A stretch of DNA of 64,000 nucleotides from Arthrobacter sp. Soil762 (GTDB lineage: Bacteria > Actinomycetota > Actinomycetes > Actinomycetales > Micrococcaceae): assembly GCF_001428335.1 (NCBI RefSeq), contig NZ_LMSG01000019.1:394757-458756 (forward strand), given 5' to 3'. Below the pieces are notes generated by a model. That model had not been told where the DNA came from and did not search any database. It worked only from the letters and a program-made list of their open reading frames with translations. The first letter of the stretch is position 1. Every line of letters starts with the position of its first letter. The position numbers and the translations under genes were made by a program. Of this stretch, positions 1 to 64,000 are shown piece by piece.

Positions 1-12
1 ACCATCCTGACA

Positions 13-600
13 ATGCCCACAGAAGCCGAAGCTGCCGGCCTGAGGGCTGAAATTTTCGCCGACGACGTCCGGTCTCTCGGTTACGTGCCGAGCCATACGA
101 AGGCCATGAGCCTGAACCCGGAGGCCTACCTGGCGTGGGAATCCCTTTCCAAGGCCATCAGCTCCTCGCTGGGCCTTCGCCGCTATGAATTGGTTACGTT
201 GGCCGCGGCGCAGGTCATCGGTTCGTCCCATTGCAGGCTGGCCCACGGGAAGAAGACGCTGCAGATCATTAGTGAAGAGCAGTTGCTTGCAATAGCCATG
301 GACTTCCACGACGCAGGCCTGCCCGCGGCTGAGGTTGCCATGATGGACTTTGCTGTGAAGCTCAGCACCGATGCGGCGGCCATGACCGACGGCGATGCAC
401 AGCAACTGCGCGACTTCGGCTACAGCGACCGCGAGATCGCCGACATCACGCTGGCGGCGGCGGCCCGAAACTTCTTCAGCCGGGCGTTGCTTGCCATGGC
501 TGTTGACGTGGACGTTCCCGAGGGCCTTAGCCGTGATCTGCAGGGCGCGCTGCTAGCACCGTTGGCAGGCTGGACTGCCGAAGCCGAGCAACGCCAATAG
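13..600 (+). CDS. Carboxymuconolactone decarboxylase / AhpD-like family protein
   Basis: The 195-residue product has the all-helical AhpD-like fold signature around residues 60-80, with C74 and H78 in the string SSHCRLAHG. In AhpD proper the motif is CxxCxxxH; here the first cysteine position is Ser71, so only one of the two redox cysteines remains. That makes a classical disulfide peroxidase cycle doubtful. Many actinobacterial relatives share the single-cysteine form. The reading frame has no stop between base 1 and the ATG at 13, so the true start may lie outside the window. A hairpin follows about 110 bases after the stop. Family assignment is good; the substrate is unknown. Confidence 0.8.
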   Translation: MPTEAEAAGLRAEIFADDVRSLGYVPSHTKAMSLNPEAYLAWESLSKAISSSLGLRRYELVTLAAAQVIGSSHCRLAHGKKTLQIISEEQLLAIAMDFHDAGLPAAEVAMMDFAVKLSTDAAAMTDGDAQQLRDFGYSDREIADITLAAAARNFFSRALLAMAVDVDVPEGLSRDLQGALLAPLAGWTAEAEQRQ

Positions 601-663
601 TGGTTCCTGGCCTCCTTGGCCCCGTTCGGGGACTGGCCGCGAACCGGACCGCCAGCGAAACGA

Positions 664-684
664 TAGGAGCATCCCATGCTCCTA
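664..684. other. Short perfect inverted repeat
   Basis: Nine-base arms (TAGGAGCAT and its complement ATGCTCCTA) are separated by CCC. It lies 64 bases after the AhpD-like stop codon and has no T-run. It could be an extra RNA hairpin or a small operator. Confidence 0.45.
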
Positions 685-710
685 GCGGATGAATCTACAA
701 CACAGATACC

Positions 711-741
711 GTGGGGCCCCTGCCGTTGGTAGGGGCCCCAC
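711..741 (+). terminator. Hairpin, probable terminator
   Basis: Arms GTGGGGCCCCT and AGGGGCCCCAC pair perfectly over 11 bases around a nine-base loop, about 110 bases after the AhpD-like gene. No T-tract follows, as is common for actinobacterial terminators. Confidence 0.6.
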
Positions 742-1097
742 GTACGTACGTTAGCGGGAATGTCTGCGTGGCTGGTGGTTGTGCCAGTGGTTTCAGAGAT
801 GCAGCCAAGGTGGCCCCATCTTAGGTCGACGAGAGACTTTCGACGCCTCTCCGTTTCGGAGGCAACGGTGAAGACGCAGAACTAACCGTGGCCCTCAGGG
901 CTTAACCGGTCCTTAATCGCCCGCAGGACACTGGACCTCCTGCCTGCCGCAGGAGCATGATGGGCATGATGTGGTCTGGACCTTGAAGGCCGCATCGTGT
1001 GTCAGGGCAGGCGCTATGGGGTCGCTGGGTCGATGAGCTTCGCGGAACCAGGCCGGCAGGGTCGGGTGAGCGGCCGGTCGGTGAGGGGTGCTGTGCG
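742..1097. other. Non-coding interval upstream of the AfsR-like regulator
   Basis: I see no convincing gene in this 356-base stretch; the open frames in it lack ribosome sites and family resemblance. It must hold the promoter of the regulator that follows. No clear -35/-10 pair was recognised. Confidence 0.5.
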
Positions 1098-4070
1098 ATG
1101 GGTGCGCTTTGGATACGGGCCCTGGGCCCACTGGAGGTGGTCGCCGGCGGGACGCCGGTTGCCGTGCGTGCTGCCCAGCAGCGAATTGTGTTGGCGTGCC
1201 TGGCCCTGCGGGCCAACTCGGTGGTGACCCATGACTTCCTCGTAGAGGCACTCTGGTCCGGCAACCCGCCCGCAAAGCCGGGCCCACAGCTACAGGTGTA
1301 TGTCGCGAACCTTCGAAACATACTGGACCCTGATCGGTCAAAGGGTGTGACCTCGCAGCGGCTGGCCAGCAGGCCGGGCGGCTATGTGTTGACGGTTGCC
1401 GAGGACGAGCTCGACCTCCTGCAATTCCGTGAGCACATCGCGGCCGGTGAGCAGGCCGTCCAGGCTGGGGATTTGGCGGTAGGCGCGGATTGCCTTCGCC
1501 AGGCCGTGAAGCTCTTTAGGGGACAGGCATTTCCTGACCTGGCGGACATTGAGTTGTTCCGGCCAGAGCTGGAAGAAGTGAACGAGAGCCGCCTGGATGC
1601 CTACCAGGACCTGGCGGAGGTTGAGCTCGCGCTCGGCCGACACGGCACTTTAGTGGGCGAGTTGCAGCCGTTGGTTGCCCACCATCCCTACCGGGAACGC
1701 CTTTGGGCGTCGCTGGTTCTCGCCTTGTACCGGTCCAATCGGCAGGCGGATGCCCTTGCGGCGTGCCGTCACGCACGCCAAGTCTTCTGCGAGGAATTGG
1801 GTATCGACCCCGGTGCACGCCTGCAAGAGTTGGAACGGTCGGTGCTGCAACAGGAGGCGTCGCTCGCGGCCCCCATAACTAACGGGCACCGGCGGATCAG
1901 GCAACGGCTGGACAACCTTCCGGCCGAACTCACGCCACTGGTCGGGCGGGACGCCGAGCTACGAGAGCTGTGCTCAATGTATGCCGGGGAAGGCTGCAGA
2001 CTGGTGACCGTCACCGGACCGGGCGGGACGGGCAAGACCCGCCTCGCGCTGGCGGCCGCCGGCCAGCTCGGTGAGCGGATGGCCGACGGCGTTGGCTGGG
2101 TCAATCTCGCACCGCTCACCCAGACCCAACAAGTGCCGGTCGCCATAGCTGCTGCGCTCGGCTTGGAGGACCGGGCGGGGGAGGACACGTTGAAGGTAGT
2201 GGCTCGCTTCTTGCGCTCGCGCCGGCTGCTTTTGGTCCTGGACAACTTCGAACATCTGGAGGAGGCGTGGCCGGTGGTGCTGGACATGCTTACCGCCGCC
2301 CCCGACCTGCGGATCATGGCCACCAGCCGACGACGACTTGGACTGCGCGCTGAATACGAATACGAGCTCGCACCGTTGGTACTGCCTCCGCTCGACCCGC
2401 CCCTCCCGCCGCCCCTCCTGAAGGAGGTGCCAGCCGTGAAACTGCTCCTGATCCGTGGACGGGCGGTCCGTCCACATTTCACCGTCGACGGCGATAATGC
2501 CGCAGTGGTAACCCGTCTTTGTCATCGCTTGGACGGCCTTCCGCTCGCGATCGAACTGGCCGCTGCCCAATTGCGGCACCGCGGCGAGCGTGAACTGCTG
2601 GACGACCTGGAGGTCAGCCTTGCAGCGCTGCCGGCAGCCTTCCGCGATCTTCCGGACCGCCAGCGAACTCTCACAGCCACGATCGCTTGGAGTTACCGGT
2701 TGCTCGGTGACGCCGAACGGCGACTTTTCGATCAGCTTGGCGTCTTCGCGGCTGATCCGACTGTGGCCGCGGTCGGCAGCATCTGGGGATCGACTCCCGT
2801 CGCAGAGGCTCAACCAGAAGACTTGCTGACGGGACTCGCACGCCATAGCCTGCTGCGTCGGTATACAGACCCGGCGGGAGCACAGCGCGTGTCGATGTTG
2901 CAGGCGATCCGGGAGTACGCCCGCGACCGCCTCAGATCACGTGGCGAGGCGGCAACGGGGCAGCGCCGGCACGCCGAATACTACCTCGGCCTCGCCGAGA
3001 CTGTCAGCCCTCAGCTGTGGGGCCGCGATCAAGTGGACGCCTTCCGGCTGCTTAGTGCTGATGCACCGGATTTGCGCGGTGCCCTGCTCTGGGCCACCGG
3101 ACCGGACGGCTCGACTGACCTGGCGCTGCGTCTGGTCGGGCATCTTTGGCATTACTGGGAGCTCACCGGGGACGTGGCCGAGCAGTGCGAGGTCGCCGTA
3201 CAGTTGGTCGCCGGCACGGCGAATTCTTCACCCGCGCTGAACGCTCCCGCGCTCAGTGGAACAGCCACCCTGTGCTGGATCCTCGGCCACTACGACGAGG
3301 CGATCGACCTCCACCGCAGGGCGCTTCAGGCTTTCCAGGCCGCCGGCAACCACCAAGGCGTCGCCTGGACCACGATGTGCCTCGCGGCGCAGGCGCTGGA
3401 ACGTGAGGACGCAGTCACCGCTCAGCGACTCAGCGGCGTAGCATTGGCGTCTCTACGGGCCAGTCCCCGCACTCGTATCGGCGCTTTGACTGTTCTGAGT
3501 TTGCTGGCGTTCTACGCCGGCGACAAGGCCCGAGCCCTTGAACTGCGCCGTGAGAGTGTGGAGCTTGCCCGACCGCTGGGTGATCGATTCCTCCTGGGAA
3601 TAGTCCTGACCAACTTGGCCGAGTGCCTGGAGCAAGCAGGTGACTTCGTCGCTGCGGAACGGCTGGTCCTCGAGGCAGTGGGCGGGGCACTCGAGCTTGG
3701 TGCTCAGGGCGGCCAGGTCACGAATTTCCTCGAGCAGCTCGCCGACGTCTACGTCGAACTGCACCGCGTTGAGCTGGCCATTCGCGTGCTCGCGGCCGCT
3801 GATGTCTACCGCACCGAGCGGGGGTGTCCGCGCTCTCCTGGAGAACAGCCACACATCGAATCGGTCATCACGAAGGCGCGCACCGAAGCCGGTCCGATCC
3901 GCTTCGGCCTGGCGTGGGCGGGCGGCCAAGCGCTAACACTCACCCAGGTCCTCCACGAGGTGCTCAAGGCTAAACAGGAGAGTAGTCAGCAGGAACCCGT
4001 CGCCGACCAGCACCTTCATTCACCCTTCGACCAACGCACGGAACCTGCCCTCAGCGCGGCGCCGTGGTGA
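1098..4070 (+). CDS. Large AfsR/SARP-family regulator (BTAD + NB-ARC + TPR)
   Basis: The N-terminus (from ALWIRALGPLEV) is an OmpR-type winged helix, followed by a bacterial transcriptional activator domain to about residue 245. A P-loop (GPGGTGKTRLA) near residue 305 and a Walker-B-like LLLVLDNFEHL near 385 define an NB-ARC/AAA ATPase module, and the C-terminal 300 residues look like TPR helices. This is the architecture of AfsR-like pathway activators, which couple nucleotide binding to oligomerisation on DNA. I chose the ATG at 1098, preceded by GAGGGG, because the winged helix begins right there. An upstream in-frame GTG at 999 would add 33 unconserved residues. The gene converges on the reductase at 4087. 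The target is unknown; no biosynthetic cluster adjoins it. Confidence 0.85.
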   Translation: MGALWIRALGPLEVVAGGTPVAVRAAQQRIVLACLALRANSVVTHDFLVEALWSGNPPAKPGPQLQVYVANLRNILDPDRSKGVTSQRLASRPGGYVLTVAEDELDLLQFREHIAAGEQAVQAGDLAVGADCLRQAVKLFRGQAFPDLADIELFRPELEEVNESRLDAYQDLAEVELALGRHGTLVGELQPLVAHHPYRERLWASLVLALYRSNRQADALAACRHARQVFCEELGIDPGARLQELERSVLQQEASLAAPITNGHRRIRQRLDNLPAELTPLVGRDAELRELCSMYAGEGCRLVTVTGPGGTGKTRLALAAAGQLGERMADGVGWVNLAPLTQTQQVPVAIAAALGLEDRAGEDTLKVVARFLRSRRLLLVLDNFEHLEEAWPVVLDMLTAAPDLRIMATSRRRLGLRAEYEYELAPLVLPPLDPPLPPPLLKEVPAVKLLLIRGRAVRPHFTVDGDNAAVVTRLCHRLDGLPLAIELAAAQLRHRGERELLDDLEVSLAALPAAFRDLPDRQRTLTATIAWSYRLLGDAERRLFDQLGVFAADPTVAAVGSIWGSTPVAEAQPEDLLTGLARHSLLRRYTDPAGAQRVSMLQAIREYARDRLRSRGEAATGQRRHAEYYLGLAETVSPQLWGRDQVDAFRLLSADAPDLRGALLWATGPDGSTDLALRLVGHLWHYWELTGDVAEQCEVAVQLVAGTANSSPALNAPALSGTATLCWILGHYDEAIDLHRRALQAFQAAGNHQGVAWTTMCLAAQALEREDAVTAQRLSGVALASLRASPRTRIGALTVLSLLAFYAGDKARALELRRESVELARPLGDRFLLGIVLTNLAECLEQAGDFVAAERLVLEAVGGALELGAQGGQVTNFLEQLADVYVELHRVELAIRVLAAADVYRTERGCPRSPGEQPHIESVITKARTEAGPIRFGLAWAGGQALTLTQVLHEVLKAKQESSQQEPVADQHLHSPFDQRTEPALSAAPW

Positions 4071-4086
4071 CCGTCGCGTTTGCCGA

Positions 4087-4638
4087 CTATTCGCCCAAGA
4101 GCCCGTAGGTGCTGACGACGTTGCCCTTCGTGGTCCGGTACTGGTCCTTCAGGCCGAGCCGCGTCACCGGGTCGCCGTCCTGGAACAGCTTCCGGCCGCT
4201 GCCGGCCACCACGGGGTGGGTGATCAGGGTCAGCTCATCCAGCAGCCCGGCGAACAGCAATTGGCGCACCACCGAAATGCTGCCTGTTACGGCGATTTCG
4301 CCGCCGTCGCGCTCTTTCAGGCCCGCCACGAATTCCTCCAGTGGTCCCTCGATCAGGTGGGAGTTCTGCCACTCAAGCGGCTCCGTCAGCGTCCGGGACG
4401 CCACAAACTTTTCCACCGGGTTGATGAAGGCGGCGAAGTCCTCATCCACCGAAGCTGTGGGCCAGTACCCAGCCCACTCCTGGTAGCTCACCCGGCCCAG
4501 CACCACGGTGTCCACGCTTTCCATCATGCGGGTCAGGGCCTGGCCGAGGTCGTCGTCGAAGCTGTCGAACTGCCAGAGGAACGGGTCTGAGACCACGCCG
4601 TCTACGGAGTGGAACAGGCCGGACGTGACTTTGCGCAT
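4087..4638 (-). CDS. Dihydrofolate reductase / RibD C-terminal-like reductase
   Basis: This protein of 183 residues begins MRKVTSGLFHSVDGVV and carries VDTVVLGRVSYQEW and EIAVTGSISVVRQLL, hallmarks of the RibD-C/DHFR-like family of NADPH-binding proteins. The ATG at 4638 has GGAGG five bases upstream; a longer start at 4662 lacks such a site. Members of this stand-alone family are widespread in actinobacteria, are usually not true folate enzymes, and mostly have no known substrate. The gene ends 16 bases from the convergent AfsR-like gene. Confidence 0.85.
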   Translation of the reverse strand: MRKVTSGLFHSVDGVVSDPFLWQFDSFDDDLGQALTRMMESVDTVVLGRVSYQEWAGYWPTASVDEDFAAFINPVEKFVASRTLTEPLEWQNSHLIEGPLEEFVAGLKERDGGEIAVTGSISVVRQLLFAGLLDELTLITHPVVAGSGRKLFQDGDPVTRLGLKDQYRTTKGNVVSTYGLLGE

Positions 4639-4710
4639 GGGGACCTCCAAGATCAGGGGCAATTGTCATCCACGCTATTGGCTGTGCCCGCAACAGGGAA
4701 CCCCTACCGG

Positions 4711-4730
4711 TGGTTGAGCCTGTCGAAACC
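4711..4730. repeat. Short intergenic repeat motif (GAGCCTGTCGAA type)
   Basis: The sequence TGGTTGAGCCTGTCGAAACC, with GGTT/AACC ends, recurs in part (TGAGCCTGTCGAA) near 31206, also between genes. Similar short elements are, as I recall, common between genes in Arthrobacter and related Micrococcales. The function is unknown. Confidence 0.4.
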
Positions 4731-4848
4731 TGGCCGCCGTTAGGTTCGTCACCACCGCCTGCGTGTTGCGCAAATCCGTGGGTCTGCAGCCGCATACTGG
4801 TGTTCATGCGGCCTCTCACCGCACCCCGGCCAGGCAGGAGGAAAATGC

Positions 4849-5322
4849 ATGGAAACCCTGAAGAAGATCGTACGCAACCAGTACTTCCCCGCGGCCGCGG
4901 TGCTGACGGCGGTGTTGCTTTTCTGGATCATTGGCATGTTCGGCGGGCTCTCCCTACTGAACAACAACCAGCCGCCCATGGCTACCTTGACGTGGATGCT
5001 GTTCGTCTATGCCGCGGCTGTCCTGACGCCGATGGCAGGCATCCTGGCCGGTGTGGACCTGGTCCGCCGCTGGCGCCGCAACCGCATGTACGCGTTCGTT
5101 GAGATTGCGCAGGACGAAGAGGTCACGGTGCAGGAGGCCCCGGCACAGCCCGCCGAGCACGAAGCCCCAAAGCAGTCCGCCCCGAAACAGCCCGCAGAAC
5201 ACCGCCCGGTAACCCAGCAGCAGCCCGTGAAGCACCATCCGGTGCAGCAGCAGCAGCCTGCCAAGCAGCAGACCGCCAATAAGCGGCCGGCCCAGACGAA
5301 GCAGCGCAAAAAAGCCGCGTAG
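4849..5322 (+). CDS. Small two-helix membrane protein with Gln/Pro/Lys-rich tail
   Basis: I do not recognise this family. The 157-residue product has two hydrophobic helices (about residues 13-35 and 45-67), then a basic stop-transfer segment (RRWRRNR). A low-complexity cytoplasmic tail of about 75 residues follows, rich in Gln, Pro, Lys and Ala, with repeated QQQP and APKQ-like steps and a basic end. A strong ribosome site (GGAGGAAA) precedes the ATG. The tail resembles the disordered, basic tails seen on small actinobacterial membrane proteins that contact nucleic acid or cell-envelope partners, but that is inference. It ends four bases from the convergent GGDEF gene. Confidence 0.7.
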   Translation: METLKKIVRNQYFPAAAVLTAVLLFWIIGMFGGLSLLNNNQPPMATLTWMLFVYAAAVLTPMAGILAGVDLVRRWRRNRMYAFVEIAQDEEVTVQEAPAQPAEHEAPKQSAPKQPAEHRPVTQQQPVKHHPVQQQQPAKQQTANKRPAQTKQRKKAA

Positions 5323-5325
5323 CCG

Positions 5326-6237
5326 CTACTGCAGCGCCAGCTCCACCCGGTTCCGGCCGGCCGCCTTGGCTACATAAAGCGCGGCATCGGCCTCGCCCAG
5401 GAGGGTGTCGGCGTCGGCCGGGTGATCGGCGGTGAACGCGGAAATCCCGGCGCTCAGCGTCAGCTGCCCCAGCGGATCCCCGGAGTGGACAATTTCCAGC
5501 TCGCGCACGGTGTCCAGCGCCCGCTCCATAAAGGCCTTGGCGCTCAGCTGCGACTGGTTCGGCAGCACCAGCAGGAACTCCTCGCCGCCATACCGGTACA
5601 CGCCGTCGCTCTTTCGCGCCGCACCCACCAGCGCCCCCGCCACGGCCCGCAGCGCGAGATCGCCCGCCTGGTGCCCGTAGATGTCGTTGTAGCTCTTGAA
5701 GTTGTCCACATCGCACATGGCCACGGAATATCCCTCCGTGTACCGCTGGCTGCGCGCATGCAGCTGCTCAAGGTCCTCCGAGAGCTTGAGCCGGTTGTGC
5801 AGGCCGGTCAGCGGATCGGTCCGCGCCTGCTGCGAGAGCACCTTCCGGTAATGGGCCAGATCAGCGTGCAGCGTGGTCACGCGGAGCGCCACCAGCAGCC
5901 GCGCATGCAGGACAAACGGGTCCAGCGGCTTGGTGACGTAGTCGTCCGCCCCGGCTTCGAGTCCGGCGAGCACATCGTCCCGGGACCCCTGCGACGTCAG
6001 CAGGACGATGTACGTGTACAGGTCCGCCCCGCGCGCCCGGATGGCCCGGCACAGCGCCAGCCCGTCCATCCCGGGCATCATCCAGTCCGTGACCACAACA
6101 TCGGGCTGGTGTTCCAGGTACAGGGCCCACGCCTCGTCACCATCGGCCGCCGTCACGCAGTCATGCCCGGAACGTTCGACGGCGGCGCGGGCCACCAGGA
6201 GCGAGCCCGGATCGTCATCTGCCACCAGGACTTTCAC
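5326..6237 (-). CDS. Response regulator with GGDEF diguanylate cyclase output
   Basis: This 303-residue protein has an N-terminal receiver domain ([12 protein letters not shown], phospho-acceptor Asp near residue 50 in VVVTDWMMPGMDG, conserved Lys in VTKPLD) and a C-terminal GGDEF domain. The active-site signature is GGEEF (YRYGGEEFLLV, near residue 217). The product-inhibition site RxxD (RKSD) sits exactly five residues before it, so it should be an active c-di-GMP synthase under feedback control. Its ATG overlaps the stop of the hybrid kinase in ATGA, implying translational coupling. The kinase Hpt domain is the natural phosphodonor. Confidence 0.93.
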   Translation of the reverse strand: MKVLVADDDPGSLLVARAAVERSGHDCVTAADGDEAWALYLEHQPDVVVTDWMMPGMDGLALCRAIRARGADLYTYIVLLTSQGSRDDVLAGLEAGADDYVTKPLDPFVLHARLLVALRVTTLHADLAHYRKVLSQQARTDPLTGLHNRLKLSEDLEQLHARSQRYTEGYSVAMCDVDNFKSYNDIYGHQAGDLALRAVAGALVGAARKSDGVYRYGGEEFLLVLPNQSQLSAKAFMERALDTVRELEIVHSGDPLGQLTLSAGISAFTADHPADADTLLGEADAALYVAKAAGRNRVELALQ

Positions 6238-9200
6238 CGTGCAACCTCCAGCGCTAGCCCGAGTTCAAAGTCCACCCGCACCAGCTCAGCTTCCAGCCGG
6301 CTGACTAACTGCGGGCCGCCGTCGAGCGTGCCGCTGCGTCCCAGAACGTCCAGCTCGCCGCAGAGGCTTGAGACGGCGGTGGCCCCGATGTTGGCCGCCG
6401 CACCCTTCAGGGCGTGCGCCGCCTGCGCCAGGGCCGGCCCGCCGCCGCTGCGTACCGCTTCGCGCAGTGCGGCGAGCCGCGCGGGAACGTCCTTCCGGAA
6501 CGCCTCTGTAGTTGCGGGCAGCAAGCCCAGGCCGTCCTCCGGGCCGAGGCCGCGCAGCATGGCGAGCCGGTCCGCATCCAGCGCGGGAGCACTTCCACCG
6601 GTGACGGCCAGCAGCTGTGGAGCCACCTGCTGGGGAGATTCACGCTGGGGAGCCTCCTCCCACTGAGGCGCCGCCGGCTCCGGCGGCCCAGGAACCTCCG
6701 TGGCCTGCTCGGGGACCCAGCGGGCAAGGGCGGCTTCAAGCTCGGCGGCGTCCACCGGTTTGGAGAGGTAGTCGTCCATGCCGGCGGCGAGGCAGCGTTC
6801 CCGGTCCCCGTCCAGGGCGCCGGCGGTCATGGCGATGATCGGGAGATGGCTGGCCCCGCCGTCGCGCCGGCGGATGACGCGCGTGGCCTCGAAGCCGTCC
6901 ATCACCGGCATGTGGCAGTCCATCAGGACGGCGGCGTACCGCGTGCTGGCGGTGGCGGCCACGGCCTCGGCGCCGTCGGCAACCACGTCCACCGCATAGC
7001 CGAACTTGATCACCGTGGCCCGGGCCACCAGCTGGTTCACCTCGTTGTCCTCCACCACCAGGATGCGGCCGCGTGACGGCTCAGGGGGCGCCCCCCGAAG
7101 GGAGGACTCGAGGGAGGACTCGGCGGAGGATTCAGCAGAGGGCTCCGCCGACAAATCAGCGTCGGACAGCTGGGCGGTTCCGGAGGGGGCATGGTGTTCA
7201 CTCGTGGACATCAGCCGGACCAGGCGGTTGTAGAACTCGGAGCTGCGGACCGGCTTCATGAGCCATTCGCGGACTCCAGCGTCGGTGATGTCGGCCGCGT
7301 TGACCTGCATGGTTGATGTAAGCATAATCAGCTCGATGTCCGCCAGTGCGGGGTCGGACTTGAGTTCGCGGGCCAGCTCCAGGCCATCGGTGTCAGGCAT
7401 ACAGAGGTCCAGTACGGCCAGGTGGAACGGCACTCCGTCGGCGGCGGCTTCGTGGGCGCGGGCCAGCGCGGCGCGGGCATCCGGCACGGCCTCCGGCTGC
7501 AGCTTCCAGCCGCGCAGCTGGGATTCCAGCACCAGGCGGTTGGTGGCGTTGTCGTCCACCACCAGGACGCGCAGCCCGGTGAGGAAACCGGCGGCCGGCA
7601 CGGGATCTGTCGACGGCTGGGCCACGGGCACGGGGATGCGGAACCAGAACATGCTGCCCGCGCCCGGAGAGCTGTCCAGGCCGATCTCGCCGTCCATGGC
7701 CTCGGTGAGCCTGCTGCAGATGGCCAGGCCCAGCCCGGTGCCGCCGTAGCGCCGGGTAGTGGAAGCATCCGCCTGGGAGAAGGACTCGAACAGCCGCGCG
7801 TGGTGGGCAGGGTCGACGCCGATGCCGGTATCGCGGACCTCGAAGCAGACCATCGCGGTGGCCCCGGGTTTCGCGTCCGGCGTCTCGGTGGTCACGCGAA
7901 TGGCGACCTCCCCGGCCGCCGTGAACTTCACGGCGTTGGAGGCGAGGTTCAGCAGGATCTGCCGAATCCGGCCGGAATCACCGTGCAGCCTGGCCGGAAC
8001 GTCCGGTTCGCAGTAGGCGATCAGCTCCAGGTTTTTGGCCTGTGCGGGCTCCGTCAGCAGGCCCGCCACTTCCTCCACCAGCGTGCGGGGGTCGAAGGCT
8101 CGGATATCCAGGTCAACCTTGCCGGCTTCCAGTTTGGAGAAGTCCAGGATGTCGTTGATGAGTGCCAGCAGCGCCTCGCCGGCGCCCTTGACGCCCTGGG
8201 CGTACTGCTTCTGCGTCTGGTCCAGCGGCGTCTCCAGCAGCAGCGCGGTTAGGCCAACCACGCCGTTCATGGGGGTACGTATCTCGTGGCTCATGGTGGC
8301 CAGGAACTCGGACTTGAGCCGGCTCGATTCCAAGGCGGCTTCCCGCGCGGCCTTCAGCTCCTGCTCGGCGGCCCGGCGCAGGGTGATGTCCCGGGCGATG
8401 GTGGCCAACCCGGTGAGCCGGCCGGTCTCGTCCCGGATGGGGGAGACGGTCATCGATACGGAAATGACGGCGCCGTCCTTCGTCAGGTGCTCCATCTCGA
8501 AGCTCATGGCTTGGCCGCTGGCGCGGAGCTGGTCGAACACCTCGGCGGCACCGGCGATACCGCCCGGCGCCAGCAGGAACCGAGCGTCGCGACCGATCGC
8601 TTCCCCGGCCGTGTAGCCGTACTGATGCTGTGCTCCCGGGTTCCAGCTGGTGATGATGCCCTCTGGCGTGGTGCTCAGGATGGCGTCCGAGGAGGAGTTG
8701 ACGATCGCGCCGAGGCCCTCCAGCTCAGCCGTCCGGGCGGCGACTTCCTGCTCCAGCCCGGTGGTGAGGGTGAGGTTTTCGATGATGATCAGAACCTGGC
8801 GGACAAGGATGAGGGCCACCGTGATCCTGGCCACCGTCAACAGGAAGGCGCTCATCTCGCTGACGTGCGGCTGGGCGATCATCATGACGGCTACCAGGAT
8901 CGGCGCGTAGGGGAGCAGTTCAAGGGCCAGCGCAAACGCCTGGCGGTCCCGCCGGGGGTTCTCCGCGTAGGGGAGCAGCGGTGCCAGCGCGATCAGGAGG
9001 AAGGCGCCGATCCAGCCCAGGGCGAGGGGCGATCCAGTGACGCCAGTGACGCCGTCGAACGTCAGCTTCACGTAGGTGCTATCCGTGATGGTGAGCAACA
9101 GCAGGCCGCCGCCGAAACACATCCAGGGCAGCCGCTCGCCGGGCTGCCGGCGCATCCCCAGGACCAGTACCAGGGACGTGATGACCACGTCCACCACGGG

Positions 9201-9755
9201 GTAGCCCATCGACGTGAGCCGGGTCAGGAGGTCACCTTCCGAGCTGAAAGCCGGGCCCAGCGCCGTGTACCAGCTGATCACCAGGACTGCGCCGGCGATC
9301 ACCGCCGCGTCCAATGCGGTCCGGGCCAGCCCCACCCGGGTGGTGCCGCCGGGCCGCTTGAAGCTGAAAAGCGCGACGGCGGCCGGTACCGAGTACGCCA
9401 GGAACAGGGCGTCCGCCAGGGAGGGGAACGGGGCCACATGGTTGTTGGCAAGGCCGAAGTAGGTCCAGACTGCCTGCCCGGCGGCCCAGACATAGGCGGC
9501 CACCGCCATCAGGGCCCAGGCCCGGGCGTTCACACCGCCGCGGCGCGCGGCGCTGGCGCAACTGCGGCCTGCCAGCACGGCGGCAATGAGGATGGCGAAG
9601 TCACCCGCCACTACGGCCGCGGGCGTGCCGCTGTTGGCGGCAAAATACAGTCCAAAAACGCCCAGCACCACAGCACCAAGCGCGATCAGCCAACCCAGTC
9701 TGGCCGTGCTCCTCACCGTGGCAGGACGCTGCTCCAGGAGACCATTCTGAGACAC
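6234..9755 (-). CDS. Membrane hybrid sensor histidine kinase with two receivers and Hpt
   Basis: The 1173-residue protein starts with about nine to ten hydrophobic helices (residues 20-335), resembling an integral-membrane sensor. A PAS domain follows (about 345-470). The HisKA domain has its phospho-His in [12 protein letters not shown] near residue 490, and the HATPase domain has [17 protein letters not shown] and GGTGLGLAI. Two receiver domains follow (Asp near 787 in [13 protein letters not shown] and near 946 in [12 protein letters not shown]). A C-terminal Hpt domain carries [13 protein letters not shown], His near 1113. All phosphorelay residues are present. Start is GTG with GGGGAGGG upstream. 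It overlaps the downstream GGDEF regulator by four bases, so the likely output is c-di-GMP. The signal sensed is unknown. Confidence 0.95.
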
Positions 9756-9855
9756 GCGGTTCCCTCCCCATAGGTGCGTCCGTCACCCGCAAAGCTTGAG
9801 ACCCGGGCCCGCCGAGACCTGGGCGAAGACGCATCCTTATGATATCCCTCACAAC

Positions 9856-11181
9856 TCAAGAAGGACCGTACTTCGCGTCCACGTGGACAACGTCCCGGCC
9901 GGCGCGCTGCAGCAGGCTCGCCGCCACCCCGGAGCGGTATCCGCTGGCGCAGTGCACCCACACCGTGCCGGCCGGAATCTCGGCCATCCGCCCCAGCAGC
10001 TCATGCAGCGGGATGTTCACCGCCCCGGCGAGGTGGCCAGCGTCGTACTCATCCGTCCGGCGGACATCCAGCACCACGTCCCCGGAGCCCCGCCCGTGCA
10101 GCATTTCGGCCCAGTCCACACGCGGATAATGCACGACGGCGGTGCCCGGTGCGAGTGCCGACGGTTCCGTTCCGAGGGCGGCATCGGGGGAGTCGATGCC
10201 GATCCGGGACAGGTCCCGGATGGCCTTCTCTACGTCGTCGCGGGCGCCGACCAGGGTCAGCTGCCGGTTCCATGGCAGGACCCAGCCCAGATAGGCGGTG
10301 AAGCTCGAGCCGCGGCCGTACTCAAAACTCACCGAGCCCTGCAGGTGGCGGCTGGCGAAGGCTACCCGGTGGCGCAGGTCCACCACCCATTCGCCGTCGG
10401 CCAGACGGCGGTCAAGTTCTGCTGGATCGAGGGACACCGGCACGGAGAGGTTCGCCGGCCCCGGGCCCTGCCGGTTCGCCGGCGCCATGTGCGCGTAGTA
10501 GGACGGGTAGGCCGTCAGGTTGTTGATGAGCTCCCGCACAAAGTGGTCCTCATCGGCGTCCGTGAACGCGTGGTTGGTTACCTGCTGTTCGGCGAGGGTG
10601 GACGAAGGGGCGCTCGACGCCGGCAGGGACGAGCAGAACGAGCCGAACCCGTGTGTGGGGTACAGGGCTGCGTCCGGCTTGGCCTCGGCGGCGAGGCGGC
10701 GGACCGAGGAGTACTGGGCGTGGGTGAGGTCTTCGGTGTCCTCGTCGCTGACCAGATCCGTCCGGCCCACGGACCCGTAGAGCAGGCTGCCGCCGGAGAA
10801 CACCGCCTGGTCCTCGCCATCGCTGACCACGTAGCTGAGATGGTGGTGGGTGTGGCCGGGCGTGGCCACGGCCCTCACGGTGAGCCGGCCCACCTGGACC
10901 GTGCCGCCGTCGGCTATTGGCTGGTGTTCAAACCCGACGCCGTCCGCTCCGTTCACCAGGTACGTGGCACCGTGCGTGTGGGCGAGGACGAGCCCGCCGG
11001 TGAGGTAGTCGTTGTGCAGGTGGGTTTCGGCAACGTGGGTGATGCGGACGTTGGCCTCCGAGGCCGCGGCCTCCACCCGGTCCGTGTCCCGCTGCGGATC
11101 GATGACCAGCGCCACCTCGCCGTCGTGGACCAGGTAGCTGCGGTCCCCGAGCGGCCGCGTTTCGATGACAACAACGTCCAT
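9856..11181 (-). CDS. Persulfide dioxygenase-like MBL-fold hydrolase with rhodanese domains
   Basis: The N-terminal metallo-beta-lactamase domain has THLHNDYLTGG (His54, His56, Asp58) and TPGHTHHHLSYVV, as in ETHE1/CstB-type persulfide dioxygenases. These oxidise glutathione or other low-molecular-weight persulfides to sulfite. Two rhodanese-like domains follow. The first (about residues 255-340) has no cysteine at the catalytic loop and looks structural. The second carries VHCASGYRS with Cys411, a complete sulfurtransferase loop. Fusion of dioxygenase and sulfurtransferase fits sulfide detoxification to thiosulfate. It lies between two c-di-GMP genes but has its own upstream gap of 57 bases. 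Substrate is inferred from the family. Confidence 0.85.
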   Translation of the reverse strand: MDVVVIETRPLGDRSYLVHDGEVALVIDPQRDTDRVEAAASEANVRITHVAETHLHNDYLTGGLVLAHTHGATYLVNGADGVGFEHQPIADGGTVQVGRLTVRAVATPGHTHHHLSYVVSDGEDQAVFSGGSLLYGSVGRTDLVSDEDTEDLTHAQYSSVRRLAAEAKPDAALYPTHGFGSFCSSLPASSAPSSTLAEQQVTNHAFTDADEDHFVRELINNLTAYPSYYAHMAPANRQGPGPANLSVPVSLDPAELDRRLADGEWVVDLRHRVAFASRHLQGSVSFEYGRGSSFTAYLGWVLPWNRQLTLVGARDDVEKAIRDLSRIGIDSPDAALGTEPSALAPGTAVVHYPRVDWAEMLHGRGSGDVVLDVRRTDEYDAGHLAGAVNIPLHELLGRMAEIPAGTVWVHCASGYRSGVAASLLQRAGRDVVHVDAKYGPS

Positions 11182-11238
11182 AGGTTCATTGTCCCTCGCG
11201 TCGCCCGATGTATGCCCGGATTCTCATTCGAAGGGTGC

Positions 11239-13377
11239 TTAGCTGGAGCCGGAGCGGCTCGCCAACGCCTGGAGCGCATGTCCGGCGTTCTTCAGCGCGT
11301 GCTCGAAGCGGTCGGCCGGTTCCGGGTGCGAGAACAGGTAGCCCTGCAGCGAATCGCATTCGAGTGCGATGAGGTAATTCGCCTGCTCGTCGGTTTCGAT
11401 GCCTTCTGCTGTGACGGTCAGTCCCAGGCTGTGCGCCATATTGATCATGGAGCTGAGGATGGGCAGGCGTTCCGTGCCGGTGCGAACCATGGAGACAAAG
11501 GTCTTGTCGATTTTGACGATGTCCACCGGCAGCTCCTGCAGCCGTCCCAGCGAGGAGTAGCCTGTACCGAAATCGTCCAGCGCCACCCGGGCGCCGGCCT
11601 CCCGCAACCGGCTGAGCTGTTCGATCACGGTGCAGTCGGCGTCGAAGAACACGCTCTCGGTTACCTCGAAAACCAGCTGGTAAACGCCCACGCCGCACGA
11701 TTCCGAAAGGTCCAGGACTTTCTCGGCGAAGTCGAGTTCCTGCAGCTGGACCCCCGAGACGTTCATGGACAGCGATCGCGAGGGATCCTCGCGCAACCAT
11801 GACGCCAGCTGCTTCAGGCTTTGCGCCATCACCTCGTTGCCGAGTTCGTCGATGAGGCCACTGCGTTCGGCCAAGGGAATGAACACCGCGGGCGGGACGC
11901 GCTGGTCCTCGCGGTCCCAACGTGCCAGTGCTTCAAACTTGACCACCCTGCCCATGCGCGGCGACACGATCGGCTGGAACTCCACAGAAATCTCACCCCG
12001 GGCAATGGCCAGCTGGAGGCCTGCTTCCAGATCGGTCCGCTGGACCAGGGCCGTCATCATGTCCTGGTGGAACCGCAGGAAGCGGTTCTTTCCCGCCGCC
12101 TTGGCCGCATACATGGCGATGTCCGCCTCACGCAGCACTTGAGAAGCGCCCCGGGCATCCCGGCCAATCGAAGCCAGCCCCAAGCTCACGCTGGGGCGCA
12201 GCATGCTGCCCTCGATCGAGAACGGCACGTGCAGGCAGCGCACAATGCACTCGGCGATAGCGTCGGCGTCGGTACAGGCTGTCAGCAGCACCACAAACTC
12301 GTCGCCGCCCAGCCGGGCCACCACATCGGCGGTGGGGACGCAGCCCCGGAGCCGGCGGGCCACTTCCACCAGCATGTCATCACCGGCCTGGTGGCCGAGA
12401 ATGTCGTTGACCTCCTTGAAGTCGTCCAGATCAAGCAGGAGTACGTCCACGGATTTGAGCCGTGGCTCCCCCAATGCGCGGACGAGTTCGGCATTGAACA
12501 CTGCCCTGTTGGCCAGGCCCGTCAGCGGGTCCTGGAACGCAAGTGCTCTCAGCTGTTCCGCCTGCGCGGCCAGGTCAGTCAGGGCCTGCTCGGCCTGCTC
12601 CTGCGCCTGCCTGCGCGGAGTGACATCCCGGAAGCTCCACACGCGGCCCGCGATCCTCTCGCCCACGCGCTGCGGCCGCGAATACCTTTCAAACGTCCTG
12701 CCATCCTTGAAGTCCAGCACGTCATGGCTCTCGGCCCCGGGGGTGTCCACAACCTGGGCGATCCTGGCCATGAAGGCCTCCGGGTTGGCGATCTGGGAGA
12801 GGATCAGCCGCATGACGGGCTCATCACTGTCGCCGTCCAGGAGTTCCGGCGGGATGCCCCACATCTTCAGGAACTGGTCATTGAACCCGGCAACACTGCC
12901 GTCGGAGCTGATCACCAGGATGCCGTCCGCGGTGGATTCGAGGGTGGCCGTCAGCAGTGACATGGCCTCGAGGAGGTCAGCGTCAGCTCCCTTGCGGTGT
13001 TCCGTGCTCCGGACCGAAACCAGCAAAACCTGCGAGCCGCCGTCGTCCAGCAGTGAGCCTGCCACCTCGGCGGAGAACTCTGTGCCGTCCCGGTGCAGTC
13101 CGTACACTTCACGCGGCGGCAACGGTTCAGCGGGCTGCGCCTCCAGGTGCTCCTGAAGCAGCCGCGTTTCGTTCCGGAACCCCTCCGACAGGAGCAGCCA
13201 GTGGTCGCTGCCGATCAGCTCAGCGCGAGTGTAACCGAACAGCTTGCTGGCTGCCGCGTTGGCCATTTTGATGGTGCGGTCCGCGTTGACCGCCAGAAGC
13301 GCATCCTGGCTGCTATTAAGAAACACATCGAAATTCGATGCGCCCACATCCTTGCCCTGCCGCCTGGAACCCCCCAT
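11239..13377 (-). CDS. PAS-PAS-GGDEF-EAL bifunctional c-di-GMP enzyme
   Basis: This 712-residue soluble protein has two PAS sensor domains (about residues 15-130 and 145-275), then GGDEF (ARLGGDEFVVLL near 357) and EAL (VKFEALARW near 482). The EAL domain keeps the metal and catalytic residues (EAL, MNVSG, FEVTES, ALDDFGTGYSSL, KIDK, EGIET), so phosphodiesterase activity is expected. The GGDEF motif is intact, but the position of the RxxD inhibitory site reads PTAD, so feedback inhibition is absent. It may be a dual enzyme, or GGDEF may act as a GTP sensor for the EAL domain. Start ATG is preceded by a GGGGGTGG stretch. Confidence 0.93.
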   Translation of the reverse strand: MGGSRRQGKDVGASNFDVFLNSSQDALLAVNADRTIKMANAAASKLFGYTRAELIGSDHWLLLSEGFRNETRLLQEHLEAQPAEPLPPREVYGLHRDGTEFSAEVAGSLLDDGGSQVLLVSVRSTEHRKGADADLLEAMSLLTATLESTADGILVISSDGSVAGFNDQFLKMWGIPPELLDGDSDEPVMRLILSQIANPEAFMARIAQVVDTPGAESHDVLDFKDGRTFERYSRPQRVGERIAGRVWSFRDVTPRRQAQEQAEQALTDLAAQAEQLRALAFQDPLTGLANRAVFNAELVRALGEPRLKSVDVLLLDLDDFKEVNDILGHQAGDDMLVEVARRLRGCVPTADVVARLGGDEFVVLLTACTDADAIAECIVRCLHVPFSIEGSMLRPSVSLGLASIGRDARGASQVLREADIAMYAAKAAGKNRFLRFHQDMMTALVQRTDLEAGLQLAIARGEISVEFQPIVSPRMGRVVKFEALARWDREDQRVPPAVFIPLAERSGLIDELGNEVMAQSLKQLASWLREDPSRSLSMNVSGVQLQELDFAEKVLDLSESCGVGVYQLVFEVTESVFFDADCTVIEQLSRLREAGARVALDDFGTGYSSLGRLQELPVDIVKIDKTFVSMVRTGTERLPILSSMINMAHSLGLTVTAEGIETDEQANYLIALECDSLQGYLFSHPEPADRFEHALKNAGHALQALASRSGSS

Positions 13378-13465
13378 GCGTCACCACCCCCACGCACATC
13401 ATAAAGCGCGGGAGGCCACATCGAGGGGGACGGGCAGGGAAAGATTCCAAGCCCGGAACGGCGCC

Positions 13466-13495
13466 GGCCGCTTCCCCTGCGACAGGGAAGCGGCC
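13466..13495 (-). terminator. Terminator of the six-gene cassette
   Basis: An 11-bp perfect stem (GGCCGCTTCCC and its complement) with an eight-base loop lies 19 bases past the last stop of the minus-strand cassette. It separates the cassette from the PAS-GGDEF-EAL gene downstream. Confidence 0.75.
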
Positions 13496-13513
13496 AGCCG
13501 TCATGGACTGCCA

Positions 13514-16444
13514 TCAGGGGGACCGTTCAATCAGGCGCATCACCGACGTCAGCGTGGCGGCGTAGGACGGGTCGGTTGCGTAACCGGCCGCTGCGACAGC
13601 CCTGGCGAACGCGTACGGATCGTTGGTGTGCTGGAACGCCGGCCGGTAGCGGGAATTGCGGACCAGGAAATTGCCATGGTCCGCGAAGGATTCCTCCGCC
13701 GAGGCGTAGGCCCGGAACCAGTCCATAACCACGTACTCGTACCTCCCGTCGGCCCGGGGCGTCACCGAAATGACCCGGGGGAAATTGCCGTTCGGGTGGC
13801 TCAACACTTCGCGGGTCTGCAGCAGTTGCCTGCGTGGCTCGGGATCGGTGGCTTTTGCCTTGATGCCAAAGAAGTTGAACCGCGGTGCCTTCTTGCCCCA
13901 GCCGGATTCGAGCGCGGCCTGGCCCAGCGTCACCAGCCACGGGACTCCACTGTTCTGCTGCCCGAGCCGCGCCTCCGGTCCATAACGCCGAACAAATTCC
14001 TGGACGTGCGCCGGTACTCCGGACTTGGGCGCAGGGGCGGGCGCTGGCTGTGGCGTCGGGGCGGGCGCCCCGCCCAGGCCCGACACGCCGCCGCTGAAGA
14101 GCGGGCTGGGGTTTCGGGCCCCCTCCCAGCTCAGGTCCACGTGGATGTGGTCGATGTGCTTGTTGTTTCCACCGTATGGACGCCAGCCCTCTGCGCGGCG
14201 CGCCCAGCTCCACTGGTTGTGGTTCCAGATCAGGTACGCCACCTGCAGTTCCACGGCGTTGCTTTGCATCCACGCCACATAGGCGTCCGCCTGGGCCTTT
14301 TCTGCGGGCCGGTCGACCCGTCCGTGCAGGTCGATGGACCGCCCCTCGCCATGGAGCGATGGCGTGCCCGCCTCGGTTTTCCGGCAGTTGAACGTACCCG
14401 CTTGCCGGCCGGTGAGCCTGCGCCACTGGTCGGCCATGGCACGCGCTCCCGGCTGCTCACCCGTGGCACACGTAATGAACATTCCGCGGATCACCCGGCC
14501 GGCGGCCCGGTCCGAGGTCTGCGGTGCCGGTGCCGGGGCAGGCGATGCTTTCCTGTCAGTGCGGTGGGCGTTGAGCTCCGCCACGGCTGCTGCTCCGGCG
14601 GCCCCGGAAATATACGTCCAGACGGTCCACTTTCCGCGGACGTCGATATGGGTGAAGCCGGCACCGATGCCCACCCCGATCCCGTCCCCGAGCACGTCCA
14701 CGGCAGCTTTGGCGATCTCCAGCCCGGACATCCCGGCCACGGTGATGTCGGCTGCCTGACCGCTGCAGTGCCTGCTCAGGGTTGGCTTCTTGGGTGGACG
14801 GGCCTGGCTGTATACGGCGACGTTCCGCTGCCAGGACCGGTACCCGGACGTGATCCGGACAGGACGTCCCACGCGGTCACGGATCTTCTGCAGCGCCGCC
14901 ACCAGAGCCGGGGAGATGCGTGCCTTCTCGGCAAACTGATTGCCGCTGAAAACGAGCTCGCCCACCGTGAAGTTGGGCGACAGCTTCCGGGTCCGGACAG
15001 CTGCTCCCGTGTCATAGAGCGGCAGCCCTGCGTTGTTTGGATCCCAGTGCTCCTCGCCCTGACCTGTCTGACCGGTGGTGACAGTCAGTGACTCGCCCGA
15101 GGGAAAGACCTCGTGCTCGCCGATGTCCTCGGCCTCTGCCTCCGCGGCGGCGAGTTCCCACTCGCCGGCTTCGGCTTCCCCGGCTTCGGCTTCATCCGTT
15201 TCAGTTTCATCCGTCTCGGTTTCAGCAAGCCCGACGGCGGGTTCAGCCTCGGTTTGGCCCGTCCCGTCAAAGCGCCAGCCAGTTTCGGCGAAGTACAGGT
15301 CTGCGTTTTCCTCCTCTGCTTCCCGGGCGATGGTGCCCGCGATTGGTGCGCTGGAGTCCTGCAGCAAAAGCCACCCGAATTTCCGTGGAATGTCGTTGTG
15401 CGGCACCCTCGTGGATTCCACTCGGAAAGACGGCGGTACGGCCAGCTGCTTCAGTGCCTTCGCCACGCGCTCGCTGTTCCGAGCGGTCGGCTCGCCCGGA
15501 CGGAAGAGTACGCGCAGGGCGCCTGTCCCGGCCGCGATCCGCCGTCGGGCCCAGGCGATCAGCGCGGCAGGATCCGAGTAGAGGGCATCGAAGGTGTGGA
15601 CTTCGTCCGGATCGGTGTGGCGGAGGATGGCCATCAGCGGGGCGCCGCCGCCGGAGTGCGCCGTCAGGATCAGTTTGCCCAACGTGGCGCTGGTACCGGC
15701 TTCCTTGTTGAAGGCCTCCAGCCCGGCAGCCACGAGTTTCTGGATGGCCGAGGGCTTGGTGAGCTCGGGAAAGGAGTATCCGGCGCCGCTGTTGCCGCCG
15801 AAGTAGTTGCCGCGGGGAAGGAGGGCGAGGGTGGGCGTGGTCCGCCCGGGCGTCCCTGGCTGGGCGGGATCGCTGAAATCCAGCCCGCTGGCAGGTTCCT
15901 TGTCGCGGGTGATGCTCATCGTGGCGCGTTTGTCTGAATAGCCGTGCAGATGAACAACGACGTCCACGGTCTGCACGTCCTGGGGCATGCCGTTCCACTT
16001 CAGCAGGAGGTCCGGGGCCGTGCCCTTATGCCCCCGGAGTTGCGGGAAGCGGCCTATCACCAGGCGCCCGCCGGGCACCGAGCGTGCCAGCCCGGCCTCC
16101 CAACGCTGGCCGGCGGAATCGGCGAATCCGACGTCGGCTTCACCGCCTGCCAGATCCTCCTGTACTTCCCAAGTAGTGGCCTCATCCTCTTCCTGCAGGT
16201 CCGCGGCTTCCGACCAGGAGGCGAACGCCTGGTCTTCCTGCTCGCCCCAGCTGAGGTTGTCGTAATCCTCAGCCCCGGTCGCCGTGCCGCCCGGGGCTTC
16301 ATCCTGCTGGTCCTCATCCTGCTGGGATTCGTGCTGGTCCTGGAAGGAGAAAACGTCCTGCTTCACCGGCCAGCCGGGGTGTTCCTGGTGCGCGTCGCCG
16401 TTCCGGTTGACTGCGAACAGCTGCGCCACTGTGTAGTCCTCCAT
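13514..16444 (-). CDS. Fused alpha/beta-hydrolase, two M15-like peptidases and GH73 glucosaminidase
   Basis: This 976-residue protein appears built from: an acidic Gln/Glu/Asp-rich head (to about 90); an alpha/beta-hydrolase-like part with LTAHSGGGAPLMA near 263; a second acidic linker (about 400-450); and a zinc-peptidase M15-like domain with HCSGQAAD (His559, Asp566) and THID. A second M15/extensin-like domain has HGEGRSID near 697 and HIHVD near 767. A Pro/Ala linker then leads to a GH73 glucosaminidase (about 811-976, catalytic Glu in AALESGWG). Both peptide and glycan bonds of peptidoglycan could be cut. No Sec, Tat or lipoprotein signal is visible at the chosen ATG; the 40 residues upstream are Arg/Pro-rich and unlikely to be coding. 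It is the last gene of the cassette. Confidence 0.85.
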   Translation of the reverse strand: MEDYTVAQLFAVNRNGDAHQEHPGWPVKQDVFSFQDQHESQQDEDQQDEAPGGTATGAEDYDNLSWGEQEDQAFASWSEAADLQEEDEATTWEVQEDLAGGEADVGFADSAGQRWEAGLARSVPGGRLVIGRFPQLRGHKGTAPDLLLKWNGMPQDVQTVDVVVHLHGYSDKRATMSITRDKEPASGLDFSDPAQPGTPGRTTPTLALLPRGNYFGGNSGAGYSFPELTKPSAIQKLVAAGLEAFNKEAGTSATLGKLILTAHSGGGAPLMAILRHTDPDEVHTFDALYSDPAALIAWARRRIAAGTGALRVLFRPGEPTARNSERVAKALKQLAVPPSFRVESTRVPHNDIPRKFGWLLLQDSSAPIAGTIAREAEEENADLYFAETGWRFDGTGQTEAEPAVGLAETETDETETDEAEAGEAEAGEWELAAAEAEAEDIGEHEVFPSGESLTVTTGQTGQGEEHWDPNNAGLPLYDTGAAVRTRKLSPNFTVGELVFSGNQFAEKARISPALVAALQKIRDRVGRPVRITSGYRSWQRNVAVYSQARPPKKPTLSRHCSGQAADITVAGMSGLEIAKAAVDVLGDGIGVGIGAGFTHIDVRGKWTVWTYISGAAGAAAVAELNAHRTDRKASPAPAPAPQTSDRAAGRVIRGMFITCATGEQPGARAMADQWRRLTGRQAGTFNCRKTEAGTPSLHGEGRSIDLHGRVDRPAEKAQADAYVAWMQSNAVELQVAYLIWNHNQWSWARRAEGWRPYGGNNKHIDHIHVDLSWEGARNPSPLFSGGVSGLGGAPAPTPQPAPAPAPKSGVPAHVQEFVRRYGPEARLGQQNSGVPWLVTLGQAALESGWGKKAPRFNFFGIKAKATDPEPRRQLLQTREVLSHPNGNFPRVISVTPRADGRYEYVVMDWFRAYASAEESFADHGNFLVRNSRYRPAFQHTNDPYAFARAVAAAGYATDPSYAATLTSVMRLIERSP

Positions 16445-16460
16445 GACGTGCCCCCCGCTC

Positions 16461-17765
16461 CTAGACCTTGGCCTTGTTGCCGTTGCTGGACGGCGTAAAC
16501 ACCGGCGCGGCAGCGGTGGGCGTGGGCTCGGGCAGCCGCAGCGGCTGGGCCGGGCGCCTGGCATCCGGGCTCACTGATACAACGGTGGGGTCCTTGATCC
16601 GGGTGCCCGTGGCCGACTGCCACAGGTCGATGATCCGGATCATCGCGTCGGCGACCACCGGGTTGGGGACCAGATTTGAGTGGTACAGCATCTCCGCGTC
16701 GGATTCATCGTTGAACGCGCCGTTTTCGATAAACCACATCAGCGGTGATAGCAGGCCGGCGAGTTCGAACAGCTCGCGGCTTTCCCGCGGCGGGGTGATC
16801 CCAACGCGGGCGCCGATCGCGGCCAGCCGATCCGCCGGATTGCCGTTGGTGCCGGCCTCGGCTTTGAGGTCCCTGACCACCGGCGTCTCATACTCGACCG
16901 TCAGGTGGAACCAGTTGAGCATGGTGACGTACGCGAACTCCTCCTGCGCCAGCATTCCGCCCCGCCGCCGCATGGTGAGCATCTCCGAAAGGGACTGGCA
17001 GAGGTAGGCGATGTAGCTGCGGTCCGTGGCGTTTGGGCCGCCCTGGTTCCGGTCGTTGAGGATGCCCTGCCAGACCTGCCGCAGCAGCTCCTCCCAGATG
17101 TCGAAGAACCGTGCATTCGTTCCGGCGCCGACGTCGCGCTTCCACGGCTGGCCCTCCAGCGGTGCGCCCAGCGGCGGATGGGACAGGTCCCGCCCAAACA
17201 TGCGCCAATAGGCGTTGCGGCGGTTCACCCGTGCATCCGGACGGAGCTGGCTGCTGACACCCAGGATGTGGAAAGCCGGCGGATCGCGGAAGAACAGCTC
17301 CTCTGTGTTCCTGGCCCAGACAAGGGTCTGTACCGACGGCGGTGCCAGGGTTTCGCCCACCTTGTAGCGCCGGACCACCTCGCCCAGGATCTCCACGATC
17401 CCGGTGTTCTCGAGCAGGAAGGCATAGATCAGGTGGTCCCACGGCAGTGGGGTGGTGGTCCCCAACAGCGGGTTCACTTTGTAACCCGGGGGGATGGCGG
17501 TGCCCTGGGTGATGGCGCTGGGAAGTTCGGTCAGCAGCCCGGGTGGCATCTTGAGTCCGTTAATCACAGCCTGTTGACCGGTGGAAGCGGTCAACGGAGG
17601 CGCCGGATTCGGAAAGTATTTGACCACGCCGTTGACCGCGAAAACTTCCTCCAGCCATCGGCTGAGCTGGCGGGGATTGTGCGCGAACACCACGTCCGGA
17701 TTCGGTATGGCTGCGGGGTTCAACAGGGTCGGATCAACGACCAGCCGGGCTAGGGTACGAAACAT
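16461..17765 (-). CDS. Cassette protein of unknown function, mostly helical
   Basis: I do not recognise this 434-residue protein. It has no signal peptide or membrane helix and looks globular and helical. Recurrent aromatic segments include WLEEVFAVNGVVKYF, LPWDHLIYAFLLENTGIVEIL, NAYWRMFGRDLSHPPLG and FFDIWEELLRQVWQGIL. The last 50 residues are a Pro/Ala/Thr-rich linker. Start is ATG at 17765; the stop lies 16 bases before the wall-hydrolase start, so the two are surely cotranscribed. Composition and codon use match the neighbours. Its presence in a cassette with a wall hydrolase and a metalloprotease suggests a structural or immunity-like partner, but no motif decides this. Confidence 0.75.
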   Translation of the reverse strand: MFRTLARLVVDPTLLNPAAIPNPDVVFAHNPRQLSRWLEEVFAVNGVVKYFPNPAPPLTASTGQQAVINGLKMPPGLLTELPSAITQGTAIPPGYKVNPLLGTTTPLPWDHLIYAFLLENTGIVEILGEVVRRYKVGETLAPPSVQTLVWARNTEELFFRDPPAFHILGVSSQLRPDARVNRRNAYWRMFGRDLSHPPLGAPLEGQPWKRDVGAGTNARFFDIWEELLRQVWQGILNDRNQGGPNATDRSYIAYLCQSLSEMLTMRRRGGMLAQEEFAYVTMLNWFHLTVEYETPVVRDLKAEAGTNGNPADRLAAIGARVGITPPRESRELFELAGLLSPLMWFIENGAFNDESDAEMLYHSNLVPNPVVADAMIRIIDLWQSATGTRIKDPTVVSVSPDARRPAQPLRLPEPTPTAAAPVFTPSSNGNKAKV

Positions 17766-17791
17766 CGTGAGCCTCCAAGTGATTCTTGATT

Positions 17792-18490
17792 TCAGCGCCG
17801 GTAGGGGATTCCGTAGGCGATGGGAACAGCCCGCCCATCCAGCAGCTCAACAAACTGCACCTGGTCCGAAGCCAGATCCAGGCTGTTGCCCGAGATTTTC
17901 TCCACCCGGACCAGGCCCTTGGGATTGTTATCCAGGTACTGGATCCCCACGGTCACTGCTCCGGCCGGCAGGGGCGCGGTAAAGGTCAGAGCGAAGACTT
18001 GCTTCCCGCTGGTGGTGACAGTGCGGATCTCGGGCGGAGGAATCAGCGAGTCGTCACGGCCCACCCGGGTGCGCTTGCGGCTGCCCAGGACGTTGCTCAG
18101 GGCGTTGAACTGCAGGCCCAGCCGCAGCTGCCCCGGCTCGGCGTCGATGCGGCGGGTCGTGGCCGGCTCCGGACGCCTTGTTTCGGCCTGCTCGATCTTC
18201 TTGAGCAGTTCCGCGTCTTTGTCACGCCGATCGCGCTGTTCTTTCACCATTTCCCGGACCAGCACGTAGTCAGCCTCGCGCAGGGCGGCCTGCCCTGCGA
18301 AGATGTCGCGCTGTTCGGTGAAGACTTCCCTGATGGCGCCGCTGAGTTGTTCACCCAGTGCCCTGGCAACCGCTTCAGCCACCCTCAGGTCCGCCGCCTC
18401 GGTCTGGCCATTGGCCTCGTCCTTGGCCTGGTCTGCTTTGGCCGCGGAACTGCGGGATGATGCCCGGGCCGTGCCCGTGTCCTCTGCCAT
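17792..18490 (-). CDS. Cassette protein with coiled-coil head and beta-rich tail, unknown function
   Basis: The 232-residue product starts with a Ser/Ala/Lys-rich disordered segment, continues as a long charged helix (about 30-115) predicted to form a coiled coil, and ends in a compact domain. That domain (about 150-232) is dominated by alternating hydrophobic residues typical of beta strands, e.g. KQVFALTFTAPLPAGAVTVG. No signal peptide is visible. The ATG at 18490 has GAAAGGACG upstream; an upstream in-frame start at 18571 lacks support. Gaps to neighbours are 26 and 38 bases, so it is in the same operon. The layout of helix stalk plus beta domain is that of an adaptor or fibre-like protein, but this is speculation. 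Confidence 0.72.
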   Translation of the reverse strand: MAEDTGTARASSRSSAAKADQAKDEANGQTEAADLRVAEAVARALGEQLSGAIREVFTEQRDIFAGQAALREADYVLVREMVKEQRDRRDKDAELLKKIEQAETRRPEPATTRRIDAEPGQLRLGLQFNALSNVLGSRKRTRVGRDDSLIPPPEIRTVTTSGKQVFALTFTAPLPAGAVTVGIQYLDNNPKGLVRVEKISGNSLDLASDQVQFVELLDGRAVPIAYGIPYRR

Positions 18491-18528
18491 GACGTTCGTC
18501 CTTTCTTGCTGATGTTCTGTTGGGTGGG

Positions 18529-19779
18529 TCAGGCTGCGGCGGCCGCAGCGCCGCCGATCCGTCGGAGCCAAAGTTCGACGCCGTCGTCGGACCCGGTGGC
18601 TGACTGCCCGTTAAGCACCGTCCAGGCCAGCACGCGCATCGCCTCCAGGCGCTGCAGGTAGCTGGACGTGTAGAGGGAAGCGCCCGCCCTTTCGGCCAGT
18701 CGGGCAAGCTCCGCCGGGGCAACAGCCCGCGGGTCCGCGAGCGACGCGAGCGACGCGCCGCCGAACGCGCGCAGCGGCATGCGGGTGCACACGTCCGCCA
18801 AGGCCGGCAGCTGGGCCAGGCTCGCCCGGCAGATGGCCTGGACGTCCCGCGATGCCTTCTCCACTGGGTGGCGGAGCATCCATGTCCGCGCGATGCCGTC
18901 CCACGGCCCGGGCCCGAACCAGGACCGGCACAAGCCCACATTGAACAGCACGCGCACCCAGCCAAACGGATGCGGATCGCCCGGCGGCATCCGGAAGACC
19001 TTGCTGGTGGGACCATCCACCACCGTGGCCAGGGCTGGCAGGGGTGCGTAGCCTAGGAGCGCAAAGGCGTATACGTCGGCGGCCACTTCACTGGCCCAGG
19101 AGCGCCAGCTTTCGGCGGCCAGGACGGAGACCGGAGCCATCCGGTTGTACAGTGCTGACCCAAGTTCTGCCGTCCAGCCCGTCATGTGCGCCACCTGGTG
19201 GCCTGTCTCGTGAATTAAGGAGGTGGGGCGCCACAGATTGTGCCGGGTGATCTTGATAGCTGCCACCGGTGAGAGGGATGCGTCCCAGAGCCGTGCGCCG
19301 GAGCGGAGGATGGACGCGCCGATCCCTTTGTCCAAGTAGGTCAGGACCGGCGGAGTGCTCATGCCCAGGGGCCGCAGAACCCGGTCCATGCTGTCCACGG
19401 CTAAGGCATCCAGCCCCCGGAGCACGGCGCCCAGGCGCGGGCTTGTCCGGGTATTTACTGCGTCACCGTAGAAATCCAGGACGGTCTCCACCTGTTCGTA
19501 CCGGCGCCTCAGCCGAAGCATGCCGGTGCGGATTGCTGCCAGCTCCGCGGGCGCCGTGGCCGTGGTGAGCCTCGCGGCAAGGACACCAGCCTCGGCGGCG
19601 ACGCCTGTGGCCAGCGTGCGGAGGCTGGTTCGGATGCTGAGCCCCATGTAGCTTTCCAGCGCCTGCCAGGAGGCCGACGAAGCGAGGACCTCCAGGTCCG
19701 CCAGTGCGGTACTGGCCCGGGACCAGTGCCGCACCTCGAGGGCCAGGGCGTCCTTTTCCGCGGCGAAGTCATTGGCCAA
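18529..19779 (-). CDS. HETGH zinc-metalloprotease-like cassette protein
   Basis: This 416-residue protein contains SLIHETGHQVAHMTGW with His190, Glu191 and His194, the HExxH zinc and catalytic motif. A downstream helix ASEVAADVYAFALLG, in which Glu231 could be the third ligand, gives a gluzincin-like arrangement. The N-terminal 140 residues are helical and Ala/Leu-rich and could be a targeting or pro-region; no signal peptide is present. I cannot place it in a named peptidase family. Its start overlaps the end of the 747-residue protein by 11 bases, indicating coupled translation. A role in processing a cassette partner or an external target is plausible but unproven. Confidence 0.78.
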   Translation of the reverse strand: MANDFAAEKDALALEVRHWSRASTALADLEVLASSASWQALESYMGLSIRTSLRTLATGVAAEAGVLAARLTTATAPAELAAIRTGMLRLRRRYEQVETVLDFYGDAVNTRTSPRLGAVLRGLDALAVDSMDRVLRPLGMSTPPVLTYLDKGIGASILRSGARLWDASLSPVAAIKITRHNLWRPTSLIHETGHQVAHMTGWTAELGSALYNRMAPVSVLAAESWRSWASEVAADVYAFALLGYAPLPALATVVDGPTSKVFRMPPGDPHPFGWVRVLFNVGLCRSWFGPGPWDGIARTWMLRHPVEKASRDVQAICRASLAQLPALADVCTRMPLRAFGGASLASLADPRAVAPAELARLAERAGASLYTSSYLQRLEAMRVLAWTVLNGQSATGSDDGVELWLRRIGGAAAAAA

Positions 19780-22012
19780 CGGACTTCCACCCCGCCTGCA
19801 CTGCCACCTCGGGCAGCTGGACTGTTGCGCCGAGCTTTTCCTTGGTGAGGTCCTGGAACGTGAGGGAGATGGTGATGCCGCTGGCCGGCTCCGCCACCGC
19901 CGCTGCCAGCTGGGCAGCCCGCTGGGTGAGGAACTTGGACAGTGCCGCGGCCAGGGCCTTGAGCAGGGCCTCTACCGGCGCTGCCGCTTCGGCGGCATCT
20001 TTTGCCAGCGCGTGCCGGACCATCCGGGCCGCCAGGATCTGCGGCAGCCGGGGTTCGTACAGCTGCCGCAGCGCCGCCAGCACCGAGGGAAGATCCCGCC
20101 GGGCCGTAGGTGACGGTGGCTGCAGGAGCGTCAGGAGCTGCTGGGCCTGGCGCTCGGAGAGCCGCAGCTGCACAAGCAGGCGCCGCTTGGACGGTTCCAG
20201 CACAACCCGAAGCCGCCGTGCCAGCCGCTTCGTCCGGTTGATCCGGCCGAGGGCAGCCGAGCGGATCCGGAAGTACCGGCGTCCCACCTCCGGCCTGGCG
20301 CGTCCCACGGCGGGGCCTGCAGCGGAGGCCTTGCCCAGTCCGGGTTCGCGCAGCAGCAGTCCGGCGATCTCCGGTGTGAGGAGCTGGAACTCGCTGCTGT
20401 CCGCGGCGAGGGCCTCATCCGTGGCCTCGTCCTGGGTCAGGTGGCCGAACTGGGTGCCGGGGATGGCCTCGAACAGGTCCACTTCCGCTTCCAGCGGCCA
20501 CCGCCGCACGCCCCGGTCCAGCAGGTGCCCCTCCAGGGTGCCGCCGTCCGACCAGCGGATGGCCCGCGCTGCCTGACGGGTGATGGGAATGGCGAAAACC
20601 CGGGTGTATTTGCGGAACCGGTAGCGGGGCTTGGCTGAGCGGGGCATCAGCACCCACACCCCGGATTCGCCGGCTGTTTCACGTTCCGGCAGGTCCTGGT
20701 GCAGGACCTTGTCCGGCAGGTACGCGGCGGCGGCTTCCACGAAGGCTTCCTGCACGGCCGCAGCCAGCTGGAGCTGGTCCTCGAACACGGCCTCAGGCAG
20801 TTCCAGGAGCCGCAGTGTGGCCCCCTCCACGGTGGATGCCACCGCCTCCGCCGCCCGCATCCGGTCCGACTCCGCCTCCGCCTCGAATCCGAAAACCTTC
20901 AGCCCCAGGTCTGCCACCGGAGTGGCCAGCATCCGGGCGGGACCTTCGCCGATCAGGCCCTTGGCCAGATTGGCGAGGATGTCCGCGACGAACTTCACTA
21001 CCCGCTGCCGGCCGATGATCGAGATACCAAGTTTGATCAGCGGTTGCACGGCCATCACTGCCGGCAGGAACTGCTCAACTTCCGCCGACGGCGTGCTGCC
21101 GTCCGGCATGGCTGCGAGCCGCTCCGTGAACTTGGCCCGCGCCGTGTCCAGGGCGGCCAGCGAATCCGTCGACTCGTATTCCCGCGGCTCAAAGAAACTC
21201 TCACCCAGCTCCTCCTCCGCCTCGGGAGCGTACAGCAGCGCGGCGACTTCGAGTTCGAAGACTTCGGCCAAGCCCTCGGCCGAGGCATGGTCCTTAGCTT
21301 CGGCCTCTGCTACACCGAGCTTCGCGGCGAGCTTGCGGGCCAGTGGCCGGACGCTGGCCGGGAGCCGGTTCATGGCGGCACTGATGACGCGTTTGAGCAG
21401 CGGACGCACCAGGCCTTTGAGCTTGTTCAGCAGCAGGTTTACCGGCAGGACCTTGCCCACCGCCGCGATACCCTTTTTGACGAGGCCGACGGCGCCGCTC
21501 ACCAGCTTCTTGCCGGCCCGGATGATGCCGCCGAGGAAGTCCTCATAGCCGGTCAATCCGTACTGGGCTTCGTTGCTGGCCGCGTCCAGGAGCTGCTCGA
21601 AGTCCTGCGCGGGCAAGCCGTAGATGTCCCGGCCCAGCAACCGCTCGGCGAACCCGTCAAGGGCGCGTTCGGCTTCCGTCGCCACTGGTTCGATCCAGTC
21701 CTCGAGCGAGGCCCTCGCATCGGCCTCGGCAGGGAGGGAGGACCAGTTCCGCTGGTCGGCAAGCTGGTGGGCGGCGGCATCGTTGATGAGCTGCTCCAGC
21801 GAATCAGCAAAGTCTTCGTCCTCCAGCTCCGCGAAAAACGCGGCACCCTCCTCCACCTCAGGCGCGAAAGCCTCGGCGATGAAACGGGCCGGGAAGGGGG
21901 AATTCAGGGTGGCCTCCGGCACGGCCTGGGGACTGGCCGGGTCAGCGGGAGGTTCGGCCAATGACAGGCCGGAGAAGAGCGCCTCGCTGGCGAAGCCGGA
22001 CTGGACGTCCAT
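19769..22012 (-). CDS. Large cassette protein with acidic head and cationic hydrophobic helices, unknown function
   Basis: I do not recognise this 747-residue protein. Residues 1-160 are strongly acidic. Residues about 165-240 form a run of amphipathic or hydrophobic Lys/Arg-containing helices, including GKKLVSGAVGLVKKGIAAVG and VRPLLKRVISAAMNRL, that could insert into or lie on a membrane. A second acidic Ala/Glu-rich part follows (250-300), then more hydrophobic helices (about 320-400). A basic compact domain near 460-640 has VWVLMPRSAKPRYRF and LVQLRLSERQAQQLL. No classical signal peptide is visible. It is the second gene of the cassette, 57 bases after the short first gene, and overlaps the metalloprotease start. 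Confidence 0.75.
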   Translation of the reverse strand: MDVQSGFASEALFSGLSLAEPPADPASPQAVPEATLNSPFPARFIAEAFAPEVEEGAAFFAELEDEDFADSLEQLINDAAAHQLADQRNWSSLPAEADARASLEDWIEPVATEAERALDGFAERLLGRDIYGLPAQDFEQLLDAASNEAQYGLTGYEDFLGGIIRAGKKLVSGAVGLVKKGIAAVGKVLPVNLLLNKLKGLVRPLLKRVISAAMNRLPASVRPLARKLAAKLGVAEAEAKDHASAEGLAEVFELEVAALLYAPEAEEELGESFFEPREYESTDSLAALDTARAKFTERLAAMPDGSTPSAEVEQFLPAVMAVQPLIKLGISIIGRQRVVKFVADILANLAKGLIGEGPARMLATPVADLGLKVFGFEAEAESDRMRAAEAVASTVEGATLRLLELPEAVFEDQLQLAAAVQEAFVEAAAAYLPDKVLHQDLPERETAGESGVWVLMPRSAKPRYRFRKYTRVFAIPITRQAARAIRWSDGGTLEGHLLDRGVRRWPLEAEVDLFEAIPGTQFGHLTQDEATDEALAADSSEFQLLTPEIAGLLLREPGLGKASAAGPAVGRARPEVGRRYFRIRSAALGRINRTKRLARRLRVVLEPSKRRLLVQLRLSERQAQQLLTLLQPPSPTARRDLPSVLAALRQLYEPRLPQILAARMVRHALAKDAAEAAAPVEALLKALAAALSKFLTQRAAQLAAAVAEPASGITISLTFQDLTKEKLGATVQLPEVAVQAGWKSVGQ

Positions 22013-22069
22013 GACAGCCTCCTTACAGGATGGGGATTCCAGAGTGGGGCGGCGTTGTATGTGCCAGCG

Positions 22070-22282
22070 TCAACCGTCTGTAGTAACTTCTGCTGTTGTG
22101 CCGGGACCGGGAGGTTCGGCATCGGAGGTCAGTGATTCCAAAAGGGCAACCAGGTTTGCCATACCGAAAACCACCCAGCTGCGTCGCGTCCCGTCTGTGG
22201 TCATCACCCTGATAATCAGCCCTTGTGGGTTACGCCAGGCCCGCAGTACGATCACGGAGTATTCGGCAGTCATGGCGGACAT
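22070..22282 (-). CDS. Short hypothetical protein, first gene of the cassette
   Basis: The supported core (MTAEYSVIVLRAWRNPQGL, then IIRVMTTDGTRRSWVVFG and a helix LVALLESL) is a single small domain of about 70 residues of unknown function. Starts at 22282 (preceded by GGGGCGG) or 22273 fit this core. An open frame continues to an ATG at 22390, which would overlap the divergent SARP gene and leave no promoter space, so I prefer the short form. A SARP gene runs divergently, and the 747-residue protein follows after 57 bases. Confidence 0.55.
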   Translation of the reverse strand: MSAMTAEYSVIVLRAWRNPQGLIIRVMTTDGTRRSWVVFGMANLVALLESLTSDAEPPGPGTTAEVTTDG

Positions 22283-22314
22283 GATCCGCCCCAAAGCCTT
22301 AGCGGGCATCAACA

Positions 22315-22345
22315 TTGCGTAGTGATGTTGATCATCGCCACGCAA
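22315..22345. promoter_or_regulatory. Inverted repeat in the divergent promoter, candidate operator
   Basis: Two 13-base arms (TTGCGTAGTGATG and CATCGCCACGCAA) pair at 11 of 13 positions around the loop TTGAT. The element lies 32 bases upstream of the first cassette gene and 43 bases upstream of the SARP gene. That is where a site controlling both would sit. SARPs usually bind direct repeats, so a second regulator is also possible. Confidence 0.55.
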
Positions 22346-22388
22346 ATACCGTGGCCGGTCTCCCATACTTTTCTGTGTCCGATTGAAC

Positions 22389-23225
22389 ATGGATCCTTCA
22401 ATGACGTCTGCACCCTCCCTCCCGGCACCCGTTGCCGATGTCCAGCCGAGACTGTATCTCCTGAACGGCTTTTCGCTTTTCCTGGCCGAAGACCGGATCC
22501 GGCTGCCGCTTCACGCCCAGCGGGTCCTCGCTTTCCTGGCGCTGGCCCGGCAGGACGGCGTGAAGTGTTCGCGGGACGCCCTGGTCAGCAGGCTCTGGGC
22601 TGACTCGTCCGTTGACCATGCGCACGGAAGCCTGCGTACCGCGCTGTGGCGAATTCGTTCCATCCGGCAGGACCTGGTGCCGGCGGGACGGAATGAACTG
22701 GCGTTGGGCCCGGAGGTTACCGTGGACCTGCAGCAATGCCGGGACCAGGCCGCCCGGCTCCTGTCTGATGGCGAAGAGCTGGCCGTCGGCGATATCAACA
22801 GCTCCCCGCTCACCGGAGATCTCCTGCCGTCCTGGGATGAAGACTGGCTGCTGGTGGAACGGGAGCGGTTCAGGCAACTGCAGCTCCATGCGCTGGAAGC
22901 GCTCGCCGTCCGGCTCCGGAAACTGGGCCGCTATCCGGAAGCCATCGACGCCGCACTCCGTGCCAAGGCCATTGAGCCCCTGCGCGAATCAGTGCACGCC
23001 GTCCTCATCGACGTCTGCCTGGACGAAGGTAACGTTGCCGCGGCACACGAATACCTTCGCCAGTACAGCACACTGCTGGACACCGAACTTGGACTGCGCC
23101 CCTCCCCGCAAATCCTGGACCGTTTTCGGGCTCCGCACCCCGGTCCACATGATGGCGGCCCGCATCCAGCGGGCCGCCATCATTTTGCCGGAACGGTACT
23201 CAGCCGGCCCGCGTCGGCAATGTGA
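22389..23225 (+). CDS. Small SARP-family transcriptional activator (winged helix + BTAD)
   Basis: The product (about 279 residues from the ATG at 22389; another ATG at 22401) has an OmpR-like winged helix (YLLNGFSLFLAEDRIRLPLH through SVDHAHGSLRTALWRIR). A BTAD helical domain (QLQLHALEALAVRLRKLGRYPEAID to LDTELGLRPSPQIL) follows. This is the core SARP layout without ATPase or TPR parts. It is divergent from the six-gene cassette and is the obvious candidate regulator. The last 30 residues are Pro/Gly/His-rich and are encoded across a strong hairpin at 23149-23183. The natural end may therefore be earlier, or a frameshift may have extended the frame. No strong ribosome site is seen. Confidence 0.82.
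   Translation: MDPSMTSAPSLPAPVADVQPRLYLLNGFSLFLAEDRIRLPLHAQRVLAFLALARQDGVKCSRDALVSRLWADSSVDHAHGSLRTALWRIRSIRQDLVPAGRNELALGPEVTVDLQQCRDQAARLLSDGEELAVGDINSSPLTGDLLPSWDEDWLLVERERFRQLQLHALEALAVRLRKLGRYPEAIDAALRAKAIEPLRESVHAVLIDVCLDEGNVAAAHEYLRQYSTLLDTELGLRPSPQILDRFRAPHPGPHDGGPHPAGRHHFAGTVLSRPASAM
23149..23183 (+). terminator. Perfect hairpin between convergent SARP and ugd genes
   Basis: A 15-bp perfect stem (ATGATGGCGGCCCGC with its complement) around a five-base loop runs into TTTT on the plus strand. It lies inside the 3' end of the SARP reading frame and 17 bases beyond the ugd stop, so it may serve both convergent genes. Confidence 0.75.
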
Positions 23226-24576
23226 TGGGAATTGCCCCCGCAGGCCTGCCAGGGCCGCGGACCACCCAGCCCTCCGCCTGCCAGGCAGCAGCATCAAGGA
23301 CGTTCCTGGCGTCCAGGATCACCCGCCGCCGCACCAAAGCGCCCGCAGCGGCAGGGCTCAGGCGCCGGTATTCGTCCCACTCAGTAAGGAGGAGCACCAG
23401 CTCGGCACCCTCCAAGGCCCGCGTCGCGGAGGCTTCGAACCGCAGCTGCGGATATCGCAGCCACGCGTGGTTGACGGCTTTCGGATCCGTCACCGTCACA
23501 TGCGCGCCGGCCGCTGCCAGCCGGGCCGCCACGTCCAGGGCGGGGGAGTCGCGGATGTCATCGGTCTCCGGTTTGAAGGAGGCTCCGAGGATGGTGATCG
23601 CGCGTCCGGAGAGCCCGCCGCCGCACAGTTCCCCGGCCAGGGACACCGTCCGGGTCCGCTGGCGGACGTTGATGGCATCCACCACACCCATCCAGTCGTT
23701 CACCGGGTCCACGCCCAGAGCCGCGGCCTGGCTGCGGAGGCTGCGGAGGTCCTTGGGCAGGCACCCGCCGCCGAAGCCCAGCCCGGCATGCATGTAGCGG
23801 TTCCCGATCCTCGGGTCCATGCCCATGGCCTCGCTGAGTTCGGCCACGTCCGCGCCGGACGCGTCGCACAGTTCGGAGATGGCGTTGATGAAGCTGACCT
23901 TGGTGGCCAGATACGCGTTGGCGGCCGACTTGATCAGCTCCGCCGTGGCGAAGTTGCACACCAGGCGCGGGATGCCGGCGTTCAGCAGCGGCTCATAAAC
24001 GGCATCCAGCGCAGCCGTCACCGCACGCGGCGCCCCGGTTTTGGTGTTGAAGGCCGCGGCGCGTCCGCCCGCCACACCGTAGACCAGCCGGTCCGGCACC
24101 AGCGAGTCCTTCACTGCAGTGCCCTGCCGCAGGAACTCGGGGTTCCAGCCCAGCTGCACGTCCGTCCGCCCCGCGAGGACGTTCTGGAGCATGTCCACCG
24201 TGCCCACGGGCACCGTTGATTTACCGACGACGACGGCGCCCCTCGCCAGGTGCGGGAGCAGTGCCTCGGTGGCGGAAACGAGGAAGGTGAGGTCGGCGCC
24301 GTCGGACGTCTTGGACTGCGGCGTCCCCACGCACAGGAAATGGACCTGGGCGCCGGCGGCAGCGGCGACGTCGGTGGAGAACGTGAGGCGGCCGGTGCTG
24401 CGTCCGTCGCGGAGCAGTTCGTCCAGGCCGGGTTCGAAGAAGGGGGCCTGGCCGCGGCCCAGCTGGTCCACTTTGGTGGCGTCCACGTCGATGCCCACCA
24501 CGGTGTGGCCCATGGACGCGAGCGTCGCGGCGTGCACGGCGCCGAGGTAGCCGCAGCCGATCACCGATATTTTCAC
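23200..24576 (-). CDS. ugd: UDP-glucose 6-dehydrogenase
   Basis: This 458-residue protein has the NAD-binding start MKISVIGCGYLGAVHAATL and the catalytic-cysteine motif GFGGGCLPKDL near residue 270. It also has the C-terminal UDP-sugar domain (ITILGASFKPETDDIRDSP), the full layout of UDP-glucose dehydrogenases. It oxidises UDP-glucose to UDP-glucuronate using two NAD+. The GTG start overlaps the stop of the upstream glycosyltransferase by four bases (GTGA), so the two enzymes are made together. This links UDP-glucuronate supply to a glycolipid mannosyltransferase. Its 3' end overlaps the convergent SARP frame by 26 bases. Confidence 0.93.
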   Translation of the reverse strand: MKISVIGCGYLGAVHAATLASMGHTVVGIDVDATKVDQLGRGQAPFFEPGLDELLRDGRSTGRLTFSTDVAAAAGAQVHFLCVGTPQSKTSDGADLTFLVSATEALLPHLARGAVVVGKSTVPVGTVDMLQNVLAGRTDVQLGWNPEFLRQGTAVKDSLVPDRLVYGVAGGRAAAFNTKTGAPRAVTAALDAVYEPLLNAGIPRLVCNFATAELIKSAANAYLATKVSFINAISELCDASGADVAELSEAMGMDPRIGNRYMHAGLGFGGGCLPKDLRSLRSQAAALGVDPVNDWMGVVDAINVRQRTRTVSLAGELCGGGLSGRAITILGASFKPETDDIRDSPALDVAARLAAAGAHVTVTDPKAVNHAWLRYPQLRFEASATRALEGAELVLLLTEWDEYRRLSPAAAGALVRRRVILDARNVLDAAAWQAEGWVVRGPGRPAGAIPITLPTRAG

Positions 24577-25778
24577 AGGGACGCTCCACTTTTGGTTTGG
24601 GCGGGCTCAACCACCGGGCGGCGGCTCTTGGTTTCGACGGTTTCAGCCAACGGTTCGCCGGCGATTACTGATTGGTACTGACGCACCAGTTCGGCGCTGA
24701 GCACCGGCCATGTCCGCGCCTGGACCGAGGCGTGCGCTGTCCTGGCGAACGCGCGGCGCTTGGCGTCGTCGCCCATGAGGTCCATCACCCGGGCCCGGAA
24801 ACCGGCCAGGTCGCCGGGCTGGTACAGCCAGCCTGTACGGGAGTTTTCCACCAGGTCCAGGGGTCCGCCGCGGCCCGTGGCCACCACCGGCACCCCCGAT
24901 GCCATGGCCTCCTGGATGGTCTGGCAGAACGTCTCGAACTCGCCGGGATGGACAAAAAGGTCGAAGGACGCCACCGCCTTCGCCAGCTCCTCACCGCCTA
25001 GGAACCCGGTGAACACGGCGTCCGGCAGGGCTTCCTGCAGGAAGGACTTTTGGGGTCCATCGCCCACAATCACCAGCTTGGTGTTCGGGACGTTGGCGAG
25101 CGCGGTGAGGTCCTCTACCTGTTTTTCGATGGCCAGCCGGCCGACGTAGCCGATGATGCGCTCACCGCCCGGGGCAACCGTTGTCCGCCACCCGGCGTCG
25201 CGCTTTTCCGGCGAAAACCGCGCGGTATCCACACCGCGCCGCCACATGCCCACCCGCGGAATCCCGCGGCCGCGCAACTGGTTCAGCGCGAAGGTGGACG
25301 GCACCAGGGTCCGGGTGGCGAGCAGGTGGATATTCTCCACCCGGCTCCACGCCCAGTTTTCCAGGAACGGCACACCATAGCGGGCGGCGTAGCTGGGAAC
25401 CTCGGTCTGGTAGATGGCTATGGTGGGGATCCCCAACTGATGCGCGGCCTGCACTGCCCGCCACCCGAGGATAAACGGCGATGCGAGGTGGACAACGTCG
25501 GGTGCGTAGTCGGCAAGGATTCGCTTGACCCGGTACACACCGCCCATCGCCACTCGCACGTTGGTGTATCCCGCCAGGGGAACCGCGGGAACCCGGTGCA
25601 CCGTCGCGCCGTGAACCACCTCGGCCGGTCCCACGAACTCGGCGACAGCATAGGTGGAAGGGGCGATGACCAGGACGTCGTGGCCCTGGTCCTCCAGGTG
25701 TTCAAGCACCCTCAGGATGGAGTGGGTCACTCCGTTCATCAGCGGCAGGAATGACTCGGCAACAATTGCGATCCTCAC
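24573..25778 (-). CDS. mgtA: GT4 mannosyltransferase, MgtA-like
   Basis: The 401-residue GT-B enzyme starts MRIAIVAESFLPLMNGVTHSI and has the GT4 nucleotide-sugar site with ExxxxxxxE in PGEFETFCQTIQEAMASGVP. Overall it resembles actinobacterial GDP-mannose-dependent alpha-mannosyltransferase MgtA. That enzyme adds mannose to glucuronosyl-diacylglycerol in corynebacteria and mycobacterial relatives. Coupling to ugd, which makes the glucuronate donor, supports this over other GT4 roles. No membrane helix; such enzymes work on the inner membrane face. GTG start with GGAGGG upstream. MgtA versus PimB-like specificity cannot be settled from sequence alone. Confidence 0.8.
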   Translation of the reverse strand: MRIAIVAESFLPLMNGVTHSILRVLEHLEDQGHDVLVIAPSTYAVAEFVGPAEVVHGATVHRVPAVPLAGYTNVRVAMGGVYRVKRILADYAPDVVHLASPFILGWRAVQAAHQLGIPTIAIYQTEVPSYAARYGVPFLENWAWSRVENIHLLATRTLVPSTFALNQLRGRGIPRVGMWRRGVDTARFSPEKRDAGWRTTVAPGGERIIGYVGRLAIEKQVEDLTALANVPNTKLVIVGDGPQKSFLQEALPDAVFTGFLGGEELAKAVASFDLFVHPGEFETFCQTIQEAMASGVPVVATGRGGPLDLVENSRTGWLYQPGDLAGFRARVMDLMGDDAKRRAFARTAHASVQARTWPVLSAELVRQYQSVIAGEPLAETVETKSRRPVVEPAQTKSGASL

Positions 25779-25866
25779 CCCTCCACGGTGGGCGCGGCGC
25801 CTGTCGGGGCGGGGTCACCCGGGTTGAGTCGAGGGAAAGGTTGGGTTAACAGATCAGCGCATGGGG

Positions 25867-26115
25867 TCAGCCGTCTTCACCGTGCCGCAGCACGTCCGGC
25901 AGTTCATCGACATAGACCGTTTGCGGCGGCTCGAAATAGATGACCAGCACTTCGTCACCGACTGCGAAGACGCTCGTCTTGTCGAAGGGGTGGGCATGGA
26001 ACGCGTTGGTGCCGCCCAGGTAGGGCAGCATGACCTCGCCGAGGGTTCCCGGCCCAATGCGCCCGGTCACGCGGCCGATCTTGCCGGTCAGGCTCCGGTC
26101 AACGTTTCTATGCAT
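25867..26115 (-). CDS. NfeD-like small beta-barrel protein paired with flotillin
   Basis: The 82-residue product (LTGKIGRVTGRIGPGTLGEV through VFAVGDEVLVIYFEPPQTVYV) has the alternating pattern of an OB-fold, as in the soluble domain of NfeD proteins. It overlaps the end of the flotillin gene by eight bases, and NfeD-type proteins typically accompany SPFH proteins. Unlike full NfeD it lacks membrane helices and protease parts. Recognition is by fold pattern and context. Confidence 0.65.
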   Translation of the reverse strand: MHRNVDRSLTGKIGRVTGRIGPGTLGEVMLPYLGGTNAFHAHPFDKTSVFAVGDEVLVIYFEPPQTVYVDELPDVLRHGEDG

Positions 26116-27541
26116 CGGGGCCTTTCGCGGGGCGCTTGCCTTCCCGGCTGTTCTTCAGTGCCGAGGACAAGGCAGGAAGGTAGTCGCCCACCTGGGCCAG
26201 GATGCCGCCCAGCATCTTGTTCACGCCCTCGCCGCCGTTCAGCACGGTCATCTGCCCCACGTGGGAGAAAGGCTCGGCCGCTGCGGCGATGATGGCCGGC
26301 ATGTTTTCGGCCAGCTGCTGCGAAATGACGGCGTCCTGGTTGGTCCCGAGCGCTTCGGCCCGCGCCTTGATGCCGTCTGCCTCGGCCAGCGCCTTGGCTT
26401 TGATGGCGGATGCCGCGGCATCACCACGGGCCCTGGTGGCAGCGGCTTCGGCCTCGCCGGTGACCTTCGTGGCACCGGCCGCGGCCGCCGCGGCAGTGGC
26501 GTTCGCCTGCGCAGTCAGTTCCGTCCGGCGGGCGTTGGCCTGGGCCTCAAGTTCCGTGCGGCGGGCCAGCGCTTCGGCGGCGCTGATGTCCGCCGCCTTC
26601 TGGCCCTCCGCGTCGGTGCGCTTGGCGTAAGCCTTGGCGTCGGCGGGCTTCCGGACTGTGGTCTGGAGCTTCTGCTCCTCCCGGTCCGCCTCAAGCTTGG
26701 CCACTTCCGTTTCCTGGACGACGACGTGCTGCCGGGCGGTCGCATCCGCCAGCGGTCCCGCCTGGGCGGCCTCGGCCTTGGCCCGCTCGGCGTTCGCCTG
26801 CGCCACCGACTGCCGGATGGCCGAAACGCTCTGCGCGTCCGCGATCATGGCAGCCGCCTCGGCTTCCTTCTCGGCCGCCTCACGGTTCCGCGTGGCCTCC
26901 GCGATCCGGGCCTCCATTTTGACCTGGGCAATGTGGGGCTTGGCGATGTTCTGGATGTACCCCGTGGGGTCCTGCAGGTCCTTGATCTGCAGCGAATCCA
27001 CCACCAGACCCAGCTTCTCCATTTCCACTCCGCTGGCGCTGCGGACCTGGGACCCCAGCTTGTCCCGTTCGCGGATGATCTCTTCCACGGTCATGCTTCC
27101 GATGATGGACCGCAGGTGGCCCTCAAAGACGTTGTAGACCTGGCTTTCCATTTTGGGCTGCTGGCCCAGGAAACGCCTGGCCGCATTTGCGATGAACGGC
27201 GGGGCGTCACCGATTTTGTAAATTACCACGCCTTCCACAATCACCTGGATGCCCTGCGAAGTCACGCAGGAAACCTTTAGCTCCGTTTCATTCAGCGTCA
27301 GGGAAAGCGTGCGGACGGTCTGCAGGCCCGGAAATACCAGGGCGCCCTTTCCGGTGACAATCTTGAAGTCCATTCCGGCCCGGGTTTCCAGGGTTCCGCG
27401 GGTCAGGCCGGAGATGATCAGTGCCTCATTGGGCTCCGCCACTTTCCACATCAGTTTGATGGCCGCCCAGACAAAGCCGACCACCAGTATTGCCCCGATA
27501 ATCGCGGCAAGAAGCGGGAAGAATGCTGACAGATCCGGCAT
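26108..27541 (-). CDS. Flotillin-family SPFH protein
   Basis: The 477-residue product has an N-terminal membrane helix (about 8-30), then an SPFH domain (LIISGLTRGTLETRAGMDF through VEMEKLGLVVDSLQI). A long Ala/Glu/Lys coiled-coil stalk (about 225-390, repeated EAEA and ARRTELEAQ segments) and a C-terminal oligomerisation part follow. Flotillins assemble ring-like scaffolds at ordered membrane patches in bacteria. The adjoining NfeD-like gene is translationally linked, as in FloT-type pairs. The region upstream (27542-27751) has no gene. Confidence 0.92.
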   Translation of the reverse strand: MPDLSAFFPLLAAIIGAILVVGFVWAAIKLMWKVAEPNEALIISGLTRGTLETRAGMDFKIVTGKGALVFPGLQTVRTLSLTLNETELKVSCVTSQGIQVIVEGVVIYKIGDAPPFIANAARRFLGQQPKMESQVYNVFEGHLRSIIGSMTVEEIIRERDKLGSQVRSASGVEMEKLGLVVDSLQIKDLQDPTGYIQNIAKPHIAQVKMEARIAEATRNREAAEKEAEAAAMIADAQSVSAIRQSVAQANAERAKAEAAQAGPLADATARQHVVVQETEVAKLEADREEQKLQTTVRKPADAKAYAKRTDAEGQKAADISAAEALARRTELEAQANARRTELTAQANATAAAAAAGATKVTGEAEAAATRARGDAAASAIKAKALAEADGIKARAEALGTNQDAVISQQLAENMPAIIAAAAEPFSHVGQMTVLNGGEGVNKMLGGILAQVGDYLPALSSALKNSREGKRPAKGPDA

Positions 27542-27751
27542 GACGAGGTCCTTTCGCGTGCGGCACAGGCCTCCCAGGACGGCCCCAATAATGGCAGCTG
27601 CTCAGGCCTTGCCGGTATTGCGTGTCTCCAATCTCGGCCTGCTGGCCAGCTGTTGTAGACAGTCTGGTTGGCGCCCGCCCAAGAGTCCAGAGCGCGGGCT
27701 GTTGCGTGGGGTTTCAACAGGCTGGATCTCGACCGGCCCGATCACCGGTTC

Positions 27752-28606
27752 CTATTTGCCGAGGATCTCGCGGGCAACGCGCTGGGCCTCAATCTCCTCA
27801 GGGGCAACGGTGGTTCCGCGGAGGTATCCGGCGGTGGCCATGATTTGCCGCAGCTCTGCTTGCGTGCGCGGCGTGCTGACTCCGTGGTGGGCCATGGCAT
27901 GGCAATTGGCACAGAGCGGAACCAGATCCGTGAGCGGATCCAGCTGGTAGCCGCCGCCGAGTTGGGCCGCCGGCACCATATGGTGGACGTCGATGAAGTC
28001 CTTGCCGAGCTCGCCGTACGCCAGTTCGAAGGAGAACCCGCAGGCCGCGCACCTGCTGCCGCGGTGCGCGATGCACGCCCGCCGGGCCTCGGGGTCACGC
28101 TCGTAGCGGTTGGCAGTGACACGGACGACGGCGGTCTCGGGGTACGTGCCGGGCACAGGTTGGGTTGGGTCAGATCCTTGTGCCGGTCCGTGAGTGGCCC
28201 AGAGCGCCCGGACCGCGGCTTCGTCGCCGGACTCCAGCGCCATGCCCCCGGTTTCGGCGCTGTCCCACACGACGCCGGGCACCGCTGCGTCGAGGACCGC
28301 AGCAGGCACGTGGTCGCCCAGCGGCAGGAGCGCATCGAACGCCACCTGCACGGTGAACTCAGGCTGGCCCGACGAGGCCGCTTGATCCGGGTGCCCGGGC
28401 TGCCCCGACAGGACAACGCCATGGCCGATCAGGCCGGGGCCGTGCGCTCCCAGCAGGAGCAGCCACACGCCGGTGCCGGGGGCAACGCCCCGGTCCACGC
28501 TCCAGGGCTCCAGGTGCAGCCCTGTCGCGGCGACCTGTTCAGTAACAGCCGGGTAGTTCCAGCGGTTCCAGCCGGCCGGGTCCCAGCCCAGGATGATGTC
28601 GCTCAT
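27752..28606 (-). CDS. HNH endonuclease-domain protein
   Basis: In the 284-residue product the C-terminal third carries an HNH nuclease fold with zinc ligands (RCAACGF), the HNH core (FIDVHHMVPAAQLGG) and PLCANCHAMAHHG. The N-terminal 180 residues form a separate domain of unknown role, with GVWLLLLGAHGPGLIGHGVV. This arrangement occurs in stand-alone actinobacterial HNH proteins, some of which are modification-dependent restriction enzymes; that function is not shown here. No methylase or restriction partner is adjacent; the next gene is ferredoxin. Confidence 0.85.
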   Translation of the reverse strand: MSDIILGWDPAGWNRWNYPAVTEQVAATGLHLEPWSVDRGVAPGTGVWLLLLGAHGPGLIGHGVVLSGQPGHPDQAASSGQPEFTVQVAFDALLPLGDHVPAAVLDAAVPGVVWDSAETGGMALESGDEAAVRALWATHGPAQGSDPTQPVPGTYPETAVVRVTANRYERDPEARRACIAHRGSRCAACGFSFELAYGELGKDFIDVHHMVPAAQLGGGYQLDPLTDLVPLCANCHAMAHHGVSTPRTQAELRQIMATAGYLRGTTVAPEEIEAQRVAREILGK

Positions 28607-28624
28607 GGGGCCATTGTTGCAGCC

Positions 28625-28954
28625 TCACCCGCGGACAACCGCGACCACCGGCTCGGTGGCCACCACCGGATGGTCGCGGCCCAGGTTCCCGAGGCCGGCG
28701 GCTCCTTGCGGGGATCCCAGGTCCTCGAAGAAATCCACGTTGGCCCGGACATAGTCGGCCCATTCATCCGGGACGTCGTCCGAATAATAGATTGCCTCCA
28801 CGGGGCACACCGGATCGCATGCCCCGCAGTCCACGCACTCGGACGGATGGATGTAGAGCGAGCGTTCGCCTTCGTAGATGCAGTCCACCGGGCATTCCTC
28901 GATGCACGCCTTGTCCTTCACATCCACGCACGGTTGCGCGATCACGTACGTCAC
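28625..28954 (-). CDS. fdxA: 7Fe-type ferredoxin
   Basis: The 109-residue product begins MTYVIAQPCVDVKDKACIEE and has two cluster-binding cysteine sets (CIEECPVDC and CVDCGACDPVC). This is the actinobacterial FdxA pattern carrying one [3Fe-4S] and one [4Fe-4S] cluster. The C-terminal tail EWADYVRANVDFFEDLGSP is typical. It carries electrons to redox enzymes such as cytochromes P450 or nitrogen and sulfur reductases. The HNH gene follows after 18 bases. The 270 bases upstream hold no recognisable gene. Confidence 0.95.
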   Translation of the reverse strand: MTYVIAQPCVDVKDKACIEECPVDCIYEGERSLYIHPSECVDCGACDPVCPVEAIYYSDDVPDEWADYVRANVDFFEDLGSPQGAAGLGNLGRDHPVVATEPVVAVVRG

Positions 28955-29188
28955 GGCTGGCTACACGCCGGTGTAGACGGTCTTGCCCCACGTGAAGAAG
29001 TCCAGCGCGGATCTGCCCTGCTCTCGGAACGTGTTTGTAGAGGAGTCTTTTACCCTGCCGAATGGCACGTTCACGGCGTTCGACGGCGGTGCGCACCACC
29101 GCCTGGTTCTGCTCAAATTGCTGCCTGCTAGCGGTCAGCGATTCATCTTATATGAGGTGAAGGTTTTTACAGGAGTGTTGTCTGGGCG

Positions 29189-29215
29189 GGTGGGCGGCGG
29201 TCTCAGCCGCCCACC
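29189..29215 (-). terminator. Hairpin after the small peptide gene
   Basis: A perfect ten-base stem (GGTGGGCGGC with GCCGCCCACC) and seven-base loop lies 11 bases past the stop of the small minus-strand peptide gene. This supports that gene as a real transcript. Confidence 0.65.
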
Positions 29216-29225
29216 GCACCTGGAG

Positions 29226-29312
29226 CTAGCCGAGCTTGCGCATGGGGTCGGGCCAGTTGCCCACTGTCGAGATGACGTGGGAGCGGTTGATAACAGCGCT
29301 GTAGATGGACAT
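29226..29312 (-). CDS. Probable 28-residue peptide
   Basis: This short frame starts at ATG 29312 after a good ribosome site (CAGGAGA, six to seven bases away). It encodes MSIYSAVINRSHV, then ISTVGNWPDPMRKLG, and stops 11 bases before a perfect hairpin. It lies 89 bases downstream of the secreted Pro-rich gene on the same strand and may be cotranscribed. The peptide is neither strongly hydrophobic nor highly charged. I recognise no family. Confidence 0.5.
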   Translation of the reverse strand: MSIYSAVINRSHVISTVGNWPDPMRKLG

Positions 29313-29401
29313 GACAGATTCTCCTGACTGAACGTGGTGTCCGCGCGCCGGTGGTGCGCGGGTGGTCATGGTCTGCCGCGAAAAGGGCAGAGATGACCTG
29401 T

Positions 29402-30292
29402 TCAGTCGGGTGAGCAGCCGGGGTCGAAGGAAGGACCGGCCGGCAGCGTCACGGCGCCGGACAGATGTGGTCCACTGTTGGCTGTGGGGAGGGACGGCCA
29501 GGACCCGCCAAGGTCAGCCGCACCCTCGGAGCCTCCGACTGACCCGGAACTGGCCGTCCCGGCGCCATTTGCTAAGGCAGGGGGAGTCCGCGGGTCAGGG
29601 TTCTGCGGCCCGTTTTCGGGGCCGGTAGGGCTTGCCGATGCCTCTGGCGGAGAGGCCAAGCCTGACCGGTCCTGGGCCGGGCCGAAGCCGAACCTCGGGG
29701 TGTTGGTGGCCGCCAGGCTAACAGGGCGTGCCGGTGCCGGGCTAACGCTCGCAATGCTGCCCTTCGCAGCCGCGCTCGACGCCGGGAGGCTGGGTGCCGC
29801 CGTCGGCAGGGGGCCGGGTGCCGTCGTCGTACGCGGCAGGCCAGGCAGCGGGGCGATGCCAGGCGCGGGCAGGAGCGGCGGCAACTGCTCAGGCAGCGGC
29901 AGGACATCGGGGAGGGGAAGCGGGAGGGGCGCCTGTACCAGCGGCAGATCGGGAAGCCCGGGCACCAAAGCAGTGGCAGTATCAACAGTGCCGGTGACCG
30001 CCGGCAGCGCAGGGGCAGCCAACGCGTTTGCGGCGGCCGCGGCCGAATCCGCCAGGGACGTTGCGGTTGCCAGTGCAGTTCCGCTTGAGCTCACCACGGC
30101 GGGATGCGCCGGTACAGGAAGCGGTTTCGCAAGTGCCGCGGAAGCCGGCTTCAGGAGGTCTCCGGCATCCGGGACGGGGCTGGACGCGGTGGCTGTTCCG
30201 GCTCCCCAGACGAGCCACGCCAGCGCGACCAGGAGGGCCAACAAGACAGGCCGGGACGCGGAGCGGCAACGAGCCCGCAGTATCGCCCCCAT
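29402..30292 (-). CDS. Secreted Pro/Ala-rich protein with FDPGCSPD tail
   Basis: The chosen ATG at 30292 (296 residues, GAGGGGGGAA upstream) gives a classical Sec signal: a basic start (MGAILRARCRSASRP), a hydrophobic core (VLLALLVALAWLVWGAG) and a cleavage region TATA-SS. The mature part is low-complexity Pro, Ala, Leu and Ser, suggesting an extended surface or secreted stalk. The end SFDPGCSPD nearly equals the SFDPGSSPD end of the protein at 44241-45134, so the two are distant paralogs or share a C-terminal sorting or interaction signal. Function unknown. Confidence 0.75.
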   Translation of the reverse strand: MGAILRARCRSASRPVLLALLVALAWLVWGAGTATASSPVPDAGDLLKPASAALAKPLPVPAHPAVVSSSGTALATATSLADSAAAAANALAAPALPAVTGTVDTATALVPGLPDLPLVQAPLPLPLPDVLPLPEQLPPLLPAPGIAPLPGLPRTTTAPGPLPTAAPSLPASSAAAKGSIASVSPAPARPVSLAATNTPRFGFGPAQDRSGLASPPEASASPTGPENGPQNPDPRTPPALANGAGTASSGSVGGSEGAADLGGSWPSLPTANSGPHLSGAVTLPAGPSFDPGCSPD

Positions 30293-30375
30293 CCGATTCC
30301 CCCCTCGCCGATTAGCGTACGCTCGGCCCCGGCCGCCGTCCAGCATTAGTTTTCACCGCCGTCGCGCACCAAGAA

Positions 30376-30415
30376 GCCGGTGCAGCTGTTCGCGGAACGC
30401 GGCAACTGCACCGGC
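30376..30415 (-). terminator. Hairpin after the DUF4383 gene
   Basis: Perfect ten-base arms (GCCGGTGCAG and CTGCACCGGC) enclose a 20-base loop, 75 bases past the DUF4383 stop and before the secreted Pro-rich gene. Probable terminator; no T-run. Confidence 0.5.
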
Positions 30416-30490
30416 GAGTAGGACGAAAATTCAGAACTTATTGATCATTTCTCATTCGCGGCTCCCGTATCCCGGCTTGTCATTTCCGGG

Positions 30491-30949
30491 CTATTTCCTC
30501 TCGCCGGACATGTTCCTGGAGAACAGCCAGCCAGCAGCTATCATCGCTACGCCCAGCACCAGGTGGGTCCAGTTGTCAGCCATGTTGAACGACAGGAAGT
30601 TGGCCGCCGAGTCAACGCCGACACTGAGCCCGAAAATGCTGAGGATGATGTACAGCGCGCCTGCTCCGATGAGGAAGTTCCGTGCGCCATGTTCGGTCCG
30701 GGACATCGCCCAGCCCGTTGCGCCGATGGCCAGCTGCACAATATTGAGCAGCATGGACACCTGGAACAGCCCAAGGAACATGGCATGGGAATCAGGTCCC
30801 AGGAACATCAATTCGCTGTACTGGGTGGTGACGCCGGGGATAAAGCCCAGGGCACCCACCACCAACAACAGGATACCTACTCCCATGCCGGCATTCTGGA
30901 CGTCTGCGCGCCCAAAATGAACGTGTGCATGTGGGGATGCGGTAGTCAT
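30491..30949 (-). CDS. DUF4383 membrane protein
   Basis: The 152-residue product has four hydrophobic helices (from GVGILLLVVGALGFIPGV to HLVLGVAMIAAGWLFS). Polar loops between them carry GPDSHAMFLGLFQVS and FNMADNW, the pattern of the actinobacterial DUF4383 family. It sits in the cytoplasmic membrane; the function is unknown. The ATG at 30949 gives a short soluble N-terminus rich in His and Thr; another ATG lies five codons upstream. Confidence 0.88.
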   Translation of the reverse strand: MTTASPHAHVHFGRADVQNAGMGVGILLLVVGALGFIPGVTTQYSELMFLGPDSHAMFLGLFQVSMLLNIVQLAIGATGWAMSRTEHGARNFLIGAGALYIILSIFGLSVGVDSAANFLSFNMADNWTHLVLGVAMIAAGWLFSRNMSGERK

Positions 30950-31090
30950 TTTTTCTGCCTCCAACCACTGATTGCGGACATTCCAATTTTACGGCGGACC
31001 CGCGGAAAAAGCGCCGAATCAGGCCCGGATGGGGACATCTGCCCAGCGACATGAGCGACCCGGACGAGGCGCCCCGACAGGCAGTGCAAC

Positions 31091-31186
31091 ATGGTGTGTT
31101 CGCGGGAGCCGGGCTGGATGGCCTGCGCCCACCTCCGCACCCGTCGCGGGTTCGCGTTCAGCGAGGCGGACTACGAACTCTGGTGA
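31091..31186 (+). CDS. Possible 31-residue protein
   Basis: This frame encodes MVCSREPGWMACAHLRT, then RRGFAFSEADYELW and a stop. Nearly all codons end in G or C as in neighbouring genes, and the peptide has Cys, Trp and aromatic residues unlikely in random GC-rich sequence. A weak AGGCAG lies upstream. It lies between the divergent DUF4383 and DUF6350 genes. I recognise no family, and it could be a relic. Confidence 0.35.
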   Translation: MVCSREPGWMACAHLRTRRGFAFSEADYELW

Positions 31187-31258
31187 GGCGCGTCTCGCAG
31201 GGAGAATGAGCCTGTCGAAGCCCGGTCCGAAGCCCCGGCCGTGACACCATGGGACACG

Positions 31259-32575
31259 ATGAAACTGCGCGCTGATCAGACCGGAGACCGAGGCCTTCCC
31301 ATGCCCTTGTGGCTGCAGGGAGGCCTCGAAACGGCGCAGGCTGCCATCATCTCCGCGCTCCTGGCGGTGGTTCCCATTGTGGCCGTGTGGGCCACTGCGG
31401 GCTTCGAGAACACCGCTTTTGATTCCCTGGCCCGACTCGCCGGGCAGGGCTGGCTGCTGATTCACGGGGTGCCGCTGCAGCTCGCCGTGGTCTCCGGCGA
31501 GGCTGGTGCGGCCGGCCGTCCAGGCTCCGGCCTGCTGACCCTGGTGCCCCTCGGCCTGACCCTGATCCCGTTTTTGCTCGCCTGGCGTGCGGGGCGGCGC
31601 CTGGCCCGGGCCTCCTATACGGACCAGCTGTGGCAGGCGCTGCTCGGGTCCTGGGTGGTCTACTCGGCGTTCGGCGCTGCCACCGGCTTTGTGTGCCGCA
31701 CGGCCGACGTCGTCATTAACATCTGGTTGGCAATGCTCATCCCGCTCGTCCCGTTCGCCCTCGGCATGGTGATCGGCGCCCGCCGCGAGGCAGGCTCATG
31801 GAGCCGGCTGATCGGCGTCGACGCCGTCGACTGGATCTCGCGCACCAGCCAGCATTCCCGCTGGGCCGGCTCCTATTTTGGCTCCGCGGCGAAGGCGGGC
31901 TGTGTGGCTCTTCTGGCGGCCTTTGCGCTCGCAGGTGTGCTCCTGGCCGTGGACTTCTTTATCCACTGGAACCTGGTGATTGCTGTCTATGAAGCGCTCG
32001 ACGCCGGCGCGGTAGGGGGTGCCGCCCTCACCATCGCGCAGCTTGGGTATCTGCCCAACCTTGTGGTTTTTGCGCTGGCCTGGGTCTCGGGTTCGGGCTT
32101 CGCCCTGGGCGTGGGCTCGCAGGTGGGGCCGCTGGGCACCGCCACTGGGCCGCTGCCGTCCATTCCGGTCTTCGCCGCTATCCCGTCGGGTCCGCTGGAC
32201 TACGGGTTCGTGGCGCTGGTGCTGCCCGTTCTGGCGGGGATCCTGGCCGGCTGGTGGTTCCTGCGCGAAGGCGAAAACCACTTCGACGAGTGGCTCTCCA
32301 TCAAGATTGACGCGCGCTGGTTCACGGCCACGGTGTCCACCCTTGCCCTCGGAGCGCTGGTCGGCGGTGTGTCCGGGCTGCTGGCCGCGGGCCTGGCCTG
32401 GCTGGCCCGCGGCTCCGCCGGGCTGGGCCGCCTCACGGCCATCGGACCCGACCCCTTGTGGATGGGACTCTGGATTGCCGCGGAGGTGGGCATCGGCGTC
32501 GTGATCGGTTACGCGGCCGGACCGTGGCTGGAACGCCAGCAGCACGTGGATGAGGAAGCGGAACTGGCCCGCTGA
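31259..32575 (+). CDS. DUF6350 multi-pass membrane protein
   Basis: The 438-residue product (ATG at 31259; GTG at 31241 adds six residues) has about nine to ten membrane helices, including AAIISALLAVVPIVAVWA and VALVLPVLAGILAGWWFL. It matches actinobacterial DUF6350 proteins, regularly found directly before purN and purH, as here. No catalytic motif is visible. It is convergent with the small membrane protein at 32618. Confidence 0.85.
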   Translation: MKLRADQTGDRGLPMPLWLQGGLETAQAAIISALLAVVPIVAVWATAGFENTAFDSLARLAGQGWLLIHGVPLQLAVVSGEAGAAGRPGSGLLTLVPLGLTLIPFLLAWRAGRRLARASYTDQLWQALLGSWVVYSAFGAATGFVCRTADVVINIWLAMLIPLVPFALGMVIGARREAGSWSRLIGVDAVDWISRTSQHSRWAGSYFGSAAKAGCVALLAAFALAGVLLAVDFFIHWNLVIAVYEALDAGAVGGAALTIAQLGYLPNLVVFALAWVSGSGFALGVGSQVGPLGTATGPLPSIPVFAAIPSGPLDYGFVALVLPVLAGILAGWWFLREGENHFDEWLSIKIDARWFTATVSTLALGALVGGVSGLLAAGLAWLARGSAGLGRLTAIGPDPLWMGLWIAAEVGIGVVIGYAAGPWLERQQHVDEEAELAR

Positions 32576-32617
32576 CTTTCGTGGCGGCTGCTGGTGTGGC
32601 TGCCAGTGGTGTGGCTG

Positions 32618-33046
32618 CTACCGGAGACCCGGCAGCGAGCTTTCCAGCTGGACCCGGCAATTGGAGAGCGCCTGGTCGGTAAGGGCCTCGCGTGAGCAAG
32701 TCTGGAAGTCCTGGACCTGGCGGAAAAACAACGCCGTGGCCAGGATGACCAGCAGCATGATCAGCGATACCACCAGCCCCGAGATGGTGCCGAACAGGAC
32801 CAGCTTGGACTCCTTGAGCCTGGCCGACCTGACCAGCAGAAGGACACCCAGCACAAAGCTCGCCGCGGTCAGGATGCCGGTGAGCCAGAGGTAGCTGACG
32901 TCGAGCTGGTAGACGAAGAAGGCGCCCAGCACGGTGACAATGAAGATCCGGAACAGGTTGCGGGTTTTGGTGAGCGAGTCCTTGGCGGCGTCGCTGAGCG
33001 GCTGTTTGGTCCGTTGCTGGCCAGCCGGTTCCGGGGTGTTGTTCAT
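32618..33046 (-). CDS. Hypothetical three-helix membrane protein
   Basis: The 142-residue product has a hydrophilic N-terminus and three hydrophobic helices (FRIFIVTVLGAFFVYQL, WLTGILTAASFVLGVLLLV and LVSLIMLLVILATALFF). A short tail with two Cys (QTCSREALTDQALSNCRVQL) follows, possibly a disulfide outside the cell. I do not know its function. It is divergent from purN with 39 bases between the starts, so the promoters overlap. Confidence 0.75.
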   Translation of the reverse strand: MNNTPEPAGQQRTKQPLSDAAKDSLTKTRNLFRIFIVTVLGAFFVYQLDVSYLWLTGILTAASFVLGVLLLVRSARLKESKLVLFGTISGLVVSLIMLLVILATALFFRQVQDFQTCSREALTDQALSNCRVQLESSLPGLR

Positions 33047-33085
33047 GTTTTCCAGCCTACGCGAGCGTGCCCATAAGCTAGACCC

Positions 33086-33649
33086 ATGCGCATCGTAGTC
33101 CTCGTTTCCGGTACCGGGTCCAATCTCCAGTCAGTCATCGACGCCGTCAAGGCAGGGGAGCTGGACGTGGAAATCGCCGCGGTGGGTGCCGACCGGGAGG
33201 GGACCTACGGCGTCGAACGATCCTCCGAAGCCGGGCTGGAGACGTTTGTGGTCAACTTCAATTCCTTCCCCACCCGCGACGAATGGGATGCCGCACTGAC
33301 CGCCCGCGTGGCGTCCTACGCCCCGGACGTGGTGGTCTCCTCCGGCTTTATGCGCATCGTCAGCGCCGACTTCATCGCTGCGTTCCACGGCAAGTACCTC
33401 AACACCCACCCGGCCCTGCTGCCTGCGTTCCCCGGCGCCCACGGAGTGCGCGATGCGATGGCCTACGGCGTGAAGGTCACCGGCTGCACGGTGCACTGGG
33501 CGGACGCCGGGGTGGACACCGGGCCCATCATCGCCCAGGAAGCCGTCACGGTTGAACCGGGGGAGACCGAGGAATCGCTGCACGAACGCATCAAGGTGGT
33601 GGAGCGCCGCCTCCTGGTCAACACCCTGGCCGCCCTCGCCGCCGCCTGA
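33086..33649 (+). CDS. purN: Phosphoribosylglycinamide formyltransferase
   Basis: The 187-residue product starts MRIVVLVSGTGSNLQSVID. It has the formyltransferase active site (NTHPALLPAFPGAHG with its Asn-His pair, and DAGVDTGPIIAQ with the catalytic Asp). It transfers a formyl group from 10-formyl-THF to GAR in step three of purine synthesis. Length is normal. purH follows on the same strand, with a transporter in opposite orientation between them. Confidence 0.96.
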   Translation: MRIVVLVSGTGSNLQSVIDAVKAGELDVEIAAVGADREGTYGVERSSEAGLETFVVNFNSFPTRDEWDAALTARVASYAPDVVVSSGFMRIVSADFIAAFHGKYLNTHPALLPAFPGAHGVRDAMAYGVKVTGCTVHWADAGVDTGPIIAQEAVTVEPGETEESLHERIKVVERRLLVNTLAALAAA

Positions 33650-33669
33650 TTTTCCGGCGGCTCCGGGGG

Positions 33670-35022
33670 CTACTCGAGGCGGCGCTGCTTGGTCTCCGGG
33701 GAGAAGAACGCCATCCACAGGACGGCCACCAGCACCAGCCCGCCGGCCAGGGCGAAGGACGTGGCCAGGCCGAGCTCGGGCCAGAAGTAGTTCGCAAATA
33801 TCAGGGGCCCAAAACCAGCCCCCAGCCGCGAAAATGTTGACGCCCAGCCGAAACCCGTGCCGCGGAGCTCGGTGGGGTACAGCTCAGACACGTACGCGTA
33901 GAGCACCGGAATCGCTATCTGCACCACAAAGCCGAATACCAGGAGCCAGAACACGGCTGCCGTGGGGATGTCCACCACAATCGCCACGATCACCAGGGTC
34001 AGGGCGGACAGCGGGCCGGTGATGGCCAGGATCCATTTGCGGCCCACACGCTCCACCAGCAGCGCGGCAACACCCACACCCAAGAGCCCAACAGCCGCCA
34101 TGGAAGCCGTGGTGACAAACGCCTTGTATTCGGCGAAGCCCGCGCCGATCAGGATCCGTGGCATCCACGTCAGGGACAGGTAGTAGACCAGCAGGATGCT
34201 GAAGAACAGGGCCCAGGCCGTGGCCGTGATCTTCCAGTTGAACTGCCACACCAGCCTCAGCTGATGCCAGGCGCTGCCGGCGGAGAGCCGCGGAACTTCC
34301 TGCGCGTCGGGCAGGCTGTAGGCGCGGGGTTCGGCGCCGGTGGCAACCACGAGGTCGTCGATGACCTTGGCGGCTTCCTCGCGGCGGCCCTTGCGGATGA
34401 GGAACAGCGGAGACTCCGGAACGCTGCGCCGGACCCAGAACACCAGGAGCGCAGGCAGCACCATCACCAGCATGGTCAGCCGCCAGTCGCCGAACACCGC
34501 CACGAGGCCGGCGGACACAAAACCGGCAAGGGCCGCGCCCACCGGCCACCAGCCGTCCATCGCGGTGAGGACCTTCCCGCGCTGCTTGCGGGGTGTGAAC
34601 TCACCCACCAGCGCATAGTCCACGGGAATGCAGCCGCCCAGACCGAAGCCGGCCATAAAGCGGAACACGCAGAACCAGATGAAGTCGGGGGAGAAGGCGC
34701 CCAGGACCGTGAAGAGCGAGAAGATCAGCAGCGTGGCCGTAAACGCCTTCTTCCTCCCGATCGTGTCCGCGATGGTTCCCCACACAAACGCGCCCAGGGC
34801 CATGCCGATCAGGTTGGACGTACCCACCCAGGCCACTTCGCCGGGAGCCAGGGCCCAGTGCGTCGAGAGCAGCGGGATGAGGATGCCGTTAAGCGTCACG
34901 TCCCAGGCATCGAACATAAAGCCGAGGCCGCCGATCACGAAGATCCTGCCCTGGACTTTCCAACGCCAGGGCAGTTCCTGGACCACCTGTTCGCCGCTGG
35001 GCACAGTGGTGTAAGTATTCAT
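33670..35022 (-). CDS. MFS transporter, NiaP/SV2-like metabolite:proton symporter
   Basis: The 450-residue, 12-helix permease has MFS loop motifs (GTIADTIGRKKAF between helices 2 and 3; GEFTPRKQRGKV after helix 5) and the helix-4/5 stretch GFGLGGCIPVDYALVGEF. The last resembles NiaP and related sugar or aromatic-acid porters. ATG at 35022 has AGGAGG upstream. It is transcribed against purN and purH and separates them, suggesting insertion into an older purN-purH pair. Substrate unknown. Confidence 0.85.
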   Translation of the reverse strand: MNTYTTVPSGEQVVQELPWRWKVQGRIFVIGGLGFMFDAWDVTLNGILIPLLSTHWALAPGEVAWVGTSNLIGMALGAFVWGTIADTIGRKKAFTATLLIFSLFTVLGAFSPDFIWFCVFRFMAGFGLGGCIPVDYALVGEFTPRKQRGKVLTAMDGWWPVGAALAGFVSAGLVAVFGDWRLTMLVMVLPALLVFWVRRSVPESPLFLIRKGRREEAAKVIDDLVVATGAEPRAYSLPDAQEVPRLSAGSAWHQLRLVWQFNWKITATAWALFFSILLVYYLSLTWMPRILIGAGFAEYKAFVTTASMAAVGLLGVGVAALLVERVGRKWILAITGPLSALTLVIVAIVVDIPTAAVFWLLVFGFVVQIAIPVLYAYVSELYPTELRGTGFGWASTFSRLGAGFGPLIFANYFWPELGLATSFALAGGLVLVAVLWMAFFSPETKQRRLE

Positions 35023-35164
35023 CGCAGCCTCCTGTGAAAACTCTAACCGTGCCCACTGACGTTCACACTGCCGCCGGCAAGCGGGGCAAACCGCGCAACA
35101 CGATAAACTGAGCCCATCCCCACCAACCGCGGCACTGTTCCGCGAGATCAGACGGAGACTTTTT

Positions 35165-36850
35165 GTGAGCGTCACGCAGCCTGACCGTGTATCCATCGAC
35201 CGTGTTCCCATCCGCCGGGCGCTGATCTCGGTCTACGACAAGACCGGTCTGGAGGATCTCGCCAAGGGCCTGCACGCAGCCGGCGTGAAGCTCGTCTCCA
35301 CCGGTTCCACGGCCAAGAAGATCGCCGCGGCCGGTATCCCGGTCCAGGAAGTCGAAGAAGTCACAGGGTCTCCGGAAATGCTGGACGGCCGCGTCAAGAC
35401 GCTGCACCCGCGCGTCCACGGCGGCATCCTGGCGGACCGCCGCGTCCCCGCGCACATGGAAACCCTCGCCGGTATGGAGATTGAAACCTTCGACCTGGTG
35501 GTGGTGAACCTCTACCCGTTCGTTGAGACCGTGAAGTCCGGCGCCGCGCAGGACGATGTCGTTGAACAGATCGACATCGGCGGCCCCGCGATGGTCCGTT
35601 CGGCAGCGAAGAACCACGCCGCCGTCGCGATTGTTGTTGACCCCGCGTTCTACGGCTCAGTGGTCACCGCCGCCGCTGAGGGCGGCTTTGACCTGAAGAC
35701 CCGTCGGCGGCTGGCCGCCAAGGCGTTCGCCCACACCGCGTCCTACGACAACGCCGTGGCCACTTGGACTGCCAGCCAGTTCCTGGATGAAGACGGCGAC
35801 GGCGTCATCGACTGGCCTGCCTACGCCGGCCTGTCGCTGGAGCGCTCCGAGGTTCTCCGCTACGGCGAAAACCCGCACCAGCAGGCTGCGCTCTACGTCG
35901 ACAAGGCAGCCCCGGCCGGGATCGCGCAGGCCGACCAGCTGCACGGCAAGGCCATGAGCTACAACAACTTTGTCGACGCCGACGCCGCCCTCCGTGCCGC
36001 GTTCGACTTCGCCGAGCCCGCCGTCGCCATCATCAAGCACGCCAACCCGTGCGGTGTCGCCGTCGGTTCCGCTGATGCTGCAGACCCGATCGCCGACGCC
36101 CACGCCAAGGCCCACGCCTGCGACCCCGTTTCGGCCTTCGGCGGCGTCATCGCTGCCAACCGGACGGTCACTGCCGCCATGGCCGAGACGGTTGCCGGCA
36201 TCTTCACCGAGGTTGTCATCGCCCCGGACTTCGAGCCGGAAGCCGTGGAGATCCTCTCCAAGAAGAAGAACATCCGCCTGCTGGCCCTGCCCGAAGGCTA
36301 CGACCGCTACCCGGCAGAAATGCGCCAGGTTTCCGGCGGTGTCTTGGTCCAGATGAGCGACAAGGTGGACGCCGACGGCGATAACCCCGCCAACTGGACC
36401 CTCGCCGCCGGCGAAGCCGCTGACGAAAAGACCCTCGCGGACCTCGCCTTCGCCTGGACTGCCTGCCGTGCCGCCAAGTCCAACGCCATCCTGCTCGCCG
36501 ATCACGGCGCAGCCGTGGGCATCGGCATGGGCCAGGTCAACCGGCTGGACTCCTGCCGCCTGGCCGTCGAGCGTGCCAACACGCTGGGCGTTTCGGTGGA
36601 GTCCGACGTCGAAGGTGCTGGCGGTGCGTCAAACGCCGACGCGACCGGCGCACCCGCGCGTGCCCGCGGCGCCGTCGCAGCCTCCGACGCGTTCTTTCCG
36701 TTCGCTGACGGCCTGCAGATCCTGATCGACGCCGGCGTCCGCGCCGTGGTCCAGCCGGGCGGTTCCGTCCGGGATGAGGAAGTCGTAGCCGCGGCCAACG
36801 CGGCCGGCATCACCATGTACTTCACGGGTGCCCGCCACTTCTTCCACTAG
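35165..36850 (+). CDS. purH: AICAR transformylase / IMP cyclohydrolase
   Basis: The 561-residue bifunctional enzyme has an N-terminal MGS-like cyclohydrolase domain ([26 protein letters not shown]). Its transformylase domain has [27 protein letters not shown] and [12 protein letters not shown]. It performs the last two steps of IMP synthesis using 10-formyl-THF. A 20-residue Ala/Gly-rich insertion (about 480-500) precedes [11 protein letters not shown], giving the longer actinobacterial form. GTG start with GGAG upstream. A strong hairpin terminator follows. Confidence 0.96.
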
Positions 36851-36921
36851 TCCCCACCGGTTCCCTAACCTCGCAAGCTCGGTCAGGGAACCCTGCCGGC
36901 GTGGGCCCAGGGTTAAACGTC

Positions 36922-36958
36922 GACGGCGCCTGTCCCCGCTGAGGGGACAGGCGCCGTC
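36922..36958 (+). terminator. Strong terminator after purH
   Basis: A perfect 16-bp stem (GACGGCGCCTGTCCCC and its complement) with a GCTGA loop lies about 70 bases past the purH stop. It also faces the convergent protease gene. Confidence 0.85.
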
Positions 36959-37170
36959 GGGCCTTAACGGGCAGCTTCTAGGAAGGTCGTGGTGCCGGGT
37001 CCGCGCCCCGCTGCATGAGGCGCGGACCCCCTTCCGGAAGCCGAAGCTCCCGGGGCTTTGCAGCGGCCATTCGCTGTTTGGTCCAGTATTCGAGGATCTC
37101 CCCGCGGGTCTGGCCCGATTCGCTGTGGCTGACGGTTCCGTTCCCGGATGCCTTCTCAGGCGGGGATTTC

Positions 37171-38136
37171 CTAGGCTGCTGCGGCAATGTCGTAGGCCGT
37201 TTTGATGGCGGCGCCCCAGTACGGGCCGTACATCACGGGTTTCGGGCTGTAGCCGTAACTGTTGATGGAGTTCTGGAGGCCGTCGGAGCCGCTGCCGATG
37301 AACCACGGGCCGCCGGAGGAGCCGCCGGTCATGTCGCAGGGGATGCCCTGGGTCGTGAACGCCGTGTTGTTGGTGTCATTGGTGGCTGTGCCAGTGCAGC
37401 TCCAGAGCCGTTGGCCGCTGAAGGGCTTGGCGGCCGGGTAGCCGTAGGAGGTGTACTGAAGGCCGCGGTCTTCATTGAATGCCACGCCGGAGCCCCCGAC
37501 GACGTCGGTCAGCAACTTGCCGCCAAGCTGACTCATGACCGCAAAGCCGGTGTCGTAGCTGATGTCCCCGGAGCCCTTCCACTGGGCCGTGGTGTAAAGC
37601 GCCTTGGCTGTCCAGGTACCGTAAGGCCTGGCGCCATTCTCGTAGGCCGGTACAAAGACAAAGTTGGTGGCGAACGCGCCGGGACCTTCATTGAGGCAGT
37701 GCCCGGCGGTGGCCACGGTACTCTTGTTCGGCGCCGATACGGCATTTCCGGAACAGACGTAGTTCGCCCCGCCGAGGGTGAAGAACACCTTACCGATGTG
37801 GGCTACAGGGTTCGCAGGCTGAGCGAGTGAGGGCTTTCCCGTGGTGCCCGCCACCTTGGTTTTGGGTCCCTTCAGCACACTGGCCGCACTGGATGATTTA
37901 CCGCGCTCCAGCGCCTTTCCGGCCAGGACATCACCGGGAATCGCGGCGCGCATGCGGTCTGATGTCCAGTAGTCCGCCGCCCCGGTGCCGTCTACGATTG
38001 CGCTGGCCACCGAAGGAGCTGCTTTATCGCCCGACGACGATGGGGCAGCATGGGCACTTCCGGCGCCAACCAGCGCCAGGAGGGCAGCCGCCGAAAGGCT
38101 CAGGAGGGTGGCAGCCAAGGACCTGGTACGCGTCAT
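37171..38136 (-). CDS. Secreted trypsin-like serine protease
   Basis: The 321-residue product has a Sec signal (MTRTRSLAATLLSLSAAALLA, cleavage near AHA-APS), a pro-segment to about residue 110, and a trypsin-fold domain. The triad is visible: His146 in ATAGHC, Asp195 in SYDTGFAV and Ser274 in TGGSSGGPW. Paired cysteines (C128/C147, C247/C267) suggest two disulfides. The pattern is that of extracellular glutamyl-endopeptidase-like proteases of actinobacteria. A good promoter lies upstream at 38197-38225. Confidence 0.9.
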   Translation of the reverse strand: MTRTRSLAATLLSLSAAALLALVGAGSAHAAPSSSGDKAAPSVASAIVDGTGAADYWTSDRMRAAIPGDVLAGKALERGKSSSAASVLKGPKTKVAGTTGKPSLAQPANPVAHIGKVFFTLGGANYVCSGNAVSAPNKSTVATAGHCLNEGPGAFATNFVFVPAYENGARPYGTWTAKALYTTAQWKGSGDISYDTGFAVMSQLGGKLLTDVVGGSGVAFNEDRGLQYTSYGYPAAKPFSGQRLWSCTGTATNDTNNTAFTTQGIPCDMTGGSSGGPWFIGSGSDGLQNSINSYGYSPKPVMYGPYWGAAIKTAYDIAAAA

Positions 38137-38196
38137 TATTGTCCTGTCTAAAACGTTCGAAGGCGTGCCCGGGAGAGCCAGCCGCGTGACCCATGT

Positions 38197-38225
38197 AACC
38201 TATCGAGACATGACAAGTTTGTAAA
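38197..38225 (-). promoter_or_regulatory. Promoter of the secreted protease
   Basis: On the minus strand TTTACA and TAGGTT are separated by exactly 17 bases, 61 bases before the protease ATG. This is a sigma-70-type vegetative promoter. Confidence 0.5.
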
Positions 38226-38230
38226 TAGTA

Positions 38231-38608
38231 GTGACGCCAGAAGTATGGTCCGCAAACACGGCTCGGATCTGGTGGTGCGGGTGCGCCGCTCTGGCAAAAA
38301 CGACCGCCGGAGGGTACTTTTCTCTATACAGTTACACGTCCGATCTGGGCTCCGGACTCTCAGCGAATTGGGGTCCCCTCGTGATTGCTTTCTGGAAGTC
38401 CGCCAAAAGGTCCGTCGTCAATGGCCGGCACGTAACAGCCAACGCCGGGGGCCAAAGTGCTTCCCCGGATGTTGAAGCCTACGCAGCAGGCCTGCAATTG
38501 CGGGACGTTGATCCCATCCATTCGTTCACAGCGACGGAGGAGCTGCGCCGTCAGGACCCCAAATACGTGCAGCTCTGGCCCAGTGACATACCCCACAAGA
38601 GGCGCTGA
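38231..38608 (+). CDS. Hypothetical protein, doubtful 5' part
   Basis: The frame encodes up to 125 residues from a GTG at 38231. The second half (from VIAFWKSAKRSVVNGRHV through HSFTATEELRRQDPKYVQL) looks like a genuine small protein, whereas the first half has poor codon bias. An internal GTG at about 38381 would give a 76-residue product. No family is recognised. A terminator-like hairpin with TTTT follows, which favours transcription on this strand. It may also be a degraded gene. Confidence 0.35.
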   Translation: MTPEVWSANTARIWWCGCAALAKTTAGGYFSLYSYTSDLGSGLSANWGPLVIAFWKSAKRSVVNGRHVTANAGGQSASPDVEAYAAGLQLRDVDPIHSFTATEELRRQDPKYVQLWPSDIPHKRR

Positions 38609-38649
38609 CCGGATCCGCACCTGTGCCGGTGGCTCCCGGCGGTAAGGCG

Positions 38650-38696
38650 CGACGGCGGCTGGCCGCCCGGCGCGTGCGCACCGCCGTCGGGCGTTT
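38650..38696 (+). terminator. Terminator upstream of icd
   Basis: CGACGGCGG pairs with CCGCCGTCG across a 22-base loop and runs into GGCGTTTT. It ends the small plus-strand transcript before the isocitrate dehydrogenase promoter. Confidence 0.65.
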
Positions 38697-38791
38697 TCCC
38701 ATGCCCCAATCCGCTGTAATGCAGGGCCGTCTGGCCGCCCCAGTACGGTTCAAAGCCGTGTCCTCGGGTAAGTTAGGGGGTGGTGAAATAG

Positions 38792-41059
<2,268 letters not shown>

Positions 41060-41078
41060 GCGGCACCGAACCTTAGAA

Positions 41079-41118
41079 GGCGGCGCCCCCGGGACATGAC
41101 ACCGGGGCGCCGCCTCTT
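41079..41118 (+). terminator. Terminator after icd
   Basis: GGCGGCGCCCC pairs with GGGGCGCCGCC (slightly bulged extended stem, about nine-base loop), followed by TCTTTCGT, starting 20 bases past the icd stop. Confidence 0.8.
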
Positions 41119-41203
41119 TCGTCTAATCGACATCGCTTAGGCGACGGGAGCCGATGAAGCACAGATGGGTTAGTAACCTCATGTGCCGTCCGTCCGCCCG
41201 CAC

Positions 41204-41689
41204 TCAGTCGCCGTCCTTGCCCTTGCCTCTATTTCCCTTGCTGTCATCGGGTGCGGGAGCTACGGGCGCGGTGACCGCTTTCTGGGACGCATCGGCGTCT
41301 GCCTGCTTTTGCGCAGCGGCTGCGTCCTCTGCGGCCTTCGCTGCTGCGGCGTCGGCTACGGCCTTGGCCGCCGTCAGGTCTGCCCGGACGGCTGTGGCGG
41401 CCGTCGTGATGCTGCGCCGGCGTTCCTCGGAAACCTGCCCGGTCCCCGCAGCGGACGCGAGGTCGGCCTCGAGGCTATCCAAAGCTGCCAATCCGCCAGC
41501 GGGGTCATTATTTGCTGAGGCCTGGGTGACGCCGAGGACTCGTTCCTGGAGTTGGCGGGCGGCATCACCTTGAAGGCCGGTCTCAGCCGGACCGCACGCT
41601 GCCAGTGAACCGGCGAGCAGAAATGCTGCTGCAGCTGTCAGGCATTTGGCAGTGGCCGAACGCCCGCCGTGCTTCGGTGCAGGGTTCAT
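41204..41689 (-). CDS. Ala/Lys-rich coiled-coil lipoprotein coupled to the kinase
   Basis: The 161-residue product (ATG at 41689) has a lipoprotein signal ending LLAGSLAAC with Cys32, so it should be anchored outside the cell membrane. The remainder is a long charged helix (Ala, Lys, Asp, Gln) ending in a basic GNRGKGKDGD tail. Its start overlaps the kinase stop in ATGA, implying the pair is made together. No family recognised; it may be a partner or an external part of the kinase signalling unit. Confidence 0.75.
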   Translation of the reverse strand: MNPAPKHGGRSATAKCLTAAAAFLLAGSLAACGPAETGLQGDAARQLQERVLGVTQASANNDPAGGLAALDSLEADLASAAGTGQVSEERRRSITTAATAVRADLTAAKAVADAAAAKAAEDAAAAQKQADADASQKAVTAPVAPAPDDSKGNRGKGKDGD

Positions 41690-42900
41690 GGTTCCACGCT
41701 CTCCTGAAGTTCCTTGAGGTGGTCGCCCAAGGTGCCGTTGACGGCGGGGTAAGGAACGACGTCGGGCGTTGGCTGAGGTGCCAGGCTCAAGGTCAGCCCC
41801 GCCGCGGCTGCTCCAGCGGCGAGCACGCTCAGTGCGGTGACAGTCCAGAAGCGCCTTCCGGTGTGGCGGAGACGAGACAAGTCCGGGACCCACGCCCGCG
41901 CGTCAGGACCGCGGGTGATGTCCAGCTTGCCTTTGCTGGACCGAACTAGAGGCAGATCTGATTCCGCGGTGATGGCGATGGACGGCGGCCTGAACGGCAT
42001 AGCCGGGAGTACGCGGGTTGTCTCCGGCGCGAGCTCGCCCGGTGCGGACACGGGTGACACCAGGGCTTGACGCAAAACGAATTCAACATCGGACGCGACG
42101 GGACGTTCCAGCGGTTCAATGGCAGTCATTGAACGGATCAGATCAGCCCACTCCGCTGGAAGGTCAGCGGGGATCTCGGGTGCCCGGTGCAACCGGGCCA
42201 CTGCGGATTCCACGGCGCTGCCCGGGAACTCAACGGTTTGCTTGACGCATTCCAGCAGTACCAGACCCAGCGAGTAGATATCAGTGGCGGGCGACAGGGG
42301 AGAACCCATGGCCTGCTCCGGACTGAGATACGCGGCCGTCCCCACCATGGTTCCCGTGGCGGTCAGCCGGGCTGAATCCGCCATCCTGGCGATGCCAAAA
42401 TCCGTGAGTTTGGGTCGCAAAGGTTCACCCGGACGGATCTGCACGAGCAGGATGTTCCCGGGCTTGATGTCGCGGTGGATGATGCCCACGCTGTGCACGT
42501 AGGCCAGCGCGTCAGCTACGCCTGCCCCGATGACTGCAAGCTCGTCCAAGGGAACTGCACTATGCCTGATCCGGCTGCGGAGGTCCTGGCCCTCCACGAG
42601 CTCCATTGTCAGGAACGGCCGAGGTTCGTCCAGGACACGGGTATCGATGCCTGCATCGAACAGCGTGACCAGGCTGGGATGGTTGAGCGTTGCCAGCAGT
42701 TGGATTTCGGCTTCCTGGCGCCTGAGCTCATTGGCATCCGGTGCCTGTGGGGCAAAGAGCTTCAGGGCGACATCCCTGCCCAGGTTTTCGTCCCGGGCGC
42801 GGTAGACGGATGACATGCCGCCGCGGCCAATAATGTCCGCCAGCCGATAGCGTCCGCCGAGCATTTCATTCTTAATTGAGCTAGGCGAATCCGCCACCAT
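41686..42900 (-). CDS. Membrane Ser/Thr protein kinase (PknB-type, no PASTA)
   Basis: The 404-residue kinase has a Gly-rich loop (GRGGMSSVY), Lys47 in VALKLF, catalytic HRDIKPGNIL near 141 and DFGIARM near 167. Pro/Thr-rich juxtamembrane residues precede one membrane helix (TVTALSVLAAGAAAAGLTL, near 365), leaving only about 30 residues outside. It lacks PASTA repeats, so sensing must differ from PknB. ATG at 42900 has GGAGGAAC; a longer frame to 42963 is unsupported. It is coupled to the downstream lipoprotein. Confidence 0.92.
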   Translation of the reverse strand: MVADSPSSIKNEMLGGRYRLADIIGRGGMSSVYRARDENLGRDVALKLFAPQAPDANELRRQEAEIQLLATLNHPSLVTLFDAGIDTRVLDEPRPFLTMELVEGQDLRSRIRHSAVPLDELAVIGAGVADALAYVHSVGIIHRDIKPGNILLVQIRPGEPLRPKLTDFGIARMADSARLTATGTMVGTAAYLSPEQAMGSPLSPATDIYSLGLVLLECVKQTVEFPGSAVESAVARLHRAPEIPADLPAEWADLIRSMTAIEPLERPVASDVEFVLRQALVSPVSAPGELAPETTRVLPAMPFRPPSIAITAESDLPLVRSSKGKLDITRGPDARAWVPDLSRLRHTGRRFWTVTALSVLAAGAAAAGLTLSLAPQPTPDVVPYPAVNGTLGDHLKELQESVEP

Positions 42901-43167
42901 GACCAGTTCCTCCCGGTGCGCTGCGGCACTATTCCTGCTCAATAATACCGGCCGGTAGGGCATCCTTTGAGCCGTCTGCCGGCACGCCGGCGGCCCGGCT
43001 AAGAAGTGATTGGGACTTTCTCAGCCGGACCTCCGGTCACAAGGACAAGCGCTGGTAGTTGAGCTCTCTGGTGGCCACCTCCTCTCTGAAAAGTTGGCTA
43101 GGCCGCGAACGGCGGAGCCGGTGCGTTGACGGTCTTAGCCGTCGCAGTCCGCTGAGTGCGGAGTCTG

Positions 43168-44154
43168 CTAGGCCTTCCGGCGCCGCTTGAGCATCAGCAG
43201 TCCGGCAAGCAGCAGGATGGCGGCCAGAGGGATCAGTGAAGCATCCATGCCCGTCTTGGCCAGGGCAGCGGTGCCGCCCTGGCCCGAGGTGTTGCCCATG
43301 GTGTTTGCTGCGGAAGATACCGTACCGGGGGTGGTGCCGGCGGGAACAACAGTGATACCGGTCGTGCCACCTCCCGTGCCACCTCCCGTGGTGCCTGTCG
43401 TTCCGGTACCTGGGTCCGTGGTGCCGGTAGTTCCGGTACCCGGATCGGTGGTGCCGGTAGTTCCGGTACCCGGGTCCGTGGTGTCCGTGTCACCCGTCGT
43501 GCCGGTTCCCGGGTCCGTTGTGTCCGTAACGGGCATTTCCGTACCGGGGGTTTCAGTACCTGGGGTTCCACAGCCATCGGTGCCGCCGCCAATGATGACG
43601 CATGCATCAATAGCAACATTCGCGCCGTCAAGAACGCCGGACGTGCCCAGGCCGAGGTTGATGTCGGCCGCTGCGGCTACGGCGGCGGTGGTGCTGTCGG
43701 TCCCGCCGCTGTTGGTGTTGCCGAGGAGGCCGTCACCGAGGCCGAGGTTGATGTCGGCCGCTGCGGCTACGGCGGCGGCGGCGGTGGTGCTGTCGGTCCC
43801 GCCGCTGTTGGTGTTGCCGAGGAGGCCGTCACCGAGGCCGAGGTTGATGTCGGCCGCTGCGGCTACGGCGGTGGTGCTGTCGGTCCCGCCGCTGTTGGTG
43901 TTGCCGAGGAGGCCGTTGCCAAGGCCAAGGTTGACGTCGACTACGGCAGCGACATCCGCAGTATCCGACTGCGTTGGGCCACCCAGCAGGCCCAACGACG
44001 TCGTGTCAACGGATGCCGCTGCCGAGACCAGGGCGGATGCGGAAAGGTCCGGTCCGCTGGTTGTGTCCGCGGCGCTGGCCGCGGTGGCGCCGAAGGCCAG
44101 TAGCCCGCCGGCAAAGAGGGTGCTGAGCAGCCCCCTGCGAAGGTTGCAATTCAT
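43168..44154 (-). CDS. Repeat-rich surface protein with LAKTG sortase anchor
   Basis: The 328-residue product has a signal peptide (MNCNLRRGLLSTLFAGGLLA, cut near ASA-ADT). Three tandem repeats of about 30 residues (core INLGLGDGLLGNTNSGGTD) follow, then a Pro/Gly/Thr spacer of repeated TDPGTGTTG units. The end is a cell-wall sorting signal: LAKTG, hydrophobic helix (LIPLAAILLLAGLLML) and basic tail KRRRKA. LAxTG is the motif of class E sortases. Ribosome site CAGGAGA precedes the ATG. It follows the FDPGSSPD-tailed secreted protein by 86 bases and may be its partner on the surface. Confidence 0.85.
   Translation of the reverse strand: MNCNLRRGLLSTLFAGGLLAFGATAASAADTTSGPDLSASALVSAAASVDTTSLGLLGGPTQSDTADVAAVVDVNLGLGNGLLGNTNSGGTDSTTAVAAAADINLGLGDGLLGNTNSGGTDSTTAAAAVAAAADINLGLGDGLLGNTNSGGTDSTTAAVAAAADINLGLGTSGVLDGANVAIDACVIIGGGTDGCGTPGTETPGTEMPVTDTTDPGTGTTGDTDTTDPGTGTTGTTDPGTGTTGTTDPGTGTTGTTGGGTGGGTTGITVVPAGTTPGTVSSAANTMGNTSGQGGTAALAKTGMDASLIPLAAILLLAGLLMLKRRRKA
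43651..43923. repeat. Three tandem coding repeats (90, 96 and 87 bp)
   Basis: Units at 43651-43740, 43741-43836 and 43837-43923 are nearly identical, each starting GCCGAGGTTGATGTCGGCC. Lengths differ by whole codons inside an Ala-encoding GGC run, so the reading frame of the LAKTG protein is kept. This is typical of recombination-prone surface proteins. Confidence 0.85.
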
Positions 44155-44240
44155 GATGGTGTCTCCTGAGAAGTTGATGTGGGGCGCTTGTCAGCGCCTG
44201 GAGGCCGTGTTCTGCCCATTACAAGGGCAGGAGGCATCAA

Positions 44241-45134
44241 CTAGTCAGGTGAGGAACCGGGGTCGAATGACACCGGTGAAGGGGCATGCTCAGGTGATCC
44301 GCTGATGGGGAAGGCTCCCGAAAGCGGCAGGTTTAAACGGAACTCGTCCAGCCATACAGCAGAGCCTGAGGCGCCGGAGGGCGAAGCGCCGCTCCCTACT
44401 CCCGATGCAGGTCCTGCCGGAGCCGGTGGCGTGGAAAGGTCGTCGGCGGTCCAGGGGCTTTCTGCTGGGACTGCGTGCATTTCTGTGCCGGACGGAACCG
44501 GCAGCGAAGACGTTCCCGTAACGGACAGCGGGGTCTCGGAAGTGCCGGGGGAGTCGGCTGTGATGTGCCCTGCAGCGGGTGCGTCCGTGCCAGTCGAGAT
44601 CGCGCCGGCAACGGCAGTCTCTTCAAGCGGCAGCAGCCCGGGAAGCTTGACCGGTGCGGACGGAACAGTCGCATCTACCAGATCCACTACGGGCTTCAGA
44701 ACAGGCTCAAGAACCGGTGCGGCATCGGTGAGCGGAGAGGCGACTGTCTCAACCAGGTCATCTGCAGCGGTATCCACCACTGCGGCAATCGGGACAGCCA
44801 CGACCGCGACGGTCCCCGCCGGAACCACGCTGTTGACTACAGGGACGGCGGCGATCAGTTGATCAGCCGTGCCCGACACGCTGCCTACTACGGGCTGCAG
44901 GAGTCCGGTGGGTGAAGGAGCCGGCGACGCGGCCTCAAGAATGGGGGAGACGGCGCTGGCCGACGGTGCAGTCAGGGACCAATCTGATGACGTGAGGCCG
45001 CCCAGAAGGGATCCTGAATCTCGTGAAGAGTCTGCCGTCGCGGCTGAAGCGGAGAGTGTCAGCCAAGTGGCGGTCACCGCACCTGCGAGGAGAAGCGGCC
45101 GGAGGGCACGCCACGGCGAGCGAACTTTAGCCAT
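44241..45134 (-). CDS. Secreted Val/Ala/Pro-rich protein with FDPGSSPD tail
   Basis: The 297-residue product has a Sec signal (MAKVRSPWRALRPLLLAGAV, cut near ATA-DSS). A long low-complexity mature part of Val, Ala, Pro, Ser and Thr follows, with weak VLEPVLKPVVDLV-type periodicity, and the end is SFDPGSSPD. That end matches the protein at 29402-30292 apart from one residue. I prefer ATG 45134 to GTG 45143 (GGGGGTGG upstream). The LAKTG surface protein lies downstream on the same strand. Function unknown. Confidence 0.72.
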   Translation of the reverse strand: MAKVRSPWRALRPLLLAGAVTATWLTLSASAATADSSRDSGSLLGGLTSSDWSLTAPSASAVSPILEAASPAPSPTGLLQPVVGSVSGTADQLIAAVPVVNSVVPAGTVAVVAVPIAAVVDTAADDLVETVASPLTDAAPVLEPVLKPVVDLVDATVPSAPVKLPGLLPLEETAVAGAISTGTDAPAAGHITADSPGTSETPLSVTGTSSLPVPSGTEMHAVPAESPWTADDLSTPPAPAGPASGVGSGASPSGASGSAVWLDEFRLNLPLSGAFPISGSPEHAPSPVSFDPGSSPD

Positions 45135-45290
45135 GCGTACCACCCCCAGTACCGTTGAGACCTAACGATTTCAACAGCGTAGGACTCTCGCGTGCAGGAA
45201 GTCTAGGGAAACGGAAAATAAATCCAGCAAGCTTACTAACTTGTCACTCAGCCATCGATATTCGAAACTGGAGTGTCAAAACTTATTTAC

Positions 45291-45346
45291 AAAAAAGTCA
45301 TAGGCCCGAACGGAGAGATTCTGCCCTTCAATGGGCATCGTTCGGG
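45291..45346 (-). terminator. Terminator of the Gfo/Idh gene
   Basis: On the minus strand CCCGAACG pairs with CGTTCGGG, with an inner GCCC/GGGC stem, and a TTTTTT run follows eight bases later. The left arm overlaps the end of the oxidoreductase coding sequence. Confidence 0.75.
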
Positions 45347-46398
45347 TAGCTAACCCCCAGTTGCCCGCGCACTCCGTCAAATAGTCGCATGGTTTTGATG
45401 GAATCCTCCAACGGCATGACCGGGCTCTCGGTCAGACCCTGTTGGATGCAGCGCGTCACCTCGCGCAGTTCGTAGGTATAGCCGATGCCGACGACGTCGA
45501 ACGCCTCCGTGCGCAGGCCCTCCCGTCCGATGCCGATCACCAACTCCCGCGGATTGTTGATGGAACCGACACTCTGGAGGTAGCCCAGGCTGCCGGCCAC
45601 GGTGGCAGTCCGCGGACCGTACGCCAAGAGCGAGGACGTCAGCTGGGCCTGGGCACCATGGTTGTAGCCGAGCGTCAACGCATTCTGGGCGTCCACGCCG
45701 TCGTCATTAATGAAGCCGGTGGCACTGACGGTCTGCGGGAACCCCAGTGTTCCCACTGCCCACAGCAGGGGGTAGACCGAGATGTCCAGGAGGGCGCCGC
45801 CACCGTCCTGTCTGGCCCACAACCTGGACGTCGGGGAATAGGGCGCGGGAAAACCCAGGTCAGCGCTCACCCAGTGCACGTCCCCGAGCTCCCCGGACGC
45901 GGCAATCTCGAACGCCCGCTGCATGCCCGGGAGGAAGCGGGACCACACTGCCTCCATGAGGAAGAGCTTCCGCTCCCGGGCAAGTGCGACGAGATCGCTC
46001 GCTTCCCTGCCGTTGATGGTGAACGCCTTTTCGCACAGGACGTGCTTGCCCGCATTGAGCGCAGCGAGCACAATCTGGTGGTGCTGGGCGTGCGGGGTGG
46101 CGACGTAGACAACGTCCACCGAGTCATCGGCGAGCAGCCGCTGGTAGCCGGGCACGCCGTCGTCGTCCCCGTAGGCCTTGGCGAAACCGTAGTCCGCCGC
46201 GAAACTCTCCGCAGTGCCCTGTGAGCGGGAACTGACGGCATAGAGCTCGGCGTCTGGGAGCAGTGCCAGGTCCTGCGACACTGACCGCGCGATCCCGCCG
46301 GTGGCTATGACGCCCCACCGCAGGCGTTTTCCGGTGGCAGACCGGGGATCCGGATCGGACTGGGTGGACAGCCACGGTGTGGCAATGGGCGCGCTCAT
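45328..46398 (-). CDS. Gfo/Idh/MocA-family oxidoreductase
   Basis: The 356-residue protein has an N-terminal NAD(P) Rossmann part (RWGVIATGGIARSVSQDLAL), the family signature around HVLCEKAFTINGREA (Lys in EKA) and a C-terminal substrate domain (GALLDISVYPLLWAVGTLG). It resembles the dihydrodiol-dehydrogenase or sugar-oxidoreductase branch. It is single-gene with its own T-run terminator. Start at 46398 is preceded by GAGAGG nine bases away; another ATG lies three codons upstream. Substrate not known. Confidence 0.88.
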   Translation of the reverse strand: MSAPIATPWLSTQSDPDPRSATGKRLRWGVIATGGIARSVSQDLALLPDAELYAVSSRSQGTAESFAADYGFAKAYGDDDGVPGYQRLLADDSVDVVYVATPHAQHHQIVLAALNAGKHVLCEKAFTINGREASDLVALARERKLFLMEAVWSRFLPGMQRAFEIAASGELGDVHWVSADLGFPAPYSPTSRLWARQDGGGALLDISVYPLLWAVGTLGFPQTVSATGFINDDGVDAQNALTLGYNHGAQAQLTSSLLAYGPRTATVAGSLGYLQSVGSINNPRELVIGIGREGLRTEAFDVVGIGYTYELREVTRCIQQGLTESPVMPLEDSIKTMRLFDGVRGQLGVSYPNDAH

Positions 46399-46432
46399 GG
46401 TGCCCATCCTCTCATTGTGACCAGTGCGGGCG

Positions 46433-47122
46433 TCAGACCAAGGCGCGCGCCGGTTCTTCCGTCAGCCTGCCCTGCTGGAGCCTGAAGCGGCGGTCCGTCT
46501 TGTTGGCCAACGCCTTGTCGTGCGTGACCACGAGGATGGTGGTGTTGTGGTCACGGCTGAGCGAGCTGAGCAGCTCAATGATGTGATCGCCCGTCTGCTC
46601 ATCCAGGTTGCCGGTGGGTTCGTCCGCGAGGATCAGCTTGGGTTCGTTGGCCAGCGCCCGGGCAATTGCCACGCGCTGCTGCTCGCCGCCGGACAGCCGG
46701 TTGATGCGCCGCACCTGTTTCTCCGGGTCCAGCTGCACCTGCTCCAGAAGGTCCGTTGCCCGCTGCCGACGCTCCGTCCTGTGCACGCCCGCGAACTCCA
46801 TGGGCAGCATGACGTTGTCCATCGCAGAAAGATTCGGGATCAGGTTGAACTGCTGGAAAACGAACCCGATATCCCGGCGCCGGTACTCGGTCAGCTTGCC
46901 GTCCGGCATCCCGGCCAGGCTCACGCCGTTGACGAAGACGTCTCCGCTGGTCGGTTTGTCCAACGCACCCAGGAGGGACAACAGTGTGCTCTTGCCGCTG
47001 CCGCTCTTGCCGACAATGGACGCCAGCGTGCCCTGCTCCAGAACAAAACTGACGTCGTTGACCGGCTTGATGGTGCGGTCACCGGAGTTGAAAGTGCGGA
47101 CCAGGTTCTTGACTTCAATCAT
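46433..47122 (-). CDS. ABC transporter ATP-binding protein, MacB/LolD type
   Basis: The 229-residue ATPase has Walker A (GKSGSGKSTLLSLLG), the signature LSGGEQQRVAIARAL and Walker B (LILADEPTGNLD), with the MacB/LolD pattern DNVMLPMEFAG. Its ATG lies two bases after the permease stop, so the two genes form one exporter. No periplasmic adaptor gene is adjacent. Confidence 0.94.
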   Translation of the reverse strand: MIEVKNLVRTFNSGDRTIKPVNDVSFVLEQGTLASIVGKSGSGKSTLLSLLGALDKPTSGDVFVNGVSLAGMPDGKLTEYRRRDIGFVFQQFNLIPNLSAMDNVMLPMEFAGVHRTERRQRATDLLEQVQLDPEKQVRRINRLSGGEQQRVAIARALANEPKLILADEPTGNLDEQTGDHIIELLSSLSRDHNTTILVVTHDKALANKTDRRFRLQQGRLTEEPARALV

Positions 47123-47124
47123 GG

Positions 47125-48597
47125 CTATTCTCCTCGCAGGACTTCGATGGGACGGATGCGTGCCGTGAGCAGTGCAGGGACCAGCGCGCCGATGATGGCC
47201 ACGCCGAACACCGCTGCGATGCCGGCGGCGATGACGCCGGGGGAGGCGCTGGCGGTGACCGATGTCAGCAGCTGGGAAGCGCCACCAAGGGGGTTCCCGG
47301 AGGGAAGGCCAGCGCCGCCGGGGAAGCCAGCACCGCCGCCCGGCATTCCGGCGCCGCCTGCAGCGCCGGCCATGGCGGCCCCGCGACCGGTGGTGGTTGC
47401 CGCCGTCGTGGTGGTGTTGGTGCTGATCAGCGCGGAAGCGATGCCGCCGCTGGCAAAGGAGGCGACGGCGGCGCCCACGGCGCTGCCCATGGCCACGAGG
47501 ACCAGTGCCTCCAGCACGAACTGCAGGCCAATCGTGCGGTTGGGTGCTCCGATCGCCTTCAGGACACCGATTTCCCGGCGGCGTTCGCGGACCAGCATGA
47601 CCATGATCAGCAGGATGATCAGTCCGGCGGTGCCCAGGGCTGCTACGAAGGCGATGAAGGAGATGTTTTTGACACTGCCGAGCGAGCTGACCGCCGACTC
47701 CAGGTTCTGGCCCTGGGTGACGTCGGCCTTGTCCGTGCCGAGGGCGGACTCAAGCGCGGCCTTGGCCGCCTCGAGGTTTTCCATGCTGTCCACCGTGACG
47801 ATCATCGATGACAGCTCGCCCGGCAGTTCCGCGACGGTCTGCGCCGTGGGGAGGGTCAGGTACAGGGCGTTGTTGCCGAACGTGGTGCCTGAATCGAAGA
47901 GGCCTGCCACGGTAAACGTCTGGTCGTTGATGGTGAACGTTGAACCGATGGTCAGGTTGTTCTTCTCGGCCAGGGTGGTTCCCAGGAGGGCGTTGGCGGA
48001 TTCAGCCGTGTAGTCGCCGAGCCCGGTGCCTGCGGTGATGGTCAGGGCCTTGCCGGTGGAGTCCACTTCGCCGCCGATTCCTGTCGCAGTGATGGGAAGC
48101 GAGTGTACCGGCTGTGCGGTGGTGGTTCCCGTGGTGCCGTTTGCCGCCTGGTTCCGTCCACCGAGGGTGCCGGCGTCGATGGCTGCGGTAAGGCTGGTGG
48201 TCAACGTGGTGGCGTTCTGTCCGGCGGGACCGCCCTGGCCGCCGCCGGGGCCAGCTTGGGTGCCGGACGCCGCCTGCGCTGCAGCTTCGGCGGCGTTCCG
48301 CAGCCGGAGTGAACTGGTTCCGACGACGGAGCTGACGTTGGGGACGGCCGCTGCGGTGGCGGCCTGCTCGGAAGTCAGCGGTTCGCCGCCGCCTTCGAAG
48401 CCCTGGCCGCCGGCCGGGTTGACGGTCAGGACTGTCCCGACGGACGCGTTCAGCTCCTGGACTTTGGCTCCGACGGCCTGATTGGCCACCAGCATGGCCA
48501 GCGCAAGTCCGATCGCGACGGCCAGGACTGCCACCACCGCGGCTGTTCGGACCTTGTTTCTGAAGGCACTGCCAACACTCCGGGCAAGGACGCTCAC
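47125..48597 (-). CDS. ABC transporter permease, FtsX/MacB family
   Basis: The 490-residue permease has one N-terminal helix (KVRTAAVVAVLAVAIGLALA), a large extracytoplasmic domain (about 45-310) and three C-terminal helices with RREIGVLKAIGAPNRTIGL, the FtsX signature. A Gly/Met/Pro-rich loop (about 415-440, e.g. GAGMPGGGAGFPGGAGLP) interrupts the last helices and is unusual. I chose GTG at 48597 because AGGAG lies five bases upstream; the open frame continues to 48798 without support. Together with the ATPase it probably exports a peptide or stress compound. Confidence 0.9.
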   Translation of the reverse strand: MSVLARSVGSAFRNKVRTAAVVAVLAVAIGLALAMLVANQAVGAKVQELNASVGTVLTVNPAGGQGFEGGGEPLTSEQAATAAAVPNVSSVVGTSSLRLRNAAEAAAQAASGTQAGPGGGQGGPAGQNATTLTTSLTAAIDAGTLGGRNQAANGTTGTTTAQPVHSLPITATGIGGEVDSTGKALTITAGTGLGDYTAESANALLGTTLAEKNNLTIGSTFTINDQTFTVAGLFDSGTTFGNNALYLTLPTAQTVAELPGELSSMIVTVDSMENLEAAKAALESALGTDKADVTQGQNLESAVSSLGSVKNISFIAFVAALGTAGLIILLIMVMLVRERRREIGVLKAIGAPNRTIGLQFVLEALVLVAMGSAVGAAVASFASGGIASALISTNTTTTAATTTGRGAAMAGAAGGAGMPGGGAGFPGGAGLPSGNPLGGASQLLTSVTASASPGVIAAGIAAVFGVAIIGALVPALLTARIRPIEVLRGE

Positions 48598-48712
48598 TGT
48601 ACTCCTAGGATCTGGGGCCAGCGGAAGGCCGGCATCTGCTCCTACCCTCGCGGCCGGGCCTGTGCAGGAAGGCGGCCGAAGCTGTGTTTGGGCTGTGAAA
48701 GGCGGCGGGCAC

Positions 48713-48756
48713 TGAGAGAGCGTTAGTGAAAAGCGTGCATTAAGTGAGAGAGCGTT
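48713..48756. repeat. Direct repeat TGAGAGAGCGTT
   Basis: Two identical 12-base copies at 48713-48724 and 48745-48756 are spaced 32 bases start to start (about three helix turns). They lie between the sugar ABC operon terminator and the exporter promoter. They may be protein-binding sites or a dispersed repeat. Confidence 0.4.
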
Positions 48757-48764
48757 GGGACACG

Positions 48765-48800
48765 GAATGCCCCGGCTCCCTGTGGGGAGCCGGGGCATTC
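48765..48800. terminator. Terminator after the sugar ABC operon
   Basis: A perfect 16-bp stem (GAATGCCCCGGCTCCC and its complement) with a four-base loop, 73 bases beyond the chvE stop. Confidence 0.8.
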
Positions 48801-48824
48801 GATGTAAACCGGTGGTGACCGGCG

Positions 48825-48880
48825 GACCGCGTTACTTAGACCGCGTTACTTAGACCGCGTTACTTAGACCGCGTTACTTG
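48825..48880. repeat. 14-bp tandem repeat, four copies, starting at the chvE stop
   Basis: The unit GACCGCGTTACTTA occurs four times head to tail (the last copy ends in G). The copy nearest the gene contains the chvE stop codon, so TAA is repeated in successive frames. It looks like replication-slippage expansion. Confidence 0.85.
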
Positions 48881-49968
48881 GTCAGCGGGCCCAGTACCGG
48901 ATCGTCCGCGTAGGCCGTCTTCACGTTGGCGGCGGTCACGATGACCGGCGGCAGCAGGAAGGCGGGTACGGTCTTCACCGTGTTGTTGTAGGACTTGTCG
49001 TCGTTGATCTCAGGCGTCTTGCCTGCCTGGAGATCCTTGACCATCACGATCGCGTGCTCAACGAGCTTGCGGGTGTCCTTGTTGATGGTGGAGTACTGCT
49101 CGCCGGCAAGGATGGACTTGACGGATTCAACTTCCGAGTCCTGGCCGGTGATGATGGGCAGCGGCTTGCCGGCGGCCTTGACCGAAGTCAGGACAGCGCG
49201 GGCCAAGGTGTCGTTCGGTGAAAGGACGCCGTCCAGCGAAGCGGTTCCATAGGAACCGGTCAGCAGGGTGTCGGCGCGGCGCTGGGCGTTCTCAGCCTTC
49301 CAGCCCTGGGTGACGGCCTGTTCGAAGCTGGCCTGGCCGGAGAGTACCTTCAGCGTGCCGTCGTCGATCTTGGGCTTCAGGATGCTCATGGCACCGTCGA
49401 AGAAGACCTTCGCGTTGGCATCATCCGGTGAACCGGCGAAGAGCTCGATGTTGTAAGGGCCGGTCGGCTTCTTGGTCTTCATTCCGTCGAGCAGCGCCTG
49501 GCCCTGCAGCACGCCCACCTTGAAGTTGTCGTAGGCCACGTAGTAGTCCACGTTCTCGGTGTTGAGCAGTAGCCGGTCATACGCAATGATCGTCGCGCCG
49601 GAGTCCTTCGCCTGCTTCAGCTGGGTGCCCAGCTGGGCGCCGTCGATGGCACCGACAATGATGACCTTGGCGCCCTTGGTGATCATGGCACTGATCTGGT
49701 TCTGCTGCTCAGAGACGCCGCCGTTGGCGAACTGCACGTCGGGCTTGAAGCCTGCGCTGGAGAGCCCGTCGTTGAACAGCTTCTCCGCCAGTACCCAGTT
49801 TTCGCTGGTCTTCTGGGGAAGCGCGACGCCGATGGAGGAGTTCTTCTCGAAGCCGCCGGCTCCGGTAGTGCTGGTGGTGCCGGGTTCGGCCCGTCCGCAG
49901 GCTGTCAGCGCCAGTGCTGCGATTGCAGCTATCGCTGCTGCCTTTCCTGCTTTACCAATCATTCGCAT
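48874..49968 (-). CDS. chvE: Sugar ABC transporter substrate-binding lipoprotein (ChvE-like)
   Basis: The 364-residue product has a lipoprotein signal with LALTAC. It has the periplasmic-binding-protein fold of ChvE/XylF type (VALPQKTSENWVLAEKLFND, GAKVIIVGAIDG, ATIIAYDRLLL, SPNDTLARAVL, ITGQDSEVESV). Such proteins bind aldoses such as xylose, glucose, galactose or arabinose. It is last in the order mmsA-mmsB-chvE on this strand. The start is uncertain between GTG 49980 and ATGs at 49968 and 49962. The stop codon lies in the 14-bp tandem repeat. Confidence 0.9.
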   Translation of the reverse strand: MRMIGKAGKAAAIAAIAALALTACGRAEPGTTSTTGAGGFEKNSSIGVALPQKTSENWVLAEKLFNDGLSSAGFKPDVQFANGGVSEQQNQISAMITKGAKVIIVGAIDGAQLGTQLKQAKDSGATIIAYDRLLLNTENVDYYVAYDNFKVGVLQGQALLDGMKTKKPTGPYNIELFAGSPDDANAKVFFDGAMSILKPKIDDGTLKVLSGQASFEQAVTQGWKAENAQRRADTLLTGSYGTASLDGVLSPNDTLARAVLTSVKAAGKPLPIITGQDSEVESVKSILAGEQYSTINKDTRKLVEHAIVMVKDLQAGKTPEINDDKSYNNTVKTVPAFLLPPVIVTAANVKTAYADDPVLGPLTK

Positions 49969-50018
49969 TTCTTGGTCCACTTTCTCTTTGGGGGTATTGG
50001 TTCCGGAACCTGAATCGC

Positions 50019-51302
50019 TCAGGCTTCCCTGGCGATCGTTTCCTTGGTGGAGGTGGTTTCGTCGGGCTGCAGGGTTGTGCCGGGCCCGCCGGTTGGGCGG
50101 TTGAAGTTCTGCATCATCAGTCCGATGATGGACCGCTTGCCCTGAGACTTGTTGTAGACGTCGAACGCCACGGCGATCAGCAGGACCAGGCCCTTAATGA
50201 TCTGGGTGAGGTCGGCGCCGACGCCGAGGAGCTGCAGACCGTTGTTCAGGACTGCCATGACCAGGCCACCGATGATGGAACCGATCACGGTGCCCACGCC
50301 GCCTGTCACGGCCGCGCCGCCGATGAAGACTGCGGCGATGGCGTCCAGTTCCCAGCCGACGCCGTCGAACGGGCCCGAAGCGGTGGAGCGGCCCACGAAG
50401 ATCATGCCCGCGAGGCCGGCCAGGATGGACATGTTCATCATGACCAGGAAGTTGACCTTCTTGGACTGGACGCCGGAGAGTTCGGCTGCATGCCGGTTGC
50501 CACCCACGGCGTAAATGTGGCGGCCCACCACGGTCTTGGAGGAGACGAAACCGTAAATCAGGACCAGGACGGCGAGGATCAGGCCGGGGATGGGGAAGGA
50601 CGTGCCCGGACGGCCGGTGGCAAAGAGGTACGTGGCGTACAGGATGGCCGCGCAGACCAGGACAAGCTTCAGGACGACCACCCAGGTCTCTGCCACTTCG
50701 GCGCCCAGCACCTTCGCGGTCCGGCGGCGGCGGATTTCGCTGAAGATCACAAAGGTGACAGCAGCGAGGCCGATCAGCAGGGTGAGGTTGTTGTATCCGG
50801 TGCTGGGCCCAACCTCAGGAAGGTAGCCGGAACCCAGGTACTGGAAGTCATTGGGTACCGGGATGGTGTTGGACTTGCCCACGAACTGGTTGAAGCCGCG
50901 GAACAGCAGCATGCCGGCCAGGGTGACGATGAACGCGGGAATGCCCACGTACGCCGTCCATAGACCTTGCCAGGCTCCGATCAGCGCACCGAGCAGCAGG
51001 CCGAGGAGCACTCCGGCGTACCAGGGGATACCCCAGTCGCGGATGGCCAGGGCCACTGTCACACCCACAAATGCGGCCACGGATCCTACGGAGAGGTCGA
51101 TGTGACCGGCGATGATGACCAGCACCATGCCGATGGCGAGGATGAGGATGTACGAGTTGCCATTGAAGAGGTTGATGACGTTGCCCGGGGTGAGCGTGCG
51201 GCCCTCTGTGGTGAATTGGAAGAAGATGATCAGCGCGACCAGAGCGAAAATCATCCCGAATTGGCGGGTGTTGCCGCCAAAAAGCTTCTTAAGCGCGTTC
51301 AT
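50019..51302 (-). CDS. mmsB: Sugar ABC transporter permease (MmsB/GguB-like)
   Basis: The 427-residue CUT2 permease has about ten or more helices and the family hallmarks GHIDLSVGSVAAFVG and AVGGNRHAAELSGV, with FIGGAAVTGGVGTVIGSIIG near the C-terminus. Length and order match GguB/MmsB of ChvE systems. It follows mmsA after 45 bases and precedes chvE by about 50. A hydrophilic tail of 40 residues ends the protein. Confidence 0.93.
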   Translation of the reverse strand: MNALKKLFGGNTRQFGMIFALVALIIFFQFTTEGRTLTPGNVINLFNGNSYILILAIGMVLVIIAGHIDLSVGSVAAFVGVTVALAIRDWGIPWYAGVLLGLLLGALIGAWQGLWTAYVGIPAFIVTLAGMLLFRGFNQFVGKSNTIPVPNDFQYLGSGYLPEVGPSTGYNNLTLLIGLAAVTFVIFSEIRRRRTAKVLGAEVAETWVVVLKLVLVCAAILYATYLFATGRPGTSFPIPGLILAVLVLIYGFVSSKTVVGRHIYAVGGNRHAAELSGVQSKKVNFLVMMNMSILAGLAGMIFVGRSTASGPFDGVGWELDAIAAVFIGGAAVTGGVGTVIGSIIGGLVMAVLNNGLQLLGVGADLTQIIKGLVLLIAVAFDVYNKSQGKRSIIGLMMQNFNRPTGGPGTTLQPDETTSTKETIAREA

Positions 51303-51347
51303 TGTTTCAGTCCTTGTATCTGGAAGGATCTGGAGGATTCCAGAGGG

Positions 51348-52904
51348 TCAGGCGGCCTTGCGGGCGGAGGTCATCAGCTTCATGAGGCTTTCCTGGCTCG
51401 CTTCCTCTTTGTTCAGGACGCCGGTGATGGCGCCCTCGAAGATGGTGTAGATGCGGTCGGAAAGACCCAGCAGCTCGGGCAGCTCGGAAGAGATGACCAC
51501 GACGCCCTTGCCCTGGTTGGCCAACTGCTGGATGATGCCGTAGATCTCGTACTTGGCGCCCACATCGATGCCCCGCGTCGGTTCATCCAGGATGAGGAGG
51601 TCCGGGTCCGTGAACATCCACTTCGCCAGGACCACCTTCTGCTGGTTGCCGCCCGAGAGCTTGGCGACGCCTTCCTCCACGGAGGGCGCCTTGGTACGCA
51701 GTGCCTTGCGGTACTGCTCGGCTACTGCGAATTCCTTGGCAGTGTCCACCACGCTGTTTCGGCTGATCTTCTTGAGGTTCGCTGAAACTGTGGTGGCCTT
51801 GATGTCATCGAGCAGGTTCAGGCCCAGGGACTTTCGGTCCTCCGTCACATAACCCAGTCCGGCGTCAATCGCCTGCCGAACGTTTTTGAGGACGACTTCC
51901 TTGCCGTCTTTGTAGATGTGGCCATTGATGAACCGTCCGTACGAGCGGCCGAAGACAGAACGGGCCAGCTCGGTGCGGCCGGCACCCATCAGCCCGGCGA
52001 ATCCCACAATTTCCCCGCGGCGTACGAAGAAGTTGGAGCCCTTGCAGACAAGCCTGTCCTGGATGGCGGGGTGGCCCACGGACCAGTCCTTGACTTCGAA
52101 GAACACCTCGCCGATCTTCGGCGTGTGGTCAGGAAAGCGGGACTCGAGGGCCCGGCCCACCATGCCCTTGATGATGCGGTCCTCGTCGACGCCGTCGGCC
52201 TTGACGTCGAGCGTTTCGATCGCCTTGCCGTCCCGGATGATGGTGATGGAATCGGCGATCTGCTCAATCTCATTGAGCTTGTGGGAAATGATGATCGAGG
52301 TGATGCCCTTGCCCTTGAGGCCGAGCATCAGGTCCAGGAGATGCTGGGAATCGGATTCGTTGAGCGCAGCGGTGGGCTCGTCCAGAATGAGGATCTTGAC
52401 CGACTTGTTCAGGGCCTTGGCGATCTCCACCAGCTGCTGCTTGCCGACGCCGATCTCCTTGATGGGGGTGTCCGGGTCTTCCCTGAGGCCCACCCGGGCC
52501 AGCAGCTCCGTGGACCGCTGCCGGGCCTCCGCCCAGTTGATGACGCCGCGTTTGGTCGGTTCGTTGCCCAGGAAGATGTTCTCCATGATGGACAGTTCCG
52601 GGATCAGGGCCAGCTCCTGGTGGATGATCACAATGCCGGCGTGCTCGCTCGCGCGGATGTCCTTGAACTGCTGGACCTCGGTCTGGTACACGATGTCGCC
52701 GTCGTAGCTGCCGTACGGGTAGACGCCCGAAAGCACCTTCATCAGCGTGGACTTGCCAGCGCCGTTTTCGCCGCAGATTGCGTGGATCTCGCCGGCCTTG
52801 ACCCGGAGGCTTACTTCCGCCAAAGCCTTGACGCCGGGAAATTCCTTGGTAATTGAGCGCATCTCGAGGATGACCGGGTCAGTGTGCGTGGTGTGGGACG
52901 ACAT
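51348..52904 (-). CDS. mmsA: Sugar ABC transporter ATPase (MmsA/GguA-like)
   Basis: The 518-residue protein has two fused ATPase domains. The first has [14 protein letters not shown] and [12 protein letters not shown]; the second has the degenerate P-loop [14 protein letters not shown], the signature [15 protein letters not shown] and [14 protein letters not shown]. This double layout is standard for CUT2 importers. First gene of the operon; a candidate ROK operator lies about 90-110 bases upstream. Confidence 0.94.
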
Positions 52905-52992
52905 TTGTCCTTACGCCTCCAATGCATGACTTCTTTGTCCGCCCAGCAAAGCGCAGGGTCGTCTGATGAAAAAGTAAACTGGATCACACGGG

Positions 52993-53015
52993 TTGTCGTC
53001 AAGTCTTTAACGCAA
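52993..53015. promoter_or_regulatory. Candidate ROK operator before mmsA
   Basis: The core GTCAAGTCTTTAACG (approximate dyad CGTYAA-N4-TTAACG), flanked by TTGTC and CAA, is repeated before the ROK gene at 54254-54276 with 19 of 23 bases identical. On the gene strand it overlaps a TTGACG -35-like element. Confidence 0.6.
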
Positions 53016-53035
53016 TTAGCGGGATAACGAAACGG

Positions 53036-54226
53036 CTACGTACGCCGGATCCCGGCATGCTGGAACACCAGTGCGGCTGCTCCCAAAGCCTCCGCGCGGT
53101 CCCCAAGTGAGGACATCGTCAGTGTGGTGGTCTCGCCGATCACCGGCACTGCATGCCGGATAAGCCCCCGCCGAATGGGGTCGAGCAGCAGGTCGCCCAG
53201 GCCCGCAAGGGGACCGCCCACCACGATGACTTCAGGGTTGATCAGGTTCGCGACGTTGCCCAGGGCGCGTCCAACTGCCAGGCCTGCATCGTCCACCACC
53301 CTGAGCGTTGCGGAGTCGCGCGCCAGGGCTTTGCGCACGATGTCCGCAGGTGTGAGGGGTGGGTCTTCCCCGCGGCCGAGCAGCTCCATCATGGTGGTGG
53401 TGGAGGCAATGGTTTCCAGGCAGCCGCGGTTGCCGCAGCGGCACACGAGTCCGTGCTCGTGGATAGTGGCATGGCCGATTTCGCCGGTAATGCCCACGTT
53501 GCCGTAGTAGGGCGCGCCGTTGAGGATCAGGCCCGCGCCGATGCCCGAGCCGATCTTGAGGAACATCAGGTTGCTCACGCCCGAATGTGGCCCCCAAGTA
53601 ACCTCGGACCAAGCGCCAAGATTGGCGTCGTTGTCAACGAAGACGGGTATTTTGAGGGTTTCCTCCAGATGGTGAAGGATGTTGATTCCCACCCATTCCG
53701 GGAGGATGGCGCCCTGCGCCACGGTGCCGGTCCGGCGGTCGATGGGGCCGGGAATCCCGACGCCGGCGCCGACCACCAGGGTCCGCTCCACGCCGCTTTG
53801 CTGCAGCAGTTTGTCCAGTAGCCCGACGGCTGCCCGGATGCCTTCGTCGGCCTGGTGTCCCAGTGGCAGCAGGACGGATTCCTCGGCGATCACGTGGTAG
53901 CTCAGGGACGCCAGGACCACACGGAGATGCCGCCGCCCGAAGTCGATCCCCACCGCCACCGCGCCGTTGCTGTTGAGCCGCACATTGAGTGCCCGGCGGC
54001 CGGAGCTGGTGATCGGTTCGGTCGACGCCAGGCCCGCATCCTGCATGATTTTGACGATATTGGAGACCGTGGCGGTGGAGAGGCCGGTCTGGCGGGCAAG
54101 CTCGGCCTGGGTGGACGGACCGCTCATGAGGGTCTCGATGATCCGTTGCTGGTTCAGTTGCCGGAGGGCTGACTGGGATCCCGGATTTTTTGGCTTGCTC
54201 CTCGTTGAGCGCGGTGTGGCGGACAT
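53036..54226 (-). CDS. ROK-family transcriptional repressor
   Basis: The 396-residue protein has an N-terminal winged helix-turn-helix (QQRIIETLMSGPSTQAELAR through STATVSNIVKIM). The ROK sugar-kinase-like domain has the zinc motif HGLVCRCGNRGCLET and EIGHATIH. Such proteins (XylR/NagC type) release DNA on binding a sugar. It is directly upstream of the sugar ABC operon on the same strand, and both have the same 23-bp upstream motif. It therefore probably represses the importer and itself. Confidence 0.92.
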   Translation of the reverse strand: MSATPRSTRSKPKNPGSQSALRQLNQQRIIETLMSGPSTQAELARQTGLSTATVSNIVKIMQDAGLASTEPITSSGRRALNVRLNSNGAVAVGIDFGRRHLRVVLASLSYHVIAEESVLLPLGHQADEGIRAAVGLLDKLLQQSGVERTLVVGAGVGIPGPIDRRTGTVAQGAILPEWVGINILHHLEETLKIPVFVDNDANLGAWSEVTWGPHSGVSNLMFLKIGSGIGAGLILNGAPYYGNVGITGEIGHATIHEHGLVCRCGNRGCLETIASTTTMMELLGRGEDPPLTPADIVRKALARDSATLRVVDDAGLAVGRALGNVANLINPEVIVVGGPLAGLGDLLLDPIRRGLIRHAVPVIGETTTLTMSSLGDRAEALGAAALVFQHAGIRRT

Positions 54227-54253
54227 GAAAAGAAGATTGCCCTACATTGACTG

Positions 54254-54276
54254 TTGTAGTCAAGAAGTTAACGCAA
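54254..54276. promoter_or_regulatory. Candidate ROK operator before the repressor gene
   Basis: This copy has core GTCAAGAAGTTAACG flanked by TTGTA and CAA, matching the site before mmsA except at four bases. It overlaps a second dyad, TTGACT-N5-AGTCAA (54247-54263). The gene start is 28 bases away. Confidence 0.6.
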
Positions 54277-54432
54277 GGAGTCTGTCGGATAAGACGAAAT
54301 GATGGGACGATCCGCCCACTCCCAGGCTTGGCCGGTGCAATTGGCCCGGGATGCCGTTCAGGGCCGGTGGCTAGGCTGGAAAAGCCGGACACATACTTCC
54401 TGTGGCCGTCCTGATCATATGAGGTGGTAACA

Positions 54433-55227
54433 GTGCTGCTGGCCCTGATGCAGGCAAACGCCCGCGTGCTGGACGTCGATGCGAACTGCGCTGCCCTGGA
54501 TGCGGCGGCCCGGGCGGCTGCCGCGGCAGGCGCAGCAGTCCTTGTCACTCCCGAACTGTTTGCCGTGGGCTATGCCCCGGTGAGGGTTCGCGCGGAGCTG
54601 GACCCCACTGGGCTTCCCGCCATCAGGGAGGCGCTGGCAGGCATCGCACGCCGCTACGGAATCGGACTGGTCTACAGCCTGCCGTCAGTCACGGAAAGGG
54701 GCAGCTGGCACATCACCTCCACGCTCGTGGACGCCACGGGGGGTGAGCTTCTCACCTACGCAAAAGTGCACCTCTTTGGCGATGACGAACGCGCGGCGTT
54801 CAGCCCCGCGGAGGCGGGTCCCGCCGTCGTCGATTTCAACGGCTTCCGGACGTCAATGGTGATCTGCTATGACGTGGAATTTCCGGAAACGGTCAGGGCC
54901 GCCGCGCTGGGTGGGGCAGAGCTGCTCCTGGTGCCCACCGCACTGGCGCACGGTTTCGAGACAGTTCCCCAGGTCCTGCTCCGGGCCCGCGCGCTGGAAA
55001 GCCAGCTGACCATCGCCTATGCCAACCACTCAGGAACCGAGGACGGCTGCGAATTCCTCGGCGGCAGTGTCATTGCCGGACCGGATGGTTCGCTGCTGGC
55101 CACGGCGGGACCGGGAGCCGAACTCCTGTTCGCCGAAGTGGATCCGGACGCCGCCCGACATGCCCGTGACGTGGTGCCCTATCTCCGGGAACGCCGCCCG
55201 GAGCTCTACCGGTTCTGGGGCATCTGA
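54433..55227 (+). CDS. davA: 5-aminovaleramide amidohydrolase-like nitrilase-family enzyme (DavA-like)
   Basis: The 264-residue enzyme keeps the carbon-nitrogen hydrolase triad: Glu in VTPELFAVGY, Lys in YAKVHLFGDD and Cys in MVICYDVEFPE. The KVHLFGDD and ICYDVEFPE segments, the length and the end RRPELYRF match Pseudomonas putida DavA as I remember it. That enzyme hydrolyses 5-aminovaleramide to 5-aminovalerate and ammonia. The davB-like gene in the same locus supports this. I chose GTG 54433 because GAGGTGG lies just upstream; GTG 54424 is in frame. It converges on the PucR gene. Confidence 0.82.
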   Translation: MLLALMQANARVLDVDANCAALDAAARAAAAAGAAVLVTPELFAVGYAPVRVRAELDPTGLPAIREALAGIARRYGIGLVYSLPSVTERGSWHITSTLVDATGGELLTYAKVHLFGDDERAAFSPAEAGPAVVDFNGFRTSMVICYDVEFPETVRAAALGGAELLLVPTALAHGFETVPQVLLRARALESQLTIAYANHSGTEDGCEFLGGSVIAGPDGSLLATAGPGAELLFAEVDPDAARHARDVVPYLRERRPELYRFWGI

Positions 55228-55238
55228 GGCATCTTGCC

Positions 55239-56864
55239 CTACCCGTCCTCCAGGCTGTCCACGTACTGCAGGGCAATCCACAGCTCTGCCCGCACCTGGG
55301 CGGAGCCAAGGTCCGTGGCCAGCAGCTCGGCCAGTGCGTTGATCTGGCGCCGCACGCTGTTCCGGTGCATCCCCAGGACCTTGGCAGTGGCATCCCAGTT
55401 GCCGTTTTCGCCCAGCCACGACTTCAGGACACTGAGTTGGGGGCTGATTCGGTCAGGCTCCTGCGCCAGGATCGGTTCCAGCAGCCGGGCGGCAAGCATG
55501 GTGCCGGCGCTGCGGCCCAACAGCCCCGTGACCGACCACGTCACGTCATCCACGCGCACGCTTTCTCCGCTGGCCTGGACGCGGGCCCGCAGCGACGCCG
55601 CGCGCTGGTATGCGGCAGGAAGTCCGGCCATTTCCGTCGGATCGCCCACCACCAGGCGCCAGCCCAGTTCCTCCACTTCATGCAGCAGCGTGTCGTCCAC
55701 CTTGAACCGGGTGACGGCGGCAAACCCATAGTCCGTCAGTTCCACCATCTTCGTGTCGAACAGCCTGCGCCACTGCAGCAGTTCCCTGACAGGGCCATCG
55801 GCCGACGCGGGCGCCGACGCGTCCGCCCGCACGCCCTGAACCACCCGGAGGGCACCGGACCGGGTTCCGGAAACGCTTTGCGCCAGGAGGTCCCTGAGGG
55901 CGTTCAGCTGCCGGGTTGAGCCGGCGGCCAGGCTCTCCGGATGCAGCAGCAGCGCCGTTGCCAGCTGGCTGGGGGCGAGCGAGCCGCTGGTGCGCTGGCG
56001 GACCAGCAGTTCCAGCAGCCCCACTACCGAGGACACCACACTGTTCTGCGCCGGGGTCAGCGCCCTGTCCGTCCCGAGAATCAAAGCGCCGAGGGTGGCG
56101 TCCTTGGTGCTCCGGAGGGGGTGCCCGAACACCAGGGCAGAGCCGGGAATGTCGAAGGAATCCATTTCCACCCGGGGGCCGCTGCCGCCGAGCAGCCGGT
56201 CGAGGATCTGCTGCAGGGCGGGACGTTCGACGCCGGTGCCCGCCCGGGCGCGGACCCTTCCGTCCGCGCCGACCAGCACTGCCCACACGGGAACCCGCTG
56301 GGCCAGTGCGGCCAGGAGTTCATGCTCGGGGCGGGCGGAGAGGACTGCGCGCATCAGCTGCCGGTTGATGTCCGCCAGCTGCCTGAAGGCTTTGGCGTTA
56401 TCCGATTCGAGCAGCTGCGAAAATTCCAGCCCGATGGCAGCGAACGGCACAGTGCCTGGTACCTGAACCAGAGTCAGGTTATGCCGGACGCAGGCCTTCA
56501 CCAGTGCCTCCGGCACTGCGTCGAAGTAGGGTTCCAGCCCGAAGCCCAGGGCCCCCACCCCGGCTCCCACCAGACGCCGCACGTACGCGTCGACCCGGGG
56601 CTGGTTGCCTGCCTCGCCCACAAACGGCAGACCCGCCGTGAGGAGGAACTCACCGTCGAGCAGGTACGGCGTGGGGTCCTCCAGCTCGCTGGGCTCCACC
56701 CAGCGCAGCAGGCCGGAACCGTTGCCGCCGTCGTGCAGAATCGTCAACTCCGGCGGCAACTTTTCCAGGAACTGCTCCAACGTGACGGCGCTGAGCCGCT
56801 CCGCACCGGTCCCCCTTCCGGTTACGGCTCTGGTTCCCGCTCCGGCGGCAGCTTCAGGCGACAT
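55239..56864 (-). CDS. PucR-family transcriptional regulator
   Basis: The 541-residue protein has an N-terminal PucR sensor domain (VTLEQFLEKLPPELTILHDG through VGALGFGLEPYFDAVP), a GGDEF-like middle part without active motif, and a C-terminal helix-turn-helix (WLGENGNWDATAKVLGMHRN, SVRRQINALAELL). PucR-type regulators control nitrogen-compound catabolism. ATG at 56864 overlaps the alanine racemase end by 11 bases, so the two are cotranscribed. It is the likely regulator of the surrounding lysine genes. Confidence 0.88.
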   Translation of the reverse strand: MSPEAAAGAGTRAVTGRGTGAERLSAVTLEQFLEKLPPELTILHDGGNGSGLLRWVEPSELEDPTPYLLDGEFLLTAGLPFVGEAGNQPRVDAYVRRLVGAGVGALGFGLEPYFDAVPEALVKACVRHNLTLVQVPGTVPFAAIGLEFSQLLESDNAKAFRQLADINRQLMRAVLSARPEHELLAALAQRVPVWAVLVGADGRVRARAGTGVERPALQQILDRLLGGSGPRVEMDSFDIPGSALVFGHPLRSTKDATLGALILGTDRALTPAQNSVVSSVVGLLELLVRQRTSGSLAPSQLATALLLHPESLAAGSTRQLNALRDLLAQSVSGTRSGALRVVQGVRADASAPASADGPVRELLQWRRLFDTKMVELTDYGFAAVTRFKVDDTLLHEVEELGWRLVVGDPTEMAGLPAAYQRAASLRARVQASGESVRVDDVTWSVTGLLGRSAGTMLAARLLEPILAQEPDRISPQLSVLKSWLGENGNWDATAKVLGMHRNSVRRQINALAELLATDLGSAQVRAELWIALQYVDSLEDG

Positions 56865-58068
56865 GCGGCACACCGTCTTCAGGTTCCTGGTAGTCGGGGC
56901 ACTCGTAGGCCCTGGGCAGGCGCGGCGCGATCCGGTTGATGATTTCGTCGCCGTGGCTGCCGATGGCCGAGCCCCATTCGTCCGCGCTCGCCGCCCCGGT
57001 GCCCGGATCACCGAACAGCACGGCCGTGTCGCCGACGGAAACTCCGTGGGCTTCCGGGCCGAGGTCCACCATGAACTGGTCCATGCACACCTTGCCGATC
57101 ACGGGCACCCGCCTGCCGCCCAGTTGGACAATGTTGCGTCCCGAGATGCCTTTCGGGATACCGTCCGCATAGCCGAGGGGGATCAGCCCCAGGTACCTTG
57201 CCTCATGGGTGATGGCCTGGTGTTCGTAGCTCACGCCGGTGCCGGCCGGAACCTTCTTCATGAGCACCACGGGAGCCGTGACAGTCAGGGCCGGGCGCAG
57301 CCCGAAATCCGCGGGGTCAAGATGGTCGGCGGGCGCCAGGCCATAGATGGCCAGCCCGGCCCGCACCATGTCGAAGGCAAACTCAGCGCGGTCCAGGATG
57401 TTGGCAGAGCTGGACACATGCCTCAGCTCCGGGTCCAGGCCGCCTTCCCTGGCCTGCCGTACGGCTTCCCCGAAGGCTTCCACCGCTGCGGCGTTCCCTG
57501 GATGGGCCGGTACGTCGGCCCAGGCCAAGTGGGTCCAGACGCCCCGGACAGTGAGGGTCCCCTCGCGCTCGGCGTTGCGTGCGGCGGCCACGAGGTCAAG
57601 CCAGTCTTCCGCGCGGGCGCCGCCGCGGCTCAACCCGCTGTCCAGCTCAAGGTGGACCGCGGCCGGCCTTCCGAGCGTGCGGGCAATGCCGGCCACGACT
57701 TCCAGCTGGGCGGTGCTGCCCAAGGACAGGTCCACGTCGTTTTCCACAGCTTCGCGAATGATCTCGCTGGACGCTGTGGCGAGGTACAGCCAGGACAGCA
57801 CCGGCGCCGTGATGCCTGCGCGGCGTAGCGCAAGAGCCTCCGTGAGCTGTGCCGTTCCGAGCCAGTCAGCGCCGGCAGACAGGGCAGCCTGCGCCACCTC
57901 GACAAGCCCGTGGCCATAGGCGTTGCCTTTCACCACCGCCATGAAGTGCGGTGCGGGAGTGAGTTTCCGGAGGGCGCGGACATTATCGGAAATCGCGGCC
58001 AGATCAACGCTGACCCGGCCGGAAAGCACTGCCGAAGGCGTGCTGGTCTGTTGTGCATTACGTCTCAT
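56854..58068 (-). CDS. alr: Alanine racemase-family PLP enzyme
   Basis: The 404-residue protein has the PLP lysine (Lys47) in MAVVKGNAYGHG, where most family members read KADAYGHG. The catalytic tyrosine segment GTGVSYEHQ lies near 281, followed by ARYLGLIPLGYADG, and VCMDQFMVDLG is present. Fold and length are those of Alr. It is in an operon with pucR and opposite a lysine-type permease and monooxygenase, so it may racemise lysine or D-alanine for catabolism rather than supply wall D-Ala. No signal peptide. Substrate cannot be decided from sequence. Confidence 0.85.
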   Translation of the reverse strand: MRRNAQQTSTPSAVLSGRVSVDLAAISDNVRALRKLTPAPHFMAVVKGNAYGHGLVEVAQAALSAGADWLGTAQLTEALALRRAGITAPVLSWLYLATASSEIIREAVENDVDLSLGSTAQLEVVAGIARTLGRPAAVHLELDSGLSRGGARAEDWLDLVAAARNAEREGTLTVRGVWTHLAWADVPAHPGNAAAVEAFGEAVRQAREGGLDPELRHVSSSANILDRAEFAFDMVRAGLAIYGLAPADHLDPADFGLRPALTVTAPVVLMKKVPAGTGVSYEHQAITHEARYLGLIPLGYADGIPKGISGRNIVQLGGRRVPVIGKVCMDQFMVDLGPEAHGVSVGDTAVLFGDPGTGAASADEWGSAIGSHGDEIINRIAPRLPRAYECPDYQEPEDGVPHVA

Positions 58069-58168
58069 GCCAGAACACTATAGGTCATTTTGCACAATTA
58101 TGAGAGGTGGCTCACATGCCTAAGCTGGGCGAGGGGAAACGACAACTACTCACGAACGGACGTCAACG
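58069..58168. promoter_or_regulatory. Divergent promoter region of the lysine locus
   Basis: This 100-base gap separates the starts of alr-pucR and the permease-davB operon and must hold both promoters. An AT-rich stretch (TTTTGCACAATTATG) lies near the alr side. I could not assign a PucR site. Confidence 0.4.
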
Positions 58169-59707
58169 ATGACTGTGCCCACCTACACAGAACGCCGGCC
58201 GGCACCGCCTGCCGGCAGGCCCGGCCTGGCCGCGCAGCTGCTGCGCCGCAAGCCGATCGGACAGATGGTCAATGAGGCCGAAACAGGCCATGGCGGCACC
58301 CGCCTGATCCGCAGCTTTGGCGTTTTCCAGTTGACCATGATCAGCGTCGGCGCGACCCTGGGAACCGGTATTCTGGTGATCCTGGGCGAATCGGTTCCGC
58401 TGGCCGGGCCGGCCATCTGGATCTCCTTTGCCATCGCTGGACTCGCCGCCCTGCTGTCCGCGGTGTCCTACGCCGAAATGGCCGGCCTGGTTCCGGTGGC
58501 AGGTTCCAGCTATTCCTACAGCTACGCCACTTTGGGCGAGGGCATGGCCTGGATCTGTGGCTGGTGCCTCGTGCTCGAATACGCAGTCTCGGTCGCGGCG
58601 GTGGCAGTTGGGGCCGGCCAGTACGTGAACGAGTCCCTGGCGGTCTTCGGCCAGTTCCTGCCCGACGCAATCTCCCAGCCACCCGGAGACGGCGGCGTGA
58701 TGAACGTCCCGGCGATGGTCATCGTTCTGCTCGCCATGATCCTGCTGGTTCGCGGCGCCAAGGAAAGCGCCTGGATTAACACCGCCATCGTGGTGATCAA
58801 GGTGGGAATCCTGATCTTCTTCTGCGCCGTGGCTTTCACCGCCTTCAGCGCCGGCAACTTCGAGCCTCTCCTGCCCATGGGCGCAGCTGGTGTCTCAGCC
58901 GCCGCGTCCAGCGTCTTCTTCTCCTACATCGGCTTCGACGCGGCGTCCACGGCCGGTGAGGAAGCCCGCAATCCCAAGCGCGACCTGCCGCGGGCCATCA
59001 TGCTCTCCATGCTGATCGTCACCACCATCTATGTCCTGGTTGCCGTCGCGGCCGTCGGCGCCCGTCCCTGGGGCTGGTTCGACGGTAATGAAGCAGCACT
59101 CGTGAAGATCCTTGAGGAAACCACCGGACAGCCGTGGATCGCCCTGGTCTTCGCCGTCGGCGCGGTCCTTGCCATCGCCAGCATCGTGCTGACTGTCCTT
59201 TACGGACAGACGCGCATTCTTCTCTCCATGGCCCGCGACGGGCTCATTCCAAAAATCTTCGGCCGGGTCTCCGCGAGGACCGGCACACCGGTTGCCGGCA
59301 CCCTGATCGTGGGCCTCCTCGTGGCAGTCACGGCCGGCCTGGTTCCACTCGGCGCCTTGGCTGACGCCACCAGCATCGGAACCCTGTTCGCCTTCGCCCT
59401 GGTCAACGTGGCCGTGATCTACCTGCGCCGCACCCGGCCCGAACTCAAGCGGACCTTCCGGGTCCCGCTGTTTCCGCTCACGCCCATCCTCGGAGCGCTC
59501 ATGTGCGCCTACCTCATGGCCAACCTGGGCGCCGACACCTGGGTGACCTTCGGAATCTGGATGCTGGTGGGCCTGGCCGCCTACTTCGGCTACGGACGCC
59601 GGAACTCCAGGGTAGCGGCGCTGAGCCACGAGGAATACCGTGAGCTGAGCAGGCCGGAATCTTCAACGCCGTCCACCCCCGAACAATCGAAGGCAGAGCT
59701 TTCATGA
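58169..59707 (+). CDS. APC-family amino acid permease, probable lysine transporter
   Basis: The 512-residue permease has 12 or so helices and the APC superfamily pattern: GATLGTGILVILGESVPLAG in helix 1, FFSYIGFDAASTAGEEARNP at the helix-6 region and YGQTRILLSMARDGLIP. It belongs to the cationic or broad amino acid transporter branch. Its stop overlaps the DavB start in ATGA, so substrate is imported for that enzyme; lysine is the inference. Confidence 0.88.
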   Translation: MTVPTYTERRPAPPAGRPGLAAQLLRRKPIGQMVNEAETGHGGTRLIRSFGVFQLTMISVGATLGTGILVILGESVPLAGPAIWISFAIAGLAALLSAVSYAEMAGLVPVAGSSYSYSYATLGEGMAWICGWCLVLEYAVSVAAVAVGAGQYVNESLAVFGQFLPDAISQPPGDGGVMNVPAMVIVLLAMILLVRGAKESAWINTAIVVIKVGILIFFCAVAFTAFSAGNFEPLLPMGAAGVSAAASSVFFSYIGFDAASTAGEEARNPKRDLPRAIMLSMLIVTTIYVLVAVAAVGARPWGWFDGNEAALVKILEETTGQPWIALVFAVGAVLAIASIVLTVLYGQTRILLSMARDGLIPKIFGRVSARTGTPVAGTLIVGLLVAVTAGLVPLGALADATSIGTLFAFALVNVAVIYLRRTRPELKRTFRVPLFPLTPILGALMCAYLMANLGADTWVTFGIWMLVGLAAYFGYGRRNSRVAALSHEEYRELSRPESSTPSTPEQSKAELS

Positions 59708-61398
59708 CCGTCGCCACCGAACTCCCGGCTTCTGACCCGTCCAGCACCCAGGCTGGTCCCATCACCATGCTGAACCCCGATTTTCCGTTCAGCTACGACC
59801 ACTACCTCGCCCATCCGGCAGGGCTCGGCGCGGTTCCGCCGGAGCTGTACGGCACCGAGGTGGCAGTTGTAGGGGCGGGCCTTTCGGGCCTCGTCACGGC
59901 CTACGAACTGATGAAGCTGGGCCTGCGCCCTGTCATCTATGAAGCGGACCAGATCGGCGGCCGCTTGCGGACGGCCGGTTTTCCGTCCGCTCCCGGCGTG
60001 GTGGCCGATCTGGGCGGCATGCGGTTCCCCGTGTCGGGCAGGGCTTTCTACCACTACGTGGACCTGCTGGGCCTGGACACCCAGGATTTCCCCAACCCGC
60101 TGGCACCCGTCACGTCCAGCACCGTGATCGAACTGGCCGGCCAGAAGTACTACGCCGAGACCGCCCAGGACCTGCCGCCGTTCTTCCGCGAGGTGGCCGA
60201 TGCCTGGAAGGCCGCGGTGAACGACGGCGCGAAGTTCGTCGAAATGCAGGAGGCCATCCGGGCCCGGGACACGGGCCGGATCAAGGAACTCTGGAACGAG
60301 CTGCTGCCGCTCATGGACGAGCAGACCTTCTATGGGTTCATCGCCGGGAGCGAGTCATTCAAGGAAGCCGGCTTTGCGCACCGGGAGGCCTTCGGCCAGG
60401 TGGGTTTTGGCACCGGTGGCTGGGACACCGACTTCCCCAACTCCATCCTCGAAATCCTCCGCGTGGTCTACACCGACGCCGATGACCAGCACCGGCTCAT
60501 CAGCGGGGGAGCCCAACGGCTGCCCGAGGCACTATGGCAGCACGCGCCGTCGGGCATGGCCCACTGGCCGGACGGAACGTCCCTGGCGTCGCTCCACTCC
60601 GGCACGCCCCGCGGGGCTGTGGGCAGGATCAGCCGCGATGCCGATGGCGACCTCCGGATCAGGGAGCGCTGGGGCCGTGAGGCCAGCTACCCTGCGGTGG
60701 TGACCACGTGCCAGTCCTGGCTGCTGTCCACCCGCATTCACACCGAGGAGGCACTGTTCCCGGCCGAACTGTGGACTGCGATCGAGCGTTCGCACTACAT
60801 GCAGTCCTCCAAGACGTTTGTGATGGTGGACAGGCCGTTCTGGAAGGACGTCGACCCGGACACCGGCCGTGAAGTCCTGTCCATGACACTGACGGACCGG
60901 CTGAACAGGGCCACCTACCTCCTGGATGACGGCCCGGACAAGCCCGCCGTGATCCTGCTGTCCTACACGTGGAACGATGACGCGCTCAAATGGCTGGCGC
61001 TGGACGCCGACGAACGCGTTGAGCTGATGCTGCACTCGCTGGAGCAGATCTACCCTGGCGTGGACATCGCCAGCCACATCGTGGGCCAGCCCATCACGGT
61101 TTCCTGGGAAGCGGACCCCAACTTCATGGGCGCCTTCAAAGCGAACCTGCCGGGGCATTACCGCTACCAGCAGCGCCTCTTCACGCACTTCAAGCAGGAC
61201 AAGCTGCCCGAATCGCAGCGCGGGATCTTCCTCGCCGGGGACGACGTGTCCTTCACGGCGGGCTGGGCCGAAGGCGCCGTGACCACCGGCCTGAACGCGG
61301 TTTGGGGTGTGGTGAACCATCTGGGCGGGACATCGGCGCCGGGCAACCCCGGACCCGGTGAACTCCTGGACGCCATCGGGCCCATCGCCTTGGACTGA
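59704..61398 (+). CDS. davB: L-lysine 2-monooxygenase-like flavoenzyme (DavB-like)
   Basis: The 564-residue flavoprotein has an FAD Rossmann motif ([20 protein letters not shown]), followed by VIYEADQIGGRLRTAGF and DLGGMRFPVSGRAFYHYVDL. It shares long blocks with P. putida DavB as I know it: GWDTDFPNSILEILRVV, MQSSKTFVMVDRPFWKD, VSWEADPNFMGAFKANLPGH and the end NPGPGELLDAIGPIALD. DavB oxidatively decarboxylates L-lysine to 5-aminovaleramide, the substrate of DavA. The ATGA overlap with the permease gene shows one operon. Another L-amino acid as substrate is less likely. Confidence 0.88.
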   Translation: MTVATELPASDPSSTQAGPITMLNPDFPFSYDHYLAHPAGLGAVPPELYGTEVAVVGAGLSGLVTAYELMKLGLRPVIYEADQIGGRLRTAGFPSAPGVVADLGGMRFPVSGRAFYHYVDLLGLDTQDFPNPLAPVTSSTVIELAGQKYYAETAQDLPPFFREVADAWKAAVNDGAKFVEMQEAIRARDTGRIKELWNELLPLMDEQTFYGFIAGSESFKEAGFAHREAFGQVGFGTGGWDTDFPNSILEILRVVYTDADDQHRLISGGAQRLPEALWQHAPSGMAHWPDGTSLASLHSGTPRGAVGRISRDADGDLRIRERWGREASYPAVVTTCQSWLLSTRIHTEEALFPAELWTAIERSHYMQSSKTFVMVDRPFWKDVDPDTGREVLSMTLTDRLNRATYLLDDGPDKPAVILLSYTWNDDALKWLALDADERVELMLHSLEQIYPGVDIASHIVGQPITVSWEADPNFMGAFKANLPGHYRYQQRLFTHFKQDKLPESQRGIFLAGDDVSFTAGWAEGAVTTGLNAVWGVVNHLGGTSAPGNPGPGELLDAIGPIALD

Positions 61399-61408
61399 GC
61401 GGGTGGGA

Positions 61409-61927
61409 CTAGCCGTGCAGCTCCCGGTGCGCGCGGGCCAGTTCCACGTAGCGGGCGGCATTCTGCTTCACGCCGTCGAACTCCTCGTCGGTGAGTTCCC
61501 GCCGTACCTTGGCGGGGACGCCGGCCACGAGTGACCGGGGAGGCACTACCGTGCCTTCCAGGACCACGGCACCTGCCGCCACGAGCGAGCCGGTGCCGAT
61601 CACGGCGCCGTTGAGCACAGTGGCGCCCATGCCGATCAGGCAGTCGTCCTCCACGGTGCAGCCATGGACTACCGCGGCGTGCCCCACACTGACCCCGGCC
61701 CCGACCGTGCAGGGGAAGCCCGGATCTGCATGGAGCACCACGTTGTCCTGCAGATTGCTGCCCGCGCCGACGCTGATGGCGGCCGTGTCCGCCCGGACCG
61801 ACACACCATAGAAGGCGCTTGAGTCCTCGGCGAGGGTTGCCTTGCCGATGATCGATGCTGTGGGGGCGATGAAGGCGGAGTCGTGGACGGCCGGTGATGC
61901 GCCGGCGAAATCGTAGAGAGGAGCCAT
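61409..61927 (-). CDS. Gamma carbonic anhydrase family protein
   Basis: The 172-residue left-handed beta-helix protein has hexapeptide repeats and the three zinc histidines in VVLHADPG and VSVGHAAVVHG, followed by IGMGATVLNGAVIG. It is close to YrdA/PaaY-type enzymes, which may be carbonic anhydrases or thioesterases. It lies ten bases past the davB stop on the opposite strand and follows the methyltransferase on its own strand. Confidence 0.92.
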   Translation of the reverse strand: MAPLYDFAGASPAVHDSAFIAPTASIIGKATLAEDSSAFYGVSVRADTAAISVGAGSNLQDNVVLHADPGFPCTVGAGVSVGHAAVVHGCTVEDDCLIGMGATVLNGAVIGTGSLVAAGAVVLEGTVVPPRSLVAGVPAKVRRELTDEEFDGVKQNAARYVELARAHRELHG

Positions 61928-61936
61928 GGGCCAAGC

Positions 61937-62626
61937 CTAGGACATCCGTGCCCCGGAGGCGGGTGTGCGGAGGATCAGGAACTGGTAGTGCTGTGTCCAG
62001 TTCCCGGCGCCCGGGCCGGATTCCTCGCCGGTGCCTTCCGGCCATGTGACAAAATCCTCGATCGCACCATGCCGGCCAAAGACCCGCCGCACCGTCGCGT
62101 CGCTGCGCCGGCTGAAGAACCGGGGTTCGACGTCGTCCTCGGGGTTCAGGACCTCTTCATCCTCACCGGACCAGAGGCCGACGGCGATGGGCGCGCCGGG
62201 TGCCGTGACGCGCACCAGTTCGCGCAGGACGCCGTCGATATCAGTGGCGGGGACGTGCAACAGCGTGCTCATGGTCCAGACCGCCGGAAACGTTCCGTCC
62301 GCAAAGGGCAGCTGCCGGGCGCTGGCCACGGAGACGTCGAGGCCCTTGGAGCGGGCCAGCCGGACGTGCTCCTCGGAGAGGTCAACGCCGGTGTAATGAA
62401 TGCCGGCCCGGAGGAACTGCAGGCCATCGAGCCCCATGCCCGAGCCGATCTCAAGGACGTTATGGCGGCGCTCGGACTTAAGCAGGGCAATGAATCGTCC
62501 GCACTGTTCCACCCGCCGGGGCGCCAGCGGATGATCCCAGCCGGATGCGGCGCGGCGGTTGTAGAACTCGGCGAGGCGCTGCTCGCTGCCGGGTTCCTCC
62601 ATCGCCACCTCGGATGCTGCGTCCAT
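61937..62626 (-). CDS. Class I SAM-dependent methyltransferase
   Basis: The 229-residue protein has motif I NVLEIGSGMGLDGLQF, acidic loop YTGVDLSEEHVRLA and post-motif ARQLPFADGTFPAVWTMSTL, the layout of class I small-molecule methyltransferases. ATG at 62626 has GGGGAC upstream; another ATG is four codons earlier. The gene precedes the gamma-carbonic anhydrase gene by nine bases, so they probably form an operon. Substrate unknown. Confidence 0.88.
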   Translation of the reverse strand: MDAASEVAMEEPGSEQRLAEFYNRRAASGWDHPLAPRRVEQCGRFIALLKSERRHNVLEIGSGMGLDGLQFLRAGIHYTGVDLSEEHVRLARSKGLDVSVASARQLPFADGTFPAVWTMSTLLHVPATDIDGVLRELVRVTAPGAPIAVGLWSGEDEEVLNPEDDVEPRFFSRRSDATVRRVFGRHGAIEDFVTWPEGTGEESGPGAGNWTQHYQFLILRTPASGARMS

Positions 62627-62669
62627 GCTGGTCCCCATCCGTCATTTGAAGCCCGTCAGTTAAGCCCGT

Positions 62670-63530
62670 TTAGTTAAAGACCACTGTCCGGTTGCCGTCC
62701 AGCAGCACTCGGTGTTCGGCATGCCATTGGACGGCCTGCGTCAAAGTGCGGCCTTCCACGTCCCGGCCCATCTGCACGAACTGCTCCGGAGTGCGGGCGT
62801 GGTCCACGCGGATGACTTCCTGCTCGATGATGGGGCCCTCGTCCAGCGCAGCCGTGACGTAGTGGGCAGTGGCGCCGATCAGCTTCACGCCGCGGGCATG
62901 AGCCTGGTGGTAGGGCTTGGCGCCCTTGAAGGACGGCAGGAACGAGTGGTGGATATTGATGGCCTTGCCGGTGAGCTCCGCGCACAGGTCATCCGAAATG
63001 ATCTGCATGTAGCGGGCCAGGACGGTCAGTTCGATGTCGTGCTCGGCCATGAGGGCACGCAGCTTGTCCTCGGCCTGGGCCTTGGTGTCCGGGGTGACCG
63101 GGATGTGGTGGAACGGGATGCCGTAGAACTCGGCCAGCCCGGCGAGGTCACGGTGGTTGGAGACGATGGCCGGGATCTCGATGGGCAGGGTGCCGGAGCG
63201 CTGCTGGAACAGGATGTCGTTGAGGCAGTGCGCGGACGTGCTGGCCATCAGGAGCGTGCGCACCTTCTGGCCCACGGGGTTGAGGCTCCACTGCATGCCG
63301 AAGGAGTGGACCACCGGCTCAAGTGCGGCCCGGACCTCGGCCCGGGAGGCCGTCGTCGTCGCTTCCACCCGCATAAAGAAGTTGCCGGTTGCGGGGCTGC
63401 CATACTGCTGCGAGTCCAAAATATTACAGCCCGCCACCAGCAGCGCTCCGGCCACGGCGTGGACAATTCCGGGGCGGTCCGGGCAGGACAATGTCAATAC
63501 GTAAGCTCGGTTCAGCTGCTCTTCAGTCAC
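62670..63530 (-). CDS. purU: Formyltetrahydrofolate deformylase
   Basis: The 286-residue product has an N-terminal ACT domain (AYVLTLSCPDRPGIVHAVAG), which regulates the enzyme, and a formyltransferase-like catalytic domain (INIHHSFLPSFKGAKPYHQA, ALDEGPIIEQEV). It hydrolyses 10-formyl-THF to THF and formate, balancing one-carbon units. I chose GTG 63530, which starts right before the ACT domain; the frame continues to 63608 without support. It is divergent from the riboswitch-controlled glyA. Confidence 0.95.
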   Translation of the reverse strand: MTEEQLNRAYVLTLSCPDRPGIVHAVAGALLVAGCNILDSQQYGSPATGNFFMRVEATTTASRAEVRAALEPVVHSFGMQWSLNPVGQKVRTLLMASTSAHCLNDILFQQRSGTLPIEIPAIVSNHRDLAGLAEFYGIPFHHIPVTPDTKAQAEDKLRALMAEHDIELTVLARYMQIISDDLCAELTGKAINIHHSFLPSFKGAKPYHQAHARGVKLIGATAHYVTAALDEGPIIEQEVIRVDHARTPEQFVQMGRDVEGRTLTQAVQWHAEHRVLLDGNRTVVFN

Positions 63531-63567
63531 GAGTACAAGCCTACCCGTGCGGCCCGCCCGCGTTTGG

Positions 63568-63652
63568 TAGTCTGGTGGGGTCGCAACTGGCGTTGGGTGG
63601 CTAACCACCAGGGAGTGGCAATCACGAAGACCACGGATCGTACGCCTGGGCC
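63568..63652 (+). ncRNA. ZTP (pfl) riboswitch upstream of glyA, with -10 element
   Basis: A TAGTCT -10 element (63568-63573) precedes the aptamer. Its conserved blocks match the pfl consensus: GGGGTCGCAACTGGCG near 63577-63592, a GGTGG/ACCACC stem-loop followed by AGGGAG, and the hallmark ACGCCTGGGC at 63642-63651. The ligand is ZTP/ZMP, a signal of low 10-formyl-THF. A GAGGGT/ACCCTC helix just downstream (about 63653-63685) could be part of the expression platform. glyA begins about 138 bases later. Confidence 0.92.
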
Positions 63653-63789
63653 GAGGGTCATGTCTTACCGGAGCTGCACCCTCTGAGGATGCGGTTCGCT
63701 TTCATGCCCTGTCATCAAGGGGCGGTGATGTGCGCCAGCCGGTAGCCTGACCTTAGCAGTGCCCGTATCCCTAGCCAGGAGTTTTTCGT

Positions 63790-64000
63790 GACTACTACCG
63801 CCACCACAACAGCAGCCGTCAGCAACCAGTCGCTGGCCGAGCTTGACCCCGAAATCGCAGCAGTCCTCAGCCAGGAACTTGGCCGCCAGCGCGGCACCCT
63901 GGAAATGATCGCCTCCGAAAACTTTGCCCCGCGCGCTGTGATGGAAGCCCAGGGCTCGGTCCTGACCAACAAGTACGCCGAAGGCTACCCGGGCCGCCGT
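63790..64000 (+). CDS. glyA: Serine hydroxymethyltransferase, 5' part
   Basis: The frame runs off the window after 70 codons. [20 protein letters not shown] and then [18 protein letters not shown] and [18 protein letters not shown]-like text match the GlyA N-terminus (exact residues here: [18 protein letters not shown]). It interconverts serine and THF with glycine and methylene-THF. GTG start has AGGAG upstream. A ZTP riboswitch controls it, tying expression to the 10-formyl-THF supply. The gene is incomplete only because the window ends. Confidence 0.96.

Follow-up and report, generated by a model that had tools for sequence, protein, structure and literature searches.

A conserved racemase-bearing 2-monooxygenase cassette of Arthrobacter, predicted to act in the catabolism of L-arginine

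Which basic amino acid is broken down by the monooxygenase cassette of Arthrobacter sp. Soil762? The window analysed here is a stretch of 64,000 nt of contig NZ_LMSG01000019.1 (positions 394,757–458,756, forward strand). A sequence-only reading had noted that genes for an amidase, a PucR regulator, a permease and a DavB-like monooxygenase are clustered in it, and had assigned them to the uptake of lysine and its conversion to 5-aminovalerate. Profile searches give domain matches at all four places, and add a fifth gene that had been overlooked, encoding an alanine-racemase-family (alr) enzyme. The cassette therefore comprises five genes, listed in Table 1. The racemase gene lies between pucR and the permease gene and overlaps the start of pucR, which is placed at 56864 by homology to cassette L045, whose orthologue starts MSPEAAAG; a longer open reading frame extends to 57011. 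The permease and monooxygenase genes are coupled, as the earlier reading had it, with the monooxygenase start (59704) overlapping the permease stop (59707).

Table 1 Features of the cassette, in window coordinates
Feature	Position	Strand	Domains or motif
Nitrilase-superfamily amidase	54424..55227	+	PF00795 (CN_hydrolase), E 1.6e-39
PucR-family regulator	55239..56864	-	PF07905 + PF13556 (HTH_30)
Alanine-racemase-family enzyme, 404 aa	56854..58068	-	PF01168 + PF00842
Conserved block in divergent control region	58053..58095	n/a	GTGCA ... TGCAC arms
APC amino acid permease	58169..59707	+	PF13520 (AA_permease_2)
FAD L-amino acid 2-monooxygenase	59704..61398	+	PF01593 (Amino_oxidase), E 5.6e-52

The monooxygenase is carried by 91 of the 101 congeneric genomes, and the amidase, pucR, permease and monooxygenase genes occur together in all eight window-type cassettes of the genus viewed in context (L045 and L054–L060), the amidase being about 4 kb from pucR in L055. 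Such an association is thus well outside what chance would give.

The monooxygenase is 61% identical to the lysine oxidase/monooxygenase of Pseudomonas AIU 813 (3we0), the range for this enzyme and Pseudomonas DavB being 61–63%. It scores 815 bits against AIU 813 L-AAO/MOG and 209 bits against tryptophan 2-monooxygenase, which bears out its earlier description as DavB-like. These scores, together with the presence of Asp238, rule out a tryptophan or phenylalanine 2-monooxygenase. Plasmid-borne relatives of the iaaM type are about 30% identical; among the 60 of 165 matches listed, the plasmid relatives include one from Arthrobacter at 87.5% and three at about 56%, the rest being at about 29–33%.

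Alignment to the AIU 813 enzyme shows that Asp238, which binds basic side chains including that of lysine (PMC5832979), is present along with the other substrate contacts. Three other pocket residues are different. DavB-type sequences have Cys254/Gln258/Ala515 in 80 of 80 cases among the matches listed (a positional count), a uniformity that is partly built in because they were chosen for being nearest to AIU 813; in the window enzyme these positions are Ala254/His258/Gly515. Im et al. linked the wider pockets of TMO and PAO to a Gly where AIU 813 has Ala515 (PMC5832979). In the phylogenetic tree, DavB forms a branch of its own (100/99). The window enzyme falls outside it, in a clade (97/95) that includes two rows from loci with a guanidinobutyrase-like gene.

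Such loci are frequent among relatives. Of the 23 loci of the same order outside the genus, 22 were examined (all except G543), and 13 of these have a guanidinobutyrase-like ureohydrolase near the monooxygenase. The 13 span three families and three genera. In 11 the distance is at most 160 bp, and in the other two it is 2.1–4.2 kb, together with a ThDP enzyme; this ureohydrolase and ThDP pair is the same gene pair as is found in the window's own genome. Flanks of at most 1.5 kb were viewed for L141, L144 and L145, and L149, L150, L156, L161, L164 and L090 are clipped by contig ends. The nearest solved structure to the linked ureohydrolase is 3nio, the guanidinobutyrase of P. aeruginosa (277.6 bits), while curated NCBIfam models call the linked ureohydrolase an agmatinase above cut-off. 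All 13 linked monooxygenases have Ala254/His258/Gly515, as do all eight of the more distant Streptomyces-like enzymes.

The association has its limits. Nine of the 22 loci have no guanidinobutyrase-like neighbour, and six of these nine nonetheless have the three residues of the window enzyme, so residues and linkage are loosely coupled. No ureohydrolase is found in the eight Streptomyces-like loci, within their stretches. At L091 the enzyme carries Phe254/Gln258/Gly515, and a 48% identical ureohydrolase is 1.4 kb away. Other loci agree with the association: the 80 DavB-type loci among the matches listed have no guanidinobutyrase-like gene within stored flanks, and in the window's own family L163 has a lysine-type Cys/Gln/Ala enzyme beside an amidase and a GABA-transaminase homologue, with no ureohydrolase pairing. 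The pairing of this monooxygenase clade with a guanidinobutyrase-like gene in 13 of 22 related loci favours arginine.

The window locus itself contains no ureohydrolase. The guanidinobutyrase-like gene of this genome is on the same contig, 318 kb from the cassette (C19:135233-136516), and is labelled an agmatinase by curated NCBIfam models, above their cut-offs. Because a gene of this kind is present in 100 of the 101 congeners, co-occurrence within the genus is uninformative. It is kept in all ten congeners without the monooxygenase, which implies that it serves another route too. In one congener (G033), which has the monooxygenase, a close guanidinobutyrase is missing and the single ureohydrolase is a weaker one. 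The genome also encodes a GABA transaminase scoring above the model cut-off.

On the basis of the guanidinobutyrase linkage, the residues Ala254/His258/Gly515 and the separate DavB branch, we hypothesise, with a probability of roughly 0.6, that the cassette serves to break down L-arginine, and possibly a wider range of basic amino acids. The permease would import the amino acid, and the FAD monooxygenase would convert L-arginine and O2 to 4-guanidinobutyramide and CO2. The amidase would then release ammonia to give 4-guanidinobutyrate, from which flux would continue through the ureohydrolase elsewhere on the contig to GABA and urea, the GABA being used further by way of the genome's transaminase. 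The racemase would convert the D enantiomer to the L form required by the monooxygenase, and PucR would control the divergent promoter.

The amidase has the amidases 5jqn and 3hkx as its nearest solved relatives, and is predicted to hydrolyse 4-guanidinobutyramide (or 5-aminovaleramide). It is 49–52% identical to the amidases of five guanidinobutyrase-linked loci (L147, L150, L151, L153 and L154). The 10 kb around the monooxygenase include an amidase homologue at all 18 genus loci viewed in context, at 8/8 Streptomyces-like loci and at 80/80 DavB-type loci among the matches listed. Among the ten linked loci for which long flanks were read, five (L152 and L158–L161) lack such a homologue and show no significant weak match either; ten ORFs from the surroundings of L152, L158 and L160 include no amidase of another family.

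This absence tells against the arginine reading and in favour of the suggestion that the enzyme is mainly an oxidase, producing keto acid and H2O2, and that the amidase has some other purpose. Residue 254 sets the balance between the two activities, and the window enzyme has Ala254 as well as His258; in the AIU 813 enzyme, C254I drops the monooxygenase activity below detection (PMC5832979). Set against the regular presence of the amidase in the genus, Streptomyces-like and listed DavB-type loci, this would appear very improbable. A better case can be made for the route assigned by the sequence-only reading, in which a DavB/DavA-type pair converts L-lysine to 5-aminovaleramide and then to 5-aminovalerate, to be used by DavT/DavD-like enzymes encoded elsewhere. 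The overall identity to the AIU 813 enzyme and DavB fits with it, as do the retained substrate contacts, and class III aminotransferases and an aldehyde dehydrogenase are indeed found elsewhere in the genome (e.g. C19:236671). The DavT/DavD genes had been placed outside the window, and searches with the genome's own GABA transaminase, a second aminotransferase and the aldehyde dehydrogenase matched nothing in it (tblastn, E 1e-12). However, related enzymes are linked to a guanidinobutyrase-like gene, three pocket residues are unlike those of the 80 DavB-type sequences among the matches listed, the tree branch is separate, and the amidase is only 34–43% identical to those of the same 80 listed loci, so that the lysine route is considered unlikely.

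What survives of the earlier reading is the type of pathway, in which a basic amino acid is imported and oxidatively decarboxylated and the resulting amide is hydrolysed; the assignment to lysine and 5-aminovalerate is the less well supported one, given the linkage, the pocket residues and the tree. Since Asp238 is retained and Lys, Orn and Arg are all accepted by the AIU 813 enzyme (PMC5832979), lysine may still be used, either by itself or besides arginine. That same breadth, the retained Asp238 and the acidic gate of the racemase described below would suit a generalist acting about equally on Arg, Lys and Orn, in a cassette that scavenges all basic amino acids including racemised D forms. 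The neighbouring genes of its relatives point instead to a single side-chain-specific third step, and we regard such a generalist as distinctly improbable.

An unusual member of the arginine module proposed here is the racemase. It is found in 37 of the 101 congeners, and all 37 copies are linked to the monooxygenase. It passes the curated alanine racemase model TIGR00492 (286 bits against a cut-off of 168). Tyr354 is described as the inner gate, which sets the specificity for alanine (PMC3485190, PMC4517790). The cassette racemase lacks this gate: Tyr354 is replaced by Asp, and Lys129 by Glu, in all 35 rows aligned, from 32 genomes. It is predicted from these residues to be a racemase for basic amino acids. 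A housekeeping role is unlikely, since the genome carries a further alr whose gate is the usual Tyr.

The permease matches the NCBIfam models BcaP (491.8 bits), TIGR00909 (486.8 bits) and the cationic TIGR00906 (317.7 bits) best, in all cases under the curated cut-offs, and a 62% identical permease is near two of the eight Streptomyces-like monooxygenase loci. The block in the divergent control region is conserved by eye in the nine cassettes compared and is a candidate PucR operator. Control of the amidase by the same regulator through a common upstream motif was considered and rejected: no motif recurred, the regions upstream of the amidase and permease sharing no k-mer in more than one genome.

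A paralogue of the monooxygenase with Asn238 lies beside a carbamoylase in 8/8 loci, and is possibly a citrulline version. This leads to a wider and more tentative proposal, which taken as a whole is rather less likely true than false. The cassette racemase would be a basic-amino-acid racemase that evolved in the Alr lineage via Asp354/Glu129 and supplies an L-specific monooxygenase from D-arginine or D-lysine; and the monooxygenase family would consist of modules matched to the side chain, so that the substrate can be read from the third enzyme (a ureohydrolase for arginine, a hydantoinase/carbamoylase-type hydrolase for citrulline in the case of the Asn238 paralogue, and a transaminase for lysine). 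Lysine and arginine 2-monooxygenases are easily confused, and a rule combining residues and neighbourhood is offered here to tell them apart. The three substrate predictions (arginine, citrulline and D-basic amino acids) become simple enzyme assays. As most genomes of the genus carry the monooxygenase, its assignment affects the annotation of nitrogen recycling in these actinobacteria.

It is useful to compare the cassette with known systems. The window enzyme shares with the AIU 813 enzyme and P. putida DavB (EC 1.13.12.2) the fold family, the FAD-binding region, the residues Asp238, Arg102, Tyr416, Trp418, Phe473 and Trp516, and a nitrilase-type amidase as partner. It differs in having Ala254, His258 and Gly515 for Cys, Gln and Ala, in its own tree branch, in the guanidinobutyrase-like gene linked to its relatives, and in the PucR and racemase genes of its cassette. 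The racemase resembles Alr/DadX in keeping the PLP lysine, the catalytic Tyr, the Arg136 and Arg219 motifs and both Pfam domains, and departs from them in Asp for Tyr354 and Glu for Lys129. The lysine-preferring Lyr and Bar have likewise lost the gate Tyr and Lys129 (PMC3485190), a loss shared with the cassette racemase. They are only distantly similar to it (86.9 bits for 4dza, against 321.6 for 1vfh), and the cassette copies have Gly after the conserved Arg, where Lyr and Bar require Asn (PMC3485190). The two-step amide pathway is already known, and the racemase-bearing cassette would be a variant of it. Marginolactone-producing Streptomyces are described as having an arginine monooxygenase and a 4-guanidinobutyramide hydrolase (PMC5082578), and by comparison of descriptions these are the first two chemical steps predicted for the cassette. 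In those bacteria activation of the acid yields a CoA starter unit, whereas in the cassette it would pass to the predicted guanidinobutyrase and GABA catabolism.

The cassette, in an actinobacterial genome of 4.5 Mb in which the window spans G000:C19:394757-458756, comprises the five genes listed in the table. The monooxygenase start is overlapped by the permease stop, an 11-base gap separates the convergent amidase and pucR genes, and, given the homology-based pucR start, the end of the racemase gene runs 11 bases into pucR. The sequence-only reading had correctly recognised the amidase, PucR regulator, permease and monooxygenase, each of which is confirmed by the gene calls, but had overlooked the racemase. 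The divergent control region holds a conserved GTGCA ... TGCAC block (58053-58095). Upstream of the cassette, at 50019-54226, lie what we take from the sequence to be sugar ABC transporter genes and a ROK-family regulator.

Coordinates of the cassette genes in the window
Gene	Position	Strand	Remark
Amidase	54424-55227	+	
PucR regulator	55239 to about 56864	-	start by homology
Alanine-racemase-family enzyme	56854-58068	-	
APC permease	58169-59707	+	
Flavin monooxygenase	59704-61398	+	

Within the genus, 91 of 101 genomes (the window's own counted) encode the monooxygenase, with up to 98% identity in the others. All eight same-genus window-type loci viewed in context (L045, L054-L060) have the amidase, pucR, permease and monooxygenase, and four of them the racemase. 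Among the matches listed, the nearest with a name is a plasmid-collection entry from Arthrobacter sp. StoSoilB13, whose monooxygenase is at 87.5%; the entry matches 36% of the window's final 24 kb, at 81%.

The conversion of lysine to 5-aminovalerate had been proposed for this locus. The chemistry is plausible, but the amino acid is probably arginine, as judged by the neighbouring genes and pocket residues; we put the probability that arginine is the main substrate of the window enzyme at about 0.62. The resemblance to DavB (P. putida DavB and DavA are described in PMC12930585) rather than to tryptophan 2-monooxygenase (TMO) is upheld, the enzyme scoring 815 bits against the Pseudomonas AIU 813 lysine oxidase/monooxygenase (L-AAO/MOG) and 209 bits against TMO. 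Misannotation has been noted to be common among lysine monooxygenases, which the family of the adjoining amidase helps to distinguish (PMC12462448).

In the AIU 813 enzyme (Im et al., PMC5832979), Asp238 binds Lys, Orn and Arg by their cationic end, the balance between oxidase and monooxygenase activity depends on Cys254, Gln258 reaches the amino acid head via water, and replacement of Ala515 by Gly accompanies the wider pockets of TMO and PAO. The window enzyme retains Asp238, and has Ala254, His258 and Gly515 at the other pocket positions. A genome scan gave at least 557 loci, and the best 80 by closeness to AIU 813 (by title 79 Pseudomonas and one MAG titled Paucimonas) form our DavB-type set; all 80 have Asp238, Cys254, Gln258 and Ala515, a uniformity partly built in by choosing the list for that closeness.

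Among 347 genomes sampled from the order, 31 have a monooxygenase match, 23 of them outside the genus, and 22 of these 23 loci were examined (19 with fetched context and three with short flanks; G543 was left out). In 13 of the 22 there is a ureohydrolase 60-70% identical to the copy at 135 kb on the window's own contig, at 12-159 bp from the monooxygenase in 11 loci and at 2.1 and 4.2 kb in two; these linked loci come from three families and three genera and are thus not 13 independent events. The best solved relative of this ureohydrolase is the guanidinobutyrase 3nio (277.6 bits), followed by 3-guanidinopropionase (267.8), proclavaminate amidinohydrolase (252.1) and agmatinases (at most 233); it nevertheless scores above the cut-offs of NCBIfam agmatinase models. 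No such gene was seen in the 80 DavB-type loci (the best 80 of at least 557, with flanks up to 7 kb) or in eight more distant, Streptomyces-like monooxygenase loci. Next to a lysine enzyme a guanidinobutyrase would have little purpose, whereas an arginine enzyme would supply it with a guanidino product. Ala254, His258 and Gly515 occur in all 13 linked monooxygenases, in the window enzyme, in all eight Streptomyces-like enzymes and in six of the nine unlinked non-genus enzymes of the order, the other three having Met/Gln/Gly (L155), Ala/Gln/Gly (L164) and Cys/Gln/Ala (L163).

L163, from the window's own family, combines a monooxygenase with the DavB-type pocket, an amidase and a GABA-transaminase homologue, and is likely to be an actinobacterial lysine module. 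At L091 a ureohydrolase with 48% identity lies 1.4 kb from a divergent monooxygenase (Phe254/Gln258/Gly515).

A homologue of the window amidase is present in five of the ten linked loci viewed with long flanks and was not seen in the other five (L152, L158-L161); in three of these, no other amidase was seen among neighbouring ORFs. L158-L161 share a cluster of guanidinobutyrase-like gene, monooxygenase and MFS transporter (78-79% identity among these loci), without a window-type amidase.

In a tree of 58 monooxygenases with TMO as outgroup, DavB forms one branch (100/99), nested in a larger one of 10 rows (100/99) to which three actinobacterial rows also belong. The window's clade of 15 rows (97/95) includes two linked rows, and the remaining 11 linked rows group with two others in a clade of 13 (100/98). 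The tree does not settle the order of the clades, and TMO, the outgroup, sits on a very long branch, which joins another long row.

The window's own genome encodes three ureohydrolases, one adjoining a ThDP enzyme whose models include, below cut-off, 5-guanidino-2-oxopentanoate decarboxylase, together with a GABA transaminase above cut-off and seven weaker matches. A guanidinobutyrase-like gene is present in 100 of the 101 genomes of the genus, including all ten without the monooxygenase, and therefore serves another route too. A strict need of the monooxygenase for this gene is contradicted by one genome, G033, the only one without it, which has the monooxygenase and one weaker ureohydrolase. 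Elsewhere in the window's genome (G000:C19:236671, L097), a class III aminotransferase, accompanied by genes that by eye resemble an FAD-linked oxidase and an aldehyde dehydrogenase, marks a possible omega-amino acid cluster.

The racemase belongs to a separate class, with at least 76% identity against at most 49% for the other listed alr matches in the 101 genus genomes. It is present in 37 of these, always 1.6-1.9 kb from the monooxygenase; the G030 copy is interrupted by a stop. Six of the 347 order-sample genomes have it (five belong to the genus, the sixth to a different genus in the family), in each case beside a monooxygenase match by coordinates. In the two racemase-less loci viewed, pucR starts at the alr position: in L055 it begins MRRNA like the window racemase, and in L058 its start is the ATG in the conserved block. 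This implies gain or loss of alr directly behind a leader common to both arrangements.

Racemase positions were set by alignment with 1vfh and 6scz, in a numbering that fits the residues named in PMC3485190. All 35 aligned rows, from 32 genomes of which three (including the window's) appear twice, keep the PLP lysine, catalytic Tyr and Arg motifs, and all have Asp for the gate Tyr354, Glu for Lys129 and Glu, not Gly, after the catalytic Tyr. The gate Tyr limits Alr to alanine, and Lyr and Bar lack both it and Lys129; in Lyr, Thr391 replaces it and, in a model with docked D-Lys, touches the nitrogen of the side chain, although T391Y retained about half of the lysine activity and the authors rate Ser394 more important (PMC3485190, PMC4517790). 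Charged residues at the gate are reported to have lowered alanine racemisation (PMC4517790), and we infer that Asp there would favour a cationic side chain. For Lys and Arg catabolism P. putida relies on another type of racemase, which is periplasmic and of broad specificity (PMC6034422).

Eight genus genomes encode a second monooxygenase, which has Asn238 and shares 65-70% identity with the window enzyme (L043, L046-L052). In all eight it lies in an operon-like array of permease, hydantoinase/carbamoylase-family hydrolase, amidase and monooxygenase; the transporter resembles asparagine permease, and the L046 hydrolase matches TIGR01879 at 289.5 bits (cut-off 204). As a guess, this might be a citrulline 2-monooxygenase pathway, and a literature search for a citrulline monooxygenase of this kind found nothing relevant. 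In AIU 813, D238N was inactive on all substrates tested, in a paper that makes no mention of citrulline (PMC5832979). A third form, with Ser238 and an adjoining permease and amidase, occurs in two genomes (L044, L053).

No description of the cassette appeared in titles or abstract openings among the matches listed for lysine 2-monooxygenase and Arthrobacter, the best 30 of 53 for arginine 2-monooxygenase, or those listed for Arthrobacter and guanidinobutyrate, most subscription journals being outside the scope. The first description of arginine 2-monooxygenase (EC 1.13.12.1) came from Streptomyces. The pairing of an arginine monooxygenase with a 4-guanidinobutyramide hydrolase has a known precedent in marginolactone biosynthesis (PMC5082578, PMC10322714).
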